DNA from: Chromatiales bacterium (ex Bugula neritina AB1)
GTDB lineage: Bacteria > Pseudomonadota > Gammaproteobacteria > Granulosicoccales > Granulosicoccaceae
NCBI GenBank assembly: GCA_001730015.1
Contig: MDLA01000097.1
Coordinates: 1-64,000 of the forward strand
DNA length: 64,000 nt
Direction: 5' to 3'
How positions within the stretch are numbered: position 1 is the stretch's first letter; the number at the start of each line of letters is the position of its first letter. Under the pieces are notes generated by a model. The model saw only the letters and a program-made list of their open reading frames with translations. It had not been told where the DNA came from and searched no databases. The position numbers and the translations under genes were made by a program. This document shows, in pieces, positions 1 through 64,000 of this stretch.

Positions 1-84
1 TCACAGCGCCCGGTTATTGCGGTGCTCAATTCTGTGCGGAACGAATCTGCTTCAGTGGCTGACATGTATCGAGGTTATCCTTAA
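1..84 (+). CDS. C-terminal end of an unidentified protein (5' truncated by window edge)
   Basis: Reading frame 1 is open from the first base to a TAA at 82-84 and gives a plausible C-terminus ending in ADMYRGYP. The gene would converge on the inositol dehydrogenase gene, whose stop is at 116. Only 27 residues are visible, so neither the family nor the reality of the gene can be settled. An inositol-catabolism gene would fit the neighbourhood, but that is a guess. Confidence 0.35.
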   Translation, partial: SQRPVIAVLNSVRNESASVADMYRGYP

Positions 85-115
85 GGTTGCAGTGGCAGAC
101 TCTGGCTTTTGAGCT

Positions 116-1111
116 CTAGAAATTTTCTACATCTACAGCAGCACCCGACTGCAAAGAGGCATTGGCCGCTTCCGCCAGTTGCAGCGAGGCGACGCCATCG
201 TTGTGGTCTGCCAGAGGTTTGCTGCCGTTTTGCAGCGCATTGATAAAATCTTCAAGTTCGATTCTATAGGCGTCGGCATAGCGTTCGAGGAAAAAGTGCA
301 GCGGTGGTTCACTGACAACGCCTGCGCCTGAAGAGAAAACCAGATTGGTTTCGCTATTGTTCATAGCCTGCAACATGCCCTGTGAACCGAAGGCTTCTAT
401 CCGTTGATCGTATCCGTATACCGCCCGGCGGCTGTTCGTGATGACAACAATTTTACCGGAGGCGGTGCGCAGGGTAACGCTGGCGGTGTCTATATCGCCG
501 GCGCTGCCGATTGCTTCATCGACCAGGCAACTGCCGGTGGCGTAAAGTGAATGAATCGGTTCATCGAGAACCCAGCGTGCGATATCGAAATCGTGGATCA
601 TCATATCGCGGAACAGGCCGCCGGAAACGTTGATGTAGTCGATTGGCGGAGGTGCAGGATCGCGACTGGTGATAATCAGTGTTTCAAGGTTGCCGATATC
701 GCCGTTGGCGACGCGTTGTTGCAGGCGACTGAATTGAGGGTCAAAGCGTCTGTTGAAGCCCATACCGCAGACAATGCCGGACTGGTCGATGGCCTGTGCG
801 GCTTCCCGTGCGGTAGCGAGATTCAGATCGAGGGGTTTTTCACAGAACACCGGTTTGCCGGCTTCTGCGCAGCGTTTTAACAGCGGCGTATGGGTATCTG
901 TTGCGCTGGCAATCAGTACCGCATCAATTCCAGCATCGGAGAATACTGAATCAATAGAGGCGACGTCTGCGCCGTATTGTGCTGCGAGCGCGGTAGCTGA
1001 GGGTTCGTGTACATCGCACACTGATTTAATTCGTGCATTGGCAACCGAGTTGATCGCTATTGCGTGTACCTTGCCGATGCGACCTGCGCCGATCAGTGCA
1101 AATTGCTTCAT
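116..1111 (-). CDS. iolG: Inositol 2-dehydrogenase (Gfo/Idh/MocA family)
   Basis: A 331-residue NAD-dependent oxidoreductase that should oxidise myo-inositol to 2-keto-myo-inositol (scyllo-inosose), the first step of cytoplasmic inositol catabolism. An N-terminal Rossmann motif GAGRIG lies at residues 8-13 and the EKP motif at 91-93. K92, D169 and H173 sit where the Lys-Asp-His catalytic triad of inositol dehydrogenases is expected. Length is normal for the family (330-340). The gene is divergent from iolC across a 220-bp spacer that carries a strong palindromic operator, so co-regulation is likely. Related sugar dehydrogenases share this fold; the iolC neighbour is what makes inositol the best substrate. 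Confidence 0.88.
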   Translation of the reverse strand: MKQFALIGAGRIGKVHAIAINSVANARIKSVCDVHEPSATALAAQYGADVASIDSVFSDAGIDAVLIASATDTHTPLLKRCAEAGKPVFCEKPLDLNLATAREAAQAIDQSGIVCGMGFNRRFDPQFSRLQQRVANGDIGNLETLIITSRDPAPPPIDYINVSGGLFRDMMIHDFDIARWVLDEPIHSLYATGSCLVDEAIGSAGDIDTASVTLRTASGKIVVITNSRRAVYGYDQRIEAFGSQGMLQAMNNSETNLVFSSGAGVVSEPPLHFFLERYADAYRIELEDFINALQNGSKPLADHNDGVASLQLAEAANASLQSGAAVDVENF

Positions 1112-1277
1112 AGTGAATACTTGCCTTGTGTGTTTCTGGGAGCGGTTTGATTGTGTTGTGTATGTGGTTGTCCGGAGCCCGGTGCAGTGTAATGATTCCG
1201 GGCCGGAGACAGGCGTGTGGTGAGTGACCGCAATGAGCGTACCTGAGCAACCGCAATTGCGAAAGTAATGTGTGCTT

Positions 1278-1303
1278 GATATTGGAATATCTATTCCAAT
1301 ATC
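1278..1303. promoter_or_regulatory. IolR-type palindromic operator between iolG and iolC
   Basis: Two perfectly complementary 12-bp arms (GATATTGGAATA at 1278-1289 and its complement at 1292-1303) are separated by 2 bp. Inside is GGAA at 1284-1287 and TTCC at 1294-1297 with six bases between, matching the GGAA-N6-TTCC motif described for the rhizobial RpiR-family inositol repressor IolR. It lies 33 bp upstream of the iolC start and 167 bp from the iolG start. No iolR gene is visible in the window. Confidence 0.7.
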
Positions 1304-1335
1304 CTAGTGATTTTACCAACTTCAAGGAATGCCGA

Positions 1336-3249
1336 ATGCCATCGGACAAAGCAATAGATCTGGTCTGTCTCGGCCGTGCCGGGGTGGATTTTTACGCGGA
1401 GCAGGTCGGCAGTCGTTTGGAGGATGTCGGCAGTTTTGCTAAATATATCGGTGGATCGTCGACCAATATTGCCTGTTGCTCATCGCGTATGGGATTGCGT
1501 AGTGCATTGATCACGCGGGTTGGTGACGAGCATATGGGGCAGTTCATCAGGGAGCAGTTGCAGCGCGAAGGCGTTGATACCCGCTGTGTTGTTACTGATC
1601 CTGAGCGCTTAACTGCGCTGGTTGTTCTTGGTATTAAGGATCAGGATACCTTCCCGTTAATTTTCTATCGGGAAAACTGTGCTGATATGGCGGTTGACAT
1701 TGCCGATATTGATCATGGCCTTATTGAAAGCAGCAAGGCGCTGCTTATCACCGGAACGCACTTTTCGACCGAACAGGTTTACCGAACCTCAAAGCATGCG
1801 CTGAGTGTGGCGGCAGATGCCGGTGTAAAACGCGTGCTCGATATCGATTATCGCCCTGTGTTGTGGGGGCTGACATCAAAGGGCGACGGTGAAACCCGTT
1901 TTATTGCCAGTGAGAGCGTGACGGCGCACCTGCAGAGCATTCTTGCTGAGTTTGATTTGATTGTCGGTACCGAGGAGGAAATTCATATCGCCGGTGGAGA
2001 CACTAATACCGTGCAGGCGATGCGCAATATCCGAGCGGTGAGCGATGCCGTTCTGGTGCTGAAACGCGGGCCATTCGGCGCTTCGGTTTACGAAGGGGAT
2101 ATCCCGGATAACCTCGATGACGGGGTAACTGTTGAAGGAGTTACCGTCCGCGTACTCAATGTGCTGGGGGCGGGAGATGCGTTTATTTCGGGTTTTCTTC
2201 GTGGCTGGATAAATGGCGAAGGGTATGAGCAGGCGCTGCGTTACGCGAACGCCTGCGGGGCACTGGTGGTGTCGCGACATGGATGTACGCCTGCGATGCC
2301 GACTCGCGAGGAGCTTGACTATTTTCTGGCGAACAGTGCCGCGATACCGAGGCCCGATATTGACAGTGAACTTAACTATCTGCACCGAGTAACGGTGAGT
2401 TCTGAATCGTGGGCGGAGCTGAACATCCATGCCTTTGATCATCGCATCCAGTTTGAAGAAATGGCTGATGCCGCGGGTGTCGGTCATGAGCGTGTTCAAG
2501 ACCTCAAGGCACTGTTATATAGAGCGACGCAACAGGTAATTGATGAGCAGAAACTAGCGGGAAAATGCGGTATTTTGTGTGATGACCGCTTTGGACCGGA
2601 TGTGCTCAACGAAGCAACCGGCAGCGGTCTGTGGATTGCGCGTCCGGTAGAACTGCCCAGATCGAGGCCGCTGCAATTTGAAGGGGGTCGGAGTATTGGT
2701 AGCCTGCTTGAGAGCTGGCCGCTCGAGCACAAGGTTAAATGTCTGGTTTATTACAGCGCGGCCGATGAAGCTGGTCTGCGTGCGCAGCAGGAACAAAAGC
2801 TGATCGAGCTCTATGATGCCTGTTGTCAGAGTGGGCATCAGTTATTGCTGGAAGTCATACCACCGGTTGAAGAGCTGGAAACCGGGGAGTCTGTCTACCG
2901 CAGTCTGCAGCGCTTGTTTGAGTTGGGGATCCGGCCGGACTGGTGGAAGCTTCCCTGTATGACCTCTGCCTGGGCAGAAAAGACTAATGTTCTGGTTGCT
3001 GAAACTACACCCCATTGCTACGGCATTGTGATTCTTGGACTGGACGCGAAGGATACCGAACTTGCTGAAGGGTTCAAGGCGTTTCGGGGTTTGCCGTTGG
3101 TCAGGGGCTTTGCCGTAGGACGGACGATATTCTGTCTTCCCGCTAAGGCGTGGCTGGCGGGTGAGCTTGACGATGCCGGCCTGATTGCAGAAGTCGCGGC
3201 CAACTACACCCGCATGACGGAGATCTGGAAGCAGGCGATGTCTGGCTAG
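1336..3249 (+). CDS. iolC: Bifunctional 5-dehydro-2-deoxygluconokinase with C-terminal DUF2090 aldolase-like domain
   Basis: The start is set at ATG 1336, preceded by AAGGA at 1324-1328, and gives 637 residues; an in-frame extension upstream to 1270 would cover the operator and is rejected. Residues 1 to about 325 are a PfkB/ribokinase-type sugar kinase, with the N-terminal GGSSTNIA stretch at 39-46 and the C-terminal signature VLGAGDAF carrying the catalytic Asp. The remaining 300 residues match DUF2090, an aldolase-like TIM barrel often fused to IolC. The protein should phosphorylate 5-dehydro-2-deoxy-D-gluconate and possibly also cleave the product, joining two consecutive steps of inositol breakdown. 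The aldolase activity is inferred from family naming, not from visible catalytic residues. Confidence 0.88.
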   Translation: MPSDKAIDLVCLGRAGVDFYAEQVGSRLEDVGSFAKYIGGSSTNIACCSSRMGLRSALITRVGDEHMGQFIREQLQREGVDTRCVVTDPERLTALVVLGIKDQDTFPLIFYRENCADMAVDIADIDHGLIESSKALLITGTHFSTEQVYRTSKHALSVAADAGVKRVLDIDYRPVLWGLTSKGDGETRFIASESVTAHLQSILAEFDLIVGTEEEIHIAGGDTNTVQAMRNIRAVSDAVLVLKRGPFGASVYEGDIPDNLDDGVTVEGVTVRVLNVLGAGDAFISGFLRGWINGEGYEQALRYANACGALVVSRHGCTPAMPTREELDYFLANSAAIPRPDIDSELNYLHRVTVSSESWAELNIHAFDHRIQFEEMADAAGVGHERVQDLKALLYRATQQVIDEQKLAGKCGILCDDRFGPDVLNEATGSGLWIARPVELPRSRPLQFEGGRSIGSLLESWPLEHKVKCLVYYSAADEAGLRAQQEQKLIELYDACCQSGHQLLLEVIPPVEELETGESVYRSLQRLFELGIRPDWWKLPCMTSAWAEKTNVLVAETTPHCYGIVILGLDAKDTELAEGFKAFRGLPLVRGFAVGRTIFCLPAKAWLAGELDDAGLIAEVAANYTRMTEIWKQAMSG

Positions 3250-3336
3250 CGAGGCACGACTGTGTTCCGGTGTGGTGCTATTCATTCGGGAGTTTGTGTG
3301 CTTATAATCGCCCGTTAACGATCCGGGGATCAACTC

Positions 3337-3954
3337 ATGAAACTATTTTTTAATCCAGCATCACCTTATGCGCGCAAGGTGATGGTTGTAGCGCATGAGT
3401 GCGGTCTGGCTGAGCAGATTGAACGTATTGCCATTGGACTGACACCGGTTAACCCGAATGATGATCTGAACACGGATAATCCACTGGGTAAAATTCCAGC
3501 GCTGGTACTTGACAATGGATCGTCGCTATACGATTCCCGCGTGATAGCCGAGTACCTTGATACCCGGGGCGAGGGCGGTTTGTATCCGCAAGCCGGGGAC
3601 TCACGCTGGCAGGCATTGCGTCGGCAAGCCTGTGCTGACGGCATCTGTGATGCGGCAATACTGGCGCGTTACGAGGGGCTGGTTCGTCCGGAAGAAAAAC
3701 GCTGGAGCGGCTGGACCGATGCACAGAAAAACAAGTTCAGACGAGCCCTGGCTGCACTTGAAGCCGAGTGCCCTGAGTTTGCTGATACCACAGACATTGG
3801 CACGCTCTCGGTGGCAATAGCGCTGGACTATATCGATTTTCGCTACGCAGACGAGGCCTGGCGCGAGGCGTGTCCGTCGCTGGCTGCCTGGCACAGCGAA
3901 TTCGGTAATCGTGATTCATTGCGAAATACCATGCCCGCTGATCTTAAAGCCTGA
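3337..3954 (+). CDS. Glutathione S-transferase family protein
   Basis: A 205-residue protein with the N-terminal thioredoxin-like GST fold. NPASPYARKV at the start places Ser and neighbouring residues where bacterial GSTs bind the glutathione thiol. NPLGKIPAL (cis-Pro loop) and DSRVIAEYLD (gamma-glutamyl binding) follow, then a helical C-terminal domain. It probably conjugates or reduces an electrophile, but the substrate cannot be told. It begins 87 bp after iolC on the same strand, after a spacer containing TATAAT-like sequence, so it may have its own promoter. Confidence 0.85.
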   Translation: MKLFFNPASPYARKVMVVAHECGLAEQIERIAIGLTPVNPNDDLNTDNPLGKIPALVLDNGSSLYDSRVIAEYLDTRGEGGLYPQAGDSRWQALRRQACADGICDAAILARYEGLVRPEEKRWSGWTDAQKNKFRRALAALEAECPEFADTTDIGTLSVAIALDYIDFRYADEAWREACPSLAAWHSEFGNRDSLRNTMPADLKA

Positions 3955-4103
3955 TCGTCAGGCGGCAGCTGTCGTTCCGGTGTAAGGAACGGGCAGCTTT
4001 TGCCGGGCACAAGCCGGCCTGGATGCAACACACATTCATGCAATTGTGATTTCCTGTCCGGCCTGGTTGCAGCCGGTCTGTTCCGGCCGTTGAAACCGAG
4101 CTT

Positions 4104-5477
4104 ATGTATAACCATACGACCCGTCGCAGGGTCTTTCTAGAAATCAGAAGAACACTTACCGTGGCAGTGCCGCTCATCGGGGCGCAGTTGCTATCGGTTA
4201 GCAATGGTCTTGTTGACGCGCTGGTGGCAGGGCAGCTTGGTCGGGCTGAATTGGCGGCCGGTGGTATTGCCGCGGGTATCTGGTTTTTTGCCTCACTGTC
4301 GTGCATTGGTCTGATGGGCGGCTTGTCGCCGACGCTATCACGCTTGATCGGCCAGCGTCGGCGCAACATTGTAGGGGCGGTATTCCGTCAGGGCTTGTGG
4401 CTGGCTGTTATAACAGGGGGTATCGCAACTGCGACGGCGCTGGCTGTCGCTGCACTGTTACCGCGAATGTCTCTGGAGGCTGAGCTGGTACCGTTAATTC
4501 GCCAGTATTTACTGACAGCCGCCTGGAGTCTGCCGGCATTCGCTATTGTGATGGCCTGTCGCAATGCGTGTGAAGCGACTGCGCTTACTCGCCCTGTATT
4601 AATTGTTCAGGTTCTGGGGCTTGGTATAAACATACTCGCTGATCTGGCGTTTGGATTGGGTTGGTTTGGATTTCCGCAATTCGGTTTGATGGGCATCGGC
4701 ATCGCCACGAGTGTAGTGATGATAACAATGGCTGCTGCGTTGCTGTTTTATCTGAGTGGTAAACGTTTTGCGCGCTATAACCTGCTGTCTGCATTCGAGG
4801 GACCGCGCTGGGCCGATATCCGCCCGATGCTGGTGTTGTCGATTCCGATATATCTCACCCTGCTGTTTGAAGCCGGTTTGTTTGTCTCGGTCTCACTGCA
4901 GATGGGGATGATTGGAACTATAGAGGCGGGGGCTCATTATATAGCGATTGGTGTAACCAGCTTCTGCTTCATGTTGCCATTGGGTCTGTCGTTTGCACTG
5001 ACGGCGCGAATGGGGCGGGTATATGGCAGGCAATCACTGGCTGCGGCGAAACTCAGGATTGTCAGCGGTTTGCTGATCACCGTAATGTTGGCTGTTTTTA
5101 CGATATTCACCCTGATTGTATTCCGGTACCCGCTGATCTCACTGTACACAGACGACCCTGAACTCATTGCGGTGGCGGCGCAGTTGTTGTTGCTGGCGGC
5201 TCTTTTTCAGTTGTCGGACGGCGCTCAGGTTGCCTTGCTTGGTTTACTTAGAGGTTTGCAGGATGTACGTGTACCGATGCTGATTAATGCCTTTTCGTAC
5301 TGGGCAGTCGCGTTTCCGCTTGGCTATTTCAGTGCTCATCGCTGGGGTTATGGAGCAACGGGATTGTGGTGGGGTCTGATTGCCGGGCTATCGGTTTCGG
5401 CTCTGCTGCTGGCGCTACGCCTGGTCAGCAGGATAAATCTATACAACAGGCAGGGTGGTTTCGCGGCAGTACCGTGA
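4104..5477 (+). CDS. MATE family multidrug/metabolite exporter
   Basis: A 457-residue integral membrane protein with about 12 hydrophobic helices arranged as two homologous bundles. GRAELAAGGIA in helix 2 and the GGLSPTLSRLIGQ loop resemble the MATE N-terminal half, and the second half repeats the pattern. MATE proteins export cationic drugs or metabolites using Na+ or H+ gradients in the inner membrane. The DinF-like/NorM-like split cannot be resolved by eye. It converges on aceA and shares a bidirectional hairpin terminator with it. No regulator is next to it. Confidence 0.87.
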   Translation: MYNHTTRRRVFLEIRRTLTVAVPLIGAQLLSVSNGLVDALVAGQLGRAELAAGGIAAGIWFFASLSCIGLMGGLSPTLSRLIGQRRRNIVGAVFRQGLWLAVITGGIATATALAVAALLPRMSLEAELVPLIRQYLLTAAWSLPAFAIVMACRNACEATALTRPVLIVQVLGLGINILADLAFGLGWFGFPQFGLMGIGIATSVVMITMAAALLFYLSGKRFARYNLLSAFEGPRWADIRPMLVLSIPIYLTLLFEAGLFVSVSLQMGMIGTIEAGAHYIAIGVTSFCFMLPLGLSFALTARMGRVYGRQSLAAAKLRIVSGLLITVMLAVFTIFTLIVFRYPLISLYTDDPELIAVAAQLLLLAALFQLSDGAQVALLGLLRGLQDVRVPMLINAFSYWAVAFPLGYFSAHRWGYGATGLWWGLIAGLSVSALLLALRLVSRINLYNRQGGFAAVP

Positions 5478-5520
5478 GTGCTGATCAGTATAATAGATTA
5501 ACAAGTGGTTGAATGGCATG

Positions 5521-5548
5521 AGTGCAGGGCGAGTATCCGCCCTGCACT
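5521..5548. terminator. Bidirectional hairpin terminator between the MATE gene and aceA
   Basis: A perfect 11-bp G+C-rich stem (AGTGCAGGGCG at 5521-5531, complement at 5538-5548) closes a 6-base loop. It lies 44 bp after the MATE stop and 36 bp after the aceA stop on the other strand. There is no strong T-run on either side, so termination efficiency is uncertain. Confidence 0.65.
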
Positions 5549-5584
5549 GGTTGTAATCGGGCCTGGTGTCAGACCTTGTTGCTT

Positions 5585-7183
5585 CTAGCCGAATTGATTC
5601 ATCGTATTGTCTTCACCGGAAGCTTTCAGTGCCTGGGCTCCGCTGAAGTATTCTTTGTGGTCGTCACCGATATTGGATCCGGCCATATCCTGATGCTTTA
5701 CGCATGCCAGACCATCGCGGATCTCCTTGCGCTGAACATCGAGAACGTAGGCAAGCATACCCTGATCACCAAAGTAGTCTTTCGCCAGACTGTCCGTGGA
5801 CAGTGCGGCCGTGTGGTAGGTGGGCAGCGTAATCAAATGATGGAAAACACCGGCTCTGGCGGAGGCATCGGCCTGGAAAGCACGGATTTTTTCATCGGCT
5901 TCTCTGGAAAGATCAGAGTCGTCGTAGTCAACGCTCATTAGGTTGTCGCGATTATAGGCTGATACGTCTCTGCCTGCTTCCTGCCAGGCATCGAAGACCT
6001 GCTGGCGGAAGTTTAAGGTCCAGTTGAACGACGGGCTGTTGTTATAGACTAGCTTGGCATCCGGAACAATCGCTTTGACTCGATCAACCATCGCGGCAAT
6101 CTGGCCGACGTGCGGCTTTTCAGTTTCGATCCATAAGAGATCAGCACCATTTTGAAGTGCTGTTACGCAATCCAGAACGACTCGATCCTCGCCGGTGTCC
6201 GGCTTGAACTGGATAAGCCCGTTGGCGAGTCTGGATGTTTTGATCATCTTGCCTTCGCGCTGGATAACAATATCACCTGAACCGAGCTGATCAGCAGATG
6301 ATATCTCTTCGCCTGCAATAAAAGCGTTATATTGATCTGCCAGATCCCCGGGGGACTGGGAAACCGGAATTTTTTGTGTCAGACCAGCGCCGAGTGAATC
6401 AGTTCGAGCGACGATAACGCCGTTGTCTACGCCCATCTCAAGGAAGGCATAACGCAGCGCATTTATTTTTGCCAGAAAATCTTCATGAGGGACGGTAACC
6501 TTGCCGTCCTGGTGTCCGCATTGCTTGGCGTCCGAAACCTGATTCTCAATTTGCAGACAACACGCACCGGCACTGATAAGTTTTTTGGCAAGCAGATAGG
6601 TTGCCTCTTCGTTACCGAATCCGGCGTCGATATCCGCAATGATCGGAACCACGTGTGATTCGAAGTTGTCGATTTTGTCGGTGGCCGCTTTTGTTGCAAG
6701 CTCATCACCCGATGCGCGGGCTTTGTCGAGATCGGTGAATAGATGCTGAAGTTCTCTGGCATCGGCTTGCTTGAGGAATGTATAGAGTTCTTCGATCAGA
6801 GCAGGCACTGATGTTTTTTCGTGCATAGACTGATCGGGCAGGGGGCCGAACTCGGAACGCAGTGCGGCAATCATCCAGCCGGACAGATACAGATAGCGTC
6901 CGCGCGGGCTGGTAAAGTGTTTCTTAACTGAAATCATCTTTTGCTGTGCAATGAAACCGTGCCAGACACCCAGCGATTGAGTATATTTAGTTGAGTCACG
7001 GTCGTAGGCTGCCATATCTTCACGCATGATATCTGCAGTGTGTTTGGCGATATCTAAACCGGTGGCGAATCGGTTTTGCAAGCGCATGCGCGCAACGTAT
7101 TCTGCATCAATGGCGCGCCAGTGATCGCCATGCTGGTTAATAACATCTGCGCTGCTGGAGATGTGGCTGGAATAACTGCTCAT
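5585..7183 (-). CDS. aceA: Isocitrate lyase (531-residue type)
   Basis: Cleaves isocitrate to glyoxylate and succinate, the first step of the glyoxylate shunt used on acetate and fatty acids. The start is ATG at 7181-7183 with an AGGGG Shine-Dalgarno; this gives 531 residues, the length of the Pseudomonas aeruginosa-type enzyme, which it resembles nearly throughout (YTQSLG, DADAGFGN-type metal site, KQCGHQDGKV catalytic loop, C-terminal NTMNQF). An in-frame extension to 7276 reads through the A/T-rich repeat region and is rejected. The catalytic Cys loop has KQCGHQ rather than the more common KKCGH, as is normal for this subfamily. Its partner malate synthase is present next door only as a degenerate half-protein. 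Confidence 0.95.
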   Translation of the reverse strand: MSSYSSHISSSADVINQHGDHWRAIDAEYVARMRLQNRFATGLDIAKHTADIMREDMAAYDRDSTKYTQSLGVWHGFIAQQKMISVKKHFTSPRGRYLYLSGWMIAALRSEFGPLPDQSMHEKTSVPALIEELYTFLKQADARELQHLFTDLDKARASGDELATKAATDKIDNFESHVVPIIADIDAGFGNEEATYLLAKKLISAGACCLQIENQVSDAKQCGHQDGKVTVPHEDFLAKINALRYAFLEMGVDNGVIVARTDSLGAGLTQKIPVSQSPGDLADQYNAFIAGEEISSADQLGSGDIVIQREGKMIKTSRLANGLIQFKPDTGEDRVVLDCVTALQNGADLLWIETEKPHVGQIAAMVDRVKAIVPDAKLVYNNSPSFNWTLNFRQQVFDAWQEAGRDVSAYNRDNLMSVDYDDSDLSREADEKIRAFQADASARAGVFHHLITLPTYHTAALSTDSLAKDYFGDQGMLAYVLDVQRKEIRDGLACVKHQDMAGSNIGDDHKEYFSGAQALKASGEDNTMNQFG

Positions 7184-7200
7184 GTGTTCCCCTATAACGG

Positions 7201-7242
7201 TGGTTATAAAAAAGTGGTTATAAAAAAATTGGTTGTAAAATC
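7201..7242. repeat. Three tandem imperfect copies of TGGTTATAAAAAA upstream of aceA
   Basis: Units of 14, 15 and 13 bp occupy 7201-7214, 7215-7229 and 7230-7242; the third reads TGGTTGTAAAATC. The array ends only 18 bp before the aceA start codon, so it overlaps the likely 5' leader or promoter. It could be a regulator-binding array or slippage-prone sequence; no function is shown. Confidence 0.6.
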
Positions 7243-7339
7243 TGTTTGTTGCAGATAAATCTCGGCGACGCCGCAATCCAGTAGCTGAATTGCGGTGTAC
7301 GCACGGGCTCGCTTAATGGTGGTTTGTTATTTCTGGCTT

Positions 7340-8548
7340 TCAGCCGGCCTGGTGGTGGGCAAATCCGTGACGATGCAATGCAGTCATAACGGGGTTGCCT
7401 GAATCAACGCCTTTTTTATTCTCATTAGCGCCTGATAAAGTGCGCGTTTTGGCAATGTGACTTTTTTTACTCGGCGGGATATCGGCAGAGCTGGCAGAAA
7501 CTGTTGGGTCAACAGTGGGGTTTTGCGCTGTGCTTCTGCTATTTGATGGCTTTCGTCTGCTTAGCTCAAGCGAAGTACCGGAATTATCAAAGCTACCGTG
7601 TTCTATAATCCATGATGCTACTGCCCGGTCAACAACGCGCTGTGGTACGGAGTTTCCATTTTGGTCGGTTATTAAATTCAGCTCATTGCGTGAGTGCTCT
7701 GGATCTACCAGAACATCATTTGTGCAGCTGATCTGGACTTCCTCGCCACACTTCAGTGTGTAGGGCGTACAACGTTTCACGCGCCGCGTAACACTTTTTC
7801 CGCGGGAGTCGTATGTGGTTTGCAGCCTGCCACGGGCTAGTTCGATAAGGTTGTTGTAGACTTCACATTTTTGCTCTACATTTTCGGTTTCCAGTGAGAG
7901 ATAAGTGGGTTCCGGAGCCTCGATCTGGATGTCATCTATATTTGAAAGGTCGCGGGAACCGCGAACGCCGTTTCGATCAAACAGAATTTCAATGTGCAAT
8001 TGCTGATGCTGCAAAAGTATGGATTCGGGTTCGTTCCGCGGGCCGTTTCGTGCAACAAACTGCGACGGGTTTTGTAAACCTACCGTGCTGCCATCGGCAA
8101 GAATCGCCATCAGGTTTTGAAAGTACACCAGGTAGGTAACTGCATCTTTGTGAGAACCTTCAGTTAAAGGGCAGGCAGCATCAAGAAATTTACGTGCATG
8201 ATCGGTAACCCGGTTGGCTCGTGCTTCGTTGAATCGGTTGCCGATTTTCAGTCCGGCGCTCTGCGGAATTGTGTCAGCATTATAGAGCGCTGAGTAGAGG
8301 CTGCCCCATCGAGAATTGAGATTGTGCAATGTGGTTCGACGGTCCAGCAGCGCAATGGGTTTCGCTGCTGCTGTTGTCTGACAACGGTTTTCTGTTTCTG
8401 ACTTCTCATTAAGCCGTTGAGCGAGATCGGCCCAGAAGCAATCGGCATCAGCCCCGGTATTCGGTAATAGTGTGTTTGTGACGAACTCAACAAATTGGGA
8501 TTTAGCGTTGAAGTTGTGAAATTTGTAGCTATTTGTAATCACGTACAT
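7340..8548 (-). CDS. Malate synthase G-like N-terminal half, predicted catalytically inactive
   Basis: From ATG 8548 the protein is 402 residues; this start is chosen because MYVITNSYKFHNFNAK then aligns with the usual GlcB N-terminus (alternative in-frame starts at 8581 and 8758 have no ribosome site). By memory of E. coli GlcB the match is clear: FVTNTLLPNTGADADCFWADL, NSRWGSLYSALYNADTIPQ, RKFLDAACPL, GLQNPSQFV and LLQHQQLHIEI all have GlcB counterparts. About 60 residues near position 50-115 of GlcB are missing. The CEDSVAAVDAEDK region is replaced by an unrelated stretch (YLSLETENVEQK), and the RSLLFIRNVGHLMT segment with the catalytic Arg has become SCTNDVLVDPEHS. Everything after about GlcB residue 370, including the catalytic Asp, is absent and replaced by a low-complexity tail. 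It is an intact reading frame, so perhaps a repurposed binding or regulatory protein. Confidence 0.75.
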   Translation of the reverse strand: MYVITNSYKFHNFNAKSQFVEFVTNTLLPNTGADADCFWADLAQRLNEKSETENRCQTTAAAKPIALLDRRTTLHNLNSRWGSLYSALYNADTIPQSAGLKIGNRFNEARANRVTDHARKFLDAACPLTEGSHKDAVTYLVYFQNLMAILADGSTVGLQNPSQFVARNGPRNEPESILLQHQQLHIEILFDRNGVRGSRDLSNIDDIQIEAPEPTYLSLETENVEQKCEVYNNLIELARGRLQTTYDSRGKSVTRRVKRCTPYTLKCGEEVQISCTNDVLVDPEHSRNELNLITDQNGNSVPQRVVDRAVASWIIEHGSFDNSGTSLELSRRKPSNSRSTAQNPTVDPTVSASSADIPPSKKSHIAKTRTLSGANENKKGVDSGNPVMTALHRHGFAHHQAG

Positions 8549-8633
8549 ACTCCGGCGATATTCGTTGACTGGTGGTGACATAAAGCGACGATGGAAATTA
8601 TATGTGCAGATCGTTATAATTTCACAATAGAAA

Positions 8634-8647
8634 TTACACAGTGTGAA
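8634..8647. promoter_or_regulatory. Imperfect dyad just upstream of the HTH regulator gene
   Basis: TTACACAGTGTGAA (arms around a central A at 8640, one mismatch) lies 8 bp before the regulator start, inside the larger TTCACA...TGTGAA pair (8621-8626, 8642-8647). The position suits autorepression. The 9-mer ATTTTACAA follows at about 8647 and recurs upstream of aceA, so a shared binding signal is possible but weakly supported. Confidence 0.4.
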
Positions 8648-8655
8648 TTTTACAA

Positions 8656-10170
8656 ATGGCTGGTAAAACGACAATGCTCCGCAATGCCCACTTTCTGGGA
8701 ACAAAAGTGCGGAATTTGCGTAAGCGAAATAAGCTGACGATGGAAGATTTGTCGGCACGCTGTATAAAGGTTAACGCCGAAGCGGCACCGTCGGTTTCTT
8801 ATCTGTCGATGATTGAGCGAGGTAAGCGAACGCCGAGCAGGCAAATGCTTGAGGTGATAGCGCAGGTGTTCCAGAAAGAGGTTAACTGGTTTCTGGACGA
8901 TGTACCGGAAGAAGAAGCAATCACTCCCGACCGCGGCAATCATGGGGGTATCAGCGGCATGGCGCTGGAACCCGGTTTTCTATTTACTAACGATATTCTG
9001 CAGATAGCGATACCGGAAATGTTGTCCCAGACTGGAACCTCGGGACGACAGTTTGCCCATTTACTGATACGAGCACATCAGGAACGTAATCAGAACCATT
9101 TTCCGGATCTGGAGCGAGCAGCAGAGGAGGTGGGTAAAAAGGAAATGCCGCTGAGTCTGGATACGTTGCAGTCTATATGCAAGCAAATGGGTTTAAAAGT
9201 CAGGTGGTTTGATAAGCTCAAAAGAGCGCAGTTGAACCGGCTGGGGGTGGGCTCGGATTTTCTCGTGAGATCATACTTTGAAGCGCCCGATACAATCCAC
9301 CTGAGTAAACAGCTTAAGTTACAACCGGTGCGTCATAAATATGATCTGGCGGTCTATATAGCGCATAAGGTTTTGCACAACGGTGATGGTGTGAAGAGTG
9401 TGATGCTGACTGGCAGGCATCAGATTGAGGAAATCCGTGAAGTAGAAAATCACATGAGCCAGTCCAGCGCTGTGGATGCGCAGGATATCATACATGCCTG
9501 GCGCGATTTCGAATGCAGTTTTTTCGCAGCAGCGTTGCTGTGCCCTAAGGTTCCATTCCGGCGGTTGCTGGAACAGCATGCTTATGAAGTCAATATAGGT
9601 AAGTATGTTGATGTATCTACGTCGATTGTTATGCGCAGAATGACAGCGGTGTCGCCATATCCGCACTGGCACTATTTCGATGCCTACCCACCCGGTAAGT
9701 TGAATGCGGTATATCGCGGTAACGGTATACCGTTACCCTGGGGCAACATGCGAATGGTACAGGATCCGTGTCAGCACTGGGCTGTGTTCCGCAAGATTGA
9801 TTCAGATATGAGTTACTCATCGGCACAGATTTCTCTGCTTGATGTAGGTTCCGAATCCAGAATTTACTGCTGTGAATCAATCAAGGTCGATGATCTGGCA
9901 GGCAACAAGCAGGTATTGTGTGCGGGCATAGACATGAACCCGGCTATAGCCGCGCAGGGTGAAGATCCGTTCTCGCTCGCAGCCGATCTAAAAAAGGCCT
10001 GCGGTGGAAGGGGAGGGTCAGCAATGATCCCCAGGTCTATAAAACGTGAATTGAATAGTATTGCGAAAATATTGAATATCGCCTGGCTTGAGCGTGGTAT
10101 TGAAAACGAGGCCAGGGTAATTTGCCCGCGCAGTGGTGCTTGTCCGCGTGACCCTAAATGCTTTCCCTGA
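8656..10170 (+). CDS. XRE-type HTH regulator with large ligand-binding region (DUF3612/ScfR-like), likely glyoxylate-shunt regulator
   Basis: A 504-residue protein. Residues about 10-75 form a lambda-repressor-like HTH (LGTKVRNLRKRNKLTMEDLSAR...SYLSMIERGKRTPSRQMLEVIA). The rest resembles the long C-terminal regions of short-chain-fatty-acid regulators such as RamB/ScfR: a degenerate IrrE-like helix (DLAVYIAHKVLH, lacking HExxH) and a C-terminal Cys cluster ICPRSGACPRDPKC. I believe it corresponds to the DUF3612 group, but cannot confirm this. It is divergent from the malate-synthase-like gene and 1.5 kb from aceA; RamB-type regulators control isocitrate lyase and malate synthase, so a role in acetate or acyl-CoA response is the natural inference. 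Confidence 0.75.
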   Translation: MAGKTTMLRNAHFLGTKVRNLRKRNKLTMEDLSARCIKVNAEAAPSVSYLSMIERGKRTPSRQMLEVIAQVFQKEVNWFLDDVPEEEAITPDRGNHGGISGMALEPGFLFTNDILQIAIPEMLSQTGTSGRQFAHLLIRAHQERNQNHFPDLERAAEEVGKKEMPLSLDTLQSICKQMGLKVRWFDKLKRAQLNRLGVGSDFLVRSYFEAPDTIHLSKQLKLQPVRHKYDLAVYIAHKVLHNGDGVKSVMLTGRHQIEEIREVENHMSQSSAVDAQDIIHAWRDFECSFFAAALLCPKVPFRRLLEQHAYEVNIGKYVDVSTSIVMRRMTAVSPYPHWHYFDAYPPGKLNAVYRGNGIPLPWGNMRMVQDPCQHWAVFRKIDSDMSYSSAQISLLDVGSESRIYCCESIKVDDLAGNKQVLCAGIDMNPAIAAQGEDPFSLAADLKKACGGRGGSAMIPRSIKRELNSIAKILNIAWLERGIENEARVICPRSGACPRDPKCFP

Positions 10171-10223
10171 TTGCTTATCGTTGGTTTTCGTGCGCTTTTC
10201 TAGGGGTTCTGACTGGTACTCGC

Positions 10224-11228
10224 TCATGCGGCTTTTTTATGATCGCTTTCTGATTCCAGTACATAGCAGTTCCGCCCTGCGCGTTTGGCCTGATACAGAG
10301 CGCGGTCGGCCCGTGCCATCAGGGTCTCACCATTTATAGGTCCTGCGACGAGTTGTGTGCCTGATATACCCAGACTGATGGTGATTTTCGCGGTAGTGTG
10401 TTCAAGCTTTACTGGTGTGCTTTCTATTGCTGTGCGAACTCGTTCGGCAAATACAATGGCATTTTCCGGTGAGGTTTGCGGCAGCAAAGCAACAAACTCT
10501 TCGCCGCCGTAGCGGCATATAGTATCTGCGGCTCGGGCACACGCTTTAAAAATACTACTGGATTGCTTAAGCGCCAGATCGCCAGCAGCGTGTCCGAACG
10601 TGTCGTTGAATTCCTTGAATCGATCAACGTCAATCATAATGATCGACAGCCCTGTCTGGTAGCGGGCATGGCGATTCAACTCGTGTTTCAGAATTTCGTC
10701 AAAGTAGCGTCTGTTGTATAATGAAGTCAGGCTGTCAGTTGCAGCCAGATGTTTCAGTTTTTTGTTGACGCCGCGCAATTCTCTATTTGCAGTGGCCAGT
10801 TTATTATAGCTCTCACGCAACTGCTGCATGAGTTCATTATTGCGCTGCTGCAATTTCGCACTGTCGAGTGCTCGTTGTGCCGCAGCGATGATCGTTGCAT
10901 GATTCGTAAATGGTTTCTGCAGGTAGTCATATGCGCCGTGTTGCAGGGCCTTGAGCACGGTTTCATAGGAGTCGTGACTGGTCATCACGATGACTTTCAC
11001 GGCACTATTGATCAGGCGCAATTGCCGTATAAGTTCAAAACCGGACATACCACCCATTTGTATGTCGGTTAGAACTATGTCGATACTTGTGCGGGCGTAT
11101 ATTTCCAGTGCCTGCTCACCACTTGACGCGGTATGCACGTTATAACCTTGTTGCTCGAGAAGTGCTTTAACTAACTCAGTTACAACGTGGTCGTCGTCCG
11201 TTACGAGAGCCTCGCAGTTATCCACCAT
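10224..11228 (-). CDS. Response regulator-diguanylate cyclase (REC-GGDEF)
   Basis: A 334-residue cytoplasmic protein. The REC domain (about residues 8-120) has the acidic DDD pair, the phosphoacceptor Asp in VLTDIQMGG, the Thr/Ser of MTSHD and the Lys of QKPF. A coiled-coil-like linker rich in Q, N and E (about 120-165) leads to a GGDEF domain with TDSLTSLYNRRYF and an intact RYGGEEF active site. RAAD five residues before GGEEF is a canonical inhibitory I-site. Phosphorylation should control cyclic-di-GMP synthesis, as in WspR/PleD-type proteins. No histidine kinase lies beside it, so the partner is elsewhere. Confidence 0.93.
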   Translation of the reverse strand: MVDNCEALVTDDDHVVTELVKALLEQQGYNVHTASSGEQALEIYARTSIDIVLTDIQMGGMSGFELIRQLRLINSAVKVIVMTSHDSYETVLKALQHGAYDYLQKPFTNHATIIAAAQRALDSAKLQQRNNELMQQLRESYNKLATANRELRGVNKKLKHLAATDSLTSLYNRRYFDEILKHELNRHARYQTGLSIIMIDVDRFKEFNDTFGHAAGDLALKQSSSIFKACARAADTICRYGGEEFVALLPQTSPENAIVFAERVRTAIESTPVKLEHTTAKITISLGISGTQLVAGPINGETLMARADRALYQAKRAGRNCYVLESESDHKKAA

Positions 11229-11473
11229 TGATTACATCCATCAGGCTTACAAATAAGGTGCTTTCCAAGATCTATCGACGACTTGTCAATTTAAGTGTGT
11301 TTCAATGTCGTGAGCTGTGACGGTGTTCAAAAAATCTATCCGGTACGGATATCTGTTACGTTCCCGAAGTGAACTGTGTTGTATCAGGCTAACCAGTCGG
11401 CTGCCTGACGGTTGTCGGAATTAATGCGGTACACTGAACGAAGGTGTCAATACTGGACCAATGGAGGTGATGA

Positions 11474-11878
11474 GTGTCAAAGTCAGGAAGCCTGCTTGCT
11501 GTAGTTTGTCTGTTCTTGCTTGCCGGATGTGATTCCCTGGTCGATTGTCTCGACGGTGACGGACCGATCTTCAATAAGGGAACACTGAACGAGGGCGTAC
11601 TGAATGAGGTTTACTCGGATACAGTAATTGCGAGTGTTGACAATGAACCGCGTGATGACCGGTTTGCTTATCGATTTACACTTACGGGTGCACTTCCGGC
11701 AGGAATTCAGGTGAGACAAACCGGAAGGAGACTCCTTTTTACCGGAACCGCGACGGATTCGGGTGACTTCCCACTGACGCTGTTTGTCACTGTCGACGAC
11801 GGTTTGAGTGCCTTTGATAGTGGTCTTTGTTATCGATCAAGAACGGAGGATTTTGTCTTGAGAATTCGGGAAATCTAG
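11474..11878 (+). CDS. Small lipoprotein with Ig-like (cadherin/He_PIG-type) domain
   Basis: GTG start at 11474 with GGAGG 6 bp upstream. 134 residues: a signal peptide of about 18 residues ends in the lipobox LLAGC, so Cys19 should be lipidated. The remainder has the pattern of putative Ig-like repeats (ALPAGIQV...GTATDSGDFPLTLFVTVDDG), which in other proteins bind calcium or carbohydrate. Further Cys residues may form disulfides. No specific function is recognised. It is convergent with the ABC permease gene. Confidence 0.7.
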   Translation: MSKSGSLLAVVCLFLLAGCDSLVDCLDGDGPIFNKGTLNEGVLNEVYSDTVIASVDNEPRDDRFAYRFTLTGALPAGIQVRQTGRRLLFTGTATDSGDFPLTLFVTVDDGLSAFDSGLCYRSRTEDFVLRIREI

Positions 11879-11925
11879 GCTGCTGTTGCCTGCACTCCTC
11901 AGGATTTCCGCCTACTTCACTGGAA

Positions 11926-12681
11926 TTAATTGTTGCGATTGTCAGTTTGCAAACGGCGCTCCAGCCAGCGCACACCAGCGGAGACAATTAGAATCAGTAC
12001 CAGATACTCTAATAGCAACACCGTGTAGATTTCCAGTGGTCGATATTCAGTGACAACCAGTTCATTGGCTTTGCGAGTGAGTTCCTGCATACCGATAACA
12101 GATACCAGCGAAGACATTTTCAGCATATAAACCAGCTGATTCCCCAGCGCGGGCAGAATTCGACGGATCGCCTGAGGTAGAATGATAAAGCGCATGGTGT
12201 CGGTATAGCTCAGTGCGCAGGTATGTGCCGCTTCGTATTGGCCCTTATCTATAGATTGAATGCCAGCGCGGAAAATTTCCGCTTCAAATGCGCTGTCAGA
12301 TAGAGCCAGTGCAATTACACCGGCCCAGAACACCGTGATAGTTATGCCGAGTAATTGCGGCAAGCCGTAATATACCCAGAGTATCATTACCAGGATGGGG
12401 ACAGCACGTACCAGTTCGACATAGACGCGGTTAAAGCGTCGTAGCCCCTTGTGTGATGATAATCCCGGGAGCGCGACCAGCAAGCCGATGATGACAGAAA
12501 TTATAATTGCGGTTACAGACAGCAATACGGTGTAGTAGAAGCCGCTCAACAGGAACTGCAGGTTGGTCATGCCTTTTTTGGTAGCGGGGTTGACCACATA
12601 CCAGCCCCAGTCACCGGAGCAGCCCGCTAATAGCAGGCAGAGACCGCCCGCAAATAGAATTCTATACATTGTGCTGGTCAT
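11926..12681 (-). CDS. Polar amino-acid ABC transporter permease with lipobox-like N-terminus
   Basis: 251 residues from ATG 12681, 4 bp after the ATPase stop (ATG 12669 is possible). About five membrane helices and the cytoplasmic EAA loop (EAAHTCALSYTDTMRFIILPQAIRR, with the usual Gly changed to Ala) mark a HisM/GlnP-family permease. Unusually, the N-terminus reads ILFAGGLCLLLAGCSGDWGWYVV, a convincing lipoprotein signal followed by an aromatic segment. I recall similar N-termini in some proteobacterial permeases of this type, so it may be a real lipid-anchored extension. A second permease subunit is not present, which suggests a homodimer. Confidence 0.9.
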   Translation of the reverse strand: MTSTMYRILFAGGLCLLLAGCSGDWGWYVVNPATKKGMTNLQFLLSGFYYTVLLSVTAIIISVIIGLLVALPGLSSHKGLRRFNRVYVELVRAVPILVMILWVYYGLPQLLGITITVFWAGVIALALSDSAFEAEIFRAGIQSIDKGQYEAAHTCALSYTDTMRFIILPQAIRRILPALGNQLVYMLKMSSLVSVIGMQELTRKANELVVTEYRPLEIYTVLLLEYLVLILIVSAGVRWLERRLQTDNRNN

Positions 12682-12685
12682 TATG

Positions 12686-13453
12686 CTAGTGAGGAAGAAT
12701 TTGTTGCAGAAATTCCTGACAGCGTTTGCTGTCCGGTGCATTGAAAAATTTCTCTTTGTCTGACATTTCCACAATTTCGCCATGGTCCATAAAAACCATT
12801 TTGTCGGCAACTCGGCGGGCAAAGCCCATTTCGTGGGTTACACAGATCATGGTCATGCCGCTCTCGGCCAGTTCTACCATAACGTCGAGAACCTCATTGA
12901 TCATTTCCGGGTCGAGTGCCGAAGTCGGCTCGTCGAAAAGCATGATGTTCGGTTCCATGCATAATGACCGGGCGATGGCGACCCGCTGCTGCTGGCCACC
13001 GGACAATTGTGCCGGAAACTTGCTGGCTTGCTCGGGAATTCGCACACGTTCGAGATATTGCATCGCCAGTTCCTTTGCCTGATCTTTACTGAGTTGTCCG
13101 GACCTTACAGGCCCCAGCGTGAGGTTGTCCAACACGCTCAAATGCGGGAACAAATTGAATTGCTGGAACACCATGCCAACATTGGCGTGCACCGTTTTCA
13201 GGCTGTTTTTGCTGCCGTCGATCGCCGTACCATTAATAGAAATTAATCCGCTATCGTGTTTTTCAAGCTGATTGATGCAGCGAATGAGTGTGGACTTCCC
13301 TGATCCGGACGGGCCGCAGACCACCACACGTTCGCCCTGATTGATGGTTATGGAAACTTCGTTGAGCGCTTGAAAAGTGCCAAAGAACTTGGACACAGCG
13401 TGCATTTCAATGATGGCTTGATCAGTAGCCGTATGCTCTGGCTGCAGCGCCAT
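12686..13453 (-). CDS. Polar amino-acid ABC transporter ATP-binding protein
   Basis: 255 residues with all ABC motifs: Walker A GPSGSGKST, Q-loop VFQQFNLFPHLSVL, signature LSGGQQQR, Walker B IMLFDEPTSALDP and switch His in VTHEMGFA. Closest in pattern to GlnQ/HisP/AapP ATPases. It lies immediately upstream of the permease on the minus strand and is divergent from the binding-protein gene, so the three genes form one importer, with the two membrane-side genes in an operon. Confidence 0.95.
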   Translation of the reverse strand: MALQPEHTATDQAIIEMHAVSKFFGTFQALNEVSITINQGERVVVCGPSGSGKSTLIRCINQLEKHDSGLISINGTAIDGSKNSLKTVHANVGMVFQQFNLFPHLSVLDNLTLGPVRSGQLSKDQAKELAMQYLERVRIPEQASKFPAQLSGGQQQRVAIARSLCMEPNIMLFDEPTSALDPEMINEVLDVMVELAESGMTMICVTHEMGFARRVADKMVFMDHGEIVEMSDKEKFFNAPDSKRCQEFLQQILPH

Positions 13454-13588
13454 TGGCCACTCCTGCTAAGTGCGAAGAATAGCGCCAAGGTTAACACAGT
13501 CACCGCAGCTGTGCGTGTCTCACAGCTTCGTTGCAAATCGGCGGGGACCATGCAACGATACCGGCTCAAACTAATTACGGAACCTGAA

Positions 13589-14359
13589 ATGAGACTAATT
13601 AAAGCACTCGCTGCTGCAGTCCTTGTAAGCGTCTGCGCCAACCCGGTTTTTGCCGAATCGGCGCTGAAAGACATCCTCAACAATGGTGTTCTGAAGGTTG
13701 GCACTACCGGTGACTGGAACCCGATGACCGTTAAGGATCCTGCCACAAACACCTATAAAGGCTACGACATAGACGTTATGACTGAGCTGGCTAAAGACAT
13801 GGGTGTCGAGCTGGAATTTGTACCCACAGACTGGAAAACACTGGTTAATGGCGTGGTTGCTGGAAACTATCACCTGACCGGGTCCGCTTCAATCAGTGCC
13901 GCGCGCATGAAGGCAGCCGGGTATTCGGATAGCTATATTTCTGTAGAAATCCGACCCTTCACAACTGTCGATAAAGCGGATCGCTTCAACGGCTGGGATT
14001 CCATTAATAAAGCAGATGTAAAAGTAGCAGCTACCCTCGGTACCACATTCGAAAAACTGGTCAAGGAATGGTTTCCTGATTCTTCAATTAAAGCAATCGA
14101 AGCACCGGCACTTCAGCATCAGGAAGTATTATCCGGTCGTTCGGATGTATTCGTTACTTCCAATATTGAAGGGGCAACGCTGACCGAAAAATTCGATAAA
14201 ATTGTTGCTATTGAAGTTGAGCAGGCACGCGCGCCGACACCTATTGCCATGCTGTTGCCGCAGGATGATCAAGTCTGGATCAACTACGTAAATAACTGGA
14301 TAAAAATCAAGCAGGCTCGTGGTTTCTTTGCTGCCACCGCCGCTAAATGGGGATTGTAG
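13589..14359 (+). CDS. Periplasmic amino-acid-binding protein (PheC-like SBP family 3)
   Basis: The start is ATG 13589, giving 256 residues with a clear Sec signal peptide (MRLIKALAAAVLVSVCANPVFA, cleaved before ESALKD); the longer open frame to 13370 overlaps the ATPase gene. The mature part is a type II binding protein (GVLKVGTTGDWNPMT, YKGYDIDVMTELAKDMG). It resembles cyclohexadienyl dehydratase PheC, a known offshoot of this fold, but the divergent ABC ATPase and permease genes make solute binding much more likely. Ligand unknown. Confidence 0.88.
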   Translation: MRLIKALAAAVLVSVCANPVFAESALKDILNNGVLKVGTTGDWNPMTVKDPATNTYKGYDIDVMTELAKDMGVELEFVPTDWKTLVNGVVAGNYHLTGSASISAARMKAAGYSDSYISVEIRPFTTVDKADRFNGWDSINKADVKVAATLGTTFEKLVKEWFPDSSIKAIEAPALQHQEVLSGRSDVFVTSNIEGATLTEKFDKIVAIEVEQARAPTPIAMLLPQDDQVWINYVNNWIKIKQARGFFAATAAKWGL

Positions 14360-14373
14360 AAGCCACAGTAATC

Positions 14374-14400
14374 GCTAACACAGCATTTAGCTGTGTTAGC
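14374..14400. terminator. Perfect hairpin after the binding-protein gene
   Basis: An 11-bp perfect stem (GCTAACACAGC at 14374-14384, complement at 14390-14400) with a 5-base ATTTA loop begins 15 bp after the stop codon. No T-run follows on the plus strand. It separates convergent units and probably ends both. Confidence 0.6.
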
Positions 14401-14430
14401 AGCAGGTTATTTACACGTTCGCTCCGGGCG

Positions 14431-14468
14431 GTACCTCTTACAGTACTTCTTAGGTGCAGTACCTCTTA
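14431..14468. repeat. Three short direct repeats GTACYTCTTA
   Basis: Copies at 14431-14440, 14443-14452 and 14459-14468 in the 230-bp convergent spacer, each able to fold with nearby AGGTGC/GCACCT sequence. No function is evident. Confidence 0.4.
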
Positions 14469-14590
14469 GCGAGGTGCTGCCAGTTTACAAAGTTACCCTG
14501 GTAAGGTTCATCTGGGAAAGTTCTTTGGGTTTATAGTCGCCGGCGTCTTCAGGTTGATAACAACCCGCTGGCAGCACTACCGTAGTCGTA

Positions 14591-15058
14591 TCATAAAACC
14601 GGCGGCTGGCCCACATGCTCCAGACCGTATTTTGTTCTCAGCGTTTTCATTGCTGTGTCGACGCTAACTGAATCCTCAGCGTTGCTCTCACGCAGTAATT
14701 GATCTGACTCAATAAAAAACTCATCGAGACCGGCAGGAGTGCAGATTAATAGTACCGATACCGGTTTGTCTGTCTCGTTCCAGAAAGAATGCGGCTTCCA
14801 GCTCGGGCAGGTGACACTCTGGCCTGATCCGATCCGGAATCGTTTTTCATGTTGAAACTGGAACGTCAGTACGCCTTCTGTCACATAAAATACTTCAACA
14901 AATTCATGTCGGGTAAAAACCGGTGGCGTGCTGTTTGGCCTCTCTTCATATTCGATAACGGTGACGCGACTGGCCGTTTCAGACCCTGGCGTTGAAATTC
15001 GAATACGGGTGCCGGTCAGGGTGTTTAGCCATGCCGCCGGCGAAGTGGGAGTATTCAT
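14591..15058 (-). CDS. Cupin-domain protein
   Basis: 155 residues from ATG 15058 (a TTG two codons upstream also fits). A single beta-barrel cupin is indicated by FTRHEFVEVFYVTEGVLTFQF and GSGQSVTCPSWKPHSFWN, carrying His/Glu/His candidates for a metal site in motifs 1 and 2. It is the last gene of a six-gene minus-strand run with a Rieske ferredoxin, a membrane desaturase, an M29-like protein, an AhpD-like protein and a 2OG-Fe oxygenase. It could be a small dioxygenase/isomerase or a sensor for the pathway product. Confidence 0.75.
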   Translation of the reverse strand: MNTPTSPAAWLNTLTGTRIRISTPGSETASRVTVIEYEERPNSTPPVFTRHEFVEVFYVTEGVLTFQFQHEKRFRIGSGQSVTCPSWKPHSFWNETDKPVSVLLICTPAGLDEFFIESDQLLRESNAEDSVSVDTAMKTLRTKYGLEHVGQPPVL

Positions 15059-15102
15059 GGTCAATTTTTCCGGCGCGTTAACGCGTCGTCAGGGTGTGAA
15101 AT

Positions 15103-15435
15103 TTAAACCAGTATTTGTAGTTTGCCATCCACAGTGCGGTTTTCATACAGGCGTAAGTTGCGGGTTACCGGTGCTGCAACCGCTTTTCCCGTCGTGGCGT
15201 CAAACAATCCCTGATGCAGGGGACACTCTATGTATTTGCCGTCGAAGTAACCATCACAGAGATTGGCTCCAGCATGCGTGCAGCGTGCATCACTGACAAA
15301 GATTCCCTCGTTTGTGTCGTATACCGCCATAACCCGATTGCCGAGCTCTACCGGCGTAGCATCGTTTGGTTCCAGTGAGGCAACATCGATAAGGTATTGC
15401 CAGCGTTTCGGTTTTTGGGCAGTCGGTTGTGACAT
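15103..15435 (-). CDS. Rieske-type [2Fe-2S] ferredoxin
   Basis: 110 residues, with cluster ligands C52, H54, C71 and H74 in the order C-x-H-x16-C-x2-H (RCTHAGANL and CPLHQGLFD). This is the size and pattern of soluble Rieske ferredoxins that carry electrons to oxygenases. It is encoded 27 bp after the fatty acid desaturase-type gene, which makes it the probable electron donor for that di-iron enzyme. No ferredoxin reductase is encoded nearby, so reduction must come from an enzyme elsewhere. Confidence 0.92.
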   Translation of the reverse strand: MSQPTAQKPKRWQYLIDVASLEPNDATPVELGNRVMAVYDTNEGIFVSDARCTHAGANLCDGYFDGKYIECPLHQGLFDATTGKAVAAPVTRNLRLYENRTVDGKLQILV

Positions 15436-15462
15436 AGGTAACGTTCTGTTTTTAACCCTGAT

Positions 15463-16431
15463 CTATTCGCGTTTTTTTTTGCCGAGCAGCTGCGACAGTA
15501 TATCTTTGTGCGCTCCGAGATAGCCGTTGTCTTCGACGTGAATATAGCCTTTGAGTTTTTGTTGCAATCGCGGCAAGGCGTGAAACGGTACTGAAGAAGC
15601 ATAGTGATGCGCTGCGTGAAAATTCATATTCCAGCAGAGGAACTGCATTAACGGACTAACCTGATTACTTCGGGTGTTGACTTTCAAGTCGCTCAGGGTG
15701 GGGCGGCCCACGTGTTCAGTCATTCTAATAGCACGCATGACCGGTTCACCCAGAATAACCGGTAACCACCAGTACCAGAGCGGCGCCCACCAGTTAAAAA
15801 CAATGCATATAAGTAACACCGACATATAAAACGCTAACATGATGCGTGCTTCGAGTATCAGTGTGCGGATCTCTGTTTTAGGCACAAAGCGTTTTTCTGT
15901 AGCATTCATCACTCCGCGCGAGTGCTGCCACAGTTCAGTGAGCTTGGCCTTCCAGTACGGAATTGAAGACAGGTAGTAGATATAACCCCACAGCGATTGC
16001 GGCAACGGAATCATCTCCGGATCGGACCCGGTTTGCTGAGTATAGGTGTGATGATCGCAATGTTCGTAGCGAAAAAACCGGTTGGGGAGCATGATCACCA
16101 AGCCGCAATAGTTACCGACAATGTCATTTAATTTTCGTGTTTTAAATGCGGTGTAGTGGATGCATTCGTGCTGCAGAGAAAAGTGATGCACCAGCACTAT
16201 GCCGTGGATAAACATGGCCGGCAGCAGCCAGACGCTGTTTTGTGCCAGCCATACCAGGTAACCGGTAAATACGGTCATTGCCAGAAAACCTGCCAGTCGA
16301 CGCAGCGCCGGGCCATTTGAGCGGCGCATCAGGCTTTTTAATTCACGTCGTGACAACGCCCCTTCCTGCAGTGCTTGTGTCAGCGGTGTCAGGATAGGAA
16401 CCGTACTGTGTTTTTTTGTTTGTGGCTCCAT
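15463..16431 (-). CDS. Membrane di-iron fatty acid desaturase/hydroxylase family protein
   Basis: 322 residues with hydrophobic helices near residues 48-85, 105-120 and 195-230. The three His clusters of the membrane desaturase superfamily are present: HECIH at 88-92, HCDHH at 124-128 and HAAHH at 272-276, plus H240. These ligate a di-iron centre that activates O2. The family covers acyl desaturases, hydroxylases and alkane-type oxygenases, so the reaction is open. The adjacent Rieske ferredoxin suggests a dedicated electron supply, unlike housekeeping acyl-lipid desaturases. Confidence 0.88.
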   Translation of the reverse strand: MEPQTKKHSTVPILTPLTQALQEGALSRRELKSLMRRSNGPALRRLAGFLAMTVFTGYLVWLAQNSVWLLPAMFIHGIVLVHHFSLQHECIHYTAFKTRKLNDIVGNYCGLVIMLPNRFFRYEHCDHHTYTQQTGSDPEMIPLPQSLWGYIYYLSSIPYWKAKLTELWQHSRGVMNATEKRFVPKTEIRTLILEARIMLAFYMSVLLICIVFNWWAPLWYWWLPVILGEPVMRAIRMTEHVGRPTLSDLKVNTRSNQVSPLMQFLCWNMNFHAAHHYASSVPFHALPRLQQKLKGYIHVEDNGYLGAHKDILSQLLGKKKRE

Positions 16432-16459
16432 AGAATTGCAGGTGGGTTTTATCAGATGG

Positions 16460-17548
16460 CTAGCTGGCGAGGCCTATATCGCGAACCGGGGTTCGGTAGA
16501 GCTCAACCAGATTGGGGTGACGGTCAAGTACCCGAGCGCTGTCGGGTAAGCGTTCCGGGTGCAGGCAGCCATTTTCCCAGACGGCTATGTCGTCGATAAT
16601 GATTGTCGGGTCTAGAATATTCCATGATATTTCCCCGGGGGCATAGTTACCGCAGGTGTGGAAATGCAATAGTCTGGGGTTGCCGAACGCACTGCCGGAC
16701 CAACGAATGATATCTGATTCGGCAGCCTGGCTGAAGTGACAGCCGGGGTGCATACCTGCATGCCATGAGTGCACATACCAGGGGTCGATATTAAACTGGC
16801 TGGCAACGTGGCGATAGTGATTTTCTACCAAGGTGACGTCGTCAGCCGGGCCGTCAAATTCAGTGATGCCGTTATCCTCGATATAGGCAGTTACGTCGTT
16901 AGGCAATGGTTGGAAATACGGTTCGTAGAAGCGGGAGCCGGTACCGATCAGGAATCGGCTGAGCGCGATTTTCCCGGAAAAACCCATACAGGGTACTGGC
17001 TGCGGTACCAGCATTGGAAAACGCTTGAGAGTAACTTCAGTCGGTGGCTGCGTGCTGTTCTCTGGAGCACCGCGGTAATCGGTGCCGCGCGGGCAGGTTA
17101 CCTGAATAGAACGGGCAGTCAGAAATGCTTCGTCGATTATGCGCTTTATTTCGCACAAACCGTGATAACAGGCGGTACCGAATGCGGAGTTCAGTGATTC
17201 GCGATTAAGGGTGTAGCACATTGTCGCCGGTGGAATATCGACGTTTTCGGAAAACCGGATCTGATCGCCCAATCTGGAGAAAAAGACCACATGGTCAAAG
17301 CCGCTGAGTGTTTTAACCAGCGCTTTGGTATCTGCCGACGTAGCAATGAAACTTTTCGCTTCAGTTTCATAGACGGTCATTCCCAGTGATCGGGCGGCAA
17401 TGGCGGTCAGTGAGGGAGCGTCGTCATCGTAGAAGTTGTTCCCTTCGGGTTCGCTGACGATTAACAGTCGCTCCCCGGCGCTGCCACCAACGCAATCACG
17501 TAGCAGTGTCAGAGCGCCGGCTGAAACTATTGAGTTAGTGTTTTCCAT
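16460..17548 (-). CDS. M29 aminopeptidase/NicX-like protein of unknown function
   Basis: 362 residues, not identified with certainty. The layout resembles the aminopeptidase T/NicX (2,5-dihydroxypyridine dioxygenase) group: an N-terminal CVGGSAGERLLIVSEPEG segment, a central ARSIQVTCPRGTDYRG (compare the 'vTsPaGTDl' strand of that family), and a C-terminal metal-site region with HAGMHPGCHF and LLHFHTCGNYAPGEISW, rich in His. A mononuclear-iron ring-cleavage role is one option, a peptidase another. It is 28 bp upstream of the desaturase gene and presumably co-transcribed. Confidence 0.5.
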   Translation of the reverse strand: MENTNSIVSAGALTLLRDCVGGSAGERLLIVSEPEGNNFYDDDAPSLTAIAARSLGMTVYETEAKSFIATSADTKALVKTLSGFDHVVFFSRLGDQIRFSENVDIPPATMCYTLNRESLNSAFGTACYHGLCEIKRIIDEAFLTARSIQVTCPRGTDYRGAPENSTQPPTEVTLKRFPMLVPQPVPCMGFSGKIALSRFLIGTGSRFYEPYFQPLPNDVTAYIEDNGITEFDGPADDVTLVENHYRHVASQFNIDPWYVHSWHAGMHPGCHFSQAAESDIIRWSGSAFGNPRLLHFHTCGNYAPGEISWNILDPTIIIDDIAVWENGCLHPERLPDSARVLDRHPNLVELYRTPVRDIGLAS

Positions 17549-17599
17549 TATTACGTGTGTCGATAGAGTTGGCAGCGGATAGTATGAAGCGGTGTATCA

Positions 17600-18184
17600 T
17601 CATTTAGAGTCGGACTTATAGTAGCCGACTGTGTCACCGTCAGTCGTGACGCCCAGCCCGTTTAATAGACGGTTTACGTAATTGAAGTATCCGATTATCT
17701 GATTTGCTTCCAGTATTTCCCCGTCGGTCAATCCTTTGCTGCGGAGCGCTATAACGTCGCTTTCCTGCATATCTGCCGGGTTTACCGTCAGTTTGCGTGC
17801 GTAGCGCATTAGTGCCAATTCAGCGCCTTCGAACACAGATTCAGGCCGGTCGCTGTGCAAAGCCGAGGAGATCGCATCGGCGCGGTTATCGTCTCCGATG
17901 AGGTGCTTTGCATTGGCCCAGTGATTTGCCAGTGAGTAAGGGCAATCGTTGAGAATAGAAACATACGAGGAAATGGTTTCCTGCAGCCAGGTGGGCAGCG
18001 TGTTGCTATCGTCATGTAAGGCGGCGCGGTACAACGTAACATGGCCGCGCATGGTGTTGGGTCTCAGGGAATGAACCCGCATCACGTTGTCGACAGTTCC
18101 GTGCGGGGTGCGGGCCAGATCCAGTGTGTCTAACAGATCTTTATCAGCGTGTTCATCGCTGATCATTTCAATCCACGCGCTCAT
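17600..18184 (-). CDS. AhpD/carboxymuconolactone decarboxylase-like protein
   Basis: Start ATG 18184 with AAGG upstream, 194 residues, all-helical. It resembles the peroxidase-related AhpD-like group. The usual redox motif C-x-x-C-x3-H is altered to C81-P-Y-S84-L-A-N-H88: the resolving Cys is Ser, so disulfide-based peroxidase chemistry is doubtful, though Cys81/His88 could still act in proton relay or hydrolysis. It lies between the M29-like and 2OG oxygenase genes in the same orientation and probably serves the same pathway. Confidence 0.78.
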   Translation of the reverse strand: MSAWIEMISDEHADKDLLDTLDLARTPHGTVDNVMRVHSLRPNTMRGHVTLYRAALHDDSNTLPTWLQETISSYVSILNDCPYSLANHWANAKHLIGDDNRADAISSALHSDRPESVFEGAELALMRYARKLTVNPADMQESDVIALRSKGLTDGEILEANQIIGYFNYVNRLLNGLGVTTDGDTVGYYKSDSK

Positions 18185-18342
18185 CGTTACCTTTCTATGT
18201 GTTAATGCAACCCCTGAAGCTACCATAACTATCAGTTTTACGACAGTTCAAATCTGTACTATTTCCGTGCGGGACGGATTTTTATGCCAGCGAACAAAAT
18301 TAACCGGTACAAGATACGCTGCACCGGGCAGGGAGCAGTCCG

Positions 18343-19314
18343 TCAGCTGTCCGCTTCACGGTAAGAGAAGGCCTTGCCAAAACGCCAGATGAGATAGTCA
18401 CCACAGCTGATCGGCGGCTCTTTGGGCTGATGATTTGCGCCGAACACGTGGGTGGCATCTATTGGCGTGTCCGGTTCCGGATCGAAGGCCAGTACCAGAG
18501 ACATGCGCTCGCGTCCCGATGAATTGACAACGCGGTGTGGTGTCGATTTGTATTCGCCATCGGTCCAGCGGCACAGCAGGTCCCCTACGTTGACGATCAG
18601 CGTGTCTTCGATAGGTGGAGCGTGGATCCAGTCTCCATGGACGTCCTGAACCTGCAAACCACCGGTGTCGTCCTGACAAAGTACAGTTAAAACGCCGAAG
18701 TCGGTGTGCGGTGCAACGCCAAACTGATTTTCACTACTGTCTGCGGGTTGCGCCGGGTAGTACACAAAGGATGCGCGACTCAATGGGCGCTGCACCTGCT
18801 GTAGAAAAAAATCTTCTGCCAACTCGAGCCCGATAGCAAACCCGCGCATCAGATGGTGAGCAACATCGTGAGCGTATTCGAAATACTCGACTGCAGAGTT
18901 TTCGAGTGCCGGTACAAATTCAGGCCATTGGTTTGTACCGCGAAGAGGGTGGTCCTGCACGGTATGTCCGTGTTCGTCCTGGTAGCCCCAGAGAAAGCTC
19001 TCTTTAAGATCAGCAGGTGCGTCATCCGTCATTTTCGACTGGCCCTGGCTCAGCCAGCCGCGATGCCTGGCGGATATTGTCACCGTTGATTTCTGCTCGT
19101 CACTGGCTCGGAAAAACTGATAGGCTGCGCTGCGTGCAGCCTCGATGGCAGCGGTTGGAATACCGTGGCCCTTAACATAAATAAATCCCAGTCCCTGACT
19201 GGCGGCGTGCAGTTGCTTTGCCACTTCACGGGGGTTGGTGCCGTCGCGAAGTTCGGTGATGTCGACGACAGGGATCACGTTTGCATCCATGCTTTTTGCC
19301 GTTGCATACGCCAT
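18343..19314 (-). CDS. 2-oxoglutarate/Fe(II) oxygenase, isopenicillin N synthase-like
   Basis: 323 residues. The N-terminal DIOX_N part (IPVVDITELRDG...GFIYVKGHGIP) is followed by a double-stranded beta-helix with Fe ligands H203, D205 and H260 and the 2OG-binding R270-x-S272. The presence of RxS indicates true 2-oxoglutarate use rather than the IPNS reaction. Family members hydroxylate, desaturate or cyclise small molecules; one lineage makes ethylene or modifies amino acids. It is the first gene of the six-gene run, downstream of a palindrome-containing spacer at 19315-19555. Confidence 0.88.
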   Translation of the reverse strand: MAYATAKSMDANVIPVVDITELRDGTNPREVAKQLHAASQGLGFIYVKGHGIPTAAIEAARSAAYQFFRASDEQKSTVTISARHRGWLSQGQSKMTDDAPADLKESFLWGYQDEHGHTVQDHPLRGTNQWPEFVPALENSAVEYFEYAHDVAHHLMRGFAIGLELAEDFFLQQVQRPLSRASFVYYPAQPADSSENQFGVAPHTDFGVLTVLCQDDTGGLQVQDVHGDWIHAPPIEDTLIVNVGDLLCRWTDGEYKSTPHRVVNSSGRERMSLVLAFDPEPDTPIDATHVFGANHQPKEPPISCGDYLIWRFGKAFSYREADS

Positions 19315-19467
19315 TGTTCGCTCCAGAGTGAGTAAATTAGTAACCCATTATAGGCATACGCAAATCCGTTGAAAGAGGTATTTCTGCGGCGTCAATCCGC
19401 ACTGGGAAGATCTTGTTGATTGCCAGAAGGCTGGATGCCGGCAGATCTGCAAACCAATGGCTGTGTT

Positions 19468-19492
19468 GTTGTATAATAAGTAATTACACAAC
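19468..19492. promoter_or_regulatory. Inverted repeat overlapping a TATAAT box
   Basis: GTTGTATAAT (19468-19477) and ATTACACAAC (19483-19492) are complementary at 9 of 10 positions around a 5-bp spacer. The left arm contains a consensus -10 TATAAT at 19472-19477 for plus-strand transcription. A second perfect palindrome, ACTTTAAAGT, abuts it at 19491-19500. The layout suits repression of the RIO kinase gene, the divergent 2OG oxygenase cluster, or both. No -35 consensus is obvious. Confidence 0.45.
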
Positions 19493-19555
19493 TTTAAAGT
19501 TGAGGCATCGATACCGGATAACGCTGCGTCTCCAGGCACGAATCCGTTTTACTTT

Positions 19556-20404
19556 ATGAAAACCCCGAAGAGAATTCAGCCCCTCGTTGAAGATGGTCTG
19601 GTAGACGAAGTGTTGCGCCCGTTAATGAGTGGCAAAGAAGCCACGGTTTATGTGGTCAGATGCGGTAGAGAAATACGTTGTGCCAAAGTCTACAAGGAAG
19701 CGAGCAAGCGCAGTTTCAAACAGGCTGTGCAGTATCAGGAAGGTCGTAAAGGACGAAACTCCAGACGCAACCGTGCCATAGAGAAAGGGTCGAAGTACGG
19801 TCGCGCTCAGCAGGAAGAAGAATGGCATACCGCTGAGGTTGACGCATTGTATAAACTGGCAGCAGCGGGTGTCAGGGTGCCGGAGCCGTACGGGTGTTTC
19901 GATGGCGTTCTGCTGATGGAACTGGTTACCAATGAGCATGGTGAAGTGGCACCGCGACTTAACGATGTTTCAATGGAACCGGATCAGGCGCGCGAGCATC
20001 ACGCCCTGGTGATGAAATACGTTATGCGTATGCTGTGCGCCGGCCTTGTACACGGTGATTTGTCTGAATTTAATGTGCTGGTTAATGAGGAAGGTCCGAT
20101 CATCATCGATCTCCCTCAGGCAGTTGATGCGGCTGCGAATAATCACGCCAAAAGTATGCTTGAGCGTGACATCCAGAATATGACCAACTACTACGGCCGG
20201 TTTGCTCCGGAATTACTGGTTTCCAGGTATCACAAAGAAATGTGGGCATTGTTCGAGACAGGCAAATTGCACCCGGATTACGTGCTTACCGGCCATTTTC
20301 ACAAGGTTGAGAAAGCCGCCGATGTTGACTCCGTTATGTTGCAGATTAAAGAAGCCTACGCAGAAAAACTTGCACGCGACGAACGCATCAGAGACGACGA
20401 CTGA
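19556..20404 (+). CDS. RIO-family serine protein kinase
   Basis: 282 residues of the atypical RIO kinase fold. A short P-loop-like SGKEATVY (25-32) and ATP-binding K44 precede the catalytic HGDLSEFN (166-173, D168) and the metal-binding D185 in IIDLPQ. A basic stretch at 51-80, rich in Arg and Lys, could contact RNA. Bacterial RIO1-like kinases are common in gammaproteobacteria, but their substrates are poorly known; ribosome-related roles are inferred from archaeal and eukaryotic relatives. It is a single-gene unit. Confidence 0.9.
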   Translation: MKTPKRIQPLVEDGLVDEVLRPLMSGKEATVYVVRCGREIRCAKVYKEASKRSFKQAVQYQEGRKGRNSRRNRAIEKGSKYGRAQQEEEWHTAEVDALYKLAAAGVRVPEPYGCFDGVLLMELVTNEHGEVAPRLNDVSMEPDQAREHHALVMKYVMRMLCAGLVHGDLSEFNVLVNEEGPIIIDLPQAVDAAANNHAKSMLERDIQNMTNYYGRFAPELLVSRYHKEMWALFETGKLHPDYVLTGHFHKVEKAADVDSVMLQIKEAYAEKLARDERIRDDD

Positions 20405-20515
20405 AATAGCTGATTGATTACACTTTCGGCCGATCACTTTATTGTTCCCCTGTACATTTCACGCTGCTTCGCATGAATAAAATATAGTTTTTCATGACGA
20501 AATATTAAGGTTTTC

Positions 20516-20545
20516 GTGCGGTCTCAAAAGTTTGATCGACCGCAC
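20516..20545. promoter_or_regulatory. Nested palindrome downstream of the RIO kinase gene
   Basis: GTGCGGTC (20516-20523) pairs perfectly with GACCGCAC (20538-20545), and TCAAA/TTTGA pair inside the loop. It lies 112 bp after the RIO kinase stop and about 60 bp before the next start. It may be a terminator (no T-run follows) or an operator. Confidence 0.35.
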
Positions 20546-20607
20546 AGCGTGGTTGGAACTGTGTCACTAATATTCGCGTTCCTGTGATATAGCGCGAGTT
20601 GTCAGCC

Positions 20608-21738
20608 GTGATTTCAATAAACAAAAAAACCTGTTCGCCAATCGGGACTGCTGTCTTGGTTGTGTTGTTTTTAATGCTGAATGTATCGGCGGCCTTGGCG
20701 CAGTCAAGCGGTGTCTGCCTCGATTCCGATAACGATGGCTGGGGCTGGGACGGTTCACAATCGTGCCGTATTGAAAATGCCGGCGCTGGCTCCTCAGCGC
20801 AATGTATCGACGAAGACGGTGATGGCTGGGGCTGGGATGGCGAAAATTCCTGTCTGGCGACAGCCGCCGGGCCTGCAGCGGGTGGCTCCGCTTGTATAGA
20901 TGAAGATGGTGATGGCTGGGGTTGGAACGGCTCTGCTTCGTGCCGGATTCAAGCAGCCCCGGTTAATCAGGCTCCGGTCAGTCAAGGTCCGGGCAATCCT
21001 CCGAACCCGGGTGTTTCTGGCGGTAATGGACGTTTCAATGCGTCTCGGGATCTTGTCGCTCTGCACTTTGATCATGCACCGGATCGGGACGACGGTCATG
21101 CGGCAGCAGCCGCGCTGGCGGTGGTAAGGAAACTCGGCCTTAATGTACAGGTGGTCAGTGCGACATACGGTGTCTGGAGCGCAGATCGCTACGTTCCGGA
21201 ATCGGTTTCATTAATGAACTCTGTCTGGGGCAGCAACTGGCTTGATGCTCACAATAGCCACTCGATGTCGGTAGAGCAGGCGACTCAGCGCTGGGTAACT
21301 ACTTTGTCTGCAGGTGGCGATGTATGGATTGCCGAGGGCGGACCATCCGACTTCACCGCAGCGGTCATACAAAATATAGCCAGGCAATATCCGGAGATTC
21401 AAACCCGTAGTCGTATCCATCTGATACAGCACAGCGACTGGAATGAAGATCACACCTTGCGGGCTTCGCTAAATTACGTTCGAAGCAACGTTCGCTATGT
21501 GAAAATTGCCGACGGAAATGAGCCGAATGCCACGGCCGATTTCAGGAACTTCAGTCAGAGTTTTGTTGATGGCGTAACCCGCAGTCAATATGGCTCAGCC
21601 TGGAGAGCCGCGTTCAGCTACCTGAGCCCGTATGAAAAGCTTGATTTCTCCGATACAGTTGAACTACTCCATATTGTTGGCACCAGTTTGAATGCCGTAG
21701 CTACAGTCGATGATTTTGCCCGTGAGTTTATTTACTGA
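20608..21738 (+). CDS. Secreted protein with three DGWGWDG repeats and a nucleoside hydrolase-like domain
   Basis: About 376 residues; GTG 20608 is used, though TTG 20599 is also possible and no clear ribosome site is seen. A Sec signal peptide ends near SAALAQ. Three repeats of the form C-x-D-x-D-x-DGWGWDG-x-x-SC follow about 30 residues apart; the alternating Asp residues resemble calcium loops and the Cys pair could close each repeat. After a Pro/Gly linker, the C-terminal domain has LHFDHAPDRDDGHAAAA, similar to the Asp-rich metal site of inosine-uridine nucleoside hydrolases. That assignment is tentative; it may be a surface or periplasmic hydrolase. Confidence 0.7.
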   Translation: MISINKKTCSPIGTAVLVVLFLMLNVSAALAQSSGVCLDSDNDGWGWDGSQSCRIENAGAGSSAQCIDEDGDGWGWDGENSCLATAAGPAAGGSACIDEDGDGWGWNGSASCRIQAAPVNQAPVSQGPGNPPNPGVSGGNGRFNASRDLVALHFDHAPDRDDGHAAAAALAVVRKLGLNVQVVSATYGVWSADRYVPESVSLMNSVWGSNWLDAHNSHSMSVEQATQRWVTTLSAGGDVWIAEGGPSDFTAAVIQNIARQYPEIQTRSRIHLIQHSDWNEDHTLRASLNYVRSNVRYVKIADGNEPNATADFRNFSQSFVDGVTRSQYGSAWRAAFSYLSPYEKLDFSDTVELLHIVGTSLNAVATVDDFAREFIY

Positions 21739-21911
21739 TCAGCTGGAATTGCAGTTACTCAAAGGGTTTTCAGGTTTAGCTTTACCCCGATAGTTCTATA
21801 AACTGCTTCTCTAGTTTTTGATGGCAAAGCAGCAAGAATGATGCTGTCCGGCCCTGGATGTTGCAAAGTAGCGGGCTAGGAATTGTCTGCCATCTGGAAC
21901 ATCGAGAAACT

Positions 21912-23114
21912 ATGAGCCTAGTAAGCGAAATACGTGAAGATTTGCGTATTGCTCGTGTAAATAACCCGTCATACGCAATGTTGTTTGCGGCATTTAATGC
22001 GTTCGCAGTGCTCTTCAAAATCGCCTTGCTGGCATGCTTTGCTCTTGGCATCTGGTATCTGTTATACAGTGAGCCTAATCGCCCTGTGGATATCAAGCGA
22101 TTGCCGTTACCTGTGGCTTCAGATCAGCATGTTATCGGGCAGGAAAAGATTGATGCACTGACACCGGAACGCATAGCGTTTCTGAGAGCCCTGGCTGACA
22201 ATGCGGCTGGCATCGAGACTGCGGCTGCTGCAGAGCCGGCGCAAGCGGCAGCGGATAGCAATGTATCGGAATCCATAATTCCGCTGTTACCAAGCGATAC
22301 AGGAGTCGAGGTATTTTCTGTTAAGAGTGAATCCGATCCGGTACCGTTTGTCGCAACGGACGACACGGTAGCCGTGGGTCAGACATCAGCCGATCAGCGT
22401 GAGGCATCAGTGGCACAGCAGGAGCCAGCAGAATTTCAGCCTGTGGGTGTGCCTGATTCCGAAGTGGCAGACCTGGCAGAGGTGGTAGTAATCGAAGCGA
22501 TTGCAAAAGCTTCAGTGGATCCCGGGCCAGCCATTGCAGAAGTCGCGAGCCTGACTGCACCTGCATTTCGACAGGCTAGCGGCCAATCTGCTGTAGCAGT
22601 GCAGCCATTGCCAGCGCCGCGAGAGGTTCAATTTGACGAACAGGTAGAAGGCGAGCCTGTAACTCCGGCGGATACCGTCTTGAGTTCTTCGACGCAAGAG
22701 CGCGTTGAACCGGCCGTGGATTCGGCGCAATCGACACCAACGCCACTCCTGGCAGCGGATCTTGATGATCGAGACGGAGAGTGGTTGCTGGCTCAGCCCG
22801 AAGAAAGCTACCTGATACAGATCGGTTCAACGGCTAATCGGCCGTTTCTGGTGAATTTTGCGCGCCAGTTTACTGACACCGATCACCCAACTGCGCTGTA
22901 TTTGTTCAGATTGCGACGTGCAGAGAGAAACGAATATGGCCTGAGCGTGGGTATTTTCCCTGATCAGCTAACCGCTGAGGCCGCACTTGAAGCAATGTCC
23001 GATAAAGCCAGACGCTATGGCGCCTATGTGCGCGATGTGAAAAGCGTGCAGCAGCAGATTCGAGACGTTAATATTGCGATCTCGATGTCCCGGGATCTGC
23101 CCGAATCTGAGTAG
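21912..23114 (+). CDS. Membrane-anchored protein with C-terminal SPOR-like domain
   Basis: About 400 residues from ATG 21912 (the open frame extends to 21858). A cytoplasmic N-terminus is followed by one membrane helix (about residues 32-53), a long Ala/Pro/Glu-rich, disordered-looking periplasmic stalk, and a C-terminal module of about 75 residues (SYLIQIGSTANRPFLVNFARQF...YGLSVGIFPDQLTAEAAL) with the SPOR repeat pattern. SPOR domains bind denuded peptidoglycan, so an envelope or septal role is likely. The domain call is by pattern only. Confidence 0.65.
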   Translation: MSLVSEIREDLRIARVNNPSYAMLFAAFNAFAVLFKIALLACFALGIWYLLYSEPNRPVDIKRLPLPVASDQHVIGQEKIDALTPERIAFLRALADNAAGIETAAAAEPAQAAADSNVSESIIPLLPSDTGVEVFSVKSESDPVPFVATDDTVAVGQTSADQREASVAQQEPAEFQPVGVPDSEVADLAEVVVIEAIAKASVDPGPAIAEVASLTAPAFRQASGQSAVAVQPLPAPREVQFDEQVEGEPVTPADTVLSSSTQERVEPAVDSAQSTPTPLLAADLDDRDGEWLLAQPEESYLIQIGSTANRPFLVNFARQFTDTDHPTALYLFRLRRAERNEYGLSVGIFPDQLTAEAALEAMSDKARRYGAYVRDVKSVQQQIRDVNIAISMSRDLPESE

Positions 23115-23127
23115 TCAGCCAGCTTGC

Positions 23128-23154
23128 CTGACCGCTCAATCGCCAGTCGGTCAG
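23128..23154. terminator. Weak hairpin after the SPOR-like gene
   Basis: CTGACCG (23128-23134) pairs with CGGTCAG (23148-23154) over a 13-base loop, 13 bp after the stop codon. No T-run follows, so this is a weak candidate. Confidence 0.35.
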
Positions 23155-23313
23155 CTTGCTGATAATTGGCGTGCGAGTGAGATAAGCGCTTAAGTATCGA
23201 CGTCATGCTGATTCCGGCCCATCAGAACTTTTCCGGCACTTCTGCCTGTTGACTGACTCTGAATCTGTGTTGATTCACTTTGCTGCGAAAGACAGCCCCG
23301 TTGGAGCTTGAAA

Positions 23314-24774
23314 ATGTATCTCGGAATCGATCTGGGCACATCCGGTGTTAAAACCCTGCTGATTGATGGTTCGCAACGTATCGTTGGCAGTGCATCTGCA
23401 TCGCTGACGGTATCGAATCTGCACCATGGCTGGAGTGAGCAGGCACCGGTTGACTGGATAGCAGCGACTGAAGAGGCGCTGACGGCATTGAGCAATTCGC
23501 ATTCGACCGAGGTGTCAGCGATAACGGGGATCGGCCTTTCCGGTCAGCAGCATGGTGCCACGTTACTCGATGCCGAAAACAACGTTCTGCGTCCCTGTAT
23601 TCTATGGAATGACACACGCAGTCACGTGGAAGCTGCTGCGCTTAACGCGAATGAAGTGGTGGCTGCAAAGCTTGGTAATGTTATTTTCCCTGGTTATACC
23701 GCACCAAAACTAATGTGGTGCCGGAAACACGAGCCGGAGATATTTGCAAAAGTTGCCAGGGTGTTGCTGCCCAAGGATTATCTGCGTTGGTGGTTCACCG
23801 GCGAATTCGTCTCCGACATGTCGGATGCATCGGGCACTGGCTGGCTGGATATCGCTGATCGCGAATGGTCTGATGAAATGCTGAGCTTCACTGATATGTC
23901 CCGAGATCAAATGCCCTCTCTGGTTGAGGGCACAGAGGTCAGTGGCCAATTGCGCCACGAGCTTGCGGCTCGATGGGGTATTAGTGGAAAAGCAGTGGTT
24001 GCGGGAGGTGGCGGAGACAACGCCGCGTCTGCCTGTGGCCTCGGCACTATAGAGCCCGGATCGGCATTTGCCTCACTGGGAACCTCCGGTGTGCTGTTTG
24101 TCAGTAACGAGAGTTTCAAACCAAACATTGAAAGCGCGGTGCATGCTTTCTGCCACGCGCTGCCCGGAGTCTGGCACCAGATGGGAGTGATACTGTCAGC
24201 GACCGATTCGCTTAACTGGTACGCGGGGCTTGTTGGAGATAGCGCTGTTAATTTAACCAGTGCTCTGGGTTCAGAACTGCAGGCACCATCTTCAACTACG
24301 TTTCTGCCTTATCTGTCGGGGGAGCGAACACCACACAACGATGCGCATATCAGGGGCGTATTATCAGGCCTGACCACATCCACAAGCCGGCAGGAGATAA
24401 CACGTTCGATCCTCGATGGCGTCAGCTTCGCCTTTCGCGATAACCTGCATGCTCTTCGACAGGCGGGTACTGATATCGCACGAGTGACGGCTGTTGGAGG
24501 TGGATCGCAATCTGCCTACTGGCTGAAAAGTCTTGCGACAGCACTTGATCGACCGGTGGATATATTATCGGCAGGTGAGTTCGGCGCCGCCTTTGGTGCG
24601 GCAAGATTGGGGATGATCGCAGCGGAAAATGCCGATCCGATGGAAATCTGTAAATCTGCACCGGTGGCTACAACTATAGAGCCAGTGTCTGAGTTGCGTG
24701 AAGTCTACAACGACGCTTACGAAAGGTTCAGGGCGCACTATCCGGCAATGAAGCCGTTATCGCTGAAAGGCTAG
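23314..24774 (+). CDS. xylB: Xylulokinase (FGGY family)
   Basis: ATG 23314 with GGAG 7 bp upstream, 486 residues. Two FGGY ribonuclease-H-like domains are present: N-terminal MYLGIDLGTSGVKTLLID (phosphate-1 motif), GQQHGATLLD and WNDTRS (substrate loop), then GGGGDNAASACGLG and AVGGGSQSAYWLKSLATAL (adenosine motif). This is the standard pattern and length of bacterial D-xylulokinase, which makes xylulose 5-phosphate. No xylose isomerase or transporter is adjacent, so it may serve another pentose or pentitol route. The esterase gene starts 7 bp after its stop. Confidence 0.92.
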   Translation: MYLGIDLGTSGVKTLLIDGSQRIVGSASASLTVSNLHHGWSEQAPVDWIAATEEALTALSNSHSTEVSAITGIGLSGQQHGATLLDAENNVLRPCILWNDTRSHVEAAALNANEVVAAKLGNVIFPGYTAPKLMWCRKHEPEIFAKVARVLLPKDYLRWWFTGEFVSDMSDASGTGWLDIADREWSDEMLSFTDMSRDQMPSLVEGTEVSGQLRHELAARWGISGKAVVAGGGGDNAASACGLGTIEPGSAFASLGTSGVLFVSNESFKPNIESAVHAFCHALPGVWHQMGVILSATDSLNWYAGLVGDSAVNLTSALGSELQAPSSTTFLPYLSGERTPHNDAHIRGVLSGLTTSTSRQEITRSILDGVSFAFRDNLHALRQAGTDIARVTAVGGGSQSAYWLKSLATALDRPVDILSAGEFGAAFGAARLGMIAAENADPMEICKSAPVATTIEPVSELREVYNDAYERFRAHYPAMKPLSLKG

Positions 24775-24781
24775 AGCACAA

Positions 24782-25540
24782 ATGAGTATTTTCAGGCAGT
24801 GCATGGTAGCAATACAAAAGCGAAAATATAATTTGCCTCGGCCTATTTTTGTGTTGTGCATTGTTGCCAGCCTGCTTGTGCCAGCTACAGCAAGTGCCGA
24901 TTGCGTGGTTCTGATACACGGCCTCGCTCGCACCTCGGGTTCTATGAAACCGCTGGTGAAACCCTTGCAAAAAGCAGGCTTTGAGGTAGTTAATGTCAAC
25001 TATCCCTCAAGGCACAAAACAGTTGAAGAGCTGGCGCCGCTGGCCGTTCGAGAACTAGGCTATAAGCAATGTTCCCCCACAGCCAATGTGCATTTTGTTA
25101 CACATTCGCTCGGGGGGATTCTCGTACGCTATTTTCTCGAGCACAATGATTTTTTATCTCTGGGTCGTGTTGTGATGATAGCGCCGCCGAATCAGGGTAG
25201 CCAGGTTGTCGATAAATTACGCGATGTACCGGGTTTTTATCTGATCAACGGGCCTGCCGGAATGCAGCTCGGTACTGATAAACAAAGTATTCCACGTCAA
25301 TTGGGGGCAGTGGATTTTACATTAGGCGTTATTGCCGGTACGCGCACGCTTAATCCGTTGCTTTCGCAGTTATTGCCAAATCCGGATGATGGAAAAGTGT
25401 CGGTAGAAAATACCAGGGTTGAAGGAATGGCAGATTTTATCCAGCTTCCCTATACCCACACGTTTATAATGCAGGCGGACGAAGTGATTGATCAGGTGAT
25501 CTATTTCATTGGTCATGCGGTGTTTGAAGCGAGTAACTAG
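24782..25540 (+). CDS. Secreted alpha/beta-hydrolase (lipase/acylhydrolase-like)
   Basis: 252 residues with an N-terminal signal peptide ending near ATASA. An oxyanion-hole segment VVLIHGLART and a nucleophile elbow THSLGG (in place of GHSLGG) are followed by PNQGSQVVD and a C-terminal YTHTFIM where the catalytic His is expected. It resembles extracellular/periplasmic esterases of the PGAP1/DUF676-like group. It is probably translated from the xylB transcript, given the 7-bp gap, though no functional link is evident. Confidence 0.8.
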   Translation: MSIFRQCMVAIQKRKYNLPRPIFVLCIVASLLVPATASADCVVLIHGLARTSGSMKPLVKPLQKAGFEVVNVNYPSRHKTVEELAPLAVRELGYKQCSPTANVHFVTHSLGGILVRYFLEHNDFLSLGRVVMIAPPNQGSQVVDKLRDVPGFYLINGPAGMQLGTDKQSIPRQLGAVDFTLGVIAGTRTLNPLLSQLLPNPDDGKVSVENTRVEGMADFIQLPYTHTFIMQADEVIDQVIYFIGHAVFEASN

Positions 25541-25605
25541 AATTTTCCTGCCCCAATCTTCATGCTTGCACAAATAGTATTTCGAGCAAATATAGAATCG
25601 GTCAG

Positions 25606-26565
25606 TTACACCTTTTGAATAGAGTCATCCGTGTTTAACACCACGCGGTGCAGAAGCTTGATCAGGTCGGAAAGTGCGTTATCGTCGGCTCCGTCCAGTG
25701 CCAGCGCATCCTGTTTCTGCCCAAGCTTGATTAAATGTTCTACTCGATCATGACCGGCCGAGGTGCCTGCAACCTCTAGTTCGCCGTTTGAATCGGTCAC
25801 AATGCACAAGCCGTTTTCCTCCATTGACGTAACCATATCCGACAACGATTCAGGGTCGATGAAAGTTCGCGTCGCCAGATCAGGTAGGTTGTGGCATGCG
25901 CCGCCGTGAAGTGAAGCGAGCAAGCGCCATTCGGGCACAGACAATCCACTGTCGCGAACTGCCTTGTGAAAGTGCGCTGCCATTTGCCGGTAGGCCCGGG
26001 AGAGGTTGTAAATAAGTAAGCCGTCTATCGGCAGAGAATGTGAAATCTGGCCGCTTGCAGCCGTGGGGCGTATATTTCTAAGAGGGTTCGCGGTTGAGTA
26101 GGCGCCGCCGCTGAACACCAGCGCTTCAGTGTTTGATCGTGTAATTTGCTCTATTTGCCCGACTATAATCCAGTGATCTCCACCTTCGTATTCTGCCCAG
26201 GCGCTGCAGTCAAACCGGCAAGCGCAATGCTCAAGGATCGGCACATGGTTATCATCGTTGGTGTAGGCTGTGCCTGCGAATTTATCTTCACCGGTTTTAG
26301 CGAAACGATTCGAGAGATCCACCTGATCACTCGCTAGAATATGCACTGCAAAGTGCGCCGCAGATCTAAACACACTTGCGGACAAGGCAGATTTAGTTAC
26401 GCTCCATAAGATTAACGGCGGATCCATAGACACCGAGTTGAAACTTGACGCCGTCATGCCAACCGGTTTGCCGGATTCGTCACTGGCGGTCACGATTGTC
26501 ACACCGGTTGCGAATGCTGAAAGCGCATCGCGTAAATCTCTTGAGCTAAACGGGGTCTCTGCCAT
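25606..26565 (-). CDS. Flavin reductase with C-terminal MarR-like domain (C1-type monooxygenase reductase)
   Basis: 319 residues. The N-terminal 165 residues are an HpaC-like flavin reductase (ALSAFATGVTIVTASDESGKPVGMTASSFNSVSMDPPLI, flavin and NADH binding). The C-terminal 140 residues look like a winged-helix MarR fold (LSRAYRQMAAHFHKAVRDSGLSVPEWRLLASL...LSDMVTSMEENGL). This architecture is that of the C1 component of Acinetobacter baumannii p-hydroxyphenylacetate hydroxylase, where the MarR-like part binds the phenolic substrate and stimulates flavin reduction. It is encoded 53 bp after the oxygenase component, which would use the FADH2/FMNH2 it supplies. Confidence 0.88.
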   Translation of the reverse strand: MAETPFSSRDLRDALSAFATGVTIVTASDESGKPVGMTASSFNSVSMDPPLILWSVTKSALSASVFRSAAHFAVHILASDQVDLSNRFAKTGEDKFAGTAYTNDDNHVPILEHCACRFDCSAWAEYEGGDHWIIVGQIEQITRSNTEALVFSGGAYSTANPLRNIRPTAASGQISHSLPIDGLLIYNLSRAYRQMAAHFHKAVRDSGLSVPEWRLLASLHGGACHNLPDLATRTFIDPESLSDMVTSMEENGLCIVTDSNGELEVAGTSAGHDRVEHLIKLGQKQDALALDGADDNALSDLIKLLHRVVLNTDDSIQKV

Positions 26566-26618
26566 GGATTACTCCTTGTTCCCGGGGTGAGGTTCCAGAA
26601 TCTGAAAATCGGGTTGCT

Positions 26619-28124
26619 CTAGCTGGAGGCGAGCAGCGATTCCACGCGATCCATTAACGGGTCTTTACTATAGATATCGTAGTAGGCAGAAGCCATTAGG
26701 CCCGGCGGGCCGAAAAAGAAGCGTTCATACAGGGCCTGACGATTGCCGAAGCCTGACACGGCAACATCATGCGCCAAACGATATAGTGCCACACGATCTC
26801 TCGATTCCAGATTGGAAAGTTGAAAGTACTGTTCAACATCGGGTGCTATATCATTCGAGAAATCGGCCTCAGTTGGTGTCGCCATGAGTGAGGAGGAACC
26901 GATCAGCTGAAGTATCTCGACCATACGCGGATACATTTTCGGAAACATATTGCGTGAAGTATCGAGCGGGCTGCGAAGCGGAATAAAATTGCCGTATTGA
27001 TCCTCGTGTGCCTGGGCTTCCGCTGAGAATAGCAGGGCGCGGACGGTTTCTGTCATCTGCATCACCTCTGCAATCAGCCCCTTGGTGTACATGTCTTTGT
27101 CGCGACCGGTAGCTCTGGAAATTGCGCACATTAATCCCACCATAAACTCGGATTTAGCGAGTTTGCCGCAGGCAACCTGATGCGCCATATGCACAACTGC
27201 ATTTGTGGTTCCGAATGCCTGATTGCACAGCTCTGGTTGTCCGTACATAAAAACGCGATTCCACGGCACCAGTACATTGTCGAATATTACAACGGCATCC
27301 ATTTCCTCGTAACGTGAAGAAAGTGGTGCGTCGAAACTGGATTTGCCGTGATCGTAGGTGTCACGACAAATCAGTTTTAAACCGGGTGTTGCAATTGGAA
27401 TTGCGAAAGCAAACGCAAATGGAATATTTTCTTCGGAAGCACGCAGTACCGTTGATGGAAACACCTCTATTTCATCTGACAACGGCCCCAGTGTTGCGAG
27501 CAGGCGTGCGCCATTTACGATGATCCCCTCGCTGGTTTCTTCAACAACCTGCAAGGCGACTTTCTCAGAGAATTTTCCGGAGGCCGCCAGAGCGTGATTT
27601 ATTGTCGGGTTGACTAGCGTATGAGTAAGTACTTTATCGTTCCGCCGAACATCGTTATAGAAATCGACCATGTTCTGCGCCATCGCCTCACCACCCGGGC
27701 CTTTGGTGCCTTGTGCCAGAAAAGGTGTAGCGGCGGAAAATGCCATGAGAGATGCATTTTTATAATCCGGGGTGCGTCCGAACATGCCATTGGACCATTT
27801 TGCCCATTCGTAATAAGCGCGACCGCGAGCGTGGATGTCCTGTGCAGATTTCGGTACCTGATAGGCCATTGCGCAACGCAGTCCGTCGTCAGCCACATAG
27901 GTAACCGTGTCGCGGAATTCGTTCGTGTGTTGCCTGTCCAGAAAAGAAGCCAGAGTATGTGCGCCACGCCCCATACCGGGCTCGGTGGTCACATTGCTAA
28001 CACGATTTCCCTGAAACCAGATTTCGCGTTCATCGTTCAGCCCTGCCAGATACTGCGCGCCGGTACGAATACCGGACCCGGTAGGGTTAGCAGCGCTATC
28101 GTTCACTACTTTTGCGGTAGACAT
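26619..28124 (-). CDS. FADH2-dependent aromatic monooxygenase, large component (HpaB/TftD/HadA family)
   Basis: 501 residues with the family's N-terminal RTGAQYLAGLNDEREIWFQG, the GRTPDYKNASL segment and an acyl-CoA-dehydrogenase-like body. Members hydroxylate phenols ortho or para using diffusible reduced flavin; some (TftD, HadA, TcpA) remove halogens or nitro groups. Which substrate applies cannot be read by eye. The adjacent C1-type reductase favours a 4-hydroxyphenylacetate-like phenol, while the nearby TfdA-like and reductive-dehalogenase-like genes keep halophenols in play. Downstream ring-cleavage genes are not in the window. Confidence 0.9.
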   Translation of the reverse strand: MSTAKVVNDSAANPTGSGIRTGAQYLAGLNDEREIWFQGNRVSNVTTEPGMGRGAHTLASFLDRQHTNEFRDTVTYVADDGLRCAMAYQVPKSAQDIHARGRAYYEWAKWSNGMFGRTPDYKNASLMAFSAATPFLAQGTKGPGGEAMAQNMVDFYNDVRRNDKVLTHTLVNPTINHALAASGKFSEKVALQVVEETSEGIIVNGARLLATLGPLSDEIEVFPSTVLRASEENIPFAFAFAIPIATPGLKLICRDTYDHGKSSFDAPLSSRYEEMDAVVIFDNVLVPWNRVFMYGQPELCNQAFGTTNAVVHMAHQVACGKLAKSEFMVGLMCAISRATGRDKDMYTKGLIAEVMQMTETVRALLFSAEAQAHEDQYGNFIPLRSPLDTSRNMFPKMYPRMVEILQLIGSSSLMATPTEADFSNDIAPDVEQYFQLSNLESRDRVALYRLAHDVAVSGFGNRQALYERFFFGPPGLMASAYYDIYSKDPLMDRVESLLASS

Positions 28125-28176
28125 TATCTATACCTTTTTAGAATTCAGTATGGTTTGACTGGCAGGTTTCAATGGC

Positions 28177-28629
28177 TCAAGCTTTTGCAACCAGTTTGTT
28201 TTCTGCTGACTGCATGCCGTCTGTGATTTTCTTAAGCGTTTTTTCCATCGCCTGCCACTCGGAGTCGCTCACACAGTTGCGTATGCGCTTTTGGATCCTG
28301 ACGACTTGCGGGGTGACTTCAGACTGCAGAGCGCGACCGTTTGAAGTTGCTACCACGTAGATGCGGCGTCGATCATCGACCGACCGTACGCGGGACACCA
28401 GGCCCTTTTTTTCCAGCCGATCAATAATGCTGACCAGGCTCGGCGCGGAGAGCAGAGTCCTCTCGCTAAGATCGGCCGAGGTAACATTTTTGCTGGTCCA
28501 GATAACACGCAGTACACGCCATTGCTGTTCGGTCAGATTGTAGCGTGCAAACAATTCGCGGTACGTTGGCATCACAGCATCGAGGGTGCGATTCAGCACC
28601 ATGGGGAGTGATTGGTCGAAATTCGGCAT
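28177..28629 (-). CDS. MarR-family regulator (HpaR-like)
   Basis: 150 residues with a full MarR winged helix: dimer helix MVLNRTLDAVMPTYRELFARYNL, recognition region SADLSERTLLSAPSLVSIIDRLEKKGLVSR and the wing DDRRRIYVVAT. It matches the HpaR/HpcR subgroup that represses 4-hydroxyphenylacetate genes and is released by the aromatic acid. It is transcribed with, and upstream of, the two-component monooxygenase genes (52-bp gap). Confidence 0.9.
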   Translation of the reverse strand: MPNFDQSLPMVLNRTLDAVMPTYRELFARYNLTEQQWRVLRVIWTSKNVTSADLSERTLLSAPSLVSIIDRLEKKGLVSRVRSVDDRRRIYVVATSNGRALQSEVTPQVVRIQKRIRNCVSDSEWQAMEKTLKKITDGMQSAENKLVAKA

Positions 28630-28631
28630 AT

Positions 28632-28664
28632 TAATTCAATGCATAATAGTTAATGTGTTAATTA
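28632..28664. promoter_or_regulatory. A/T-rich possible MarR operator upstream of the hpaR-like gene
   Basis: Just 3 bp beyond the regulator start codon lies a run of TTAATT/TTAA elements including TTAATGTGTTAA, an inverted TTAA pair. The place and composition fit a MarR-type autoregulatory operator. The call rests on pattern only. Confidence 0.35.
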
Positions 28665-29021
28665 AATACCATTTGAGATTCTTTTGCAAGCAAAAGACAG
28701 ATGGCAATGGGCTGGGCATGGACTGTATAGGTGGACCGGTGACTGACATTCCGTACTTGGGTGGAGCGCAGCGGTTAACAGGGCTTTTAATGCCTATCTC
28801 ACGAGCAGGTATTACTTGAGAATAGTGGTTTATCGCCACTTTTAGACTGGAGAATATTTTTCAGTTAATTCCAATCTTTTACTCTAACTTTTACTCTAAC
28901 TGCATTATGCATCTGGCTGCTGACTCATACGCTCACCACTAACTTATATAGGTTATTTAAATTGCGCTATATTTTCCGCATTCTAAGTACTCCAGAGATG
29001 TTCAACCACAAGGAGCGGGAA

Positions 29022-29429
29022 ATGGCTACTGTTAGTCGAATTAAATTGAAAATAGGCGATGAGGACCGAAACAATCGGCGGTTGGTGACAGTCACCTATA
29101 GGGTATGTTTTTCAAGATGTGAGGCGATGGCCGGCAGCGTGTTCCGTGAAAAAGTGACTTTACGCGGAGACGATCCAATATGGGATGATCATTTGATCAC
29201 ATTAAGAAATACCTGCCTCAAATCCACCAGTGGTTGCATTGATCGAAAGGTGAGCCGGAGAATTTCATCCAGTACGCTCGACGAAGATGCAGATACAATT
29301 ATCCTGGGTTGGGTAATAGGAAATAAGGACGAAGTATACGCACGTGTCGCACTGACGCCATTTGAACCATCATCGACTCGCGGTGATTCAAATACAATAA
29401 GCGCGGACTTCGGGCCTGCTGGAAGTTAG
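29022..29429 (+). CDS. Conserved-looking hypothetical protein
   Basis: ATG 29022 has a strong AGGAG six bases upstream, giving 135 residues; an upstream in-frame ATG at 28962 lacks one. No signal peptide, membrane helix or recognisable domain is seen. The sequence is charged (VSRIKLKIGDEDRNNRRLVTVTYRVCFSR), predicted mainly beta. The gene is followed by a strong terminator and preceded by about 390 bp of A/T-rich noncoding sequence, so it is a stand-alone unit. Function unknown. Confidence 0.6.
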   Translation: MATVSRIKLKIGDEDRNNRRLVTVTYRVCFSRCEAMAGSVFREKVTLRGDDPIWDDHLITLRNTCLKSTSGCIDRKVSRRISSSTLDEDADTIILGWVIGNKDEVYARVALTPFEPSSTRGDSNTISADFGPAGS

Positions 29430-29446
29430 GAAAAATAGTGTGTGAT

Positions 29447-29519
29447 AGCACGCATTGCAGTTATCAAAGTGAGTTATAAAAAAATCATATTGATATGATC
29501 TGCATTGCGTGCTTTTTTT
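29447..29519 (+). terminator. Strong cloverleaf-like terminator with T-run
   Basis: AGCACGCATTGCAG (29447-29460) pairs with CTGCATTGCGTGCT (29500-29513), 13 of 14 matched, followed by seven T. An inner hairpin ATCATA/TATGAT (29484-29499) sits in the loop. It ends the preceding hypothetical gene and faces the end of the TfdA-like gene. Confidence 0.75.
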
Positions 29520-29535
29520 GCAAATTCTTCAATCC

Positions 29536-30402
29536 CTAAACAACTTCAGCCAGCGATGGCCCGGTTCCACGGACTCGTGTCTGGTGCAGTCGTCGCCGGT
29601 AGCGGTCGGCATCGTAACCGCAGCCCCTGTGTAACACACAGCGGTTGTCCCAGATTACTAGATCTCCCGCTTGCCATTGGTGACGAAAAACCGATTCGCT
29701 GCGGGTCGCTTCGCTCATAAGTCTGTTTATAAGCCGGGTGGCTGCATCATCTTCCATTCCTTCTATACTGCGCACGTGAGAGCCTACAAAATAATTCAGT
29801 TCGTTTGTCTGTGGATTGCGACGTACCAGTCGCTGGCGTACTGGCCGCATGTAATTTCGCTGACCTTCAGATACCGCATCCTCGCTAACACTGGTGCGTG
29901 AGTAGATGTAGTCATGGATACCAACGGCGTTATGGATCTGGTTTTTCTCTTCGGTGCTTAGGCGCTGATAGGCGGCGCGAGCGCTGACAAATTCGGTATC
30001 GCCGCCCTCATCGGGAACTTCATAGGCGTAGAGCAAAGAATGAAGGCTGGGGATTTCGCGGAAGGAGCTATCGGAGTGCCACAGGTTATTGGCGGTTTGC
30101 GATACTACTTTGCGGGCGGCGTTTTTCAGATGCTTGCCGTCTGGATCAATATTGCCTATTACACCGGTATAGCGAATGGTGCCGGTGCTGTAGTAGCTGA
30201 CGTGCTCCTCTTCAGGAGTGCCGAAGCGCGCTGTGAGTTCGAGATGTGAATCATCATCGAGTGATTGTCCGCGAAACAGCAGCACCGAATATTTATTGAT
30301 CGCCTCGTCTATGTGGGCAAACAGATTGCCGTCGAGACCCTGTGACAGATTGATATCGTGGATTTCTGCGCCAAATTCGATATGCAGTGGTGAGATTTTC
30401 AT
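29536..30402 (-). CDS. TfdA/TauD-family 2-oxoglutarate dioxygenase, close to 2,4-D dioxygenase
   Basis: 288 residues. Fe ligands H109 and D111 lie in LWHSDSSF and H258 in WDNRCVLHRG, with a downstream Arg cluster for 2-oxoglutarate. The match to the herbicide dioxygenase TfdA as I recall it is unusually close in motifs (LWHSDSSF, GGDTEF, GDLVxWDNRCVLHRG) and in length (287), and clearer than to TauD. TfdA cleaves the ether bond of phenoxyacetates to release a phenol and glyoxylate. In this setting the phenol could be passed to the HpaB/TftD-type monooxygenase 1.4 kb away, though they are not in one operon. Confidence 0.85.
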   Translation of the reverse strand: MKISPLHIEFGAEIHDINLSQGLDGNLFAHIDEAINKYSVLLFRGQSLDDDSHLELTARFGTPEEEHVSYYSTGTIRYTGVIGNIDPDGKHLKNAARKVVSQTANNLWHSDSSFREIPSLHSLLYAYEVPDEGGDTEFVSARAAYQRLSTEEKNQIHNAVGIHDYIYSRTSVSEDAVSEGQRNYMRPVRQRLVRRNPQTNELNYFVGSHVRSIEGMEDDAATRLINRLMSEATRSESVFRHQWQAGDLVIWDNRCVLHRGCGYDADRYRRRLHQTRVRGTGPSLAEVV

Positions 30403-30752
30403 GCAGTGCCTCCGACAGGTTAACCGTAGTTACTGAGCTCTATTTACCGCATTTAGGATCATCTTGTCCAGCCAGTAGTAAAGGCAGTGGAAATCTGCGT
30501 AGCGCAAGTGAGTCAGGCCAAAGGTATTTCTTTATAATAAATAGAGGCGCGCAGTTATTCGTTGTATCGAATTGTCCGAAAAATTCTCCCGGACATATTC
30601 GCCCGTGTAGGGGGTTTCGTGCGACTATCCTGACCCAGGGGGCTGGGATTCAACGCAAAGTTGGAATAAATGGTTTTTGCCGAAGTAGAAGATGCTTTTG
30701 TAGCTCCGGCACAGACATTCTATGCCGGAATCCATTGCTCTCTGGCTGATTT

Positions 30753-31886
30753 CTATGGTTGCGGTGTAATAGTGACTTGCAGCACAGGGCCGTTCAGGCT
30801 CACCGATTGCCCGCGACCAGTCAAACTGCTAACGCGGGTATCAGAATCTACCGGGCCCGTATTTGGAGCGCTCTGGCGCTGCACCTGGTTCGGACCAGTG
30901 CCCGGCTCTTCGTCCGCTTCTGTGCCAGCATCCCAGATAGCAATGTCGGTGCTGGCTACTACACCGGAAACCGGCTGGCCATTGTTGAATAAATCCAGGC
31001 TATTGTCGGCATCGGTAGGGGTATAGAACCAGTCATTTGACGGGATGAACATTGTAACGAAGCCTAGTTTATCGCCGTCTACCGCCTGTACCGTGAATTC
31101 GTAAGCGTCACCCGGACCAATAGGGCCGGGGGTAACCGCGCCTACCGGTGTGTTGAAGACGGCAGAGCCTGGCACGGCTTCTGCGAACGGGCCTGTATTA
31201 CCGTCTTCTGCCACTGCTTCTAAACCTGCGTTTGCTGCGTCTCTAGGTAGCAGTAGCGGGCTGTCTGTCTCGTTTCGATGCACGATATAAGCGCCGGGAG
31301 ACAATGGCACCGGTTGGGTACTTCCGTCCGAGGCTATATTCAGGGAGCCTGCCGTTGATGTATTTTCCAGACGAATAACAAATGCTGTTGCATTGCCGGC
31401 ATCGATCTGGCCTCTGATTTCGCCGGGTGCGTTAGCGCTGGTATGTACGTTAAAAAACAGCTCGCCACGGTTGAATGCACCAATTTGATCTTCGGTCAGA
31501 GGTGGTGCATCGGCAGGGACAGTCCAGGTAGAGCCGCCATCATTGGTGGTTAGTCCAATGAGCACAGGGCCGGTGGAACCGGCAAATCCCCGGTGAATAT
31601 GAGCCATTGTTGCAGGCCCTGAAAGGTTACTTACCCCCAGAGTTGCGGTAACAGTACCATTGGTACTGACCGAGATTTCTGCAGTTCCACTGGCCCCGGT
31701 AGGAACGCCAATTGGGGCGGGTATTTCCTGAGCTGAATCGAGTTGCACTGCTACAATCGATGGGCCATTGTCTGTTTGTTGATCGCTGTTGTCGTTGTCG
31801 CTGCCACAGGCACTGAGTCCTAGTAGTACGGACAGGGCGGCAATGTACCTGAGTGAAGAATGTGTTTGTGGCTTTCGTTTGTTCAT
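30753..31886 (-). CDS. Lipoprotein with CHRD and spondin-N-like domains
   Basis: 377 residues. The signal peptide ends in the lipobox LGLSAC, then an Asp/Asn/Gln linker. Residues about 43-165 are a CHRD domain (VQLDSAQEIPAPIG, TMAHIHRGFAG, GELFFNVHTSANAPGEIRGQI). Residues about 168-345 resemble the spondin-N fold (FVIRLENTSTAGSLN...LSPGAYIVHRNETDSPL). Such pairs occur in surface proteins of aquatic bacteria; the role is unknown, probably adhesion or matrix. An upstream array of TTAGAA repeats may control it. Confidence 0.85.
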   Translation of the reverse strand: MNKRKPQTHSSLRYIAALSVLLGLSACGSDNDNSDQQTDNGPSIVAVQLDSAQEIPAPIGVPTGASGTAEISVSTNGTVTATLGVSNLSGPATMAHIHRGFAGSTGPVLIGLTTNDGGSTWTVPADAPPLTEDQIGAFNRGELFFNVHTSANAPGEIRGQIDAGNATAFVIRLENTSTAGSLNIASDGSTQPVPLSPGAYIVHRNETDSPLLLPRDAANAGLEAVAEDGNTGPFAEAVPGSAVFNTPVGAVTPGPIGPGDAYEFTVQAVDGDKLGFVTMFIPSNDWFYTPTDADNSLDLFNNGQPVSGVVASTDIAIWDAGTEADEEPGTGPNQVQRQSAPNTGPVDSDTRVSSLTGRGQSVSLNGPVLQVTITPQP

Positions 31887-32010
31887 AGTTAATTCCGATT
31901 GGTTTAGTTGGTTTTCGATATGTTGATGTGCGTATCAATGAAAAAATTATTGCGCGTCGAGGCACTTCAGCATACTGAACAACACCCGCTAATCGGGTTT
32001 ATTCCCTATG

Positions 32011-32059
32011 TTAGAAACTCGTTAGAATTTCGTTAGAAATCACCGGTTACTGTTAGAAA
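32011..32059. promoter_or_regulatory. TTAGAA direct repeats on 11-bp spacing upstream of the CHRD lipoprotein gene
   Basis: TTAGAA occurs at 32011, 32022, 32033 and 32053, so three copies are phased at exactly 11 bp and the fourth after 20 bp. Phased direct repeats are typical of OmpR/PhoB-class response regulators. On the minus strand the repeats lie about 125-170 bp before the CHRD start. Confidence 0.5.
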
Positions 32060-32153
32060 TATGTTTAGTTGATTCGTCGGTACGGGGTTTAATTATTGTG
32101 TTTTTACAGACGGGAAGAGGAAGCCTCAACTTTGTAGCTGTGACACTTATCCG

Positions 32154-32313
32154 GGAGCCTGTCTGAGAACGAGGGTCTACTGCGGACGCGATCTTTTGGC
32201 CCGCTATTCCGATCAATTTTGCTAAATATAAATAACTATTCGCCTCAATCGATCGAAATATCTGACTCAAAACCTCACGCCCTCGCTACGACCCTCATTC
32301 TCAGACAAGCTCC
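32154..32313. mobile_element. 160-bp MITE-like element with 24-bp terminal inverted repeats
   Basis: The left end (32154-32177) and right end (32290-32313) are inverted copies with two mismatches over 24 bp (core CTGTCTGAGAAYGAGGGTC). The 112-bp interior has no gene. Target duplications are not evident. The right end has entered the 3' end of the reductive-dehalogenase-like gene, supplying its last codons and stop. No autonomous parent is in the window. Confidence 0.7.
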
Positions 32314-33535
32314 TGGGAGTATGCAGGCGTTCCCACCAGTCTTTAGGCTTCAGTCGAACGCGTGTACCGCGTTTATTAGCCAGCCAGAGTGCGAGCTTGC
32401 GAAAGTTGCTGGTTGCCAGTTTAAACCACAGTCGGTCAAGCCAGCTATTACCACGATTGAAGGGGCATACTCGCATGCAAATAGCGCAATCAGTTTTAAG
32501 CTTGGCCCAATAGCCAAAACACTTCTCGCAATTGGCCGACCATTTCTTTACGCCGGTGATCGTGGATCGGTTTTCAACTGCGTCTGTCGGTTCACCGAAG
32601 GGCAGGGCTTTTGGAGGGCAGGCGTCTGCGCAACGGGTGCAACTTTCGCAGTATTGCCGCAGGCCCAATGGCCGGGGAGTATCAGTCAATAGCGGAAGGC
32701 TGGTAAATATTTTTGAAAAGCGAACTCTAGGACCGAACTCCGGGGTCAGGACCATTTGGTTCCGGCCGTATTCACCCAGACCCGCTTTGATCGCGTAGGG
32801 GATAACTAACGCGGTATCGTTCATCGAGGCAACGGCGTCAAAACCCAGGTTGCGGATGTAGGTTGCAAGTTGAATGACGATTGCCGTCTCGTGTGAATAT
32901 TCCAGACCGGTTGAAGCGCCCGCCAAAGCCGAAGGGTAGGTGTCGACCAGCTCAGCATCCATTGCGTGGCCCATAACAATGACATGGCTTAAGCCATCCG
33001 GCAGGTCATTCGGTGCCGCTGTAAAGTCGCGAGTATCGACTCTGGACGAATAGTGCCATCTCGGGTCGATTTCGGTGATGCCTACCAGATCCGCACCAAA
33101 CAATTTAGCCAGTCGTTTGATTTCAGCACTTTCTACCTCGGGGTTTTCTGCCCTGGTTTTGTCTTTTGCCACAGGCGTGTCGTAGCCGATGGGTGACTGA
33201 AAGCCCTCCCGCATACCTGAGTCGTTGCTGCGATTGGAAATGATATCCGACACCGCCCAGGCGGCATTGCGCAAAGCGAAATCTTTCTGCGAAAAACCAA
33301 CACCGCGTCTAGGCGCAAACTCCATGCGGTAAGAATTGAAAAAACTATCGCTTTCTTTGGTTTTTATCGAGTCATCCCAAAAGGCGCGCGTGAACATATC
33401 GTCCAGCTGATTGAAGGGCTCGAATTCATCGGATACCTCAAAGCCCAGTGCCGCGTCGCTGGTGGCAAACTTCTGGTTGAGCTCGATGATTTCTTCTTTA
33501 GTCAATCCCGACGGATCGTTGCTGGGCCAACTCAT
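32267..33535 (-). CDS. Reductive dehalogenase-like cobalamin/Fe-S protein (RdhA/QueG superfamily)
   Basis: 422 residues, no Tat signal, so cytoplasmic. GADLVGITEID starts the cobalamin-binding reductase region; SMNDTALVIPYAIKAGLGEYGRN and EFGPRVRFSKIFTSLPLL are hallmark RdhA strands (compare NpRdhA/PceA). Two [4Fe-4S] motifs follow: C296-x2-C299-x2-C302-x3-C306-P, then C339...C350-x2-C353-x3-C357-P. It is closer to RdhA than to epoxyqueuosine reductase QueG. Lack of a Tat signal and anchor gene points to a catabolic rather than respiratory enzyme. Residues 409-422 (SLSENEGRSEGVRF) are encoded by the MITE end, so the native C-terminus was replaced, though probably beyond the folded core. Confidence 0.8.
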   Translation of the reverse strand: MSWPSNDPSGLTKEEIIELNQKFATSDAALGFEVSDEFEPFNQLDDMFTRAFWDDSIKTKESDSFFNSYRMEFAPRRGVGFSQKDFALRNAAWAVSDIISNRSNDSGMREGFQSPIGYDTPVAKDKTRAENPEVESAEIKRLAKLFGADLVGITEIDPRWHYSSRVDTRDFTAAPNDLPDGLSHVIVMGHAMDAELVDTYPSALAGASTGLEYSHETAIVIQLATYIRNLGFDAVASMNDTALVIPYAIKAGLGEYGRNQMVLTPEFGPRVRFSKIFTSLPLLTDTPRPLGLRQYCESCTRCADACPPKALPFGEPTDAVENRSTITGVKKWSANCEKCFGYWAKLKTDCAICMRVCPFNRGNSWLDRLWFKLATSNFRKLALWLANKRGTRVRLKPKDWWERLHTPRSLSENEGRSEGVRF

Positions 33536-33723
33536 AGGGATTTGTCTGCTCGCATGTCTGCTGGATTCTGATTACCATATCAAATTACTGGAAGACAGAC
33601 ACGATTGGCATGGCGTGAGGTTGTTTTCTGCTGCAGAAATCTGCCTTCACTGTTGTAAAAAATCAGGCGATATGCCGGTATTCTACCGGCCACGGCAGCC
33701 TTGCTTACTATTTCCTGGTGTTG

Positions 33724-33900
33724 CATAAAATTGCGGCCCGGAACCGCTGCGCTGCTTCTATAGCAGCATCGGAGGTGCGGCACTCATTTTTCCTGGATAT
33801 CATTTTGAATGACTAGGCTCAATTCAGTAAAAACTCCGTGCAGCACATTTTATACTGCTCTATAAGCTCCTGGGCTCGAAACTTTATGTAACACAAGGGT
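33724..33900. repeat. Dispersed 177-bp repeat, copy A (uninterrupted)
   Basis: Aligns without gaps to 62492-62847 once the 175-bp insertion and its 4-bp duplication there are removed: both copies are then exactly 177 bp. A small hairpin GCTGC-N7-GCAGC at 33752-33768 is conserved. On the minus strand its inner part encodes the C-terminal 24 residues of a small ORF that is conserved at protein level with copy B. Confidence 0.75.
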
Positions 33901-34098
33901 AAAGTACTTCCAATATCAGCTCCTATTCTTTTCCCATAATCGCTATCGCTCATTTTGATGTGTTTCCAGGTGAGAATTTGAGATCTTGAATGTACGGATT
34001 CTGTAGCTAACTACATAGACCTCACTGTCTTTGTACTCTATTTGTTTTCCTTTCAGTCGGGTTGCGCTCAATCGGCATTTGCCTGAGTTCATTCGCAT
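33819..34098 (-). pseudogene. Two overlapping small ORFs, probably a frameshifted gene related to 62766-62981
   Basis: ORF 1 (34098 down to 33943, 51 residues, ends HLETHQNER) overlaps ORF 2 (33953 down to 33819, 44 residues, CYIKFRAQELIEQYKMCC) through ATGAGCGATAG. ORF 2 ends like the single ORF at copy B (CCIKFRVQKLIERYKRRC), and ORF 1 weakly resembles its N-terminal half (LK-x-K, HL-x-T). The simplest reading is a decayed member of a small family; two translationally coupled peptides are the alternative. No ribosome site is seen. Confidence 0.35.
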
Positions 34099-34136
34099 AA
34101 GTGGTGGCATTTGCCGAATTACTTTATGCTGCCGAA

Positions 34137-34271
34137 ATGGCCCGTTTCGTTACCTGTAATGCGTCGCCACTGATCATGGCCGCGGTGATGTATCTTGTAC
34201 TTCTCTGGCCTGCAGTGCGCCTGGCAAGGGGCTCGAACATAAACTCAGATCTTGATCAAAAGGACCACTAA
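34137..34271 (+). CDS. Possible 44-residue membrane peptide overlapping the D-carbamoylase start
   Basis: ATG 34137 to TAA 34269-34271, whose last A is the first base of the next ATG (TAATG). The peptide has one hydrophobic segment (SPLIMAAVMYLVLLWPAV). There is no ribosome site upstream, so it may be chance; if translated it could couple translation of the hydantoin operon. Confidence 0.2.
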   Translation: MARFVTCNASPLIMAAVMYLVLLWPAVRLARGSNINSDLDQKDH

Positions 34272-35197
34272 TGCGTGAAATAATAACCGCGGCACTGCAA
34301 CTTGGCCCTATCCAGAAGGCTGAAAGCCGCGCCGATGTTGTCGCGCGCATGATCAGGCTTCTGGAGCAGGCGCACGGGGCCGGTGCAGGCTTTGCCGTAT
34401 TTCCGGAGCTGGCCCTGACCACCTTTTTTCCGCGCTGGTACATGGAAGATCAGTCCGAGGTTGATCAATGGTTTGAGCGCGAGATGCCGGGGCCTGAAAC
34501 CGCCCCACTTTTTGCCCGAGCCCGTGAGCTTAAAATCGCGATCAGCTTTGGCTATGCCGAGCTGACTCCTGAAGGGCAGCATTTCAACACCTCGATTCTG
34601 ACTAACCGTGAAGGTGAAATAATTGGCAGGTACCGCAAGATCCATCTGCCAGGGCATGCAGAGTTTGATACCGAACGCGCTTTTCAGCACCTTGAAAAAC
34701 GCTATTTTCTGCCGGGCGATCTGGGCTTTCCGGTGTGGCGCAATCTCGGCGGCATTATCGGTATGCTGATTTGCAACGACCGCCGCTGGCCAGAGGCCTA
34801 CCGCGTCATGGCGTTGCAGGGTGTGGAGATGATCACGCTGGGTTTCAACACACCGTCTGTCAATTCGCAGATGGGTGACGAAGGTCTTGAAGACCGGTTG
34901 TTTCACCACCGACTCAGCTGCCAGGCAGGTGCTTATCAAAATGCCTCATGGGTGGTGGCTGTCGCCAAGGCTGGAGTGGAGGATGGCCATCCGCTGATCG
35001 GTGGTTCACTGATTATCGACCCCAATGGCAAAATCATGGCTGAAACCCAAACGGAAGAGGACGAGATGATTGTGCATTCGTGCGATCTGGATGCGTGCAA
35101 TTTCGGCAAATCTACCATCTTTGATTTTAAACGCCACCGGCGCATTGAGCACTATGGGCTGATCACCGAGCGTACTGGTGCGCAACCGCCAGCCTGA
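34271..35197 (+). CDS. N-carbamoyl-D-amino acid amidohydrolase (D-carbamoylase)
   Basis: 308 residues of the nitrilase fold with the catalytic triad E46 (FPELALTTFFPRW), K123 (RYRKIHLPG) and C168 (ICNDRRWPE). The FPRWY, HLPGH and NDRRWPE contexts are those of Agrobacterium-type D-carbamoylase, and length is the same. It hydrolyses N-carbamoyl-D-amino acids to the D-amino acid, CO2 and ammonia. AAGGA precedes the ATG by 7-8 bp. It heads a four-gene plus-strand operon with a DapA-like protein, a hydantoinase and a racemase. Confidence 0.92.
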   Translation: MREIITAALQLGPIQKAESRADVVARMIRLLEQAHGAGAGFAVFPELALTTFFPRWYMEDQSEVDQWFEREMPGPETAPLFARARELKIAISFGYAELTPEGQHFNTSILTNREGEIIGRYRKIHLPGHAEFDTERAFQHLEKRYFLPGDLGFPVWRNLGGIIGMLICNDRRWPEAYRVMALQGVEMITLGFNTPSVNSQMGDEGLEDRLFHHRLSCQAGAYQNASWVVAVAKAGVEDGHPLIGGSLIIDPNGKIMAETQTEEDEMIVHSCDLDACNFGKSTIFDFKRHRRIEHYGLITERTGAQPPA

Positions 35198-35247
35198 TGT
35201 TCGCAAATTTTTCGATATCGGTCGAACCGGTAAAGGACACTTTATAA

Positions 35248-36168
35248 ATGCTGACTGAAAGCGCCGCGGGCGTTTATATAATCTCGGCTACGCCGTTCAC
35301 TGAAGCCGGCGCTATCGACTACGCCAGTGCCGACCGGCTTGTGGAGTTCTATCTGCAGCGCGGTGTAACCGGTATGACCATTCTGGGTATGATGGGCGAA
35401 GCGCCGAAGCTTTCGACTGAAGAATCGTCAGCGTTTATGGCGCATATGTTAAAACGTGTTGCGGGCAGGGTGCCTGTGATCGTTGGAGTCTCGAACGCCG
35501 GTATAGCGAATATTGCGGCGTTGAGCCACGCCGCTATGGATCAGGGGGCAGCCGGTGTCATGATCGCGCCGCCGTCGGGCCTTGGTAGCGATGAAAAACA
35601 CTATGGTTACTTTGCGCAATGTTTCGAGGCACTGGGGCCTGATGTGCCCGTCTGCCATCAGGATTTTCCGCTTTCGACTGGTGTCTATTTATCGGCTGAA
35701 CTGTTTATCCGGATGGTTCGCGACTTTCCGCAGCTGGTGATGCTCAAGCACGAAGACTGGCCGGCGCTGAACAAGCTCAGTGCAATCCGCGCTGCTGGCG
35801 GACGGAGGGTATCGATACTCTGCGGCAATGGCGGGATTTTCCTGCCGGAGGAGATGGCACGCGGAGCAGATGGCGCAATGACGGGATTTGCTTTTCCAGA
35901 GATGCTGGTTGAGGTTGTGAACCTTTGCAACGAGGGTGCGCACGATGCGGCCAGCGATCTTTTCGATGCTTATCTTCCGCTGGTTCGGCTTGAACAGCAA
36001 CCCGGCGCGGGTCTGGCGATACGCAAGGAGATCCTGTGCCGTCGCGGAGCGATGGACAGTAGTGCCGTGCGCCTACCAGGGCCTAGGCTAAGCGCTGAGG
36101 ACCAGGCCGAGATAACGCGTCTGCTGGCGCGTTTGGATCGGCGTTTGAATGAACTGCAAAGAGGCTGA
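35248..36168 (+). CDS. DapA-like class I aldolase/lyase family protein
   Basis: 306 residues with the DHDPS/N-acetylneuraminate lyase TIM barrel. The Schiff-base lysine is K167 in VMLKHEDWP. The usual catalytic Tyr of YNVPGRTG is replaced by Gln138 in HQDFPLSTG, and the TT-E loop is GEAPKLS, so it is not a lysine-biosynthesis DapA. It sits inside the hydantoin operon, 50 bp after the carbamoylase and 3 bp before the hydantoinase, so it probably acts on a keto acid or lyase substrate derived from the released amino acid. The exact reaction is unknown. Confidence 0.82.
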   Translation: MLTESAAGVYIISATPFTEAGAIDYASADRLVEFYLQRGVTGMTILGMMGEAPKLSTEESSAFMAHMLKRVAGRVPVIVGVSNAGIANIAALSHAAMDQGAAGVMIAPPSGLGSDEKHYGYFAQCFEALGPDVPVCHQDFPLSTGVYLSAELFIRMVRDFPQLVMLKHEDWPALNKLSAIRAAGGRRVSILCGNGGIFLPEEMARGADGAMTGFAFPEMLVEVVNLCNEGAHDAASDLFDAYLPLVRLEQQPGAGLAIRKEILCRRGAMDSSAVRLPGPRLSAEDQAEITRLLARLDRRLNELQRG

Positions 36169-36171
36169 ATA

Positions 36172-37635
36172 ATGGCAACATTCGACACACTCATTACAGG
36201 CGGCACGGTTGCTAACACCTGTGCCACCTTCCGGGCAGATGTAGGGATCCGTGACGGCAAGATCGCTGCACTGGGTACCGACCTTGGCGACGCGCGTCAA
36301 ACGTTCGACGCACGCGGCAAGTACGTGCTGCCCGGAGGCATTGAAACGCACTGTCATATTGCACAGGAGTCGGCAACCGGTGCAATGACAGCAGATGATT
36401 ATTTCTCTGGCAGCGTTTCGGCAGCCTTCGGCGGTAACACCACCATTGTGCCCTTCGCCGCACAGCACCGGGGCCAGACAATCGCAGATGTGGTGCGCCA
36501 GTACGATGACCGTGCCGCGCCGAAATCAGTGCTCGACTATTCCTATCATCTGATCGTCACCGACCCGACCGACGTTGCCATCAACGAAGAGTTGCCCGCA
36601 GCGTTCGCACGCGGCATCACGTCATTCAAAGTTTTCATGACCTATGACAAGATGATTGTCTCGGACGAGCAGTTCCTCGACATCCTGGTTATGGCTCGCA
36701 ACAACGGCGGGCTCACCATGGTGCATGCAGAAAACAATGCCATGATCAAATGGATGGTCGATCGCCTGATCGACCGCGGCTACGATGCACCTAGATATCA
36801 TGCCGTCAGCCATCCGCGTGCCTCCGAGATTGAGGCCGTCAGACGTGGCATCGCGCTGGCTTCTTTCGTCGAAGCGCCTTTGCTGTTTGTGCACATCTCT
36901 ACTGATGCCGGCGCCCGGGCAGTGGCAGAGGCTCGCATGGACGGACGCATGATCTTTGGCGAGACCTGCCCGCAATACATGTTCCTGACAGCCGACGATC
37001 TGGATCGTGAGGGCGCAGAGGGGGTGAAATTCTGTTGCTCGCCACCGCTGCGCGATTTACAGACGCAAACCGATATGTGGAGGCATCTGAACGCCGGCAG
37101 CTTGCAGCTTTACTCGTCAGACCATGCGCCCTACCGTTTTGACGCATCGGGCAAACTTTCGGCCGGAGACAACCCGCCGTTTAACCGGGTTGCTAATGGT
37201 CTGCCTGGTATAGAACTGCGCGCACCGCTGCTGTTTTCCGAAGGCGTGCAAAAAGGCCGAATCACGCTCGGCACCTTTGTCGCATTAACAGCGGCAAATG
37301 CCGCTGGAATTTTTGGCATGGACGACCGCAAAGGTTCTATCGCCATTGGCTACGACGCCGACATTGCCATATGGGATCCGCAAAAAGTAACCCGTGTCAG
37401 TGCGGCAGGCATGCACGACAATATGGACTATACGCCTTTCGACGGTATGGAGTTGCAGGGCTGGCCTGTTACCGTAATCAATCAAGGCCGCACTATTGTT
37501 GACGCTGGCGAGCTGAAGGCTGTGGCGGGGTCTGGTTCGTTTATCGCTCGCAAACCGTTCGACCCAACCGGTTTTCTACCACCGCGTGAACCGGAGATGG
37601 CCGAGGCAACCAATTTCGGTGCTAAGCTGTTTTAG
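36172..37635 (+). CDS. D-hydantoinase/dihydropyrimidinase
   Basis: 487 residues, amidohydrolase superfamily. Binuclear metal site residues are all present: H60 and H62 (ETHCH), carbamylated K153 (SFKVFMTYDK), H185 (MVHAEN), H241 (FVHIST) and D317 (YSSDHAPY). It opens hydantoins or dihydropyrimidines to N-carbamoyl amino acids, feeding the D-carbamoylase two genes upstream. Whether the natural substrate is dihydrouracil or a 5-substituted hydantoin is open; the carbamoylase and racemase partners favour hydantoins. Confidence 0.92.
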   Translation: MATFDTLITGGTVANTCATFRADVGIRDGKIAALGTDLGDARQTFDARGKYVLPGGIETHCHIAQESATGAMTADDYFSGSVSAAFGGNTTIVPFAAQHRGQTIADVVRQYDDRAAPKSVLDYSYHLIVTDPTDVAINEELPAAFARGITSFKVFMTYDKMIVSDEQFLDILVMARNNGGLTMVHAENNAMIKWMVDRLIDRGYDAPRYHAVSHPRASEIEAVRRGIALASFVEAPLLFVHISTDAGARAVAEARMDGRMIFGETCPQYMFLTADDLDREGAEGVKFCCSPPLRDLQTQTDMWRHLNAGSLQLYSSDHAPYRFDASGKLSAGDNPPFNRVANGLPGIELRAPLLFSEGVQKGRITLGTFVALTAANAAGIFGMDDRKGSIAIGYDADIAIWDPQKVTRVSAAGMHDNMDYTPFDGMELQGWPVTVINQGRTIVDAGELKAVAGSGSFIARKPFDPTGFLPPREPEMAEATNFGAKLF

Positions 37636-37663
37636 GGATTATTGTTCTCGGACAGGCTATTTT

Positions 37664-38311
37664 ATGAAAAAGATACTGGTAATAAACCCCAACTCTAACG
37701 AAGCTGTTACGCAGGGTTTGCGAGAGTGTCTTGCGCCGCTGCAGATACCCGGGCTGGTCGAAACTGAGTGCATGACACTCGCTGAAGGCCCGTTCGGTAT
37801 AGAATCCAGACTGGACAGTGAAAGCGTTGTTCTGCCACTACGCCGTGTGGTGCTGGAGCGTGAAGATGCCGATGCCTATGTTATAGCCTGCTATTCCGAC
37901 CCTGGTCTGGCGCTGTGCCGTGAAGCAACAGAGAAACCGGTTTTTGGTATTCAGGAAAGTGGATTGTTCTCGGCACTGCAGCGTGGCGAGCGAGTGGGCG
38001 TAGTAGCGCTGGGTCTGAAGTCTATCGCGCGTCACCTACCCTACATTCGAGCCCTGGGGCTGGAAAGTCGCCTCGCCGCAGAGCGCCCGTTGCACCTGTC
38101 TGTGGCGCAAAGTGAGGAAGCAGCGGCCTATCCCAGAATAGAAGAGGTTGCTCGTGCTCTGGTTGAGCAGGATATGGCTGATACAATTCTAGTGGGTTGT
38201 GCGGGCCTCGCGCGACATTGCGAAGCGCTGGAAAACGCACTGGGCATACCCGTTACGGAGCCAACTCAGGCGGCAGTGTCGCAAGCGCTAGGTGCCGTGT
38301 TACTTCGCTAG
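37664..38311 (+). CDS. Hydantoin/Asp-Glu racemase family protein
   Basis: 215 residues from ATG 37664; the longer frame overlaps the hydantoinase and is rejected. KILVINPNSNEAVTQGL is the typical N-terminus, with two catalytic Cys: C76 in ACYSDPGL and one in the later GCAGLARH, about 105 residues on. Racemases of this family epimerise hydantoins so that a D-specific hydantoinase can use both enantiomers. It is the last gene of the operon, 28 bp after the hydantoinase. Confidence 0.88.
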   Translation: MKKILVINPNSNEAVTQGLRECLAPLQIPGLVETECMTLAEGPFGIESRLDSESVVLPLRRVVLEREDADAYVIACYSDPGLALCREATEKPVFGIQESGLFSALQRGERVGVVALGLKSIARHLPYIRALGLESRLAAERPLHLSVAQSEEAAAYPRIEEVARALVEQDMADTILVGCAGLARHCEALENALGIPVTEPTQAAVSQALGAVLLR

Positions 38312-38425
38312 AGCCCGTACGAAGGGTAAATTAGCAAGACACCCATCCTAAATTCATTGGTGTTTAATCAGCAGGCTGCAAACCATACTATTAGCCATTA
38401 AGCGAGTGGCAATCACGTAAACACT

Positions 38426-40195
38426 ATGACGAATCGACTATTCCAGGAAGCCGCAACAACTGTTGAGACGCTCGACGAACTTGCAAAGTTGGCGAACTAC
38501 TCCTTCGTTGACACTCTTAATTGTGATCCTGATGCGAAAGCAGACGGTGCTGACCACGCGCCACGACAAGTCTTCACAGGCCACTATGTCCCTGTCGCTC
38601 CCACCGCAATCAAAGACCCTGTGTACGTCACGCACAGCAGGACCCTTTTTCGCGAGCTTGGCTTCGCCGACGAGATGGCGCTGTCGGACGACTTTGTGCG
38701 CATGTTTTCCGGCGACATCTCGCACGTGCCTGAACCGATGCGCAAGGTTGGTTGGGCTTGTGGGTACACGTTGTCTATCTTCGGCACGGAGTACTACCAG
38801 CAGTGCCCGTTTCAAACCGGTAACGGATATGGAGACGGTCGGGCGGTTTCTGTGCTTGAGGTGCTCATCAATGGTCAGTGCTGGGAGATGCAGCTGAAAG
38901 GTGGTGGGCCAACGCCATACTGCCGTGGGGCGGATGGTCGAGCTGTCCTGCGTTCGAGTGTCCGGGAGTTCCTGGCGCAGGAGCACATGCACGCGCTTGG
39001 AGTGCCAACGTCACGGTCCCTTAGTTTATACGTTTCTAAAACGGAGAAGGTCAGGCGGCCGTGGTACTCAGAGGGCTCGCGCTCGATGGATCCGGACATG
39101 CTGGTATCCGAAGCGGTCGCCGTCTCGACTCGTGTCGCGCCGTCGTTTATTCGGATAGGTCAGCTCGAACTCTTCGGTCGCCGTGCCCGCAAGAAGGAGC
39201 ACCCTGAAGCGATGGAGGAACTTGAGAAAATTGTATTGCACTTGATTGATCGTGAGTACAGTGACGTCATCGATAAGACGCTAACCACGCCCGAGAAAGT
39301 GGTTTTACTTGCGCGCGAGTACCGCAGCCGCCTTACCTCGCTTGTGGCGAACTGGATCCGCGTGGGCTACTGCCAGGGCAATTTCAATAGTGACAACTGC
39401 GCGGCGGGTGGCTTCACACTCGACTACGGTCCCTTTGGATTCTGTGACGACTTCAACCCGGACTACCAGCCATGGGCGAGAGGCGGGCAGCACTTCTCAT
39501 TTCTCAATCAGACAGTGGCAGCAGAACGCAACTTCCACATGTTTCTGACGGCGTTAGGGGTGTTGCTAAAATCGGATCAGGATTATCTGCGACAGCTTGA
39601 AGAGATAGGAAGTGGTTTTTCACTAGTGATGCAAGAGCAGATGGAGAAAATGTGGGCTGCCAAATTGGGGCTTGGTACTTTTCACGCTGCTTTGTTCAAT
39701 GAGCTGGCATCGCTCATGGTGCAGACTCCTGTCGATTACACCATCTTCTTCCGCGAACTCTCAACGCTGCCTGACGACATTGGTCCGCTCAAAAAAAGCT
39801 TCTACAAGGGGCTGGAGCACACCGGGACTTTAAGGCACCTGACGTATGAGACAGACCCCGAAGGAATGGAAAAGCGGTGGTCAGAGTGGCTAAAAAAATG
39901 GAAATCGCTGATCGACAGCGCTGCGAGCGGAAATGCAACTCCGCTGCGCTCCCGTGAGGAGGTCTCCAGGCAGATGAAACTGGTCAATCCGAAATACAGT
40001 TTGCGAGGCTGGTTGGTTGTACCGGCCTATCAGCAAGCGGCCGAAGGGGACTACACTCTGGTTCGAGAGCTGCAGGAAGTTATGACGCAGCCTTACGCCG
40101 AGCAGTCGAAGGACGTGGAGGAGAAATACTATAGACTTAAACCATCTGAGTTCTTTGAGATCGGTGGATTGTCGCATTATAGCTGCTCGTCGTAA
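38426..40195 (+). CDS. selO: Protein adenylyltransferase SelO (YdiU/UPF0061 family)
   Basis: 589 residues of the pseudokinase-fold SelO family that AMPylates protein Ser/Thr/Tyr residues. Recognisable are [44 protein letters not shown] and the active-site loop [27 protein letters not shown] (NTDN-type Asn and Asp retained). It ends in YSCSS, with Cys where animal homologues carry selenocysteine. It is longer than E. coli YdiU (478) and lacks a visible Shine-Dalgarno, hinting at separate ancestry. A possible group II intron remnant begins just after its stop. Confidence 0.88.
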
Positions 40196-40239
40196 TTGAC
40201 CGAAAACCGTTCATTGTCGGGCAGACTCATGAGAGCCTG

Positions 40240-40317
40240 GCTTGTTGGGAGCCGCCCGTGCGGGGCTGCATGCAGGGTGCGTGGGGAGGGCTGGCTAGAT
40301 ACCAGCCCTCACCCTAT
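40240..40317 (+). mobile_element. Possible 3' end (domains V-VI) of a group II intron
   Basis: GGGAGCCGCCCGTGCGGGG...GCAGGGTGC resembles a degenerate domain V, followed by a 9-bp stem GAGGGCTGG (40286-40294)/complement (40302-40310) with a 7-base loop, then an unpaired A at 40311 and CCCTAT. A bulged A about 7 bases before an AY end is the layout of domain VI and the 3' splice site. No reverse transcriptase is present. It could instead simply be the selO terminator. Confidence 0.35.
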
Positions 40318-41006
40318 TCAGCGCATTCTGACGCAAATTTCTGAATTTCGATTGCTGCCTGCTTTGGCTCAGATTGGAGTAGAAAATGCTGAGCGTTAAA
40401 TTCTACTACTTTCACATCTGATTTTAAGGCGAGTATTTTTTTTAGATTTTTCTTCGGCACCACAAAGTCTTTTACTCCTCGAAAGTAAACTATTGGGACA
40501 TTACATTCTCTTAGCGCCTGAGTGGCATCTACGTTAAATATTTCACTTATGCGCGCCGCGAGAACTGTTGGTGAGACTCTCTGAAGCTCGACGGAAATTG
40601 CCGAGATAAGTGATTGGTTCTCTTTTTTACTCAATGCCGATCTGATGCTGTATATGGGTTTTGCAAAAGAAAACCCGATGGACCAAGGTAGGTATTTACC
40701 AACTTTATAGTTAGGTGCAGAAACGAATGAAGCAACCAGAATAACCCCGATTAGTCCTGCTGGCCTTTTCTCAGAAATAAACAATGCGACAGGGCCTGAA
40801 AACGATTCACCAAGCAGTATGTACTGCCCTTTTATATTTTTAACTTCATTTAGAACCTGAGACGTTAACTCATTGTAGGATTTTGATATCTCGCACGGAT
40901 AAGAAATAGCCAACACGTTGAACTCATCCTGGGTATATTTCAATAACGGATTAAACAATCCGGATGTGCCGTTGAGACCAGGCAACAATACTATTGTGAT
41001 TTTCAA
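40314..41006 (-). CDS. Alpha/beta-hydrolase, A+T-rich and probably acquired
   Basis: 230 residues. IVLLPGLNGTSGLF gives the oxyanion-hole strand, GESFSGPVA the nucleophile elbow (Ser), and AQHFLLQSEPKQ the catalytic His; the acid is likely in FRGVKDFVV. Codon use is strikingly A/T-rich (Lys AAA, Ile ATA/ATT, Phe TTT) compared with selO and the surrounding genes, which suggests recent transfer. It lies directly against the intron-like remnant. Substrate unknown. Confidence 0.75.
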   Translation of the reverse strand: MKITIVLLPGLNGTSGLFNPLLKYTQDEFNVLAISYPCEISKSYNELTSQVLNEVKNIKGQYILLGESFSGPVALFISEKRPAGLIGVILVASFVSAPNYKVGKYLPWSIGFSFAKPIYSIRSALSKKENQSLISAISVELQRVSPTVLAARISEIFNVDATQALRECNVPIVYFRGVKDFVVPKKNLKKILALKSDVKVVEFNAQHFLLQSEPKQAAIEIQKFASECAE

Positions 41007-41701
41007 TGTCTCTTTTCTCGTCTAGCGCCTAGCGAAGCGGCAATTGCTGCAGTCGACGTTTCCTAGTGAAACCCAGGTTCGTTCTTAATATTAGCAGGCG
41101 CGTGGGGATGCTTGCGAGTCTGGCTACGGCTCGGCACGTAGTAACCGCCCTGGTACAGACCCGTATGCCAGGTGATGTGGAAGAGGATAGAAACCCCTTC
41201 TTATCCGTTTTATGTGCTTTCTCCGCTATATCCCCTCAGTCTCCTGGTCGTTTGCTTTATTGAATAGTTTATTCATGCGTTTGGTGTTGAAATACGGTTA
41301 AATTAAATCAAGAACATCATTAACCTGGCTTGGCCCTAAAAAATACTCACGATCTTTAATCGCTTTCCAGCCATCTTTGTATGGAAACTGCGAATATGAG
41401 AGTAGCTGGAATATACCTTCTGAAGTGAGTGGTGAAATAATGGGTGCAGGTCTGTTAATTCTTGTGTGTGTATCTGTGGTTGATGAGCGTAAAATGCGAT
41501 CATCACACCTGTGGGTTCACGAGCTAAGGGTGTCAGGCACGCGGTTCACTAAAAATACATTGCCGAAGTGAATTGCTGGTTCAGTCGAACAGAATGATTC
41601 GCAGATTATTACGGTTGAAGTTTTCTGTGGTGCTGCGAATTCAGTGAGTGAGCTCCCGGCATTACAAATATCTATTAACAAACAAAATTTCTGGACTCTT
41701 T
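41007..41701. other. Long noncoding stretch, no convincing gene
   Basis: About 700 bp with only short unsupported frames. It contains GGTGTCAGGCACGCGG at about 41528, which resembles extragenic sequences found near REP-type tyrosine transposases, but no transposase or paired hairpin was found. With the A+T-rich hydrolase on one side it may be part of a decayed acquired segment. Confidence 0.4.
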
Positions 41702-41992
41702 ATGCCTTATGGTTACGTCATTGCGCAAATTCATGTAACAGACCCGGAGACCTATGCGGAATATATAAAGCTGGTGTTACCAACAATCCAGCATTTTGGT
41801 GGAGAGTTCATCGTTCGAGGCGGGAAGTCTGAGAGTTTTGAGGGCATTCCGCCGGGTGACCGTAACGTGATTATTCGTTTTCCGAGCTATACCGCCGCAC
41901 ATGATTGGTATCATTCCAGTGAGTATGCCGATGCTAAAAAACTCCGAATGTCTGCATCAACCAGCGTGCAGACCATTGTTGAAGGGGTGTAA
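41702..41992 (+). CDS. DUF1330 family protein
   Basis: 96 residues from ATG 41702 (the frame is open upstream to 41648 without a ribosome site). YVIAQIHVTDPETYAEYIKLVLPTIQHFGGEFIVRGG and EGIPPGDRNVIIRFPSYTAAHDWYHSSEY are the two characteristic blocks of DUF1330, a ferredoxin-like dimeric alpha-beta barrel fold. The biochemical role of the family is not established. It is a monocistronic gene with no helpful neighbours. Confidence 0.88.
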   Translation: MPYGYVIAQIHVTDPETYAEYIKLVLPTIQHFGGEFIVRGGKSESFEGIPPGDRNVIIRFPSYTAAHDWYHSSEYADAKKLRMSASTSVQTIVEGV

Positions 41993-42160
41993 TATTTCGA
42001 GGCAATGTGTGACTGCGACTGTCACTTGCTTTTATGGATGTGTGATCAGGCGTTCTGGAATTGGGGTTCGGGTGCTGCGGTAGTTTGCAGATGGGGGCCT
42101 GATTTCCAGGGAGCGTGATATAGTTAATTTATTGCCTTAACAACCTTATCAGAGCTTCAC

Positions 42161-42808
42161 ATGAAACTGTTAATTCAGACGTTAATTACCGCTACGGCGG
42201 CTTTGATCTTTGCTCAGCCGGTACTGGCGCATCATCCTCTTGGTGGCTTGCCTATGGAGTCCTTCAGCGATGGCTTGCTTTCCGGCCTTGGGCATCCGGT
42301 GCTGGGTTTTGATCACCTGTTTTTTATTCTGGTTGCGGGAATAATCGCGACGTATTCGGGTTACGGTAAAACTGCGCTGGTGGTGTTGATCAGTGGTGTG
42401 CTGGCGGGGGTTATGCTGAATGTACGGGGTGTCTTGTTGCCGGCTCCTGAGTTTCTGGTTGCTCTCTCGCTGATATTATTAGGTGGTATTGGCGTCTACG
42501 GGAAATCACTTGCGGTTTTGCCGTTGGTTGCGCTGTTCGGTGGCCTGGGGCTGTGTCACGGCTGGGCGTTTGGACAGACCATTGTGCAGCAGGAGCTGGT
42601 ATCGCCGTCTGTGTTGTCCGGTTACCTTGCCGGTCTGGCAATTGTGCAATGGCTGCTTGGTGTTGGCAGTGGCAGTGTAGCGGTTAAACTATTCGGAATT
42701 CTATCGTCAACTGATCTTAGAGCGAGGCTTGCTTGTGCGATGGTGACTGGTGTGGGTGTTACCTATTTTTTTGAGCATGCAGAAAGTGTTGTATTCAGTG
42801 TTTTATAA
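42161..42808 (+). CDS. HupE/UreJ family membrane protein
   Basis: 215 residues: a signal-like first helix ending in VLAHHPLGG, then about six membrane helices. The family motif HP-x-x-G-x-DHL is present as GHPVLGFDHLFFIL, and GLCHGWAFG supplies another His/Cys site. HupE/UreJ proteins transport nickel or cobalt; no hydrogenase or urease genes are in view, so supply of cobalt for cobalamin is one alternative (a cobalamin enzyme candidate lies at 32.3-33.5 kb). The transport role is inferred from family. Confidence 0.88.
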   Translation: MKLLIQTLITATAALIFAQPVLAHHPLGGLPMESFSDGLLSGLGHPVLGFDHLFFILVAGIIATYSGYGKTALVVLISGVLAGVMLNVRGVLLPAPEFLVALSLILLGGIGVYGKSLAVLPLVALFGGLGLCHGWAFGQTIVQQELVSPSVLSGYLAGLAIVQWLLGVGSGSVAVKLFGILSSTDLRARLACAMVTGVGVTYFFEHAESVVFSVL

Positions 42809-42838
42809 TGGCTTGAAGTGATCGGAAATTGAAGGTGT

Positions 42839-43720
42839 TCAGCTACCGCGACGTGACAGGGTAATGGCCAGTAGAATTACCCCAAGGGCAATATAGGCAT
42901 TGGCTGTCAGGCGTTCGTGTAGAAAAACAGCACCAAGTAAAACCCCGACTAACGGAACCATGAAGTTTATCTGGCTAAGAAAAGATGCGCCCTGTCTGTC
43001 AATTATGACCAGGATCATCCAGGTTGCCAGCGCGGTCGGGAAAATGGCAAGCACGACAATTGACATCACTGGTACGAATGTCGGGCTAAGCTGCCATGGC
43101 TGATCTATAAGGAGACTTACCGGTAGTGCCATTAGTGTGCTGGAAATTAACAGTGCACAGATCATTGGGAGCTTTGGCAGTGTTACCAGCTTTCGTGTTA
43201 GGACTGCGTTAATCGCGTAGCATAATGCAGCGCATAGAATTGCCAGTTGACGAAATGTATCGTCGCCGATATTCGTTAACGTTGCTGGCCCCATTAAGAT
43301 CACAATGCCCGCTATACCGCAGAATACACTTGCAACTTTCCAGCGGTTGAGTTTTTCATCGTCGGTGAAAATCTGCGCCAGTACCAGCGTTGATAGCGGC
43401 ATTATTGCCATGAAAATGGCGGTCAGACCCGCTTCCACTTTGACTTGTCCCCAGCTAATAAGAAAAAAGGGGATGGCGTTACCGAAAGCGGCAGCCGCGA
43501 TAATGTAACCCCAGATTGCACCTTTGGCTGGAAGGTTTTGCATTTTAATCTTAAGTAGTGCAAACATGATTACAGCCGCTAGCAGAAGGCGTGCGGCCAC
43601 CAAAGTTGCGGGTGGTATGTCTGTGACGCTAATCCTGATAAAAATAAAGCTGCTGCCGAGTATGGCTGACAGGCTGACTAGCAGAAAGTAATCGTGAGCG
43701 GAAGGTCGCGAACGTAGCAC
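42839..43720 (-). CDS. EamA/DMT-family transporter
   Basis: About 293 residues from GTG 43720, which has AGGA ten bases upstream; the frame stays open to a TTG at 43813 overlapping the previous stop, which would add 31 unlikely residues. Ten hydrophobic helices form two EamA repeats (SAILGSSFIFIRISVTDIPPATLVAARLLLA and the second half after residue 150). Members export amino acids or other metabolites. It follows the epoxide hydrolase gene on the same strand and may share its transcript. Confidence 0.88.
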   Translation of the reverse strand: MLRSRPSAHDYFLLVSLSAILGSSFIFIRISVTDIPPATLVAARLLLAAVIMFALLKIKMQNLPAKGAIWGYIIAAAAFGNAIPFFLISWGQVKVEAGLTAIFMAIMPLSTLVLAQIFTDDEKLNRWKVASVFCGIAGIVILMGPATLTNIGDDTFRQLAILCAALCYAINAVLTRKLVTLPKLPMICALLISSTLMALPVSLLIDQPWQLSPTFVPVMSIVVLAIFPTALATWMILVIIDRQGASFLSQINFMVPLVGVLLGAVFLHERLTANAYIALGVILLAITLSRRGS

Positions 43721-43809
43721 TATAGATAAATCCTGATGGATGCAATCAGGTAGGTTACCGCTAATCCGTAATTGATACCGGTTTAATATGAGACTTACTT
43801 TTTGCTGGT

Positions 43810-44958
43810 TCAACCTAGTGTGGCGGCAAAAGAGCGTATGTCATCGACCATTAATTGTGGTTCTTCCATTGCGCCGAAGTGGCCGCCGCGCGGCATTTCT
43901 GTCCAGTGCTGTACGTTGTAGAGTCTTTCAACGTAACTGCGTGGCGGCCAGGCCAGCATCTCTTGCGGAAACAACGCGCAGGCGGTTGGTACTTCGACTC
44001 TTTTGCCGTCGGACGATAAGATGCGACCTCCTTCTTCGCGTCTGCCGTAGTAGATCCATGAGGCGGTGTTGAAGGTGCGTGTGGCTACGTATATAACAAT
44101 ATTGGTTAATAATTCATCTTTGCTGTGTGCACTTTCAATATCGTGGCCGACGGTGTCAGACCAGGAATTGAATTTTTCGATAATCCATGCGGCAACGCCA
44201 ACGGGGCTGTCCATCATGCCGTAGCTCAGTGTTTGTGGTCGGGTTGCCTGCTGGGTGCGGTAACCGTCTTCCATGATCTGGTCCCGGTCGAATTGCTCAG
44301 ACCATTCCTGTTCGGCCGTGCCTTGCGGGCCGTCGGCGTGGCGCATGGTTAATATATTGATATGAATTGCGCGACACGCGGGCGCATGGTCGAAACCCAG
44401 CCATGACGATATCGCACCGCCCCAGTCACCGCCCTGGGCGATGTAACTGTTGTAGCCAAGAACTCTGGTCATCAGTGAGTTGAATATGTCGGCCATTTTG
44501 CGTGGCCCCCATGGTCGCGGTGGGCGCGCTGAAAAACCAAACCCGGGTAATGACGGGGCGACCACGGTAAAGGCATCTTCAATGTTTCCACCGAACCGTT
44601 CAGGGTGTGCCAGCGGTTCGATGATGTTCATGAATTCGGCAACTGTACCCGGCCACCCGTGGCTGATAAGCAGAGGCTTTGGTGAAGGCCCGCTGCCTTT
44701 TTCGTGAATGAAATGGATATCGATGCCGTCGACATTGGCGGTGAACTGAGGGAAGCGATTCAGGGTTTTCTCGTGTTTTCGCCAGTCGAATTCAGTAGTC
44801 CAGTAGGCGGCAAGTTCTTTCATGTAGTCGAGGTTGGTACCGTAGTCCCAGCCGCCGTCGTCGGGCATTTCGTGCCATGGATAGGAGGCTACTTTTGCCC
44901 GAATATCAGATAGAGTCTGATCGGGGATAGCGATTTTGAATGGCGTGCAAGCGGTCAT
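43810..44958 (-). CDS. Epoxide hydrolase (EHN domain plus alpha/beta-hydrolase)
   Basis: 382 residues from ATG 44958. The N-terminal EHN region (residues 1-110, with DWRKHEKTLNRFPQFTANVDG and IHFIHEKG) precedes the alpha/beta core: HGWPGTVAEF oxyanion hole, GGDWGG with nucleophilic Asp, two candidate Tyr in the cap, and C-terminal GGHFGAMEEP with catalytic His. This is the microsomal/juvenile-hormone type of bacterial epoxide hydrolase that converts epoxides to diols. It sits beside an exporter and a MocR regulator; a detoxification or xenobiotic role is plausible. Confidence 0.9.
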   Translation of the reverse strand: MTACTPFKIAIPDQTLSDIRAKVASYPWHEMPDDGGWDYGTNLDYMKELAAYWTTEFDWRKHEKTLNRFPQFTANVDGIDIHFIHEKGSGPSPKPLLISHGWPGTVAEFMNIIEPLAHPERFGGNIEDAFTVVAPSLPGFGFSARPPRPWGPRKMADIFNSLMTRVLGYNSYIAQGGDWGGAISSWLGFDHAPACRAIHINILTMRHADGPQGTAEQEWSEQFDRDQIMEDGYRTQQATRPQTLSYGMMDSPVGVAAWIIEKFNSWSDTVGHDIESAHSKDELLTNIVIYVATRTFNTASWIYYGRREEGGRILSSDGKRVEVPTACALFPQEMLAWPPRSYVERLYNVQHWTEMPRGGHFGAMEEPQLMVDDIRSFAATLG

Positions 44959-45068
44959 CTGCAATTCGATTAGTCAGTGGTGTGGATTAAATTAGGACAA
45001 AAATAGTTGAAATCGTCCAGAGACAGATGAGAGGTTTTAACGGGACAGAGTGTCTGGCTGGAATTCGT

Positions 45069-46625
45069 TCAGTATAATTTTTTCACTTCTTCGGCAATGA
45101 TTCGAATCCCTTCTTCAAGCTTTTTGATCGGCACAAATGCGAAGCCCAGGCGAAAGCTGCGGCGGTTTACATTGAGATAGAAATTCTCGCCAACGTCAAT
45201 TAGTACACCTCGCTCCCTGACGCGTTCTCCGAGTTCTGTCGCATCGAAGCCTTCTTTTCCGGTTAGCCAGAACGACGTGCCGCCAATAGTGCGTGATTGC
45301 TCCAGCATACCGAGGTGTCTGGTAATTGCTTCCTGCATGGCCAGCCATCTTTTTTTGTAGCGCCGCTCGATATTGCGCAGGTGCGAGTCGTAGTGACCGA
45401 GGCGAAAAAACAGCGCGACGACTTCCTGAACAATAGTAGGCGGGTGGCGCATCATTACGCCGCGAACGACTCTGGCCTGTTGAATGATATCCCGGTGGGC
45501 TACCATAAAACCCAGGCGAATACCCGGTGAAATGGTCTTCGACAGACTGCCGACGTAGATTACCCGATCATTGGTATCCAGCGATCTCAGCGACTGTGAG
45601 CGTGAGTTGAAATAGTTCATCTCGGCTTCGTAGTCGTCTTCGATAATAATAAAATCGTTAGTGTCTGCGGCATCAAGCAGTTCTTTTCGCCGTGCCTCGG
45701 ACATAGTCACCATGGTCGGGAACTGATGGCCTGGCGTGGTAAATACCAGCTGACACTCGGGCGGGATTGCACCGGGTACAATGCCTTCGGCATCGATTGG
45801 TACACCGACCAGTTTGTTGCCAGTCAGCTGAAACGCATTGCGTGCGCCGAAAAACCCCGGGTCTTCAATGGCGATGCTGGTGTTTTTGTGGCTGAACATG
45901 GTGCCAATAATAAACAGCGCGTTCTGTGCGCCGAGGGTGATCAGAATCTGGTCTTCGTCGGCATAGATTCCACGTGAGCTGAGTAGCCGCTGGCGAAGCT
46001 GCTGCGTTAGTTGTGTGCTGTCGCTCTCGACTGAATCGTCGCGCCAGGCGGGCATTTGAGTCCGCCCCAGCGCCAGTCGGGTGCACTCGCGCCAGCTGTC
46101 AACAGGGAACAGGTTCGGATCGATCTGATTGTAGATGAACGGATACGGGTAGCTGGTCCAGTTGAGCGGGTTCTCTACCGGGATAAGATCCAGTGCGTCA
46201 AAATGAACAGGCGAGGGGGTGCTGGCAGCGGGGGTTACGGGGTCTTCTGCGGTTTTTTGAGCGGTGGGTGTCTGTGACAATGACATTGCGATAGGATTGA
46301 CGAAATAGCCGGATCGATCCCTCGATACCAGCAGGCCGAGGTCGATCAGGCGGTTGTACGCTTCGAATACCGTGTTGCGGGAAACCCCGAGCTGATCGGC
46401 CAGTTCGCGGCACGAGGGCAGGCGGTTGTCAGGTGACAGGGCCTCTGTGGTTATCGCGGAACTGACCATTTCGCATATCTGATCGCGCAGTCCCAGGTCT
46501 GAGTTGCTCGGTAGCGTGAAGAATGTCGCGGTCACAAAATGCAGGGCTCCGGTGACTGGTGCGGCCAGATCGGGGTGAGCGCTGTGTTGCTCATCTGCAC
46601 CAGCCGTGGTGTGTCGTGCTGCCAT
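45069..46625 (-). CDS. MocR-type regulator (GntR HTH plus aminotransferase-like domain)
   Basis: 518 residues from ATG 46625. An N-terminal GntR winged helix (LRDQICEMVSSAITTEALSPDNRLPSCRELADQLGVSRNTVFEAYNRLIDLGLL) is joined by a Pro/Ala-rich linker to a fold-type I aminotransferase domain with PLP lysine in YVGSLSKTISPGIRLGF and the EDDYEAEMNYF segment. MocR proteins sense PLP or amino compounds. It is divergent from the TRAP binding-protein gene across 142 bp and may regulate it. Confidence 0.9.
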   Translation of the reverse strand: MAARHTTAGADEQHSAHPDLAAPVTGALHFVTATFFTLPSNSDLGLRDQICEMVSSAITTEALSPDNRLPSCRELADQLGVSRNTVFEAYNRLIDLGLLVSRDRSGYFVNPIAMSLSQTPTAQKTAEDPVTPAASTPSPVHFDALDLIPVENPLNWTSYPYPFIYNQIDPNLFPVDSWRECTRLALGRTQMPAWRDDSVESDSTQLTQQLRQRLLSSRGIYADEDQILITLGAQNALFIIGTMFSHKNTSIAIEDPGFFGARNAFQLTGNKLVGVPIDAEGIVPGAIPPECQLVFTTPGHQFPTMVTMSEARRKELLDAADTNDFIIIEDDYEAEMNYFNSRSQSLRSLDTNDRVIYVGSLSKTISPGIRLGFMVAHRDIIQQARVVRGVMMRHPPTIVQEVVALFFRLGHYDSHLRNIERRYKKRWLAMQEAITRHLGMLEQSRTIGGTSFWLTGKEGFDATELGERVRERGVLIDVGENFYLNVNRRSFRLGFAFVPIKKLEEGIRIIAEEVKKLY

Positions 46626-46767
46626 AGTCCGGCAGATAATCACGCTGTGTCAATACTGTCTGCATCTGTCCTCGACTTTCAAAGCATCTGTCACTTTCAT
46701 TAGGGACAGCAATAGAGATAATGACCAGGGTGTTCACTCTTTAGCTGTTGTTCAGGAGATTCGGTTT

Positions 46768-47811
46768 ATGAAAAAATACATGTCTTTAAAGATGCTGGCA
46801 GCCGCCACACTGATGACGGTCTTTGGTGTGGGTACGGCGCACGCCGAAAAGGTGCTCAAGCTCGGTACGGTCGGGCGTCTGGGTATGCCCATTGGCGATG
46901 CTATCGATCAGGCGCTGCTGCCCAAAGCGGCGGAATTGTCAGGCGGTAAAATCACCGTTGAACCGCATTATCGCGGCTCGTTGTGTGGTGAGCAAAAGTG
47001 CGGTGAACAGGCCAATCAGGGCTTGTTGCAGTTGTGGACCAGCTCTACCGCGAACTTTGGTAACTTTGGTACTGCGCTGTCAATTTTCGATCTGCCCTAT
47101 ATTTTTAAAGATATAGAATCTGCAGACAAAATCTCTGAAAGCTGGATGTCTGACGCCCAGTGCAAAGAAGCTGCTGAAACCACCGGGCATATCTGCTTTG
47201 TTGTTTATTCCAGTGGCGGTTTTCGCGAGATGGGCAATACGGTTCGACCGGTACATGTGCCGGACGACATAAAAGGTATCAAGTGGCGGGTAACAAAAAG
47301 CCCGATTGAATATACCTTGATCAAAAACTGGGGGGCGGTACCGGTACCCTATGACTGGACACAACTTTACCAGGGGCTGCAAACCGGTGTGGTCGAAGGA
47401 CAATACGTTGCTATACCGTGGCAGCATATAGCCAAGCTGCATGAAGTCGCAAAGTACTACACGAAAATTGGCGGTTCGTGGTCAGGTAACCAGATATCTA
47501 TGGATGTCAGTCAGTACAACCAGCTCAGCAGTGAAGAGCAGGAATGGGTTCAGGCTGCGACTAAAGAGTTCGGTAACACGGTTCGGGAGCTTGATCAGAA
47601 GTGGGTTGAAGATGGTATAGCCGCGATCAAGCAGGATATAAAAGAATGGTATATCCCGACTGAAGAAGAAATGGGGCTGTGGCGGCAAGGTGCTGTTGCT
47701 GCTTGGAAAAATGCCAAGGGTACTTATGATCCAGCGCTGGCAGAACGGGCACTGGCCGAGCAAGGGCTTGATGATTTCATCGCTACATTGAAAACAGCCG
47801 GCGCACTGTAA
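46768..47811 (+). CDS. TRAP transporter periplasmic binding protein (DctP family)
   Basis: ATG 46768 with AGGAG upstream, 347 residues; signal peptide cleaved at GTAHA/EKV. The mature protein has DctP features: LGTVGRLGMPIGDAIDQALLPKAAELSGGKITVEPHYRGSLCGE, GFREMGNTVRPVHVPDDIKGIKWRV with the Arg that binds the ligand carboxylate, and YQGLQTGVVEGQYV. The extra Cys pair (SLCGEQKCGE) is unusual and may form a disulfide. Its likely membrane partners (DctM, DctQ) are encoded 5 kb downstream, beyond an unrelated-looking ABC system. Confidence 0.92.
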   Translation: MKKYMSLKMLAAATLMTVFGVGTAHAEKVLKLGTVGRLGMPIGDAIDQALLPKAAELSGGKITVEPHYRGSLCGEQKCGEQANQGLLQLWTSSTANFGNFGTALSIFDLPYIFKDIESADKISESWMSDAQCKEAAETTGHICFVVYSSGGFREMGNTVRPVHVPDDIKGIKWRVTKSPIEYTLIKNWGAVPVPYDWTQLYQGLQTGVVEGQYVAIPWQHIAKLHEVAKYYTKIGGSWSGNQISMDVSQYNQLSSEEQEWVQAATKEFGNTVRELDQKWVEDGIAAIKQDIKEWYIPTEEEMGLWRQGAVAAWKNAKGTYDPALAERALAEQGLDDFIATLKTAGAL

Positions 47812-47830
47812 GCGCGCGGGTTGCTGTTTG

Positions 47831-47868
47831 CCTGCATTGCATCGCCGTTGCCGGGGGTGCAATGCAGG
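47831..47868 (+). terminator. Hairpin after the TRAP binding-protein gene
   Basis: A perfect 11-bp stem (CCTGCATTGCA at 47831-47841, complement at 47858-47868) with a 16-base loop begins 19 bp after the stop codon. The trailing sequence is moderately T-rich. If it terminates strongly, dctP is transcriptionally separate from the downstream ABC/TRAP genes. Confidence 0.6.
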
Positions 47869-47903
47869 ATTTGCGCATTGTTTATCTGCCCGCCTCCCGT
47901 TTA

Positions 47904-47942
47904 TAGAAAATAGAATATAGAATATAGAATATAGAATATAGA
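47904..47942. repeat. Heptanucleotide tandem repeat (TAGAATA)
   Basis: One variant unit (TAGAAAA) and 4.6 perfect TAGAATA units run without interruption, about 95 bp upstream of the ABC fusion gene. The array is A/T-rich and contains overlapping TATAGA/TAGAAT boxes that resemble -10 elements, so copy number could alter promoter spacing. Confidence 0.75.
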
Positions 47943-48037
47943 ACTATAAAAGGACGAGACTGGCGTTACCTGTCCTTCGTTTTCCCGGCACTAATACTCT
48001 TGCATACCCCACACGCTTACCATTACCGATTGAAGCC

Positions 48038-49786
48038 ATGACAACCATGGTGGAGGTCAAAAGCCTGAGCAAACGCTTCGGGCAGCAGCTTGCTGTAGAT
48101 AATATCTCGCTGTCGGTCGCGCGCGGTGAAGTGCTGGGCTTTCTCGGGCCGAATGGCTCTGGCAAGTCAACCACCATGAAGATGATCACGGGCTTTATTA
48201 CGCCAACTCGTGGTTCGGTGTCTGTGGGTGGGGTTAATGTGCAGCACAACCCGATAGCCGCACAGCGTCAGATCGGCTATTTGCCTGAAGGGGCGCCAGT
48301 CTATGCAGAAACGCAGGTTCTGGCCTATCTGAAATTTATAGCTGAAATACGCGGGCTTGGAGGCGCTGCCGCTCGTGATGCGATTTCACGGGCAGCAGAA
48401 CGCACAAACATTGAATCGGTGCTCTACCAATCGGTAGAGACACTCTCCAAGGGCTACAAGCGGCGGGTCGGTCTGGCGCAGGCGCTGTTGCATAATCCGC
48501 CGGTTTTGATACTCGACGAACCAACCGACGGGCTGGACCCCAATCAAAAATATGAAGTCAGGCAACTGATCGGACAAATTGCTGCAGACAAGGCGATTAT
48601 TATTTCCACGCATATACTGGAGGAGGTCGATACGATCTGTAGTCGCGCAATTATTATTGCCAACGGGCGGGTGGTTGCCGATGGCACACCGGCAGAGCTT
48701 GAGCAACGCTCGCGTTATCACAATGCAGTGGCACTGACGCTTGCAGACACCGATGCCGACCCGGCCTGTAGTGAAATATCAGCGTTAGCGGCGGTTGAAG
48801 AAGTGCTTGTATCACCAACGCCTGATAACCAGCGCCAGCTGTTGGCAATTGCCAGCAACGGTGCGGACATTCTGTCTGAAATTGCGCCGATGGTACAAAC
48901 CAGCGCGTGGACCACACAGCAGCTGGAACTAAAGCGTGGTCGGCTCGATGACGTATTTCGGGAGGTTACTACCGGGGGTGACCACGCTGTTATTGAATCG
49001 AGTCTGCCGGAGTGGCCTCAAAGCACAGTCGCTAAAACCGGCAGCAGCTGGCGGGCCGATGTGGTTACCATTTGCAAGCGGGAGTTATCCAGTTATTTCA
49101 CCACACCGATAGCCTATGTTTTTATCGTTATTTTTCTAGCCACTCTGGGCGCTTTTACCTTTTTTCCTGGTGGTTTCTTTGAGCAGCGGCAGGCCACACT
49201 AGACAGCTTTTTCCAGTTTCATCCATGGCTGTATTTATTTTTAATTCCAGCCATAGCAATGCGCTTGTGGGCGGAAGAGCGCAAGAGTGGATCGATAGAG
49301 TTATTGCTGACATTACCGGTGAATACAGCCAGTGCGGTAATAGGGAAATTTACCGCTGCCTGGCTGGTTGCCGGTCTGGCTTTGCTTCTGACCTCTACTT
49401 TCTGGATTACTGTCAACTACCTGGGGTCGCCCGATAACGGCGTAATTGCCGCCGGCTATATCGGCAGTTTTTTTATGGCAGGTGGTTATCTGGCAATTGG
49501 CTCGTTCGTGTCGGCCGCTACGCGGAATCAGGTGATTGCCTTTATAGTTTCCGCCGCTCTGTGCTTTATATTTACAGCCAGCGGGCTTGGAGTTGTACTG
49601 GACTTTTTCTCCGGATGGGCGCCTCAGTCGGTTTTGGTCAGTGTGGCGAATTTCAGTTTTCTGGAGCACTTTAAAGGTATATCACGCGGCCTGATTCAAT
49701 TGCAGGATCTGGTGTTTTTCCTTTCGACGATTGTATTTTTTTTATTTGCTACGGTGGTGACCGTCGAGCTTAAAAAGAATGCCTGA
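48038..49786 (+). CDS. ABC-2 transporter, fused ATPase and permease (GldA-GldF-like)
   Basis: 582 residues. Residues 1 to about 310 are an ABC ATPase (LGPNGSGKSTTMK Walker A, LSKGYKRRVGLAQAL signature, PVLILDEPTDGLDPNQ Walker B, STHILEEV switch). From about residue 345 come six membrane helices of the ABC-2 permease type (ELSSYFTTPIAYVFIVIFLATLGAFTFFPGGFF, KSGSIELLLTLPV). In most bacteria these are two genes (GldA, GldF). With the following GldG-like and DUF4340 genes it forms the widespread, poorly understood four-domain export system first known from gliding bacteria. Confidence 0.9.
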   Translation: MTTMVEVKSLSKRFGQQLAVDNISLSVARGEVLGFLGPNGSGKSTTMKMITGFITPTRGSVSVGGVNVQHNPIAAQRQIGYLPEGAPVYAETQVLAYLKFIAEIRGLGGAAARDAISRAAERTNIESVLYQSVETLSKGYKRRVGLAQALLHNPPVLILDEPTDGLDPNQKYEVRQLIGQIAADKAIIISTHILEEVDTICSRAIIIANGRVVADGTPAELEQRSRYHNAVALTLADTDADPACSEISALAAVEEVLVSPTPDNQRQLLAIASNGADILSEIAPMVQTSAWTTQQLELKRGRLDDVFREVTTGGDHAVIESSLPEWPQSTVAKTGSSWRADVVTICKRELSSYFTTPIAYVFIVIFLATLGAFTFFPGGFFEQRQATLDSFFQFHPWLYLFLIPAIAMRLWAEERKSGSIELLLTLPVNTASAVIGKFTAAWLVAGLALLLTSTFWITVNYLGSPDNGVIAAGYIGSFFMAGGYLAIGSFVSAATRNQVIAFIVSAALCFIFTASGLGVVLDFFSGWAPQSVLVSVANFSFLEHFKGISRGLIQLQDLVFFLSTIVFFLFATVVTVELKKNA

Positions 49787-49849
49787 ATTCAACGCTCTGG
49801 AATTCATGATGTTGTGGCGTAAAGCGCCAGAGCGGAAAAGCTGTTGAAC

Positions 49850-51775
49850 ATGCAAACCGGAGTGATCTCGGGCATAGGGCTGATAGCCGCCGCCATAATC
49901 TATATAGGGCTGAATACGCTGGTCAGTGTAATGGCCCCGGTCAATCGTCTGGATGTTACGCAGGAACGGCTGTTCACGTTATCTGATGGCAGCCGCCGCA
50001 CACTGGAAAATATAGATGAACCATTGCATGCGTATTTCTTTTTCTCTGAGGCGCTGGGTCGGGAAGTTCCGTTTTATGGCGCGTACAGTCGACAGGTGAA
50101 ATCTCTGCTTACAGTAATAGCCTCCGCTTCAGACGGCCGACTGATCCTGCATGAATACAATCCTGAGCCTTTCAGCGAACTGGCGGATCGGGCGGTGGCC
50201 TATGGTATTCAGGGGGTTCCGTTGGATCAGGGTGGTGAGCTTGCCTACTTCGGGCTGGCTGTTGCCAATACCGTTGATGAAATAGAGACGATTGCGTTTT
50301 TCCAGCCTGAACGCGAAGCGTTGCTGGAATACGATATCATGCGCATTGTTGATGTCTTGTCTAATCCGGAGCCTGTGGTGATCGGGGTGCTGGGTTCCCT
50401 GCCTGTAATGGGTGATATGCAGGCGCAAATGCAGGGCGGTGTGATGGTGCCGTGGGCAATTGCCACGGAGCTTAGAAGCCAGTTTGAACTCATTAATCTG
50501 CCGGAAGCTTTTGACGAATTACCGGATAAAATTAATCTGCTGATGGTGGTGCATCCACAGGCTATGACACCACGTTCTATCTACCAGCTGGAGCAGTTTC
50601 TGTTTCGTGGCGGGCGTGCGATTATTTTTGTTGATCCGAAAGCCGAATCGGATCTAAATATCAGTCCGGATCGCGCCTCGACATCGGTTGCCGGCCTTAA
50701 GCCGCTGCTGCAGCAGTGGGGTATTTCCGTTGAGGCGGACAAACTGGTGGCTGATCGATCAATGGCGTTGAGAATTAATGCGGGCACTGCAGCACAGCCG
50801 GTGCCGGCTGAATACGTATTGTGGCTTGCAGCGAACGAAGAACATCTGGCGGCCGATGATCCGGTCACCAGCCAGTTGGCGGTGGTAAATCTGGCGACTG
50901 CCGGTTCTATACAGCAGAGCGGAAACTCACCGCTTTCGTTGCAGCCTTTGATCTTTACCGGTGAAAATTCCAGCCGCATTCACGTGGATAAGGCAGGCGG
51001 TTTGCGACCCGATATTATTGGCCTGCTCAATAGCTTTGAAGCGGACGATAAAAAATATGTTATTGCCGCGCGGTTGTCCGGTGAGGTGACAACGGCGTTT
51101 CCGGACGGGCCACCGGCCCGTGCTGTAGAAAGCAATACAAGCAACAATAAAGTAATGCGGACAGAAGGGCCGGTCAATCTGGTTCTGGTGGCCGATACGG
51201 ACTTGCTCGATGAAAGATTCTGGTTGCGAAAGCAGCAGTTCTTCGGTCGTGAGGTTGCAGAGAAAATTGCCGGTAACGCCGATTTTGTACTCAACGCTAT
51301 AGAGCAACTGTCCGGCAGCGCGGCACTTGTGGATATTCGATCGCGCGGGGTTTCGCAGCGCGCTTTTGAAAAGGTGATCGAGTTGGAGCGGCAGGCAGAA
51401 ATTCGGCTGCAGGATTCAGAGCGTGAGTTACAGGCAAAGTTAAAGCAGGCTCAGGATAAAATAGCCGCACTTCAAGGGGTGGAAACGGTAAAAGACCCGA
51501 CCAGTGGCGAACTCACTGTGAACGTTTCTCTAACTGATCAGCAGCGACAGCAGGTGGAAGCGATCAGGCGCGAGATGCTTGAGATCCGTCAGCAACTGCG
51601 CACGGTGCAGCGAAAATTACGCGAAGATGTAGAGCGACTGGAAACCCGGCTGGAGTTCTTTAATATTGGCTTGATGCCGATACTGGTGCTGCTGATAGCC
51701 GTACTGCTTGCCGTGGTGCGCTATGTTACCCGGCCGGTGCACCGTGACAAGGTACCACGCGGGATGGCCGGTTAG
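49850..51775 (+). CDS. GldG-like ABC-2 auxiliary protein
   Basis: 641 residues from ATG 49850. One N-terminal and one C-terminal membrane helix (FFNIGLMPILVLLIAVLLAVVRYV) bracket a large periplasmic region of the IFT52/GIFT-type domain (RLDVTQERLFTLSDGSRRTLENIDEPLHAYFFFS is diagnostic), with a coiled coil before the last helix (residues about 510-610). It is 63 bp after the fused ABC gene and directly abuts DUF4340. Gliding itself is not implied; homologues are common in non-gliding proteobacteria. Confidence 0.9.
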   Translation: MQTGVISGIGLIAAAIIYIGLNTLVSVMAPVNRLDVTQERLFTLSDGSRRTLENIDEPLHAYFFFSEALGREVPFYGAYSRQVKSLLTVIASASDGRLILHEYNPEPFSELADRAVAYGIQGVPLDQGGELAYFGLAVANTVDEIETIAFFQPEREALLEYDIMRIVDVLSNPEPVVIGVLGSLPVMGDMQAQMQGGVMVPWAIATELRSQFELINLPEAFDELPDKINLLMVVHPQAMTPRSIYQLEQFLFRGGRAIIFVDPKAESDLNISPDRASTSVAGLKPLLQQWGISVEADKLVADRSMALRINAGTAAQPVPAEYVLWLAANEEHLAADDPVTSQLAVVNLATAGSIQQSGNSPLSLQPLIFTGENSSRIHVDKAGGLRPDIIGLLNSFEADDKKYVIAARLSGEVTTAFPDGPPARAVESNTSNNKVMRTEGPVNLVLVADTDLLDERFWLRKQQFFGREVAEKIAGNADFVLNAIEQLSGSAALVDIRSRGVSQRAFEKVIELERQAEIRLQDSERELQAKLKQAQDKIAALQGVETVKDPTSGELTVNVSLTDQQRQQVEAIRREMLEIRQQLRTVQRKLREDVERLETRLEFFNIGLMPILVLLIAVLLAVVRYVTRPVHRDKVPRGMAG

Positions 51776-52831
51776 ATGCCATCACGCGGGCTAGTATGTA
51801 TTTGTGCTGCTGCACTGGCAGTGGCGGTGGCCTGCTTTTATGCAATTGATAAGCGCATTCAGTATATAGCGCCTCAGACCCGTGCAGGGAGCCCGGTTTT
51901 TCCGGAACTTGCCGGTGCTGTTTCAGAGGTTACACATATCGAAATTACTCGAAACGGCAGGCACTTCGTTTTGCAGCGTCAGGGTGGGCACTGGCAAAAT
52001 ATGGCGCTGGCGGGTTACCCGGCAATTAGCGCTCACGTGGACTCCCTGATTACATCGCTTGCCGGTTTAACTTATATTAGTGCCAAAACAACGCGCCCGT
52101 CGCTCTATGCCAGACTGCAGGTGGAAGACCCCGTGCTCGGTGCCGCTTCAACGCGGTGCGTATTAAAAACTGCAGATGGTGTTGAATTAGCAAGCCTGAT
52201 CGCGGGTAGAGTAAGCGACAACCGCATAGCGCCGGGGCGCCAGGGTGTCTATATACGGTTGCCCGATGACGAGCGCAGCTGGCTGGCTGAAGGCGTTCTG
52301 GATATTGCTCGTGATGCGGTTCAGTGGTCGGCCCGCGAGGTTGTAAATATTGATGCGGGTTTGATAACAGCGCTCAGGGTTCAGCAAAGTGATGGTCACA
52401 GGATCGCCCTTGAGAAATCCGGTACACGAATGACTTTAAGTAATTTACCCGCAGACTCTGTGGTTCGGAATCAGTATCAAATTGACTATATGAGCGGTTT
52501 GCTGGAAAGTGTCACCTTCACCGATGTAAGACCTGCGGCAATAGATCGCCCGGTTAAAACATCGGCCTATCGTGCAGAGGTAATCACAGACACCGGGTTA
52601 ATGCTGGAAATACAGGTTGATGAGGTAGCTGACGATGGCTCAGCCTGGGTGCGTTTTATGGCTCGGGCGGCGCTGGAATCTATAAGTGACGATTCGCAGC
52701 AACAAATCGACCGGTTAAACTCGGCGTTAAAGGGGTGGAGCGTCAGGCTGCCCCGCAAATTTGCCGACAGGCTCGCAATCAGGCTTGATGACATCATCGA
52801 GCTCAAAACAAATGAAAGGCTTACTCAATAA
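51776..52831 (+). CDS. DUF4340 domain protein of the Gld-like ABC system
   Basis: 351 residues; the ATG follows the GldG stop with no gap. One N-terminal membrane anchor, then a periplasmic domain (VTHIEITRNGRHFVLQRQGGHWQN, with the repeated lock-like DUF4340 beta pattern). It is always found with GldG-type proteins. Its TAA stop overlaps the ATG of the TRAP DctM gene (TAATG), so DctM is likely translated by coupling. Confidence 0.85.
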   Translation: MPSRGLVCICAAALAVAVACFYAIDKRIQYIAPQTRAGSPVFPELAGAVSEVTHIEITRNGRHFVLQRQGGHWQNMALAGYPAISAHVDSLITSLAGLTYISAKTTRPSLYARLQVEDPVLGAASTRCVLKTADGVELASLIAGRVSDNRIAPGRQGVYIRLPDDERSWLAEGVLDIARDAVQWSAREVVNIDAGLITALRVQQSDGHRIALEKSGTRMTLSNLPADSVVRNQYQIDYMSGLLESVTFTDVRPAAIDRPVKTSAYRAEVITDTGLMLEIQVDEVADDGSAWVRFMARAALESISDDSQQQIDRLNSALKGWSVRLPRKFADRLAIRLDDIIELKTNERLTQ

Positions 52832-54120
52832 TGGAAAGTATTGTCCTGCTGGTATTGCTGATCATACTAATATTGCTGGGTGCCCCGGTCGGCTTTACGC
52901 TTATTCTTCTGCCGACGGTTTATATACTCATTACCGATGCTGCGCCGCTGATTCTCATTCCCGGGCAAATGTTCAGTGCCATCGATTCGGTGCCGCTTAC
53001 AGCAATTCCCTTTTTTATGCTTACCGGCGAGCTGATGACCAGCGCCACGATCACTGATCGACTGGTCGATCTCAGTCAGCGCCTGATTGGCCGTATGCGC
53101 GGCAGTATGGCGCAGGCCAATGTGCTGGTCAGTATGTTTTTTGCCGGTATGAACGGCTCCGTGGTAGCAGATACTGCAACGGTCGGCTCACTCATGGTGC
53201 CGGCGATGAAACGCGCGGGTTATCCGGCCTCCTTTGCTGCAGGTATTACGGCGGTCAGCTCCACGATTGGTGGCATCATTCCGCCCAGTATTATGATGAT
53301 CGTACTTGCCAACGCAGGTGGTATATCGGTTGGTGCTTTGTTCGCAGGCGGTATTGTGCCTGGTATTTTGATTGGCGCTCTACTGATGTTAATAAATTAT
53401 TACCTTGCCCGAAAGCACAACTACGAGCGTAGTCAGGAGCCGTTTAGCTGGCGTGCCGTGGGACGCGCCGGCTCGCGCGCTTCTTTCGCGTTGCTGATTC
53501 CGGTGGTGCTGGTTGGTTCGGTGGTCGGTGGCATTGCCGGAGTCGTAGAGGCAGGTGCTTTAACCGCGACGATTGCCTTGCTGGTCGGTTTATTTGTCTA
53601 TCGCACCATTACCTGGGATAACTGCAAAGGTGCATTTGTAAGGGCTTTTCGCAATAGCGCCACGGTATTTATTATTATTGCCGCGTCCGGGCCGTTCAGC
53701 TGGTTGCTAACATCACTGGGCGCAATTACCGAGCTGGAGCAATGGCTGCTAAGCTTCTCTCACAACCCTCTGGTGTTTGCGCTGGTGCTGGTTACCTTTA
53801 TCTACCTGCTCGGCATGGTGATGGATTCAGCGGCCAATATTATTGTTGTCGGCCCGGTTATCGTTGATGTGATGGTAAAAGCCGGGTATCCCGATGTCCA
53901 GGCAGCGCTGGTGTGTGTGGTCGGTTTTCTGATCGGTTCCGTCACACCGCCGCTGGGAGTCGCCTATTTTACTGCAGCGTCAATTGCCAAGGCCAGTCTT
54001 GAAAGTGTAGCGGTGGCTATGTTGCCTTATCTGGCCGCTCTATTTGTATTGTTGTTTATGCTCGTTGTCATTCCGCAATTCACTATGTGGCTGCCAATGC
54101 TGATGGGCTTTTCAAGCTAG
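52831..54120 (+). CDS. TRAP transporter large permease (DctM)
   Basis: 429 residues, the normal DctM length, with about 12 membrane helices. Typical segments include LLGAPVGFTLILLPTVYILIT, AIPFFMLTGELMTSA, FFAGMNGSVVADTATVGSLMVPAMKRAGYPASFAAGITAVSSTIGGIIPPSIMMIV and GSVTPPLGVAYFTAASIA. It forms the Na+-coupled transport channel for the solute captured by the binding protein. Gene order is M then Q, reverse of the usual P-Q-M, and its start overlaps the DUF4340 stop. Confidence 0.93.
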   Translation: MESIVLLVLLIILILLGAPVGFTLILLPTVYILITDAAPLILIPGQMFSAIDSVPLTAIPFFMLTGELMTSATITDRLVDLSQRLIGRMRGSMAQANVLVSMFFAGMNGSVVADTATVGSLMVPAMKRAGYPASFAAGITAVSSTIGGIIPPSIMMIVLANAGGISVGALFAGGIVPGILIGALLMLINYYLARKHNYERSQEPFSWRAVGRAGSRASFALLIPVVLVGSVVGGIAGVVEAGALTATIALLVGLFVYRTITWDNCKGAFVRAFRNSATVFIIIAASGPFSWLLTSLGAITELEQWLLSFSHNPLVFALVLVTFIYLLGMVMDSAANIIVVGPVIVDVMVKAGYPDVQAALVCVVGFLIGSVTPPLGVAYFTAASIAKASLESVAVAMLPYLAALFVLLFMLVVIPQFTMWLPMLMGFSS

Positions 54121-54129
54121 GAAAATTCT

Positions 54130-54699
54130 GTGACTAGGTTTTTTGTGCTGCTGGATTTATGGGTGCGCAAAGCGCTGACCTTTTTTTGCGCTTTAATGCT
54201 GTTATTGATGGTCTGCTTTACGGTGTATACCGTTGTCATGCGCTATGTGTTTGAAAACCCGCCGGTCTGGGGTGATCTGCTCACTGTGCTGAGTAATATC
54301 TGGCTGGTGTTTATTGCACTGGCGCTAACCGTCAGAGAAAAACAGCATATCGCGCTCAATCTGATCTACTCACGCCTGCCTCCGGCGGCGGGGTTTGCCA
54401 TACAGCAATTCTGGACATTCGTTATCTGCCTGTTGGGCGTGGTGATTTGCTACTACGGAATAGAAATGGTGTCTAAGATGGGAGGTAAATACTGGGAAAT
54501 GTGGCACTTCGCGTGGGAGGAGGGCAAGCTCGTATTCAAGCCCAATTACATGCCCAAAAAGTACGCCGTGATGATTATGCCATTGGCAGGAGCGATGGTG
54601 AGTATTGCAGCATTGGTCGCTATTCTCGAAGATACAGTGCGCTTCAGGCAAGGGAGGTTTGAAGTGGCTGGCGGGACTGGAGCACCGGCGGCAGAATAA
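54130..54699 (+). CDS. TRAP transporter small permease (DctQ)
   Basis: 189 residues from GTG 54130, with four membrane helices and the DctQ pattern (FTVYTVVMRYVFENPPVWGDLLTVLSNIWLVFIALALTVREKQHIALNLI). It pairs with DctM 9 bp upstream. A Trp/Met/Lys-rich loop (KMGGKYWEMWHFAWEEGKLVFKPNYMPK) is longer than usual. The operon ends here; the next sequence is a fragment of a nuclease gene. Confidence 0.9.
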   Translation: MTRFFVLLDLWVRKALTFFCALMLLLMVCFTVYTVVMRYVFENPPVWGDLLTVLSNIWLVFIALALTVREKQHIALNLIYSRLPPAAGFAIQQFWTFVICLLGVVICYYGIEMVSKMGGKYWEMWHFAWEEGKLVFKPNYMPKKYAVMIMPLAGAMVSIAALVAILEDTVRFRQGRFEVAGGTGAPAAE

Positions 54700-54710
54700 T
54701 GCTGCTTATA

Positions 54711-54769
54711 GATCAGTCACGAAGTCTGATATCCGCCCATAGTGCCTTATTATCTGACCCGTTTACCGA
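54711..54769 (-). pseudogene. 3'-end remnant of an endonuclease/phosphatase gene (left copy of a 59-bp direct repeat)
   Basis: Matches 55681-55739 at 54 of 59 positions. On the minus strand it encodes VNGSDNKALWADIRLRD and stop, the C-terminus of the intact gene at 55683-56612 with one residue changed (H to N). Three of the four coding differences are synonymous, which suggests the fragment once belonged to a selected homologue. Confidence 0.8.
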
Positions 54770-54867
54770 CAGCTCTCAGTGCCTATTTTACGTCGGAACC
54801 ACGAGGCTTGAAAAGATCACAAGTAGTCACTATAGTCTAGCTAATCTAGACATTTGGAGATTTGTGG

Positions 54868-55104
54868 ATGAAATGGCAATTAGCCGAGGCAAAAAATCGC
54901 CTAAGTGAGGTGGTGAATCGAGCGTTGGTGGAGGGGCCACAGCGAATCACAAGGCGTAACGATGTCGTTCTCGTTATCTCTGAAGCAGATTACCAATCTG
55001 CTACTGGCAAAAGGCAAAGGTTCTGTGAGTACCTGAGCTCAGCAAATTTTGAGGGCCTGGATCTGGAGCGGGATGGCACATCTCTGCGTGAAGTCAATTT
55101 ATGA
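54868..55104 (+). CDS. Phd/YefM-family antitoxin
   Basis: 78 residues from ATG 54868. MKWQLAEAKNRLSEVVNRALVEGPQRITRRNDVVLVISEADYQ is the classic Phd/YefM fold that dimerises and binds operator DNA, followed by a disordered toxin-binding tail. The stop overlaps the toxin start (ATGA). It should neutralise the PIN toxin and repress the pair. The promoter probably lies in the 100 bp between the nuclease-gene remnant and the start (TATAGT-like box near 54830). Confidence 0.9.
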   Translation: MKWQLAEAKNRLSEVVNRALVEGPQRITRRNDVVLVISEADYQSATGKRQRFCEYLSSANFEGLDLERDGTSLREVNL

Positions 55105-55514
55105 GGGTGCTGCTGGATACTTGTGTGTTATCGGAATTGAATCGACTGCAGGGTTCAGAGAATGTTCGTCGCCAAGTGATGCAGATTGCAGATGAAGATG
55201 CTTTTATTAGTGCGGTAACCATAGGAGAAATCGCCAAAGGAGTAGCGTTGCTAGATGCTGGTGATCGACAGCAGCAACTTCAGTCATGGTTGAATGGGCT
55301 TGAATCTCAATATTCAGATCACATTTTGGGCTTCGACTCGCATATAGCCCGTATCTGGGGAGAGCTTACCGCGCGCGCCCAATGTATTGGCCGAGTTGTT
55401 CAAGCTGCGGACGGTATCATTGCAGCTACCGCTATCCGCCATGGCTGTCATGTAATGACTCGAAACGTATCTGACTTCGAACCTACCGGCGTTCTGATAA
55501 TAAATCCGTGGTAG
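55101..55514 (+). CDS. PIN-domain toxin (VapC/FitB-like ribonuclease)
   Basis: 137 residues with the PIN acidic residues: D6 in MRVLLDTCVLSELNR, Glu in TIGEIAKGV, and Asp in VVQAADGIIAATAIRHG plus the C-terminal TRNVSDFEPTGV. It should cleave tRNA or mRNA with Mg2+. Overlap with the antitoxin by 4 bp (ATGA) supports a working operon. The pair lies between direct repeats derived from the adjacent nuclease gene. Confidence 0.92.
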   Translation: MRVLLDTCVLSELNRLQGSENVRRQVMQIADEDAFISAVTIGEIAKGVALLDAGDRQQQLQSWLNGLESQYSDHILGFDSHIARIWGELTARAQCIGRVVQAADGIIAATAIRHGCHVMTRNVSDFEPTGVLIINPW

Positions 55515-55680
55515 GTCCTGATGCATAGATGCGGTTCTTCTTATCGTTCTATATGCTCTAAACTTTTCAACATCTATTCCGGATTACTAGACTCGAGCAC
55601 ACCTTCACTGAGTGGCTTTTGAAACTCGTTCTCTGTTGATTGTTTGAGTCGGAGCGCGTGGGGGCTTTGACCGTTACTCT

Positions 55681-55739
55681 GGTCAGTCGCGAAGTCTGAT
55701 ATCCGCCCACAGCGCCTTATGATCTGACCCGTTTACCGA
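55681..55739. repeat. Right copy of the 59-bp direct repeat flanking the toxin-antitoxin pair
   Basis: This is the genuine 3' end of the endonuclease/phosphatase gene; the left copy is 970 bp away at 54711-54769. The bounded segment (54770-55680) contains only the toxin-antitoxin genes and noncoding flanks. Confidence 0.8.
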
Positions 55740-56612
55740 AACCGTATCGAGAGAAACTACATCGATAGATTGATTAACGATAATATGGTCAATCGGGATT
55801 TGCAGGGGCGATATAGGGTTCGGCCATGTTGGCTTAACACCAAAGCCTCTGCGTGCATCATAGAGATTACCGAAATCCATAAACTTTTTAAAATGTGTGG
55901 ACCACGGCGTCGTGTTGAGATCGCCGAGGATTAGCAGCGGCTCGCTTATGGGGCGTGCATAGTTTGCGAGGTTTTGAAGGTGCTTGTTTCTGTCGTTGTA
56001 CAGGGCATTTGAAATTGGTGGTTTGGTATGCACCCCAAGTACGCGAATTTCAGTGCCACTGGCTGACAGGGTTGCGTTTATTTCAGGAGGCGTGGTATTG
56101 ACTGGTGGCATGGCAAGTTCAACCAGTGGTAGTTTGCTGTACATGGCAATACCGAACGGACTGTTGAGTGGCTTAGCTATTTGATAGGGATAGCGGCCGG
56201 TAAGTCTGACCAGTGCACTGTGCCATGCGGGAGTGTATTCCTGAAACACAATGAGATCCGGGTCGAGCGCAGTGATTTGCTTGATGTAGCTTTCAAAGGC
56301 TGTATTCGATGCAAGCAAATTGCTGCTCATTACGCGGATTACTGTGTTATCTGACGCTATTACGTTACGCTTGCCATACAGTGATTGCGCAACCTCGGTT
56401 CCGTGAACAGCCAGAATGGCAATTGCTATTACGGTGGATAGATAGGATCTGGTGATCAGCGACAGTACCAGTAATACCACGCCGCCAATAAGGTACTGCA
56501 CTCTGAAATTTGCAATTAGATCGAATATCAGATGGTGGGAACTCAGTTGGGCGAGCACGCTGAGCAGCGCTGCCAGCGCTGATGCGCGCACAATAAATTT
56601 TGCTTGTTTCAA
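55683..56612 (-). CDS. Membrane-anchored endonuclease/exonuclease/phosphatase family protein
   Basis: 309 residues from a TTG start at 56612 (no clear ribosome site; GTG 56591 is another option). Three N-terminal membrane helices (about residues 10-75) are followed by an EEP catalytic domain: VMSSNLLASN, DLIVFQEYTP (catalytic Glu), GVHTKPP, LILGDLNTTPW (Asp/Asn pair), IDHIIVN and SDHKALWADI (catalytic Asp-His). This architecture is widespread and is assumed to act on periplasmic phosphodiesters or lipids. The 3' end is duplicated at 54.7 kb. Confidence 0.9.
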   Translation of the reverse strand: MKQAKFIVRASALAALLSVLAQLSSHHLIFDLIANFRVQYLIGGVVLLVLSLITRSYLSTVIAIAILAVHGTEVAQSLYGKRNVIASDNTVIRVMSSNLLASNTAFESYIKQITALDPDLIVFQEYTPAWHSALVRLTGRYPYQIAKPLNSPFGIAMYSKLPLVELAMPPVNTTPPEINATLSASGTEIRVLGVHTKPPISNALYNDRNKHLQNLANYARPISEPLLILGDLNTTPWSTHFKKFMDFGNLYDARRGFGVKPTWPNPISPLQIPIDHIIVNQSIDVVSLDTVSVNGSDHKALWADIRLRD

Positions 56613-56833
56613 TTTATTATTCGTGTGTTTGGTTTGCTTCTGCGAGTGTATCGGGAATGGTTAATCCGGGGGCTCGATTGCTTCAGGTTTTATTTTTGAC
56701 CAGAGGACCGTAATTTACTGATCCGCAATGCCCGGGCTCGGTTGAGCTATAATGGATTTAAATTCTGATTGTACATAGATTAAGGCTGCCTTTTTTAATT
56801 GCAGGTTACTACCGTAATTACAGGAATATAACG

Positions 56834-57568
56834 CTGAATTACAGAAAGCAATTTCTCACTGCTATTTCCGCCTCCGGTATTGAGGTCGATATCGCCCGTT
56901 GCGCGATGATAATTGCCGGTGAGTTTCAACCCGGGCTTTCTGTAGTAGAGGAACTTGGGAAAATTGACCGGTTTGTGCAGGATGCAGAATCCTATCCGGT
57001 TGTCGATGCAGAGTCGCTGGTTGAATTTATGGCCGGGGAGCAGAACTTCAGTGGTAACAGCAATCAGTATTATAGTGTTTCGAATAGTCTATTGAATCAG
57101 GTTCTGGCCACGAAAAAGGGTATTCCTATTACAATTGCTGTGGTTTACCTTGCCATTGTGGAGCGGCTGAGCGGTGCTATGCGGGCGGAAGGGATCAGTT
57201 TTCCCGGTCACTTTCTGGTGCGTATAGATGCGGGTTCAGGCGAGCAGTTGATTGATCCGTTTGCCGGGCAATTGGTCAGCCGCGACGAATGCTATCAGAT
57301 ACTCGCCGGACTGTATGGTAGGGAAGTCGAGCCTAATGATCGCTTTTTTAACCGTGCCGGTTCACGGCAGATATTAAGGCGCATACTAGAAAATTTGAAA
57401 GTTATCCATAGTCAGACTGGTGATGCAAAAGGTGTTCTGACTTGCCTCGATTACCAGCTGATGCTGTACCCTGACGATGAAGAATTACTACAGCAACAGC
57501 AGAATCTGCTTGATCATCTGCGTGAAAATGACGGCAGTCACTATGATGAATCACCCCGATTGCATTAG
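56834..57568 (+). CDS. SirB1-like transglutaminase/TPR protein, probable non-ATG start
   Basis: The first ATG is at 56906 (220 residues), but the frame upstream encodes NYRKQFLTAISASGIEVDIARCA, which looks like the missing first helices of SirB1-family proteins. No ATG, GTG or TTG is available there; CTG 56834 with AGGA about 9 bp upstream is the best start, giving 244 residues. The core NFSGNSNQYYSVSNSLLNQVLATKKGIPITIAVVYLAIVERL, FPGHFLVRI and QLIDPFAGQL are the family's transglutaminase-like blocks, followed by a TPR-like C-terminus. The role of the family is undefined. Confidence 0.75.
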   Translation: MNYRKQFLTAISASGIEVDIARCAMIIAGEFQPGLSVVEELGKIDRFVQDAESYPVVDAESLVEFMAGEQNFSGNSNQYYSVSNSLLNQVLATKKGIPITIAVVYLAIVERLSGAMRAEGISFPGHFLVRIDAGSGEQLIDPFAGQLVSRDECYQILAGLYGREVEPNDRFFNRAGSRQILRRILENLKVIHSQTGDAKGVLTCLDYQLMLYPDDEELLQQQQNLLDHLRENDGSHYDESPRLH

Positions 57569-57580
57569 CTGTTAACTGCA

Positions 57581-57844
57581 TTAGCGGAGCTGGCTGTCTT
57601 TGCTGCCGCGTCGATTAAATGAATTCAGACTTGCGCTTTCATCATGAGCTGTCTGGCAGTTTACGCACAGCCGTACGCCACGCACAGCTTCACGTCGCCC
57701 TTGCGGTATTTCTTTGTCGCATTCTTCGCAGTTTAAAAGGCTCTCGCCGCTAGGCAGCAGATCGCGTGCTTTTTTTACCGCGTCCTGTACGCTTGCGTCT
57801 ATCTGATCCTGTACTGCGCCGTCGCGTGACCATCCTCCGGCCAT
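57581..57844 (-). CDS. DksA/TraR-type zinc-finger protein (YbiI-like)
   Basis: 87 residues with a C4 zinc finger: NCEECDKEIPQGRREAV then LCVNCQ (C-x2-C ... C-x2-C). It lacks the long coiled coil of DksA, like the short YbiI group. The N-terminus is GGWSRDGAVQDQIDASVQDAVKKAR, also typical. It may bind RNA polymerase in the secondary channel, but that is unproven for short forms. The gene converges on the SirB1-like gene with only 12 bp between stops. Confidence 0.9.
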   Translation of the reverse strand: MAGGWSRDGAVQDQIDASVQDAVKKARDLLPSGESLLNCEECDKEIPQGRREAVRGVRLCVNCQTAHDESASLNSFNRRGSKDSQLR

Positions 57845-57985
57845 GTTATTCCTGTTTAGTCAGTTTAATTATTAACGTGAGTATAGAACAGTCGATGCAG
57901 CTACCATTATTTTTTGAGGTGTACATGATGATCAATCGGTGAGCTGGTAGAGCGGATGGCTGGAGTTAATGCGGGCTCACTACTG

Positions 57986-59263
57986 TTACTCTGCCAGATG
58001 TGACCAGCCGCGATACGCTGCCAGATGATCGGGAATATTGTGCACTCGTAGAATATCTACACCCTGCTGGCACAGCTGCATTGCCGAGCCTATGGTGGTC
58101 ATATCGCGCTCATGTGTGCCAGGGCCGGCGAATGATTTCATGAAGGATTTGCGCGAATGCCCCATCAGCAGACGCAGGCCGTACTGGCGCAGACTACCGG
58201 CATTTTGCAGTATTTTTAATGATTGCAGTGGGTTTTTTCCGAAACCGATTCCAGGATCAACAATGATTTTGTGCAGGCCAATGCCGGCTTTGTCCCAGCG
58301 CTCGATGCTGGTTTCTATCCAGCGCCCGACTTCTGCTACCGGATCGACGTCGGGGCCGAAAGTCACGTTAGAATCGGCAGGTACGCTGAGGCTGTGCATA
58401 GCTATCCACTCGCAATCACTGCTGGCTGCCAGCTCCAGCATTCCGGGTGAGGTCAGTCCGGTGACGTCATTGATGAAGTGAACATTGCTGTCTATAGCGC
58501 GTCTGGCAATGGCCGGGTTTCGCGTGTCGACACTAACCTGCGGGCGCAGTACGTCGCTTTGCCATTTATCGTTGATTGCTGTTAGTACCGGGCCGATACG
58601 CGCCCATTCGGTATCTGTGTCGATGGTGTCTGCGCCCGGGCGGGTAGACTCTCCGCCAATGTCCAGGATGTTGGCACCGTGATTAACCATGGTCTCTATG
58701 GAGCTGATTGAGTTTTGCAGCTTGTGGTTCCTGCCGCCATCGGAGAAGGAGTCCGGGGTGATGTTTAAAATGCCCATCCATTGTGGAATGTGGTGTGGCA
58801 GAGTCAGTGACCATTGCAACAGTGTTTTATCGCCGTTGCCGGGTATTTTCAGGGTGGGGGCCAGCGCGATCATCGGGGTCAGTACAAAGTGCCGTTTGTG
58901 CAGATCGCGGTGAGGTATTGTTAAGGTTTTTGTCTGAATGACCTCGTCGCCCCAGAGCAGGATATCGATGTCCATCGGTCGGGGTGACCAGCGTGATTTA
59001 TTGTCTCTGCCAAGTAAATTCTGGATTTCCGCTATATGATTTCGCAGTTGCTCCGGTGTGTGGTCTGTCTCACAGTGGATTGCCATATTAAAAAAAGGCT
59101 GGTTCCACTCCCATGGAGCATCGTCCGGTAGCAGCGCTGGGGTTTCTATGACAGGTGAAGCCCGCAGCAGAGTAACCCCGCGGTTTTGTAGTTCCGCAAT
59201 TGCACGGCGCAGATTTTCTTTGCGGTCGCCAAGGTTGGAACCCAGACCGAGATAGATCTTCAT
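57986..59263 (-). CDS. Fused HPPK-DHPS (FolK-FolP) folate enzyme
   Basis: 425 residues carrying two consecutive folate steps. Residues 1 to about 150 are 6-hydroxymethyl-7,8-dihydropterin pyrophosphokinase (LGSNLGDRKENLRRAI, FFNMAIHCETD, RPMDIDILLWGDEVI with the Mg-binding DxD). After a short linker comes dihydropteroate synthase (MGILNITPDSFSDGG, DIGGESTRPGA, NDVTGL, DPGIGFGK, LLMGHSRKSFM), the sulfonamide target. Separate genes are the rule in gammaproteobacteria; fusions are known in Francisella, chlamydiae and eukaryotes. The protein runs continuously across the junction, with no stop or frameshift. Confidence 0.93.
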   Translation of the reverse strand: MKIYLGLGSNLGDRKENLRRAIAELQNRGVTLLRASPVIETPALLPDDAPWEWNQPFFNMAIHCETDHTPEQLRNHIAEIQNLLGRDNKSRWSPRPMDIDILLWGDEVIQTKTLTIPHRDLHKRHFVLTPMIALAPTLKIPGNGDKTLLQWSLTLPHHIPQWMGILNITPDSFSDGGRNHKLQNSISSIETMVNHGANILDIGGESTRPGADTIDTDTEWARIGPVLTAINDKWQSDVLRPQVSVDTRNPAIARRAIDSNVHFINDVTGLTSPGMLELAASSDCEWIAMHSLSVPADSNVTFGPDVDPVAEVGRWIETSIERWDKAGIGLHKIIVDPGIGFGKNPLQSLKILQNAGSLRQYGLRLLMGHSRKSFMKSFAGPGTHERDMTTIGSAMQLCQQGVDILRVHNIPDHLAAYRGWSHLAE

Positions 59264-59543
59264 CGCGTAAAACTCTCCAGTGTAGTGTGGTTCATGCCAG
59301 GCGCGGACGATTAAGCGGCAATATTATTACCTATTGCTAACGTTTGCCAGATACCGCTCTAGTGCTTCAGTGTGAATATCAGGCATTCAGTGCCGTTGTA
59401 CGCTGCTTACTGGCTGATGTGTTGAATCAATGAAATACAATTTCGCTCAATACCGGCCTGATGAAGTGCGGAAAGGTGGCTGCTGACAGCTGGTCAGATC
59501 GGTTAGTATCTATGAGTACTGAAACCCGCAACCGGTGTGCCCC

Positions 59544-60563
59544 GTGAACGATAAAATGAACAAACAGTGGCTGTTGGCCCAACGCCCGACCGGACTGTTT
59601 ACCCCGCAGGACTTCGAGCTGAAGGAAGTAATAATCCCGGAGCTGACTGATGAGCAGTTTCTGGTGCGTGTAATTTATCTGTCGCTTGATCCAGCCCAGC
59701 GGATGTGGGCGCAAATGGATACTTACCTGCCCGCGGTTGCCAAGGGCGAGGTGATGCGCTGCCTCGGTATGGGAGTGGTGATCAAAAGCCGCAGTCCTGC
59801 ATTCAAGGAAGGTGATGTCGTCCAGGGCATGACCGGCTGGCAAACCCATGTGATTACTGATGGACGTGGTTATTCGCAGGTGCCTGCGAAAAGTGGTTTG
59901 CCACTACCGGTCTATCTGGGGCCGCTTGGCATGACTGGTATCACTGCCTATTTTGGCTTGCTGGAAGTCGGGAAGCCTGAAAACGGCGAGACATTACTGG
60001 TATCGGCCGCAGCGGGTGCTGTCGGTTCGGTCGTGTGCCAGATCGGTAAAATTAAGGGGTTGCGTGTTGTCGGGCTGGCTGGAACCGCCGAAAAGTGCCG
60101 CTGGCTGAAAAACGAGCTCGGCATTGATGAGGCGATAAACTACCGCGACGCCAATGCCTATGCGCAACTCAAAACAGCCTGCCCGAAAGGTATAGATATC
60201 TGCTTTGAAAATGTTGGTGGAAAGTCGCTTGATATGGCGCTGGGCCTGCTTAATGTCGGGGCTCGTGTGCCCCTGTGTGGCTATATCTCGGAGTATGCCA
60301 GTTCAGAACCCGGACCCGGTGTTCACAATCTGGCGGCGCTGATTTCAAAGCGAGCGAAAATAGAGGGTTTTCTGGTACTGGATTATGTTCACCGCAGTCG
60401 GGATGCATTGAGTGACCTGGGCAAGTGGCTGATGGATGGCCGGCTAAAGTACAACATGGATATCAACGAAGGGTTTGAGTCGCTGCCAGAGGTAATCAAT
60501 AAGTTATTTGAAGGCAAAAATACCGGTAAGCTGCTTATGCAAATCAGCGCTGAGCCGGAATAG
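59544..60563 (+). CDS. NADPH-dependent medium-chain reductase (CurA/leukotriene B4 reductase type)
   Basis: About 340 residues; GTG 59544 is used, ATG 59556 is equally possible, neither with a good ribosome site. NKQWLLAQRPTGLFTPQDFELKE and VIYLSLDPAQRMWAQM are the family N-terminus; the Rossmann site reads LVSAAAGAVGSVVCQIGKIKGLRVVGLAGTAEKC (AAxGxxG). There is no zinc site. Members reduce the double bond of alpha,beta-unsaturated ketones such as curcumin or 2-alkenals, so detoxification is likely. Monocistronic. Confidence 0.9.
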   Translation: MNDKMNKQWLLAQRPTGLFTPQDFELKEVIIPELTDEQFLVRVIYLSLDPAQRMWAQMDTYLPAVAKGEVMRCLGMGVVIKSRSPAFKEGDVVQGMTGWQTHVITDGRGYSQVPAKSGLPLPVYLGPLGMTGITAYFGLLEVGKPENGETLLVSAAAGAVGSVVCQIGKIKGLRVVGLAGTAEKCRWLKNELGIDEAINYRDANAYAQLKTACPKGIDICFENVGGKSLDMALGLLNVGARVPLCGYISEYASSEPGPGVHNLAALISKRAKIEGFLVLDYVHRSRDALSDLGKWLMDGRLKYNMDINEGFESLPEVINKLFEGKNTGKLLMQISAEPE

Positions 60564-60620
60564 TGATTGTATTGTTTATTCAGTTGATAACTACGATTTC
60601 CAGGCCTGATTTATAAACCC

Positions 60621-61316
60621 GTGTCCGATGAAACGCAGCTAAACAGGCAAGCCATACTCGAAGGGCAGATCACCCAGTTGGCTGAGAGCAAGTCGAGCAC
60701 TATTCGATTAATGCCTGATGACGTACGGGCTCGCGCTATTGCAGAAACTCTGTCGCAAGCGCCCTCTTTAGATGAGGTGTGGATTTACGCGTATGGTTCG
60801 CTTTTATGGAACCCGGCCATTCATGTTGCGGACACTATAAAATGTACGGTTGACGGGTATCACCGGAGTTTCTGCTTCTGGACGGTACTTGGTCGCGGGT
60901 GCGAGGAAAACCCCGGGTTGATGATGGGGCTTGAGCCGGGTGGGTCCAGTAACGGCCTTGCTTACCGTATTGATGCACAGGTGCTCGATACCGAGATGGA
61001 TATACTGTTTAGGCGTGAGATGATGTCCTATGTGTATCAACCCACCTGGGTGGAAGCACGTTTAGCAGAGCAGCCGGATAAATCCATTAAGGTGCTGGCG
61101 TTTGTTGTTGACCCGGAACACGAGCGTTTTTGCGGTGGTCTGGATGAAGCAACACTAATCAGGCATATAGCAACCGCCGCCGGGCCGTTTGGTCGCAATT
61201 GCGATTACCTGTTCCAGCTGATGGAAAATCTAAATGAACTCGGGTTCACCGATGAGGCGATGGCTGAGCTGGAAATGAAAGTGAAACAGTATCAAGAGGC
61301 GCAGGCAAATAGTTGA
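60621..61316 (+). CDS. Gamma-glutamylcyclotransferase ChaC
   Basis: 231 residues from GTG 60621. VWIYAYGSLLWNPAI is the diagnostic YGSL loop that binds gamma-glutamate, and the RREMMSYVYQPTWVEARL segment carries the catalytic Glu. ChaC enzymes split glutathione to 5-oxoproline and Cys-Gly in the cytosol. In bacteria it is often linked with cation (chaA) transport, but no such gene is here. Length is typical. Confidence 0.9.
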   Translation: MSDETQLNRQAILEGQITQLAESKSSTIRLMPDDVRARAIAETLSQAPSLDEVWIYAYGSLLWNPAIHVADTIKCTVDGYHRSFCFWTVLGRGCEENPGLMMGLEPGGSSNGLAYRIDAQVLDTEMDILFRREMMSYVYQPTWVEARLAEQPDKSIKVLAFVVDPEHERFCGGLDEATLIRHIATAAGPFGRNCDYLFQLMENLNELGFTDEAMAELEMKVKQYQEAQANS

Positions 61317-61398
61317 GTGAATTATTATTCAGTGGTCAGAAGGCTGTGTTTCCAGTTAGTGGTGTAACTCTGTCAGCTCGCAGTAAATAGTTATTTCT

Positions 61399-62358
61399 GT
61401 GTCATCAACAGTTAAATCTTTTCGAAATCTGGCTGGCGTTTTGTCTGTGCAAGGCTGCGAAGTACTTGCTGAATCATTCAAGGTTTACACGACGCTGTTA
61501 AAAATAATGGTGCCGGTACTTATTCTGGTAAAGGTGCTGGAGGAATTGGGGCTGGTTGTATTTATCGGCAACACTTTGCAGCCACTAATGGGCTTGCTTG
61601 GTCTGCCAGAGGCGATGAGCGTAGTCTGGGCTGCAACGCTGTTTACCAATATCTATACAGGCGTACTGGTATTTTTATCCATTGCAGCGGAGCAGCCCAT
61701 GACTGTTGCGCAGGTTACTGTGCTTGGAGCGATTCTGCTGATGAGCCACTCTATACCGGTTGAAGGCGCAGTTGCCCGACGAGCAGGGGTGCCGTGGTGG
61801 CTGACCGTGCTGCTGCGTGTAGGCGGGGCGTTTGTTCTGGGTGGTATTTTAAACCTGCTATATAGCAAATCCGGCTACCTGCAGGAATCGAATGTACTGA
61901 TGTGGAATCCGCCGCCTGTAGAGGCGAGTTTGTCCAGTTGGGCAATAAATCAGTTTTTTGCTCTGGTGTCGGTATTTTTTATCATACTTTTTCTTATCGT
62001 TTTCCTGCGGATTATTCGCGCGCTTGGTATTGAACGCGTGTTAACTGTAGCTGTGGTGCCGGTGTTGAGAGTGATTGGTGTTAGCCGGAAGGCGGCGAAT
62101 ATTATTATTATCGGGCTGACGCTGGGTTTGAGTTTTGGTGCGGGCTTGTTGATACGGGATATTGAGTCAGGGAGTATGGAGATGCGTGATGCGTTTCTGG
62201 CTGTTTGCTTTCTGGGGGTTTGTCACAGCCTGATCGACGATACGATACTGGTCATGCTGCTAGGGGCTCATTTGTCCGGTGTGTTGTGGGCAAGAGTTAT
62301 TTTCGCCTTGCTGCTGATGGCGGTGGTGTCGCGCGTGTGGGCTGGGAAATATCAATAA
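61399..62358 (+). CDS. Nucleoside-recognition (Gate) domain membrane protein
   Basis: 319 residues from GTG 61399, with about eight membrane helices. Two Gate-type repeats are visible (VFIGNTLQPLMGLLGLPEAMSVVWAATLFTNIYTG and VLRVIGVSRKAANIIIIGLTLGLSFGAGLLI), as in spore maturation A/B-like and nucleoside-transporter-related proteins. GHS-like segments (LMSHSIPVEGA, GVCHSLIDDTIL) recur in each half. Function in gammaproteobacteria is unknown; transport is likely. Confidence 0.82.
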   Translation: MSSTVKSFRNLAGVLSVQGCEVLAESFKVYTTLLKIMVPVLILVKVLEELGLVVFIGNTLQPLMGLLGLPEAMSVVWAATLFTNIYTGVLVFLSIAAEQPMTVAQVTVLGAILLMSHSIPVEGAVARRAGVPWWLTVLLRVGGAFVLGGILNLLYSKSGYLQESNVLMWNPPPVEASLSSWAINQFFALVSVFFIILFLIVFLRIIRALGIERVLTVAVVPVLRVIGVSRKAANIIIIGLTLGLSFGAGLLIRDIESGSMEMRDAFLAVCFLGVCHSLIDDTILVMLLGAHLSGVLWARVIFALLLMAVVSRVWAGKYQ

Positions 62359-62491
62359 ATTCTGCCTGAACTAAAGTCAAAAGTAATCAGGGGCTTCGGG
62401 TAAAGCACCAGTGTTAAGGCTCAAAAAAATAGCGTGCTTTGTGCTATTGCCGCGACCGTGTAAAAGCCGAACCTTCTGTACCCACGTATTT

Positions 62492-62847
62492 CATGAAATT
62501 ACGGACCAGAACCGCTGTGCTGCATCTATAGCAGCATCTAACCCGCATTATTCATGAGGTGGCGAGGATATCGCGCCGACCTGATCTATTCACAGCAAGG
62601 GATTTCACAGTGGATTTTCTTCTCGCGTCGAATACTTACTGATATTTGCAAGAGAAAAAATTCTCTGTGGAATCAAAGATCAAGTGAGATTCCGTCAATC
62701 CCGTGAATAATGCGGGCTAAGGCGCTGTATTCATTTTTCCTGAATATCACTTAGAATGACCAGGCTCAATCCAGTAAAAAATGCGTGCAGCGCCTTTTAT
62801 ACCGCTCTATAAGCTTCTGAACTCGAAATTTAATGCAGCACCAGGGT
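62492..62847. repeat. Dispersed repeat, copy B (interrupted by a MITE)
   Basis: Homologous to 33724-33900. Copy B is 356 bp; removing the 175-bp element and one 4-bp duplication leaves 177 bp, exactly the length of copy A, so copy A is a natural empty-site relative. The right part encodes the C-terminal residues CCIKFRVQKLIERYKRRC of a minus-strand ORF. Confidence 0.8.
62542..62716. mobile_element. 175-bp MITE with 13-bp perfect terminal inverted repeats and CTAA target duplication
   Basis: Begins CCCGCATTATTCA (62542-62554) and ends with its exact complement (62704-62716). CTAA flanks it on both sides (62538-62541, 62717-62720). It is too short to code for a transposase. The ends and 4-bp duplication are compatible with an IS1380-like family, but that link is from memory only. 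Confidence 0.85.
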
Positions 62848-62981
62848 TCAGATTCAAATTTCAGAGTGTGTAAATGCTCAACGGCGGGTATTGTAAAAGG
62901 GTAGCTATCGTAGCTCTCGATTTTAAATTTTTTCAATGATTTTTCTTTCAGATACAGGAAAGTGTTCACTTCAGTATCCAT
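62766..62981 (-). CDS. Small hypothetical protein sharing its C-terminus with the copy A ORFs
   Basis: 71 residues, no ribosome site visible, rich in Lys and aromatic residues. The last 24 residues correspond to those of the 33819-33953 ORF at a similar 177-bp repeat. Conservation at protein level in two places suggests a real, perhaps decaying family, but this copy could also be a gene fragment. Confidence 0.35.
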   Translation of the reverse strand: MDTEVNTFLYLKEKSLKKFKIESYDSYPFTIPAVEHLHTLKFESEPWCCIKFRVQKLIERYKRRCTHFLLD

Positions 62982-63091
62982 AGAAGCGGTTGCAATCTGC
63001 CTGATTCGCGCAGTCCAGAGTTATATGCTGTGATAGTAGTAATTTCATTGATCCAGTGTGTGGAATTTACTATTTTTCCGGCAAGGTACGC

Positions 63092-64000
63092 CTACCAGTT
63101 ATGCTTGTATTTTTCCATAAACCGTCGCAATTCGTTTAGCCTGGACAGCGTTGCCTTTTCACCAAAGCCAATTCGAAAATAATTATTGTAGTCGCTGGTG
63201 TCATCGGTAAAACAGTAGCTGGGTTTGATCGAAATGCCTTCCCGAGCCAATCGTTCACCCAACTCTGTTGAAGTGAGCGGCCCTTTAAAATTTACAAATG
63301 CCACTGTGCTTGCTGTTGGTCGAACCCAATCGAAATAATCCTGGTAATCAAGCATGAATTGATCAAGCAACAACAGATTTTCCTTTGCTATATGAAGGTT
63401 CCTCTTTAGAATGGCGCTGCCCGATCTCAGTGTCATGATGGCTTGTAATTCACTTGCTCGGGCAGGACAGGCGGTCCCAAAGTATTGAATGTCGATAAGT
63501 TTCTGTTTGAGATTCAGATCTTGTAGTGCAAGCCAGCCAATGGTGATGCCACAGGCTCCCCACGGCTTTGACATGGTGCATGCACTGATCCCCTGCTCAT
63601 AGAGATCTGCCATAGCAGGCAGTCTGTCGCTTTCGTTGTGTTCCAGTAAACGATAGGCTTCATCGCACAGCAGGGTGATATTATGCTTGCGCGCAATCTC
63701 AATCAGCGCACTCTGGATTTCTGGTTTCATCACCGTTCCGGCCGGGTTGAAGGGGTCGTTAGTTACGATATATCGGGTATTTTTTTTGATCGACCGTTCG
63801 ACTTCTTCCGGATCAATTTGCCATTGATCTTCGGGATGTAACTTTATTATGGTTGTATCGCTGAGTGCATGTTCAGGGGCTTGCAGCACAGATTGATAAC
63901 CGGGTGTGAATACAATGCTGTGACTGTGCTTATCAAGCACGGCATAGGCGGCGGTCTGCAATGCAACCTGCCCGCCCGCAAATATCAGAATATTTTCGGC
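63092..64000 (-). CDS. Class I/II PLP aminotransferase (N-terminus beyond window)
   Basis: The frame stays open to the window edge (AENILIFAGGQVALQTAAYAV), so at least 302 residues with the start missing. Fold-type I aminotransferase features: VTNDPFNPAGTVM, LLCDEAYRLLE (PLP-contacting Asp), and the Schiff-base Lys in TMSKPWGACGITIGW, then the C-terminal Arg in NYFRIGFGE. The SKPWG lysine context resembles aminotransferase-like enzymes that process modified arginines, but substrate cannot be assigned. Confidence 0.88.
   Translation of the reverse strand, partial: AENILIFAGGQVALQTAAYAVLDKHSHSIVFTPGYQSVLQAPEHALSDTTIIKLHPEDQWQIDPEEVERSIKKNTRYIVTNDPFNPAGTVMKPEIQSALIEIARKHNITLLCDEAYRLLEHNESDRLPAMADLYEQGISACTMSKPWGACGITIGWLALQDLNLKQKLIDIQYFGTACPARASELQAIMTLRSGSAILKRNLHIAKENLLLLDQFMLDYQDYFDWVRPTASTVAFVNFKGPLTSTELGERLAREGISIKPSYCFTDDTSDYNNYFRIGFGEKATLSRLNELRRFMEKYKHNW

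Follow-up and report, generated by a model that had tools for sequence, protein, structure and literature searches.

Why should a bacterium that encodes a complete malate synthase G (MSG) also carry a shortened one next to its isocitrate lyase? The question is raised by the window analysed here, a stretch of 64,000 nucleotides from Chromatiales bacterium (ex Bugula neritina AB1), in which an uninterrupted minus-strand reading frame, running from 8548 to 7340, specifies 402 residues from its ATG. An earlier note, made from the letters alone, had likened this protein to GlcB, placed it in a glyoxylate-shunt locus with a divergent regulator and suggested that an enzyme had been turned into a binding or regulatory protein.

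An MSG relative without its catalytic segments

The setting is as the note had it. Isocitrate lyase (AceA) of the PRK06498 type (NF005074, 1014.2 bits against a cut-off of 446) follows on the same strand at 5585..7183, and a regulator of XRE type, with HTH_3 and DUF3612 (PF12268) domains, is read divergently on the plus strand at 8656..10170. The regulator also gives a weak M78-like match, just below the cut-off for that domain; against NF038139, the RamB/ScfR equivalog, it scores 20.4 bits where the cut-off is 700, so we call it only RamB-like.

The likeness to GlcB is equally clear: NF002825 (malate synthase G) pairs residues 67-318 of the protein with positions 121-376 of its 726 (E 1.6e-54), the Pfam family MSG_insertion (PF20658) is matched at 81.4 bits against a gathering cut-off of 24.8, and the closest solved structure by sequence is an MSG, 5vfb (E 1.9e-41). 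Whole-protein scores are nevertheless those of a relative lying below the enzyme cut-offs, 185.7 bits against 565 for NF002825 and 167.2 against 989.15 for TIGR01345; NF006511 (PRK08951) likewise gives 131.2 bits, below its curated cut-off of 173.

Alignment to six full-length MSGs, taken from the 60 full rows later used in a tree, allowed comparison segment by segment. The N-terminal clasp, barrel strand 1 and helix 1 (RWGSLYSALY) and the alpha/beta insertion domain are kept. The stretch of some 55 residues that joins clasp to barrel in MSG is missing, residue 67 aligning with position 121 of NF002825. The VRNVGHLM segment, which we take to hold the catalytic Arg, is replaced, as is the CEDSVAAVD segment, in whose place stands SLETENVEQK (residues 218-227; 7868..7897, minus strand), with SLE-TENVEQ opposite the MSG residues and a 4-residue deletion. 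Likeness to MSG degenerates beyond residue ~320, and the barrel past PEGIVDAVVTS is absent together with the C-terminal domain; at the far C-terminus, GNPVMTALHRHG pairs with MSG VPSPTAATLHALHYH, a motif remnant of residues 384-398 (7355..7399, minus strand) with a helix predicted at 386-393. The note's account of the losses, namely the catalytic Arg, CEDSVAAVD and the C-terminal half, therefore stands against the six MSGs, except that it overlooked both the persisting VPSPTAATLHALHYH remnant and the loss of the ~55-residue linker.

A full glcB was sought elsewhere in the genome, as the note had proposed, and found as a 737-aa MSG (G000:C117). The idea that the window holds one part of a split enzyme was rejected on the same evidence, the genome having a single PF01274 match, which lies in that full MSG on another contig.

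The insertion domain is the largest part kept

The largest well-constrained part of the protein is the alpha/beta insertion domain, residues ~106-215 (7904..8233, minus strand), of which residues 106-181 (8006-8233, minus strand) make up the PF20658 match. An AlphaFold model built from a 22-row alignment has a mean pLDDT of 78.5 and a pTM of 0.76, with 199 of the 402 residues at pLDDT 90 or above and residues 334-383 below 50. Comparison of the model to MSG, suggested by the note, bore out the kinship: it superposes on residues 2-563 of MSG 3sb0 with Z 20.5 and rmsd 4.0 over 339 residues. The model of a 170-aa short protein from Arsukibacterium, whose mean pLDDT is only 66.7, gives Z 15.3 to MSG residues 134-331. 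As modelled, both proteins have the MSG_insertion fold.

All the matches listed by Foldseek and VIA-align were MSG entries, which gave no hint of kinship between the domain and any other fold. The inserted domain of M. tuberculosis MSG is described as residues 135-265, between barrel alpha1 and beta2 (PMC5207166). The literature searched, in the parts that were accessible, yielded no reported function for it.

Relatives and selection

The 402-aa protein finds a match in 39 of 57 related genomes, many of the matches being full MSGs. Within the order the short form is present in 24 of 48 genomes (10 long, 14 small) and absent from 24, some of which are incomplete. Two genera, the window's own and one other, have frames of 373-476 aa, and a related genus forms of 110-115 aa; in relatives the reduction goes as far as ~110-190 aa, essentially the insertion domain alone, the 110-aa ones being without any barrel. 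The carriers are placed in Granulosicoccaceae; for the window's genus, all named records are MAGs.

Twenty short-form regions were fetched for synteny. Regulator, remnant and AceA occur together in 14; three regions lack AceA (L040 and two second copies, L049 and L050), and three lack the regulator (L044, L045, L046). In the genome of L040, AceA is on a separate contig and carries its own operator. Because half of the related genomes lack the short gene, and because in three of them (G002, G015, G022) regulator and AceA are direct neighbours with no gene between, the gene must be dispensable. Genomes of the Granulosicoccus group can have two copies (L049, L050, L148, L150), one with AceA and the other by the regulator without this AceA; in these the operon seems to have split.

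An assembly frameshift, which the note had named as one way its reading could fail, is ruled out: orthologs of similar length recur in other assemblies, and the 110-aa kind is found in a single-contig genome (G401) that has two short forms, in frames of 128 and 120 aa. The note had also called for dN/dS. Values were obtained by the NG86 method for 22 pairs, 19 of them between short forms, and in 15 of these 19 they lie between 0.051 and 0.259, which indicates purifying selection and rules out a neutral relic; in the other four dS is saturated. Constraint on the short gene is less than on its neighbour, as judged from the pair G010 and G009, where dN/dS is 0.014 for AceA and 0.084 for the short gene. 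In the comparison of the window with its relative G013, one of the four saturated pairs (pN 0.276, pS 0.752), whole-protein identity is 57% for the short protein, 91% for the regulator and 94% for AceA. The insertion domain is 75% identical (pN 0.14, pS 0.82), strand 1/helix 1 79%, and residues 386-402, over 14 aligned codons, 86%; the clasp is 38%, residues 276-330 42% and the tail, 331-385, 35%. By these figures it is the insertion domain, strand 1/helix 1 and the C-terminal motif that are most strongly constrained.

Were the gene a pseudogene left by the operon's former malate synthase and decaying slowly, this would fit the graded reduction, the rapid divergence of what is left of clasp and barrel (38-42% identity to G013) and the absence of the gene from half of the related genomes. 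The idea hardly deserves credence, since the frame is open over the domain in the copies read (one match, in G639, crosses a single stop), dN/dS is 0.05-0.26, and operators are conserved at copies on other contigs. With orthologs occupying the same slot, between the RamB-like regulator and AceA, and dN/dS in this range, the 402-aa protein can be put down neither to misassembly nor to pseudogene decay.

Origins of the short forms

In Psychromonas the slot is occupied by a full 718-aa MSG at both loci found, giving the order RamB-like regulator, MSG, AceA; in another genome (G278) a full MSG adjoins the same type of AceA, with the regulator at the end of another contig. At all seven Arsukibacterium loci a protein of 170-174 aa stands beside the RamB-like regulator, and the stretch fetched does not include this AceA. 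The full MSG in this slot, together with the Arsukibacterium loci, makes it probable that the malate synthase native to the operon was cut down at its original site. At one of the seven, in Arsukibacterium perlucidum (L091), the regulator match is only a 62-aa frame, beside an intact short gene, and the RamB-like regulator may be broken there.

A second set of short forms was met in family f161 of another order. DUF3612 is present in 122 of that order's 246 genomes, and in 6 of 369 genomes of the window's class, its own included; 29 genomes of f161 have ORFs related to the insertion domain, in frames of 115-262 aa. Left out of the 29 are two genomes with frames below 300 aa whose matches lie at the very end of a contig (G448, G462), and two above it, G420 (332 aa, near a contig end) and G597 (476 aa). 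By contig coordinates, 14 of the 29 shorts belong to the regulator's operon or adjoin it; the other 15 are on a different contig. Five f161 operons (L188, L197, L241, L266, L267) hold short protein, AceA and full MSG together.

A tree was computed from 115 insertion-domain columns and 111 rows, comprising sets of 10, 11, 4 and 26 shorts and 60 full MSGs; a few genes were fetched twice, and four of the seven Arsukibacterium loci and part of the small forms are represented. Support is by SH-aLRT only and, with so few columns, 39 of 104 inner branches stay open. The shorts of the window's lineage and of Arsukibacterium group with the full MSGs of Psychromonas and G278 (SH-aLRT 98), those of f161 with the full MSG of an operon in which the RamB-type regulator faces AceA and MSG (L190; SH-aLRT 98), and a topology uniting all shorts in one clade is rejected (p-AU 8.6e-5). 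These groupings and the rejection of one clade place the origins, by sequence, at two or more, the nearest full MSGs lying in RamB-type operons; on the tree, then, reduction to the short form arose at least twice. A single origin of the first set (clade I) was not rejected (p-AU 0.67), so multiple reductions within clade I are not proven.

A triple-repeat operator accompanies the regulator and the short genes

The divergent promoter region of the window contains, at 8617..8654 on the plus strand, three direct repeats of the AAATTTCACA type with a period of 14, which adjoin the regulator's start codon at 8656. The consensus, AAATTTCACA-N4-AAATTTCACA-NTGTN-AATTTCACA, was recognised by reading promoters, and is matched at 8621-8654 with no mismatches, one of two sites in the genome. 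The second (G000:C67:18249-18282, L272) precedes a gene whose product reads as a member of the ketopantoate reductase family (NTLILGASYGSLLG...); genes of the same reading, named from sequence, also adjoin sites at L292, L275, L291, L279, L287 and L295, and L290, L294 and L298 have an additional operator in the vicinity of what reads as a transhydrogenase PntA subunit gene.

The fetched loci that contain the regulator, whole or in part, number 82, some places being represented twice. Sixty-five fall under the regulator-start rule, with 25-32 of 32 consensus positions; of the 17 others, 16 have their highest-scoring site anywhere in the fetched sequence at the regulator's start (25-31 of 32), making 81 of 82; the last, L157, holds only the gene's end. 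Given a site at 81 of 82 loci, the RamB-like regulator presumably binds this operator. Among 60 promoter regions fetched from the DUF3612-bearing genomes counted above, 58 have a malate synthase or isocitrate lyase gene adjoining the regulator, the remaining two being stretches of just 2.1 and 2.9 kb.

Short genes that have left the regulator carry the operator too. Thirteen of the 15 unlinked f161 shorts were read, and 12 have 29-31 of 32 positions just upstream, in reverse orientation, where shuffled sequences reached maxima of 17-22 over 20 shuffles each; the thirteenth (L249) runs into a contig end. Pattern scanning of 24 of the 29 carrier genomes gave one to three sites each and none for a reversed control, and a scanned site lies just upstream of 14 of the 15 shorts on other contigs, the exception being this same gene (in G645). 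A scan of 40 relatives found a site in 18 and no control sites; the window's lineage itself supplies no operator evidence beyond the shared divergent promoter. A half-site of another kind, TTTGCAAA, which we take to be that of RamB in C. glutamicum, was rejected as a candidate, near matches occurring upstream of just two of 21 short genes scanned.

Possible targets of the short protein

The reduction, the purifying selection and the operator on short genes are read directly from comparison of sequences. The note's broader claim, of an enzyme turned to binding or regulation, survives in so far as the protein is under selection, non-catalytic and tied to the glyoxylate shunt; the sensing of glyoxylate or acetyl-CoA that it offered as an example finds no support, the substrate-binding segments having been lost and the 110-aa relatives having no barrel. 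To the note can be added that the best-kept large part is the insertion domain and that such reductions are met in several lineages, with an operator in common. Retention of this domain by selection in several lineages under the same control switch suggests that it probably has a regulatory job of its own.

A metabolite sensor, for glyoxylate or acetyl-CoA for example, could use the retained barrel pieces, and strand 1/helix 1 (RWGSLY..ALY) and the barrel-region C-terminal motif are indeed well conserved in the 402-aa form; with CEDSVAAVD, the catalytic-Arg segment, the later barrel and the C-terminal domain all gone, and the barrel missing from the 110-aa relatives, we judge such a sensor improbable. 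Less probable still is a complement of full-length MSG, as a spare insertion domain or hetero-oligomer subunit. A full MSG is encoded in the window's genome and in many carriers, yet shorts are present in G522 (98% complete) and in two genomes of Arsukibacterium, in each of which the sole malate synthase barrel lies in a frame of 544-583 aa, the size of malate synthase A, so a full MSG is not a required partner. In one genome that is 87% complete (G009) no malate synthase barrel was found.

The short protein might instead travel with aceA as a partner of isocitrate lyase, whether scaffold, chaperone or allosteric subunit. Its gene lies directly upstream of aceA in the window's lineage, and shorts adjoin aceA in several f161 loci. 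Shorts also occur beside two types of isocitrate lyase only ~30% identical to each other, which weakens the idea of AceA control, and the fetched stretches of the 13 unlinked f161 shorts read contain no isocitrate lyase match; we regard this partnership as unlikely, if less so than a sensor. The annotated neighbours of three unlinked short genes had no shared function that could be seen by eye.

The constant companion of the carriers examined is the regulator with its operator, for which reason we favour the RamB-like regulator as target. It is present in all 29 f161 short carriers against 122 of 246 genomes of that order, counts that are uncorrected for phylogeny. In P. denitrificans a divergent RamB binds two boxes upstream of the malate synthase-icl operon, which it activates and may repress, and binds CoA esters (PMC10370305); such a regulator of malate synthase-icl makes a protein modulator of the RamB-like one plausible. 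Against binding to the regulator stand the faster evolution of the short protein than of both its neighbours and its absence from many relatives.

Our best reading, tentatively held, is that the short protein is a non-catalytic accessory of the glyoxylate-shunt regulon which acts by binding, most likely to the RamB-like regulator. The gene would be the catalytically dead relic of an MSG that once stood in an operon of divergent RamB-like regulator, glcB and aceA, such as is intact in Psychromonas. Catalysis would have been given up in a genome with a full MSG at another locus, and selection would have retained the alpha/beta insertion domain with some flanking parts or, in relatives, that domain alone. 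By binding, the protein could serve as feedback or co-regulator of the glyoxylate-shunt switch, with the RamB-like regulator as the likeliest target and isocitrate lyase second. A bolder extension, which we think possible though rather doubtful, is that the insertion domain of RamB-operon malate synthases is in general a regulatory module binding the RamB-like factor; full enzymes would then be trigger enzymes, and the module would have been freed in several lineages as a feedback co-regulator under the regulator's operator.

A natural dissection seems to have been performed: the domain alone has been retained by selection, with at least two origins, under the regulator's operator, and some of the genomes that keep it have no MSG. 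It thereby becomes directly testable whether the MSG insertion domain has a second, non-catalytic role. The results also suggest that metabolic models should not treat as enzymes those proteins of 110-400 aa that are annotated 'malate synthase'.

Comparison with known systems

Searches of the literature under PRK08951, DUF3612 and PF20658 found no report, and those on truncated malate synthase, domains of unknown function, pseudoenzymes and RamB none of this kind in the portions of the sources seen. The nearest known system is malate synthase G itself (GlcB; TIGR01345, NF002825; 1d8c, 5vfb), which shares with the 402-aa protein the clasp, barrel strand 1/helix 1 and the insertion domain, whereas the protein is without the catalytic segments, most of the barrel and the C-terminal domain. 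NF006511 (PRK08951), a profile of 190 positions named 'malate synthase', has the stand-alone MSG insertion domain in common with it. The one Arsukibacterium short tested (L092) passes this profile (174.4 bits against 173), and Arsukibacterium shares regulator and operator with the window; the 402-aa protein differs in falling below the cut-off and in keeping clasp and barrel pieces. PRK08951 is thus the annotated form of the Arsukibacterium type. Its name is misleading, the Arsukibacterium protein that passes being a 170-aa insertion domain without catalytic parts.

RamB of Paracoccus denitrificans and the window's regulator are alike in being divergent, RamB-type and adjoining glyoxylate-cycle genes; the neighbour there is malate synthase, and here a dead remnant. 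The window's regulator differs also in having DUF3612 and in scoring below NF038139. In trigger enzymes and pseudoenzyme regulators an enzyme scaffold is reused for regulation after catalysis has been lost. That scheme, an enzyme scaffold in regulation after loss of catalysis, would be shared by the short protein, with the difference that the part best kept here is the insertion domain, not the active-site domain.

Follow-up and report, generated by a model that had tools for sequence, protein, structure and literature searches.

Six consecutive genes of Chromatiales bacterium (ex Bugula neritina AB1) encode a set of iron- and oxygen-dependent enzymes together with a ferredoxin, which raises the question of what compound they act on and whether they build or degrade it. 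The first-pass annotation of the analyzed DNA (a stretch of 64,000 nucleotides of contig MDLA01000097.1, hereafter the window) had described them as a closely spaced cluster on one strand that would serve an oxidative tailoring or degradation route. The ORF list of the window bears out this arrangement: the six ORFs follow each other on the minus strand from 19314 to 14591 with intergenic gaps of 27-116 bp (116, 51, 28, 27, and 38 bp in gene order from the 2OG oxygenase to the cupin). The earlier family assignments also hold, based on Pfam and NCBIfam matches and, for the NicX-like protein, on a fold match, though none of the six proteins reaches an NCBIfam equivalog cut-off, while that of the subfamily model TIGR01926 is reached. 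The genes are not chance ORFs because another Granulosicoccaceae MAG (L007) carries all six in the same order at 66-83% identity.

The first gene (18343-19314, minus strand) encodes a 2OG-Fe(II) oxygenase with an isopenicillin-N-synthase-like fold that matches 2OG-FeII_Oxy (PF03171, 1.9e-25) and DIOX_N and retains both the HxD...H triad and the arginine binding 2OG. It is followed by a gene for an AhpD-fold, peroxidase-related protein above the TIGR01926 cut-off (17600-18226, minus strand; homologues suggest Met15, at about 18184, as the true start). At the CxxC position, both the protein encoded in the window and every aligned homologue read C-x-Y-S, apart from that of locus L099, where the cysteine is missing as well. 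The protein is thus not a canonical thiol peroxidase, and we propose a non-redox role after ring cleavage. Plasmid copies of this gene (at least 59% identical) occurred only in records that also bear the NicX-like gene. The 2OG and AhpD genes are separated by a terminator-like hairpin (18327-18304) that may split the transcription unit, and no promoter-like sites stood out. Together with locus L004, which carries an inserted ABC importer at this very junction, the hairpin would fit two independent units, i.e., the 2OG gene alone and the genes from AhpD to cupin. We consider such a division quite unlikely, given that the 2OG gene adjoins AhpD or NicX-like genes in three of the four MAGs from Granulosicoccaceae, and likewise in several Alphaproteobacteria.

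Downstream of the NicX-like gene, a membrane di-iron oxygenase of the FA_desaturase family (15463-16431, minus strand; 2.3e-34) with all three histidine boxes (HECIH, HCDHH, and HAAHH) is encoded next to a MocE/AndAb-like Rieske [2Fe-2S] ferredoxin (15103-15435, minus strand; profile match to Rieske, 2e-16), which we propose to be the electron donor of its neighbor. The MocD/MocE pair of rhizopine-type pathways likewise consists of adjacent genes for an FA_desaturase-family protein and a MocE-like ferredoxin, and the desaturase is 30-40% identical to rhizobial homologues. However, the ferredoxin scores far below the curated MocE cut-off (TIGR02377; 65.5 bits versus 136.15), no reductase adjoins, and the cluster is a different one. 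The last gene encodes a small single-domain cupin (14591-15064, minus strand; Cupin_2, 1.4e-13), which is present in L007 and missing from L004; an origin as a trimmed XRE-cupin regulator was rejected for lack of significant similarity.

The protein at the center of the cluster (16460-17548, minus strand) has no match in Pfam, NCBIfam, or PHROGs. Its AlphaFold model (pLDDT 88) is predicted to share the fold of NicX, the 2,5-dihydroxypyridine 5,6-dioxygenase of the nic nicotinate pathway of Pseudomonas putida, which is the best fold match (7cup/7cn3) with a Z score of 23.2 over 303 residues at 15% identity. The case rests on this fold, as a profile-profile comparison with NicX gave a probability of 11% and PDB searches with the NicX-like profile returned chance matches only. 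NicX breaks the C5-C6 bond of the pyridine ring using iron held by H265, S302, H318, and D320 (PMC7910607). In a MAFFT alignment with a NicX reference identical to PDB 7CN3, which is weak at this level of identity, these ligands correspond to H263, T298, E306, and S308, so that one of four is kept (H265 as H263) and three are replaced, with T298 lying beside the invariant H297. Another difference from the NicX locus is that nic pathway genes are not found beside the NicX-like gene.

Since only one of the four iron ligands is retained, the NicX-like protein could instead be a metallo-hydrolase of M29-like ancestry, e.g., a deformylase or amidase, and M29 peptidases are indeed the second-best fold match. 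Yet their Z score of 16.6 is clearly below that of NicX, and the M29 aminopeptidase family PF02073 matches neither the protein nor any other part of its genome, while controls were detected; a Pfam-based identity as M29 peptidase was thus rejected. In addition, H263, H295, and H297 are invariant and E306 is conserved across NicX-like homologues, which would leave a His/His/Glu set for mononuclear iron. We therefore favor a ring-cleaving Fe(II) dioxygenase as the proposed, fold-based identity of this protein.

How the cluster is built elsewhere was assessed in 44 loci with a main-clade NicX-like gene from Granulosicoccaceae, Rhodobacterales, and other Alphaproteobacteria. Far from being scattered without linkage, as would speak against a functional unit, homologues of the cluster recur together: an amino-acid-type ABC importer is present in 36 of 44 loci, the AhpD-like gene and a VanA-type Rieske monooxygenase (RHO-alpha) in 29 each, a creatininase-family gene in 19 (though not found in the Chromatiales genome at the sensitivity of the search), and the FA_desaturase gene in 15. 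The NicX-like gene, the AhpD-like gene, and the importer are the constant parts, and the desaturase and its Rieske ferredoxin form a MocD/MocE-like module that is optional. The 2OG oxygenase (10 loci) and RHO-alpha (29 loci) never occur together (0/44; Fisher test, 1.2e-6, with relatedness ignored) and switch even within Rhodobacteraceae (L092 and L097). Because the two are mutually exclusive, the 2OG oxygenase looks like a swap-in for the VanA-type Rieske monooxygenase step. The six genes are thus genuinely linked, as first annotated, but they are not a fixed unit.

A second theme of these loci is N-demethylation. SoxBDAG, a sarcosine-oxidase-like N-demethylating complex, is encoded in nine main-clade loci and also in clusters of NicX-like paralogues, some of which additionally carry MttB. 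In the Chromatiales genome, SoxBDAG is not linked to the cluster but lies at another site, next to a second NicX-like gene. The SoxB proteins linked to NicX-like genes form a subtype (483-514 bits) under the soxB cut-off of 529, while two other SoxB copies of this genome score 618 and 712 bits. Neighbors such as MttB and SoxBDAG suit quaternary amines in general and the importer is of the amino-acid type, so that a cluster built around a metallo-hydrolase could break down a non-aromatic substrate (a betaine or an amino-acid derivative) through hydroxylation and N-demethylation; considering the structural arguments above, we regard this as unlikely. That the enzymes instead tailor a natural product oxidatively, as part of a biosynthetic cluster, is far less probable still: 2OG, desaturase-family, and Rieske enzymes are found in biosynthesis too, and GntB is the NCBIfam model closest to the desaturase, but the ORF list of the window shows no synthetase or assembly enzyme nearby, and across families the genes are linked to importers as well as to N-demethylating oxidases. 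The annotated oxidative route with a dedicated ferredoxin is thus upheld, and of its two proposed purposes the evidence favors degradation.

The importer noted beside the cluster is real and, judging from its conservation among NicX-like loci, probably supplies the substrate. It comprises a GlnQ-like ATPase (12686-13453, minus strand), a GlnP/EhuC-like permease (11926-12681, minus strand; the ORF opens at 12822, but homologues favor a start at about 12681), and a periplasmic solute-binding protein of the Pu1068/cyclohexadienyl-dehydratase-like family (13589-14359, plus strand, starting with the ATG at 13589). The solute-binding gene is convergent to the cluster, so that the importer does not form one transcript with it. 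Its product belongs to the same family as Pu1068 (PDB 5KKW, which we take to be this protein, and 5WJP) at an E value of 6e-70 with about half of the aligned residues identical. Pu1068 is a cyclohexadienyl-dehydratase-like binding protein of SAR11 that, according to a 2020 report, had no known ligand. SAR11-like genomes encoding this solute-binding protein lacked the NicX-like gene, which means that the solute-binding family alone does not mark the pathway; there, the Pu1068 homologues adjoin canonical-scoring SoxBDAG instead. A hom operon beside the solute-binding gene of small marine genomes was rejected as a candidate, with the neighbors being photolyase, gat, and other housekeeping genes.

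That the route matches no named pathway was too strong a statement, as NicX-type opening of a pyridine ring combined with N-demethylation points to catabolism of N-methylpyridinium compounds similar to homarine. In the reading that we favor, with a probability of roughly 50%, the cluster degrades a small N-methylated, zwitterionic compound with a six-membered N-heteroaromatic ring; homarine (N-methylpicolinate), or a compound closely related to it, is the most likely substrate. The three replaced iron ligands of the NicX-like protein, the missing creatininase-family gene, the unlinked SoxBDAG, and the hairpin downstream of the 2OG gene speak against this reading. The homarine operon described in 2026 reportedly reaches SAR11, whereas the SAR11-like genomes that we examined have no NicX-like gene. 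This discrepancy makes it doubtful, though somewhat less so than the metallo-hydrolase alternative, that the cluster simply is that pathway in a Granulosicoccaceae bacterium with a 2OG oxygenase replacing the Rieske oxygenase. In its favor, the Rhodobacterales form of the cluster comprises about five enzymes, an XRE-cupin regulator, and the importer, and homarine is rapidly depleted by R. pomeroyi, a roseobacter. The route may already have been described: Ferrer-Gonzalez et al. 2026 (Nat Microbiol, doi 10.1038/s41564-026-02313-7) reportedly covers bacterial use of this methylated pyridine carboxylate, our candidate substrate, and a homarine catabolic pathway cited in a 2026 paper employs the N-methylglutamate dehydrogenase Mgd, an enzyme oxidizing methylated amino acids.

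From gene content, conservation, linkage, fold match, and module swapping, we infer substrate, reaction order, and products of the favored homarine-like catabolic route as follows. The compound would be taken up by the adjacent amino-acid-type ABC importer and first hydroxylated by the 2OG oxygenase, a step that the VanA-type Rieske monooxygenase would perform in most relatives. Where the MocD/MocE-like pair is present, the membrane di-iron oxygenase and its Rieske ferredoxin could carry out a second oxidation, before the NicX-fold enzyme would open the ring with O2 at its rebuilt His/His/Glu iron site. The ring-opened product may then be processed by the cupin together with the C-x-Y-S protein of the AhpD fold, and the sarcosine-oxidase-like SoxBDAG complex would take the N-methyl group off an N-methyl amino acid.

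More broadly, we tentatively suggest that NicX-fold proteins of this type are an undescribed family of His/His/Glu ring-opening iron oxygenases serving several pathways for N-methylated heterocycles, and that, in lineages independent of each other, a 2OG oxygenase took over this same first step from the Rieske monooxygenase, a possibility that we hold with clearly less confidence than the catabolic reading itself. The family is currently invisible to annotation, since neither Pfam nor NCBIfam names it and its plasmid copies are labelled "hypothetical protein". If true, our reading would give a testable genetic basis to the recycling of abundant N-methylated pyridinium metabolites by bacteria that live in the sea or with a host. 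It would also suggest which class of ligands the solute-binding family of SAR11 Pu1068 is likely to bind, and it would illustrate cleanly how, within one pathway, an iron-oxygen enzyme of one class can take the place of another.

Six consecutive minus-strand open reading frames from 19314 to 14591 encode a 2OG oxygenase, an AhpD-like protein, a NicX-like protein, a desaturase, a Rieske ferredoxin and a cupin, with spacings of 116, 51, 28, 27 and 38 bp. The first-pass annotation had described this arrangement of short gaps correctly, and profile searches agreed with its family calls (2OG-FeII_Oxy/DIOX_N, peroxidase-related for the AhpD-like protein, FA_desaturase, Rieske and Cupin_2), while the NicX-like protein, third in the cluster, found no family match in Pfam, NCBIfam or PHROG. 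The gap between the 2OG and AhpD-like genes contains a terminator-like hairpin. Judging from its sequence, the AhpD-like protein is unlikely to be a peroxidase because the resolving cysteine is lost (C-x-Y-S). The ABC importer noted beside the cluster is indeed present: genes for a GlnQ-like ATPase and a GlnP-like permease are on the minus strand, and the plus strand carries a solute-binding gene (start better set at 13589). Since this last gene is convergent with the cluster, the importer is a neighbor that does not share the cluster's transcript. Also in the window are a secreted-looking protein with CxDxDxDGWGW(D/N)G units repeated near its N-terminus (20599-21738, +) and a homolog of the p-hydroxyphenylacetate 3-hydroxylase reductase component (25606-26565, -; NF045919, 226 bits, under cut-off).

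The label M29/NicX-like held for the fold but not for the iron ligands that define NicX, the 2,5-dihydroxypyridine 5,6-dioxygenase of the nicotinate pathway. A confident structure prediction (pLDDT 88; input alignment of 11 relatives) matched NicX best, at 1.8e-15 in Foldseek and with a VIA-align Z of 23.2 across 303 residues; M29 aminopeptidases came second, at a Z of about 16. NicX binds iron through H265, S302, H318 and D320 (PMC7910607). In an alignment to the NicX sequence identical to PDB 7CN3, H265 is retained as H263, and the other three positions read T298, E306 and S308. With three of four ligands different, the protein has a NicX-like fold yet falls outside NicX proper. H263, H295 and H297 are invariant among 16 relatives, and E306 does not vary within the 11-member set, with Asp at this position in two paralogs; these residues would allow a 2-His-1-carboxylate iron site.

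The named collection yielded four matches, all uncultured Granulosicoccaceae MAGs with NicX-like genes 59-78% identical to that of the window's 7.4-Mb draft genome. One (L007) carries the complete set of six with the importer, in unchanged order, and another (L004) the importer with five of the six; what is left in L005 and L006 is only the 2OG and NicX-like genes, plus the AhpD-like gene in L005. L007 also has a syntenic counterpart (92% identity) of the XRE regulator with IrrE-like region and DUF3612 at 8656-10170 (+). Among 395 Rhodobacteraceae-like family members, nearly one per genus, 51 carry the NicX-like gene, which is rare beyond the family (class 3/274, phylum 4/398, the window's genome counted in both).

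We mapped 44 main-clade loci, the window among them. Amino-acid-type ABC genes occur in 36, AhpD-like genes and the VanA-type Rieske oxygenase alpha subunit (RHO-alpha, PF19112) in 29 each, creatininase-family genes and XRE-cupin regulators in 19 each, the desaturase in 15, the Rieske ferredoxin in 14, the 2OG gene in 10 and SoxB in 9. Among plasmid-collection records, AhpD-like genes of at least 59% identity are confined to those also bearing the NicX-like gene. The creatininase-family gene joins the importer in desaturase-free clusters (L013, L015, L064, L065, L136, L137 and others), some also with a small GST; a search of the window's genome found no creatininase homolog. Histidine-utilization-type genes lie near four clusters, annotated as hutG/hutU in L015; judged by sequence, the three ORFs at the other loci (L066, L071 and L072) resemble hutH, hutI and the gene for formiminoglutamate deiminase.

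The 2OG and RHO-alpha genes never co-occur (0/44; 2OG alone 10, RHO-alpha alone 29, neither 5; Fisher P 1.2e-6, relatedness ignored). Granulosicoccaceae supply five of the ten 2OG loci, and the swap is also seen inside Rhodobacteraceae (L092, L097) and in other alphaproteobacterial families (L136, L137, L140). Genomes with the 2OG gene have no close RHO homolog elsewhere (best match at most 39%; 57-88% in two RHO-bearing genomes). The desaturase/ferredoxin pair, similar to rhizobial pairs of desaturase and MocE-family ferredoxin, is found alongside either oxygenase. In uncorrected, exploratory comparisons chosen after map inspection, SoxB was commoner with the desaturase (7/15 vs 2/29 without, P 0.004) and creatininase rarer (1/15 vs 18/29, P 0.0004), which suggests two pathway variants among these clusters.

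SoxBDAG, a sarcosine-oxidase-like N-demethylating complex, is encoded at nine main-clade loci and several paralog loci, some of the latter with an MttB-family methyltransferase. NicX-linked SoxB scores 483-514 bits against TIGR01373, under its 529 cut-off; the range is 618-712 for two other copies in the window's genome together with a SAR11-like one. Besides the window's gene, this genome has two NicX-like genes (37% identical; C125:44000-62000 and C90:20000-38500), both next to dipeptide-type ABC importers. SoxBDA and MttB accompany one of them, and AhpD-like, GST and LLM-flavin genes the other. The genome's own SoxB of the NicX-linked subtype shares 74% identity with that of Ruegeria and adjoins the NicX-like gene on contig C125. 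The window's solute-binding protein belongs to the family of SAR11 Pu1068 (E 6e-70 to 5KKW), whose ligand was reported unknown as of 2020 (PMC7683729). Two SAR11-like genomes (1.2-1.3 Mb) encode a Pu1068-family protein and permease directly 3' of a SoxBDA set (L144:4252-10935; L145:4043-10709), and the L144 SoxB exceeds the canonical sarcosine oxidase cut-off.

Taken together, importer, hydroxylases, NicX-fold ring opener and N-methyl-amino-acid oxidase point, with a probability of about 0.5, to the breakdown of an N-methylated pyridinium carboxylate. Homarine (N-methylpicolinate) itself is a more tentative candidate. It would fit because an N-methylglutamate carbon skeleton would remain after C5-C6 cleavage of the NicX type, and a 2026 report is cited (PMC13390433) as assigning N-methylglutamate dehydrogenase to the catabolism of homarine. 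The pathway may already be known; even so, the Granulosicoccaceae form, with its 2OG swap and unnamed NicX-like family, would be a variant worth reporting.
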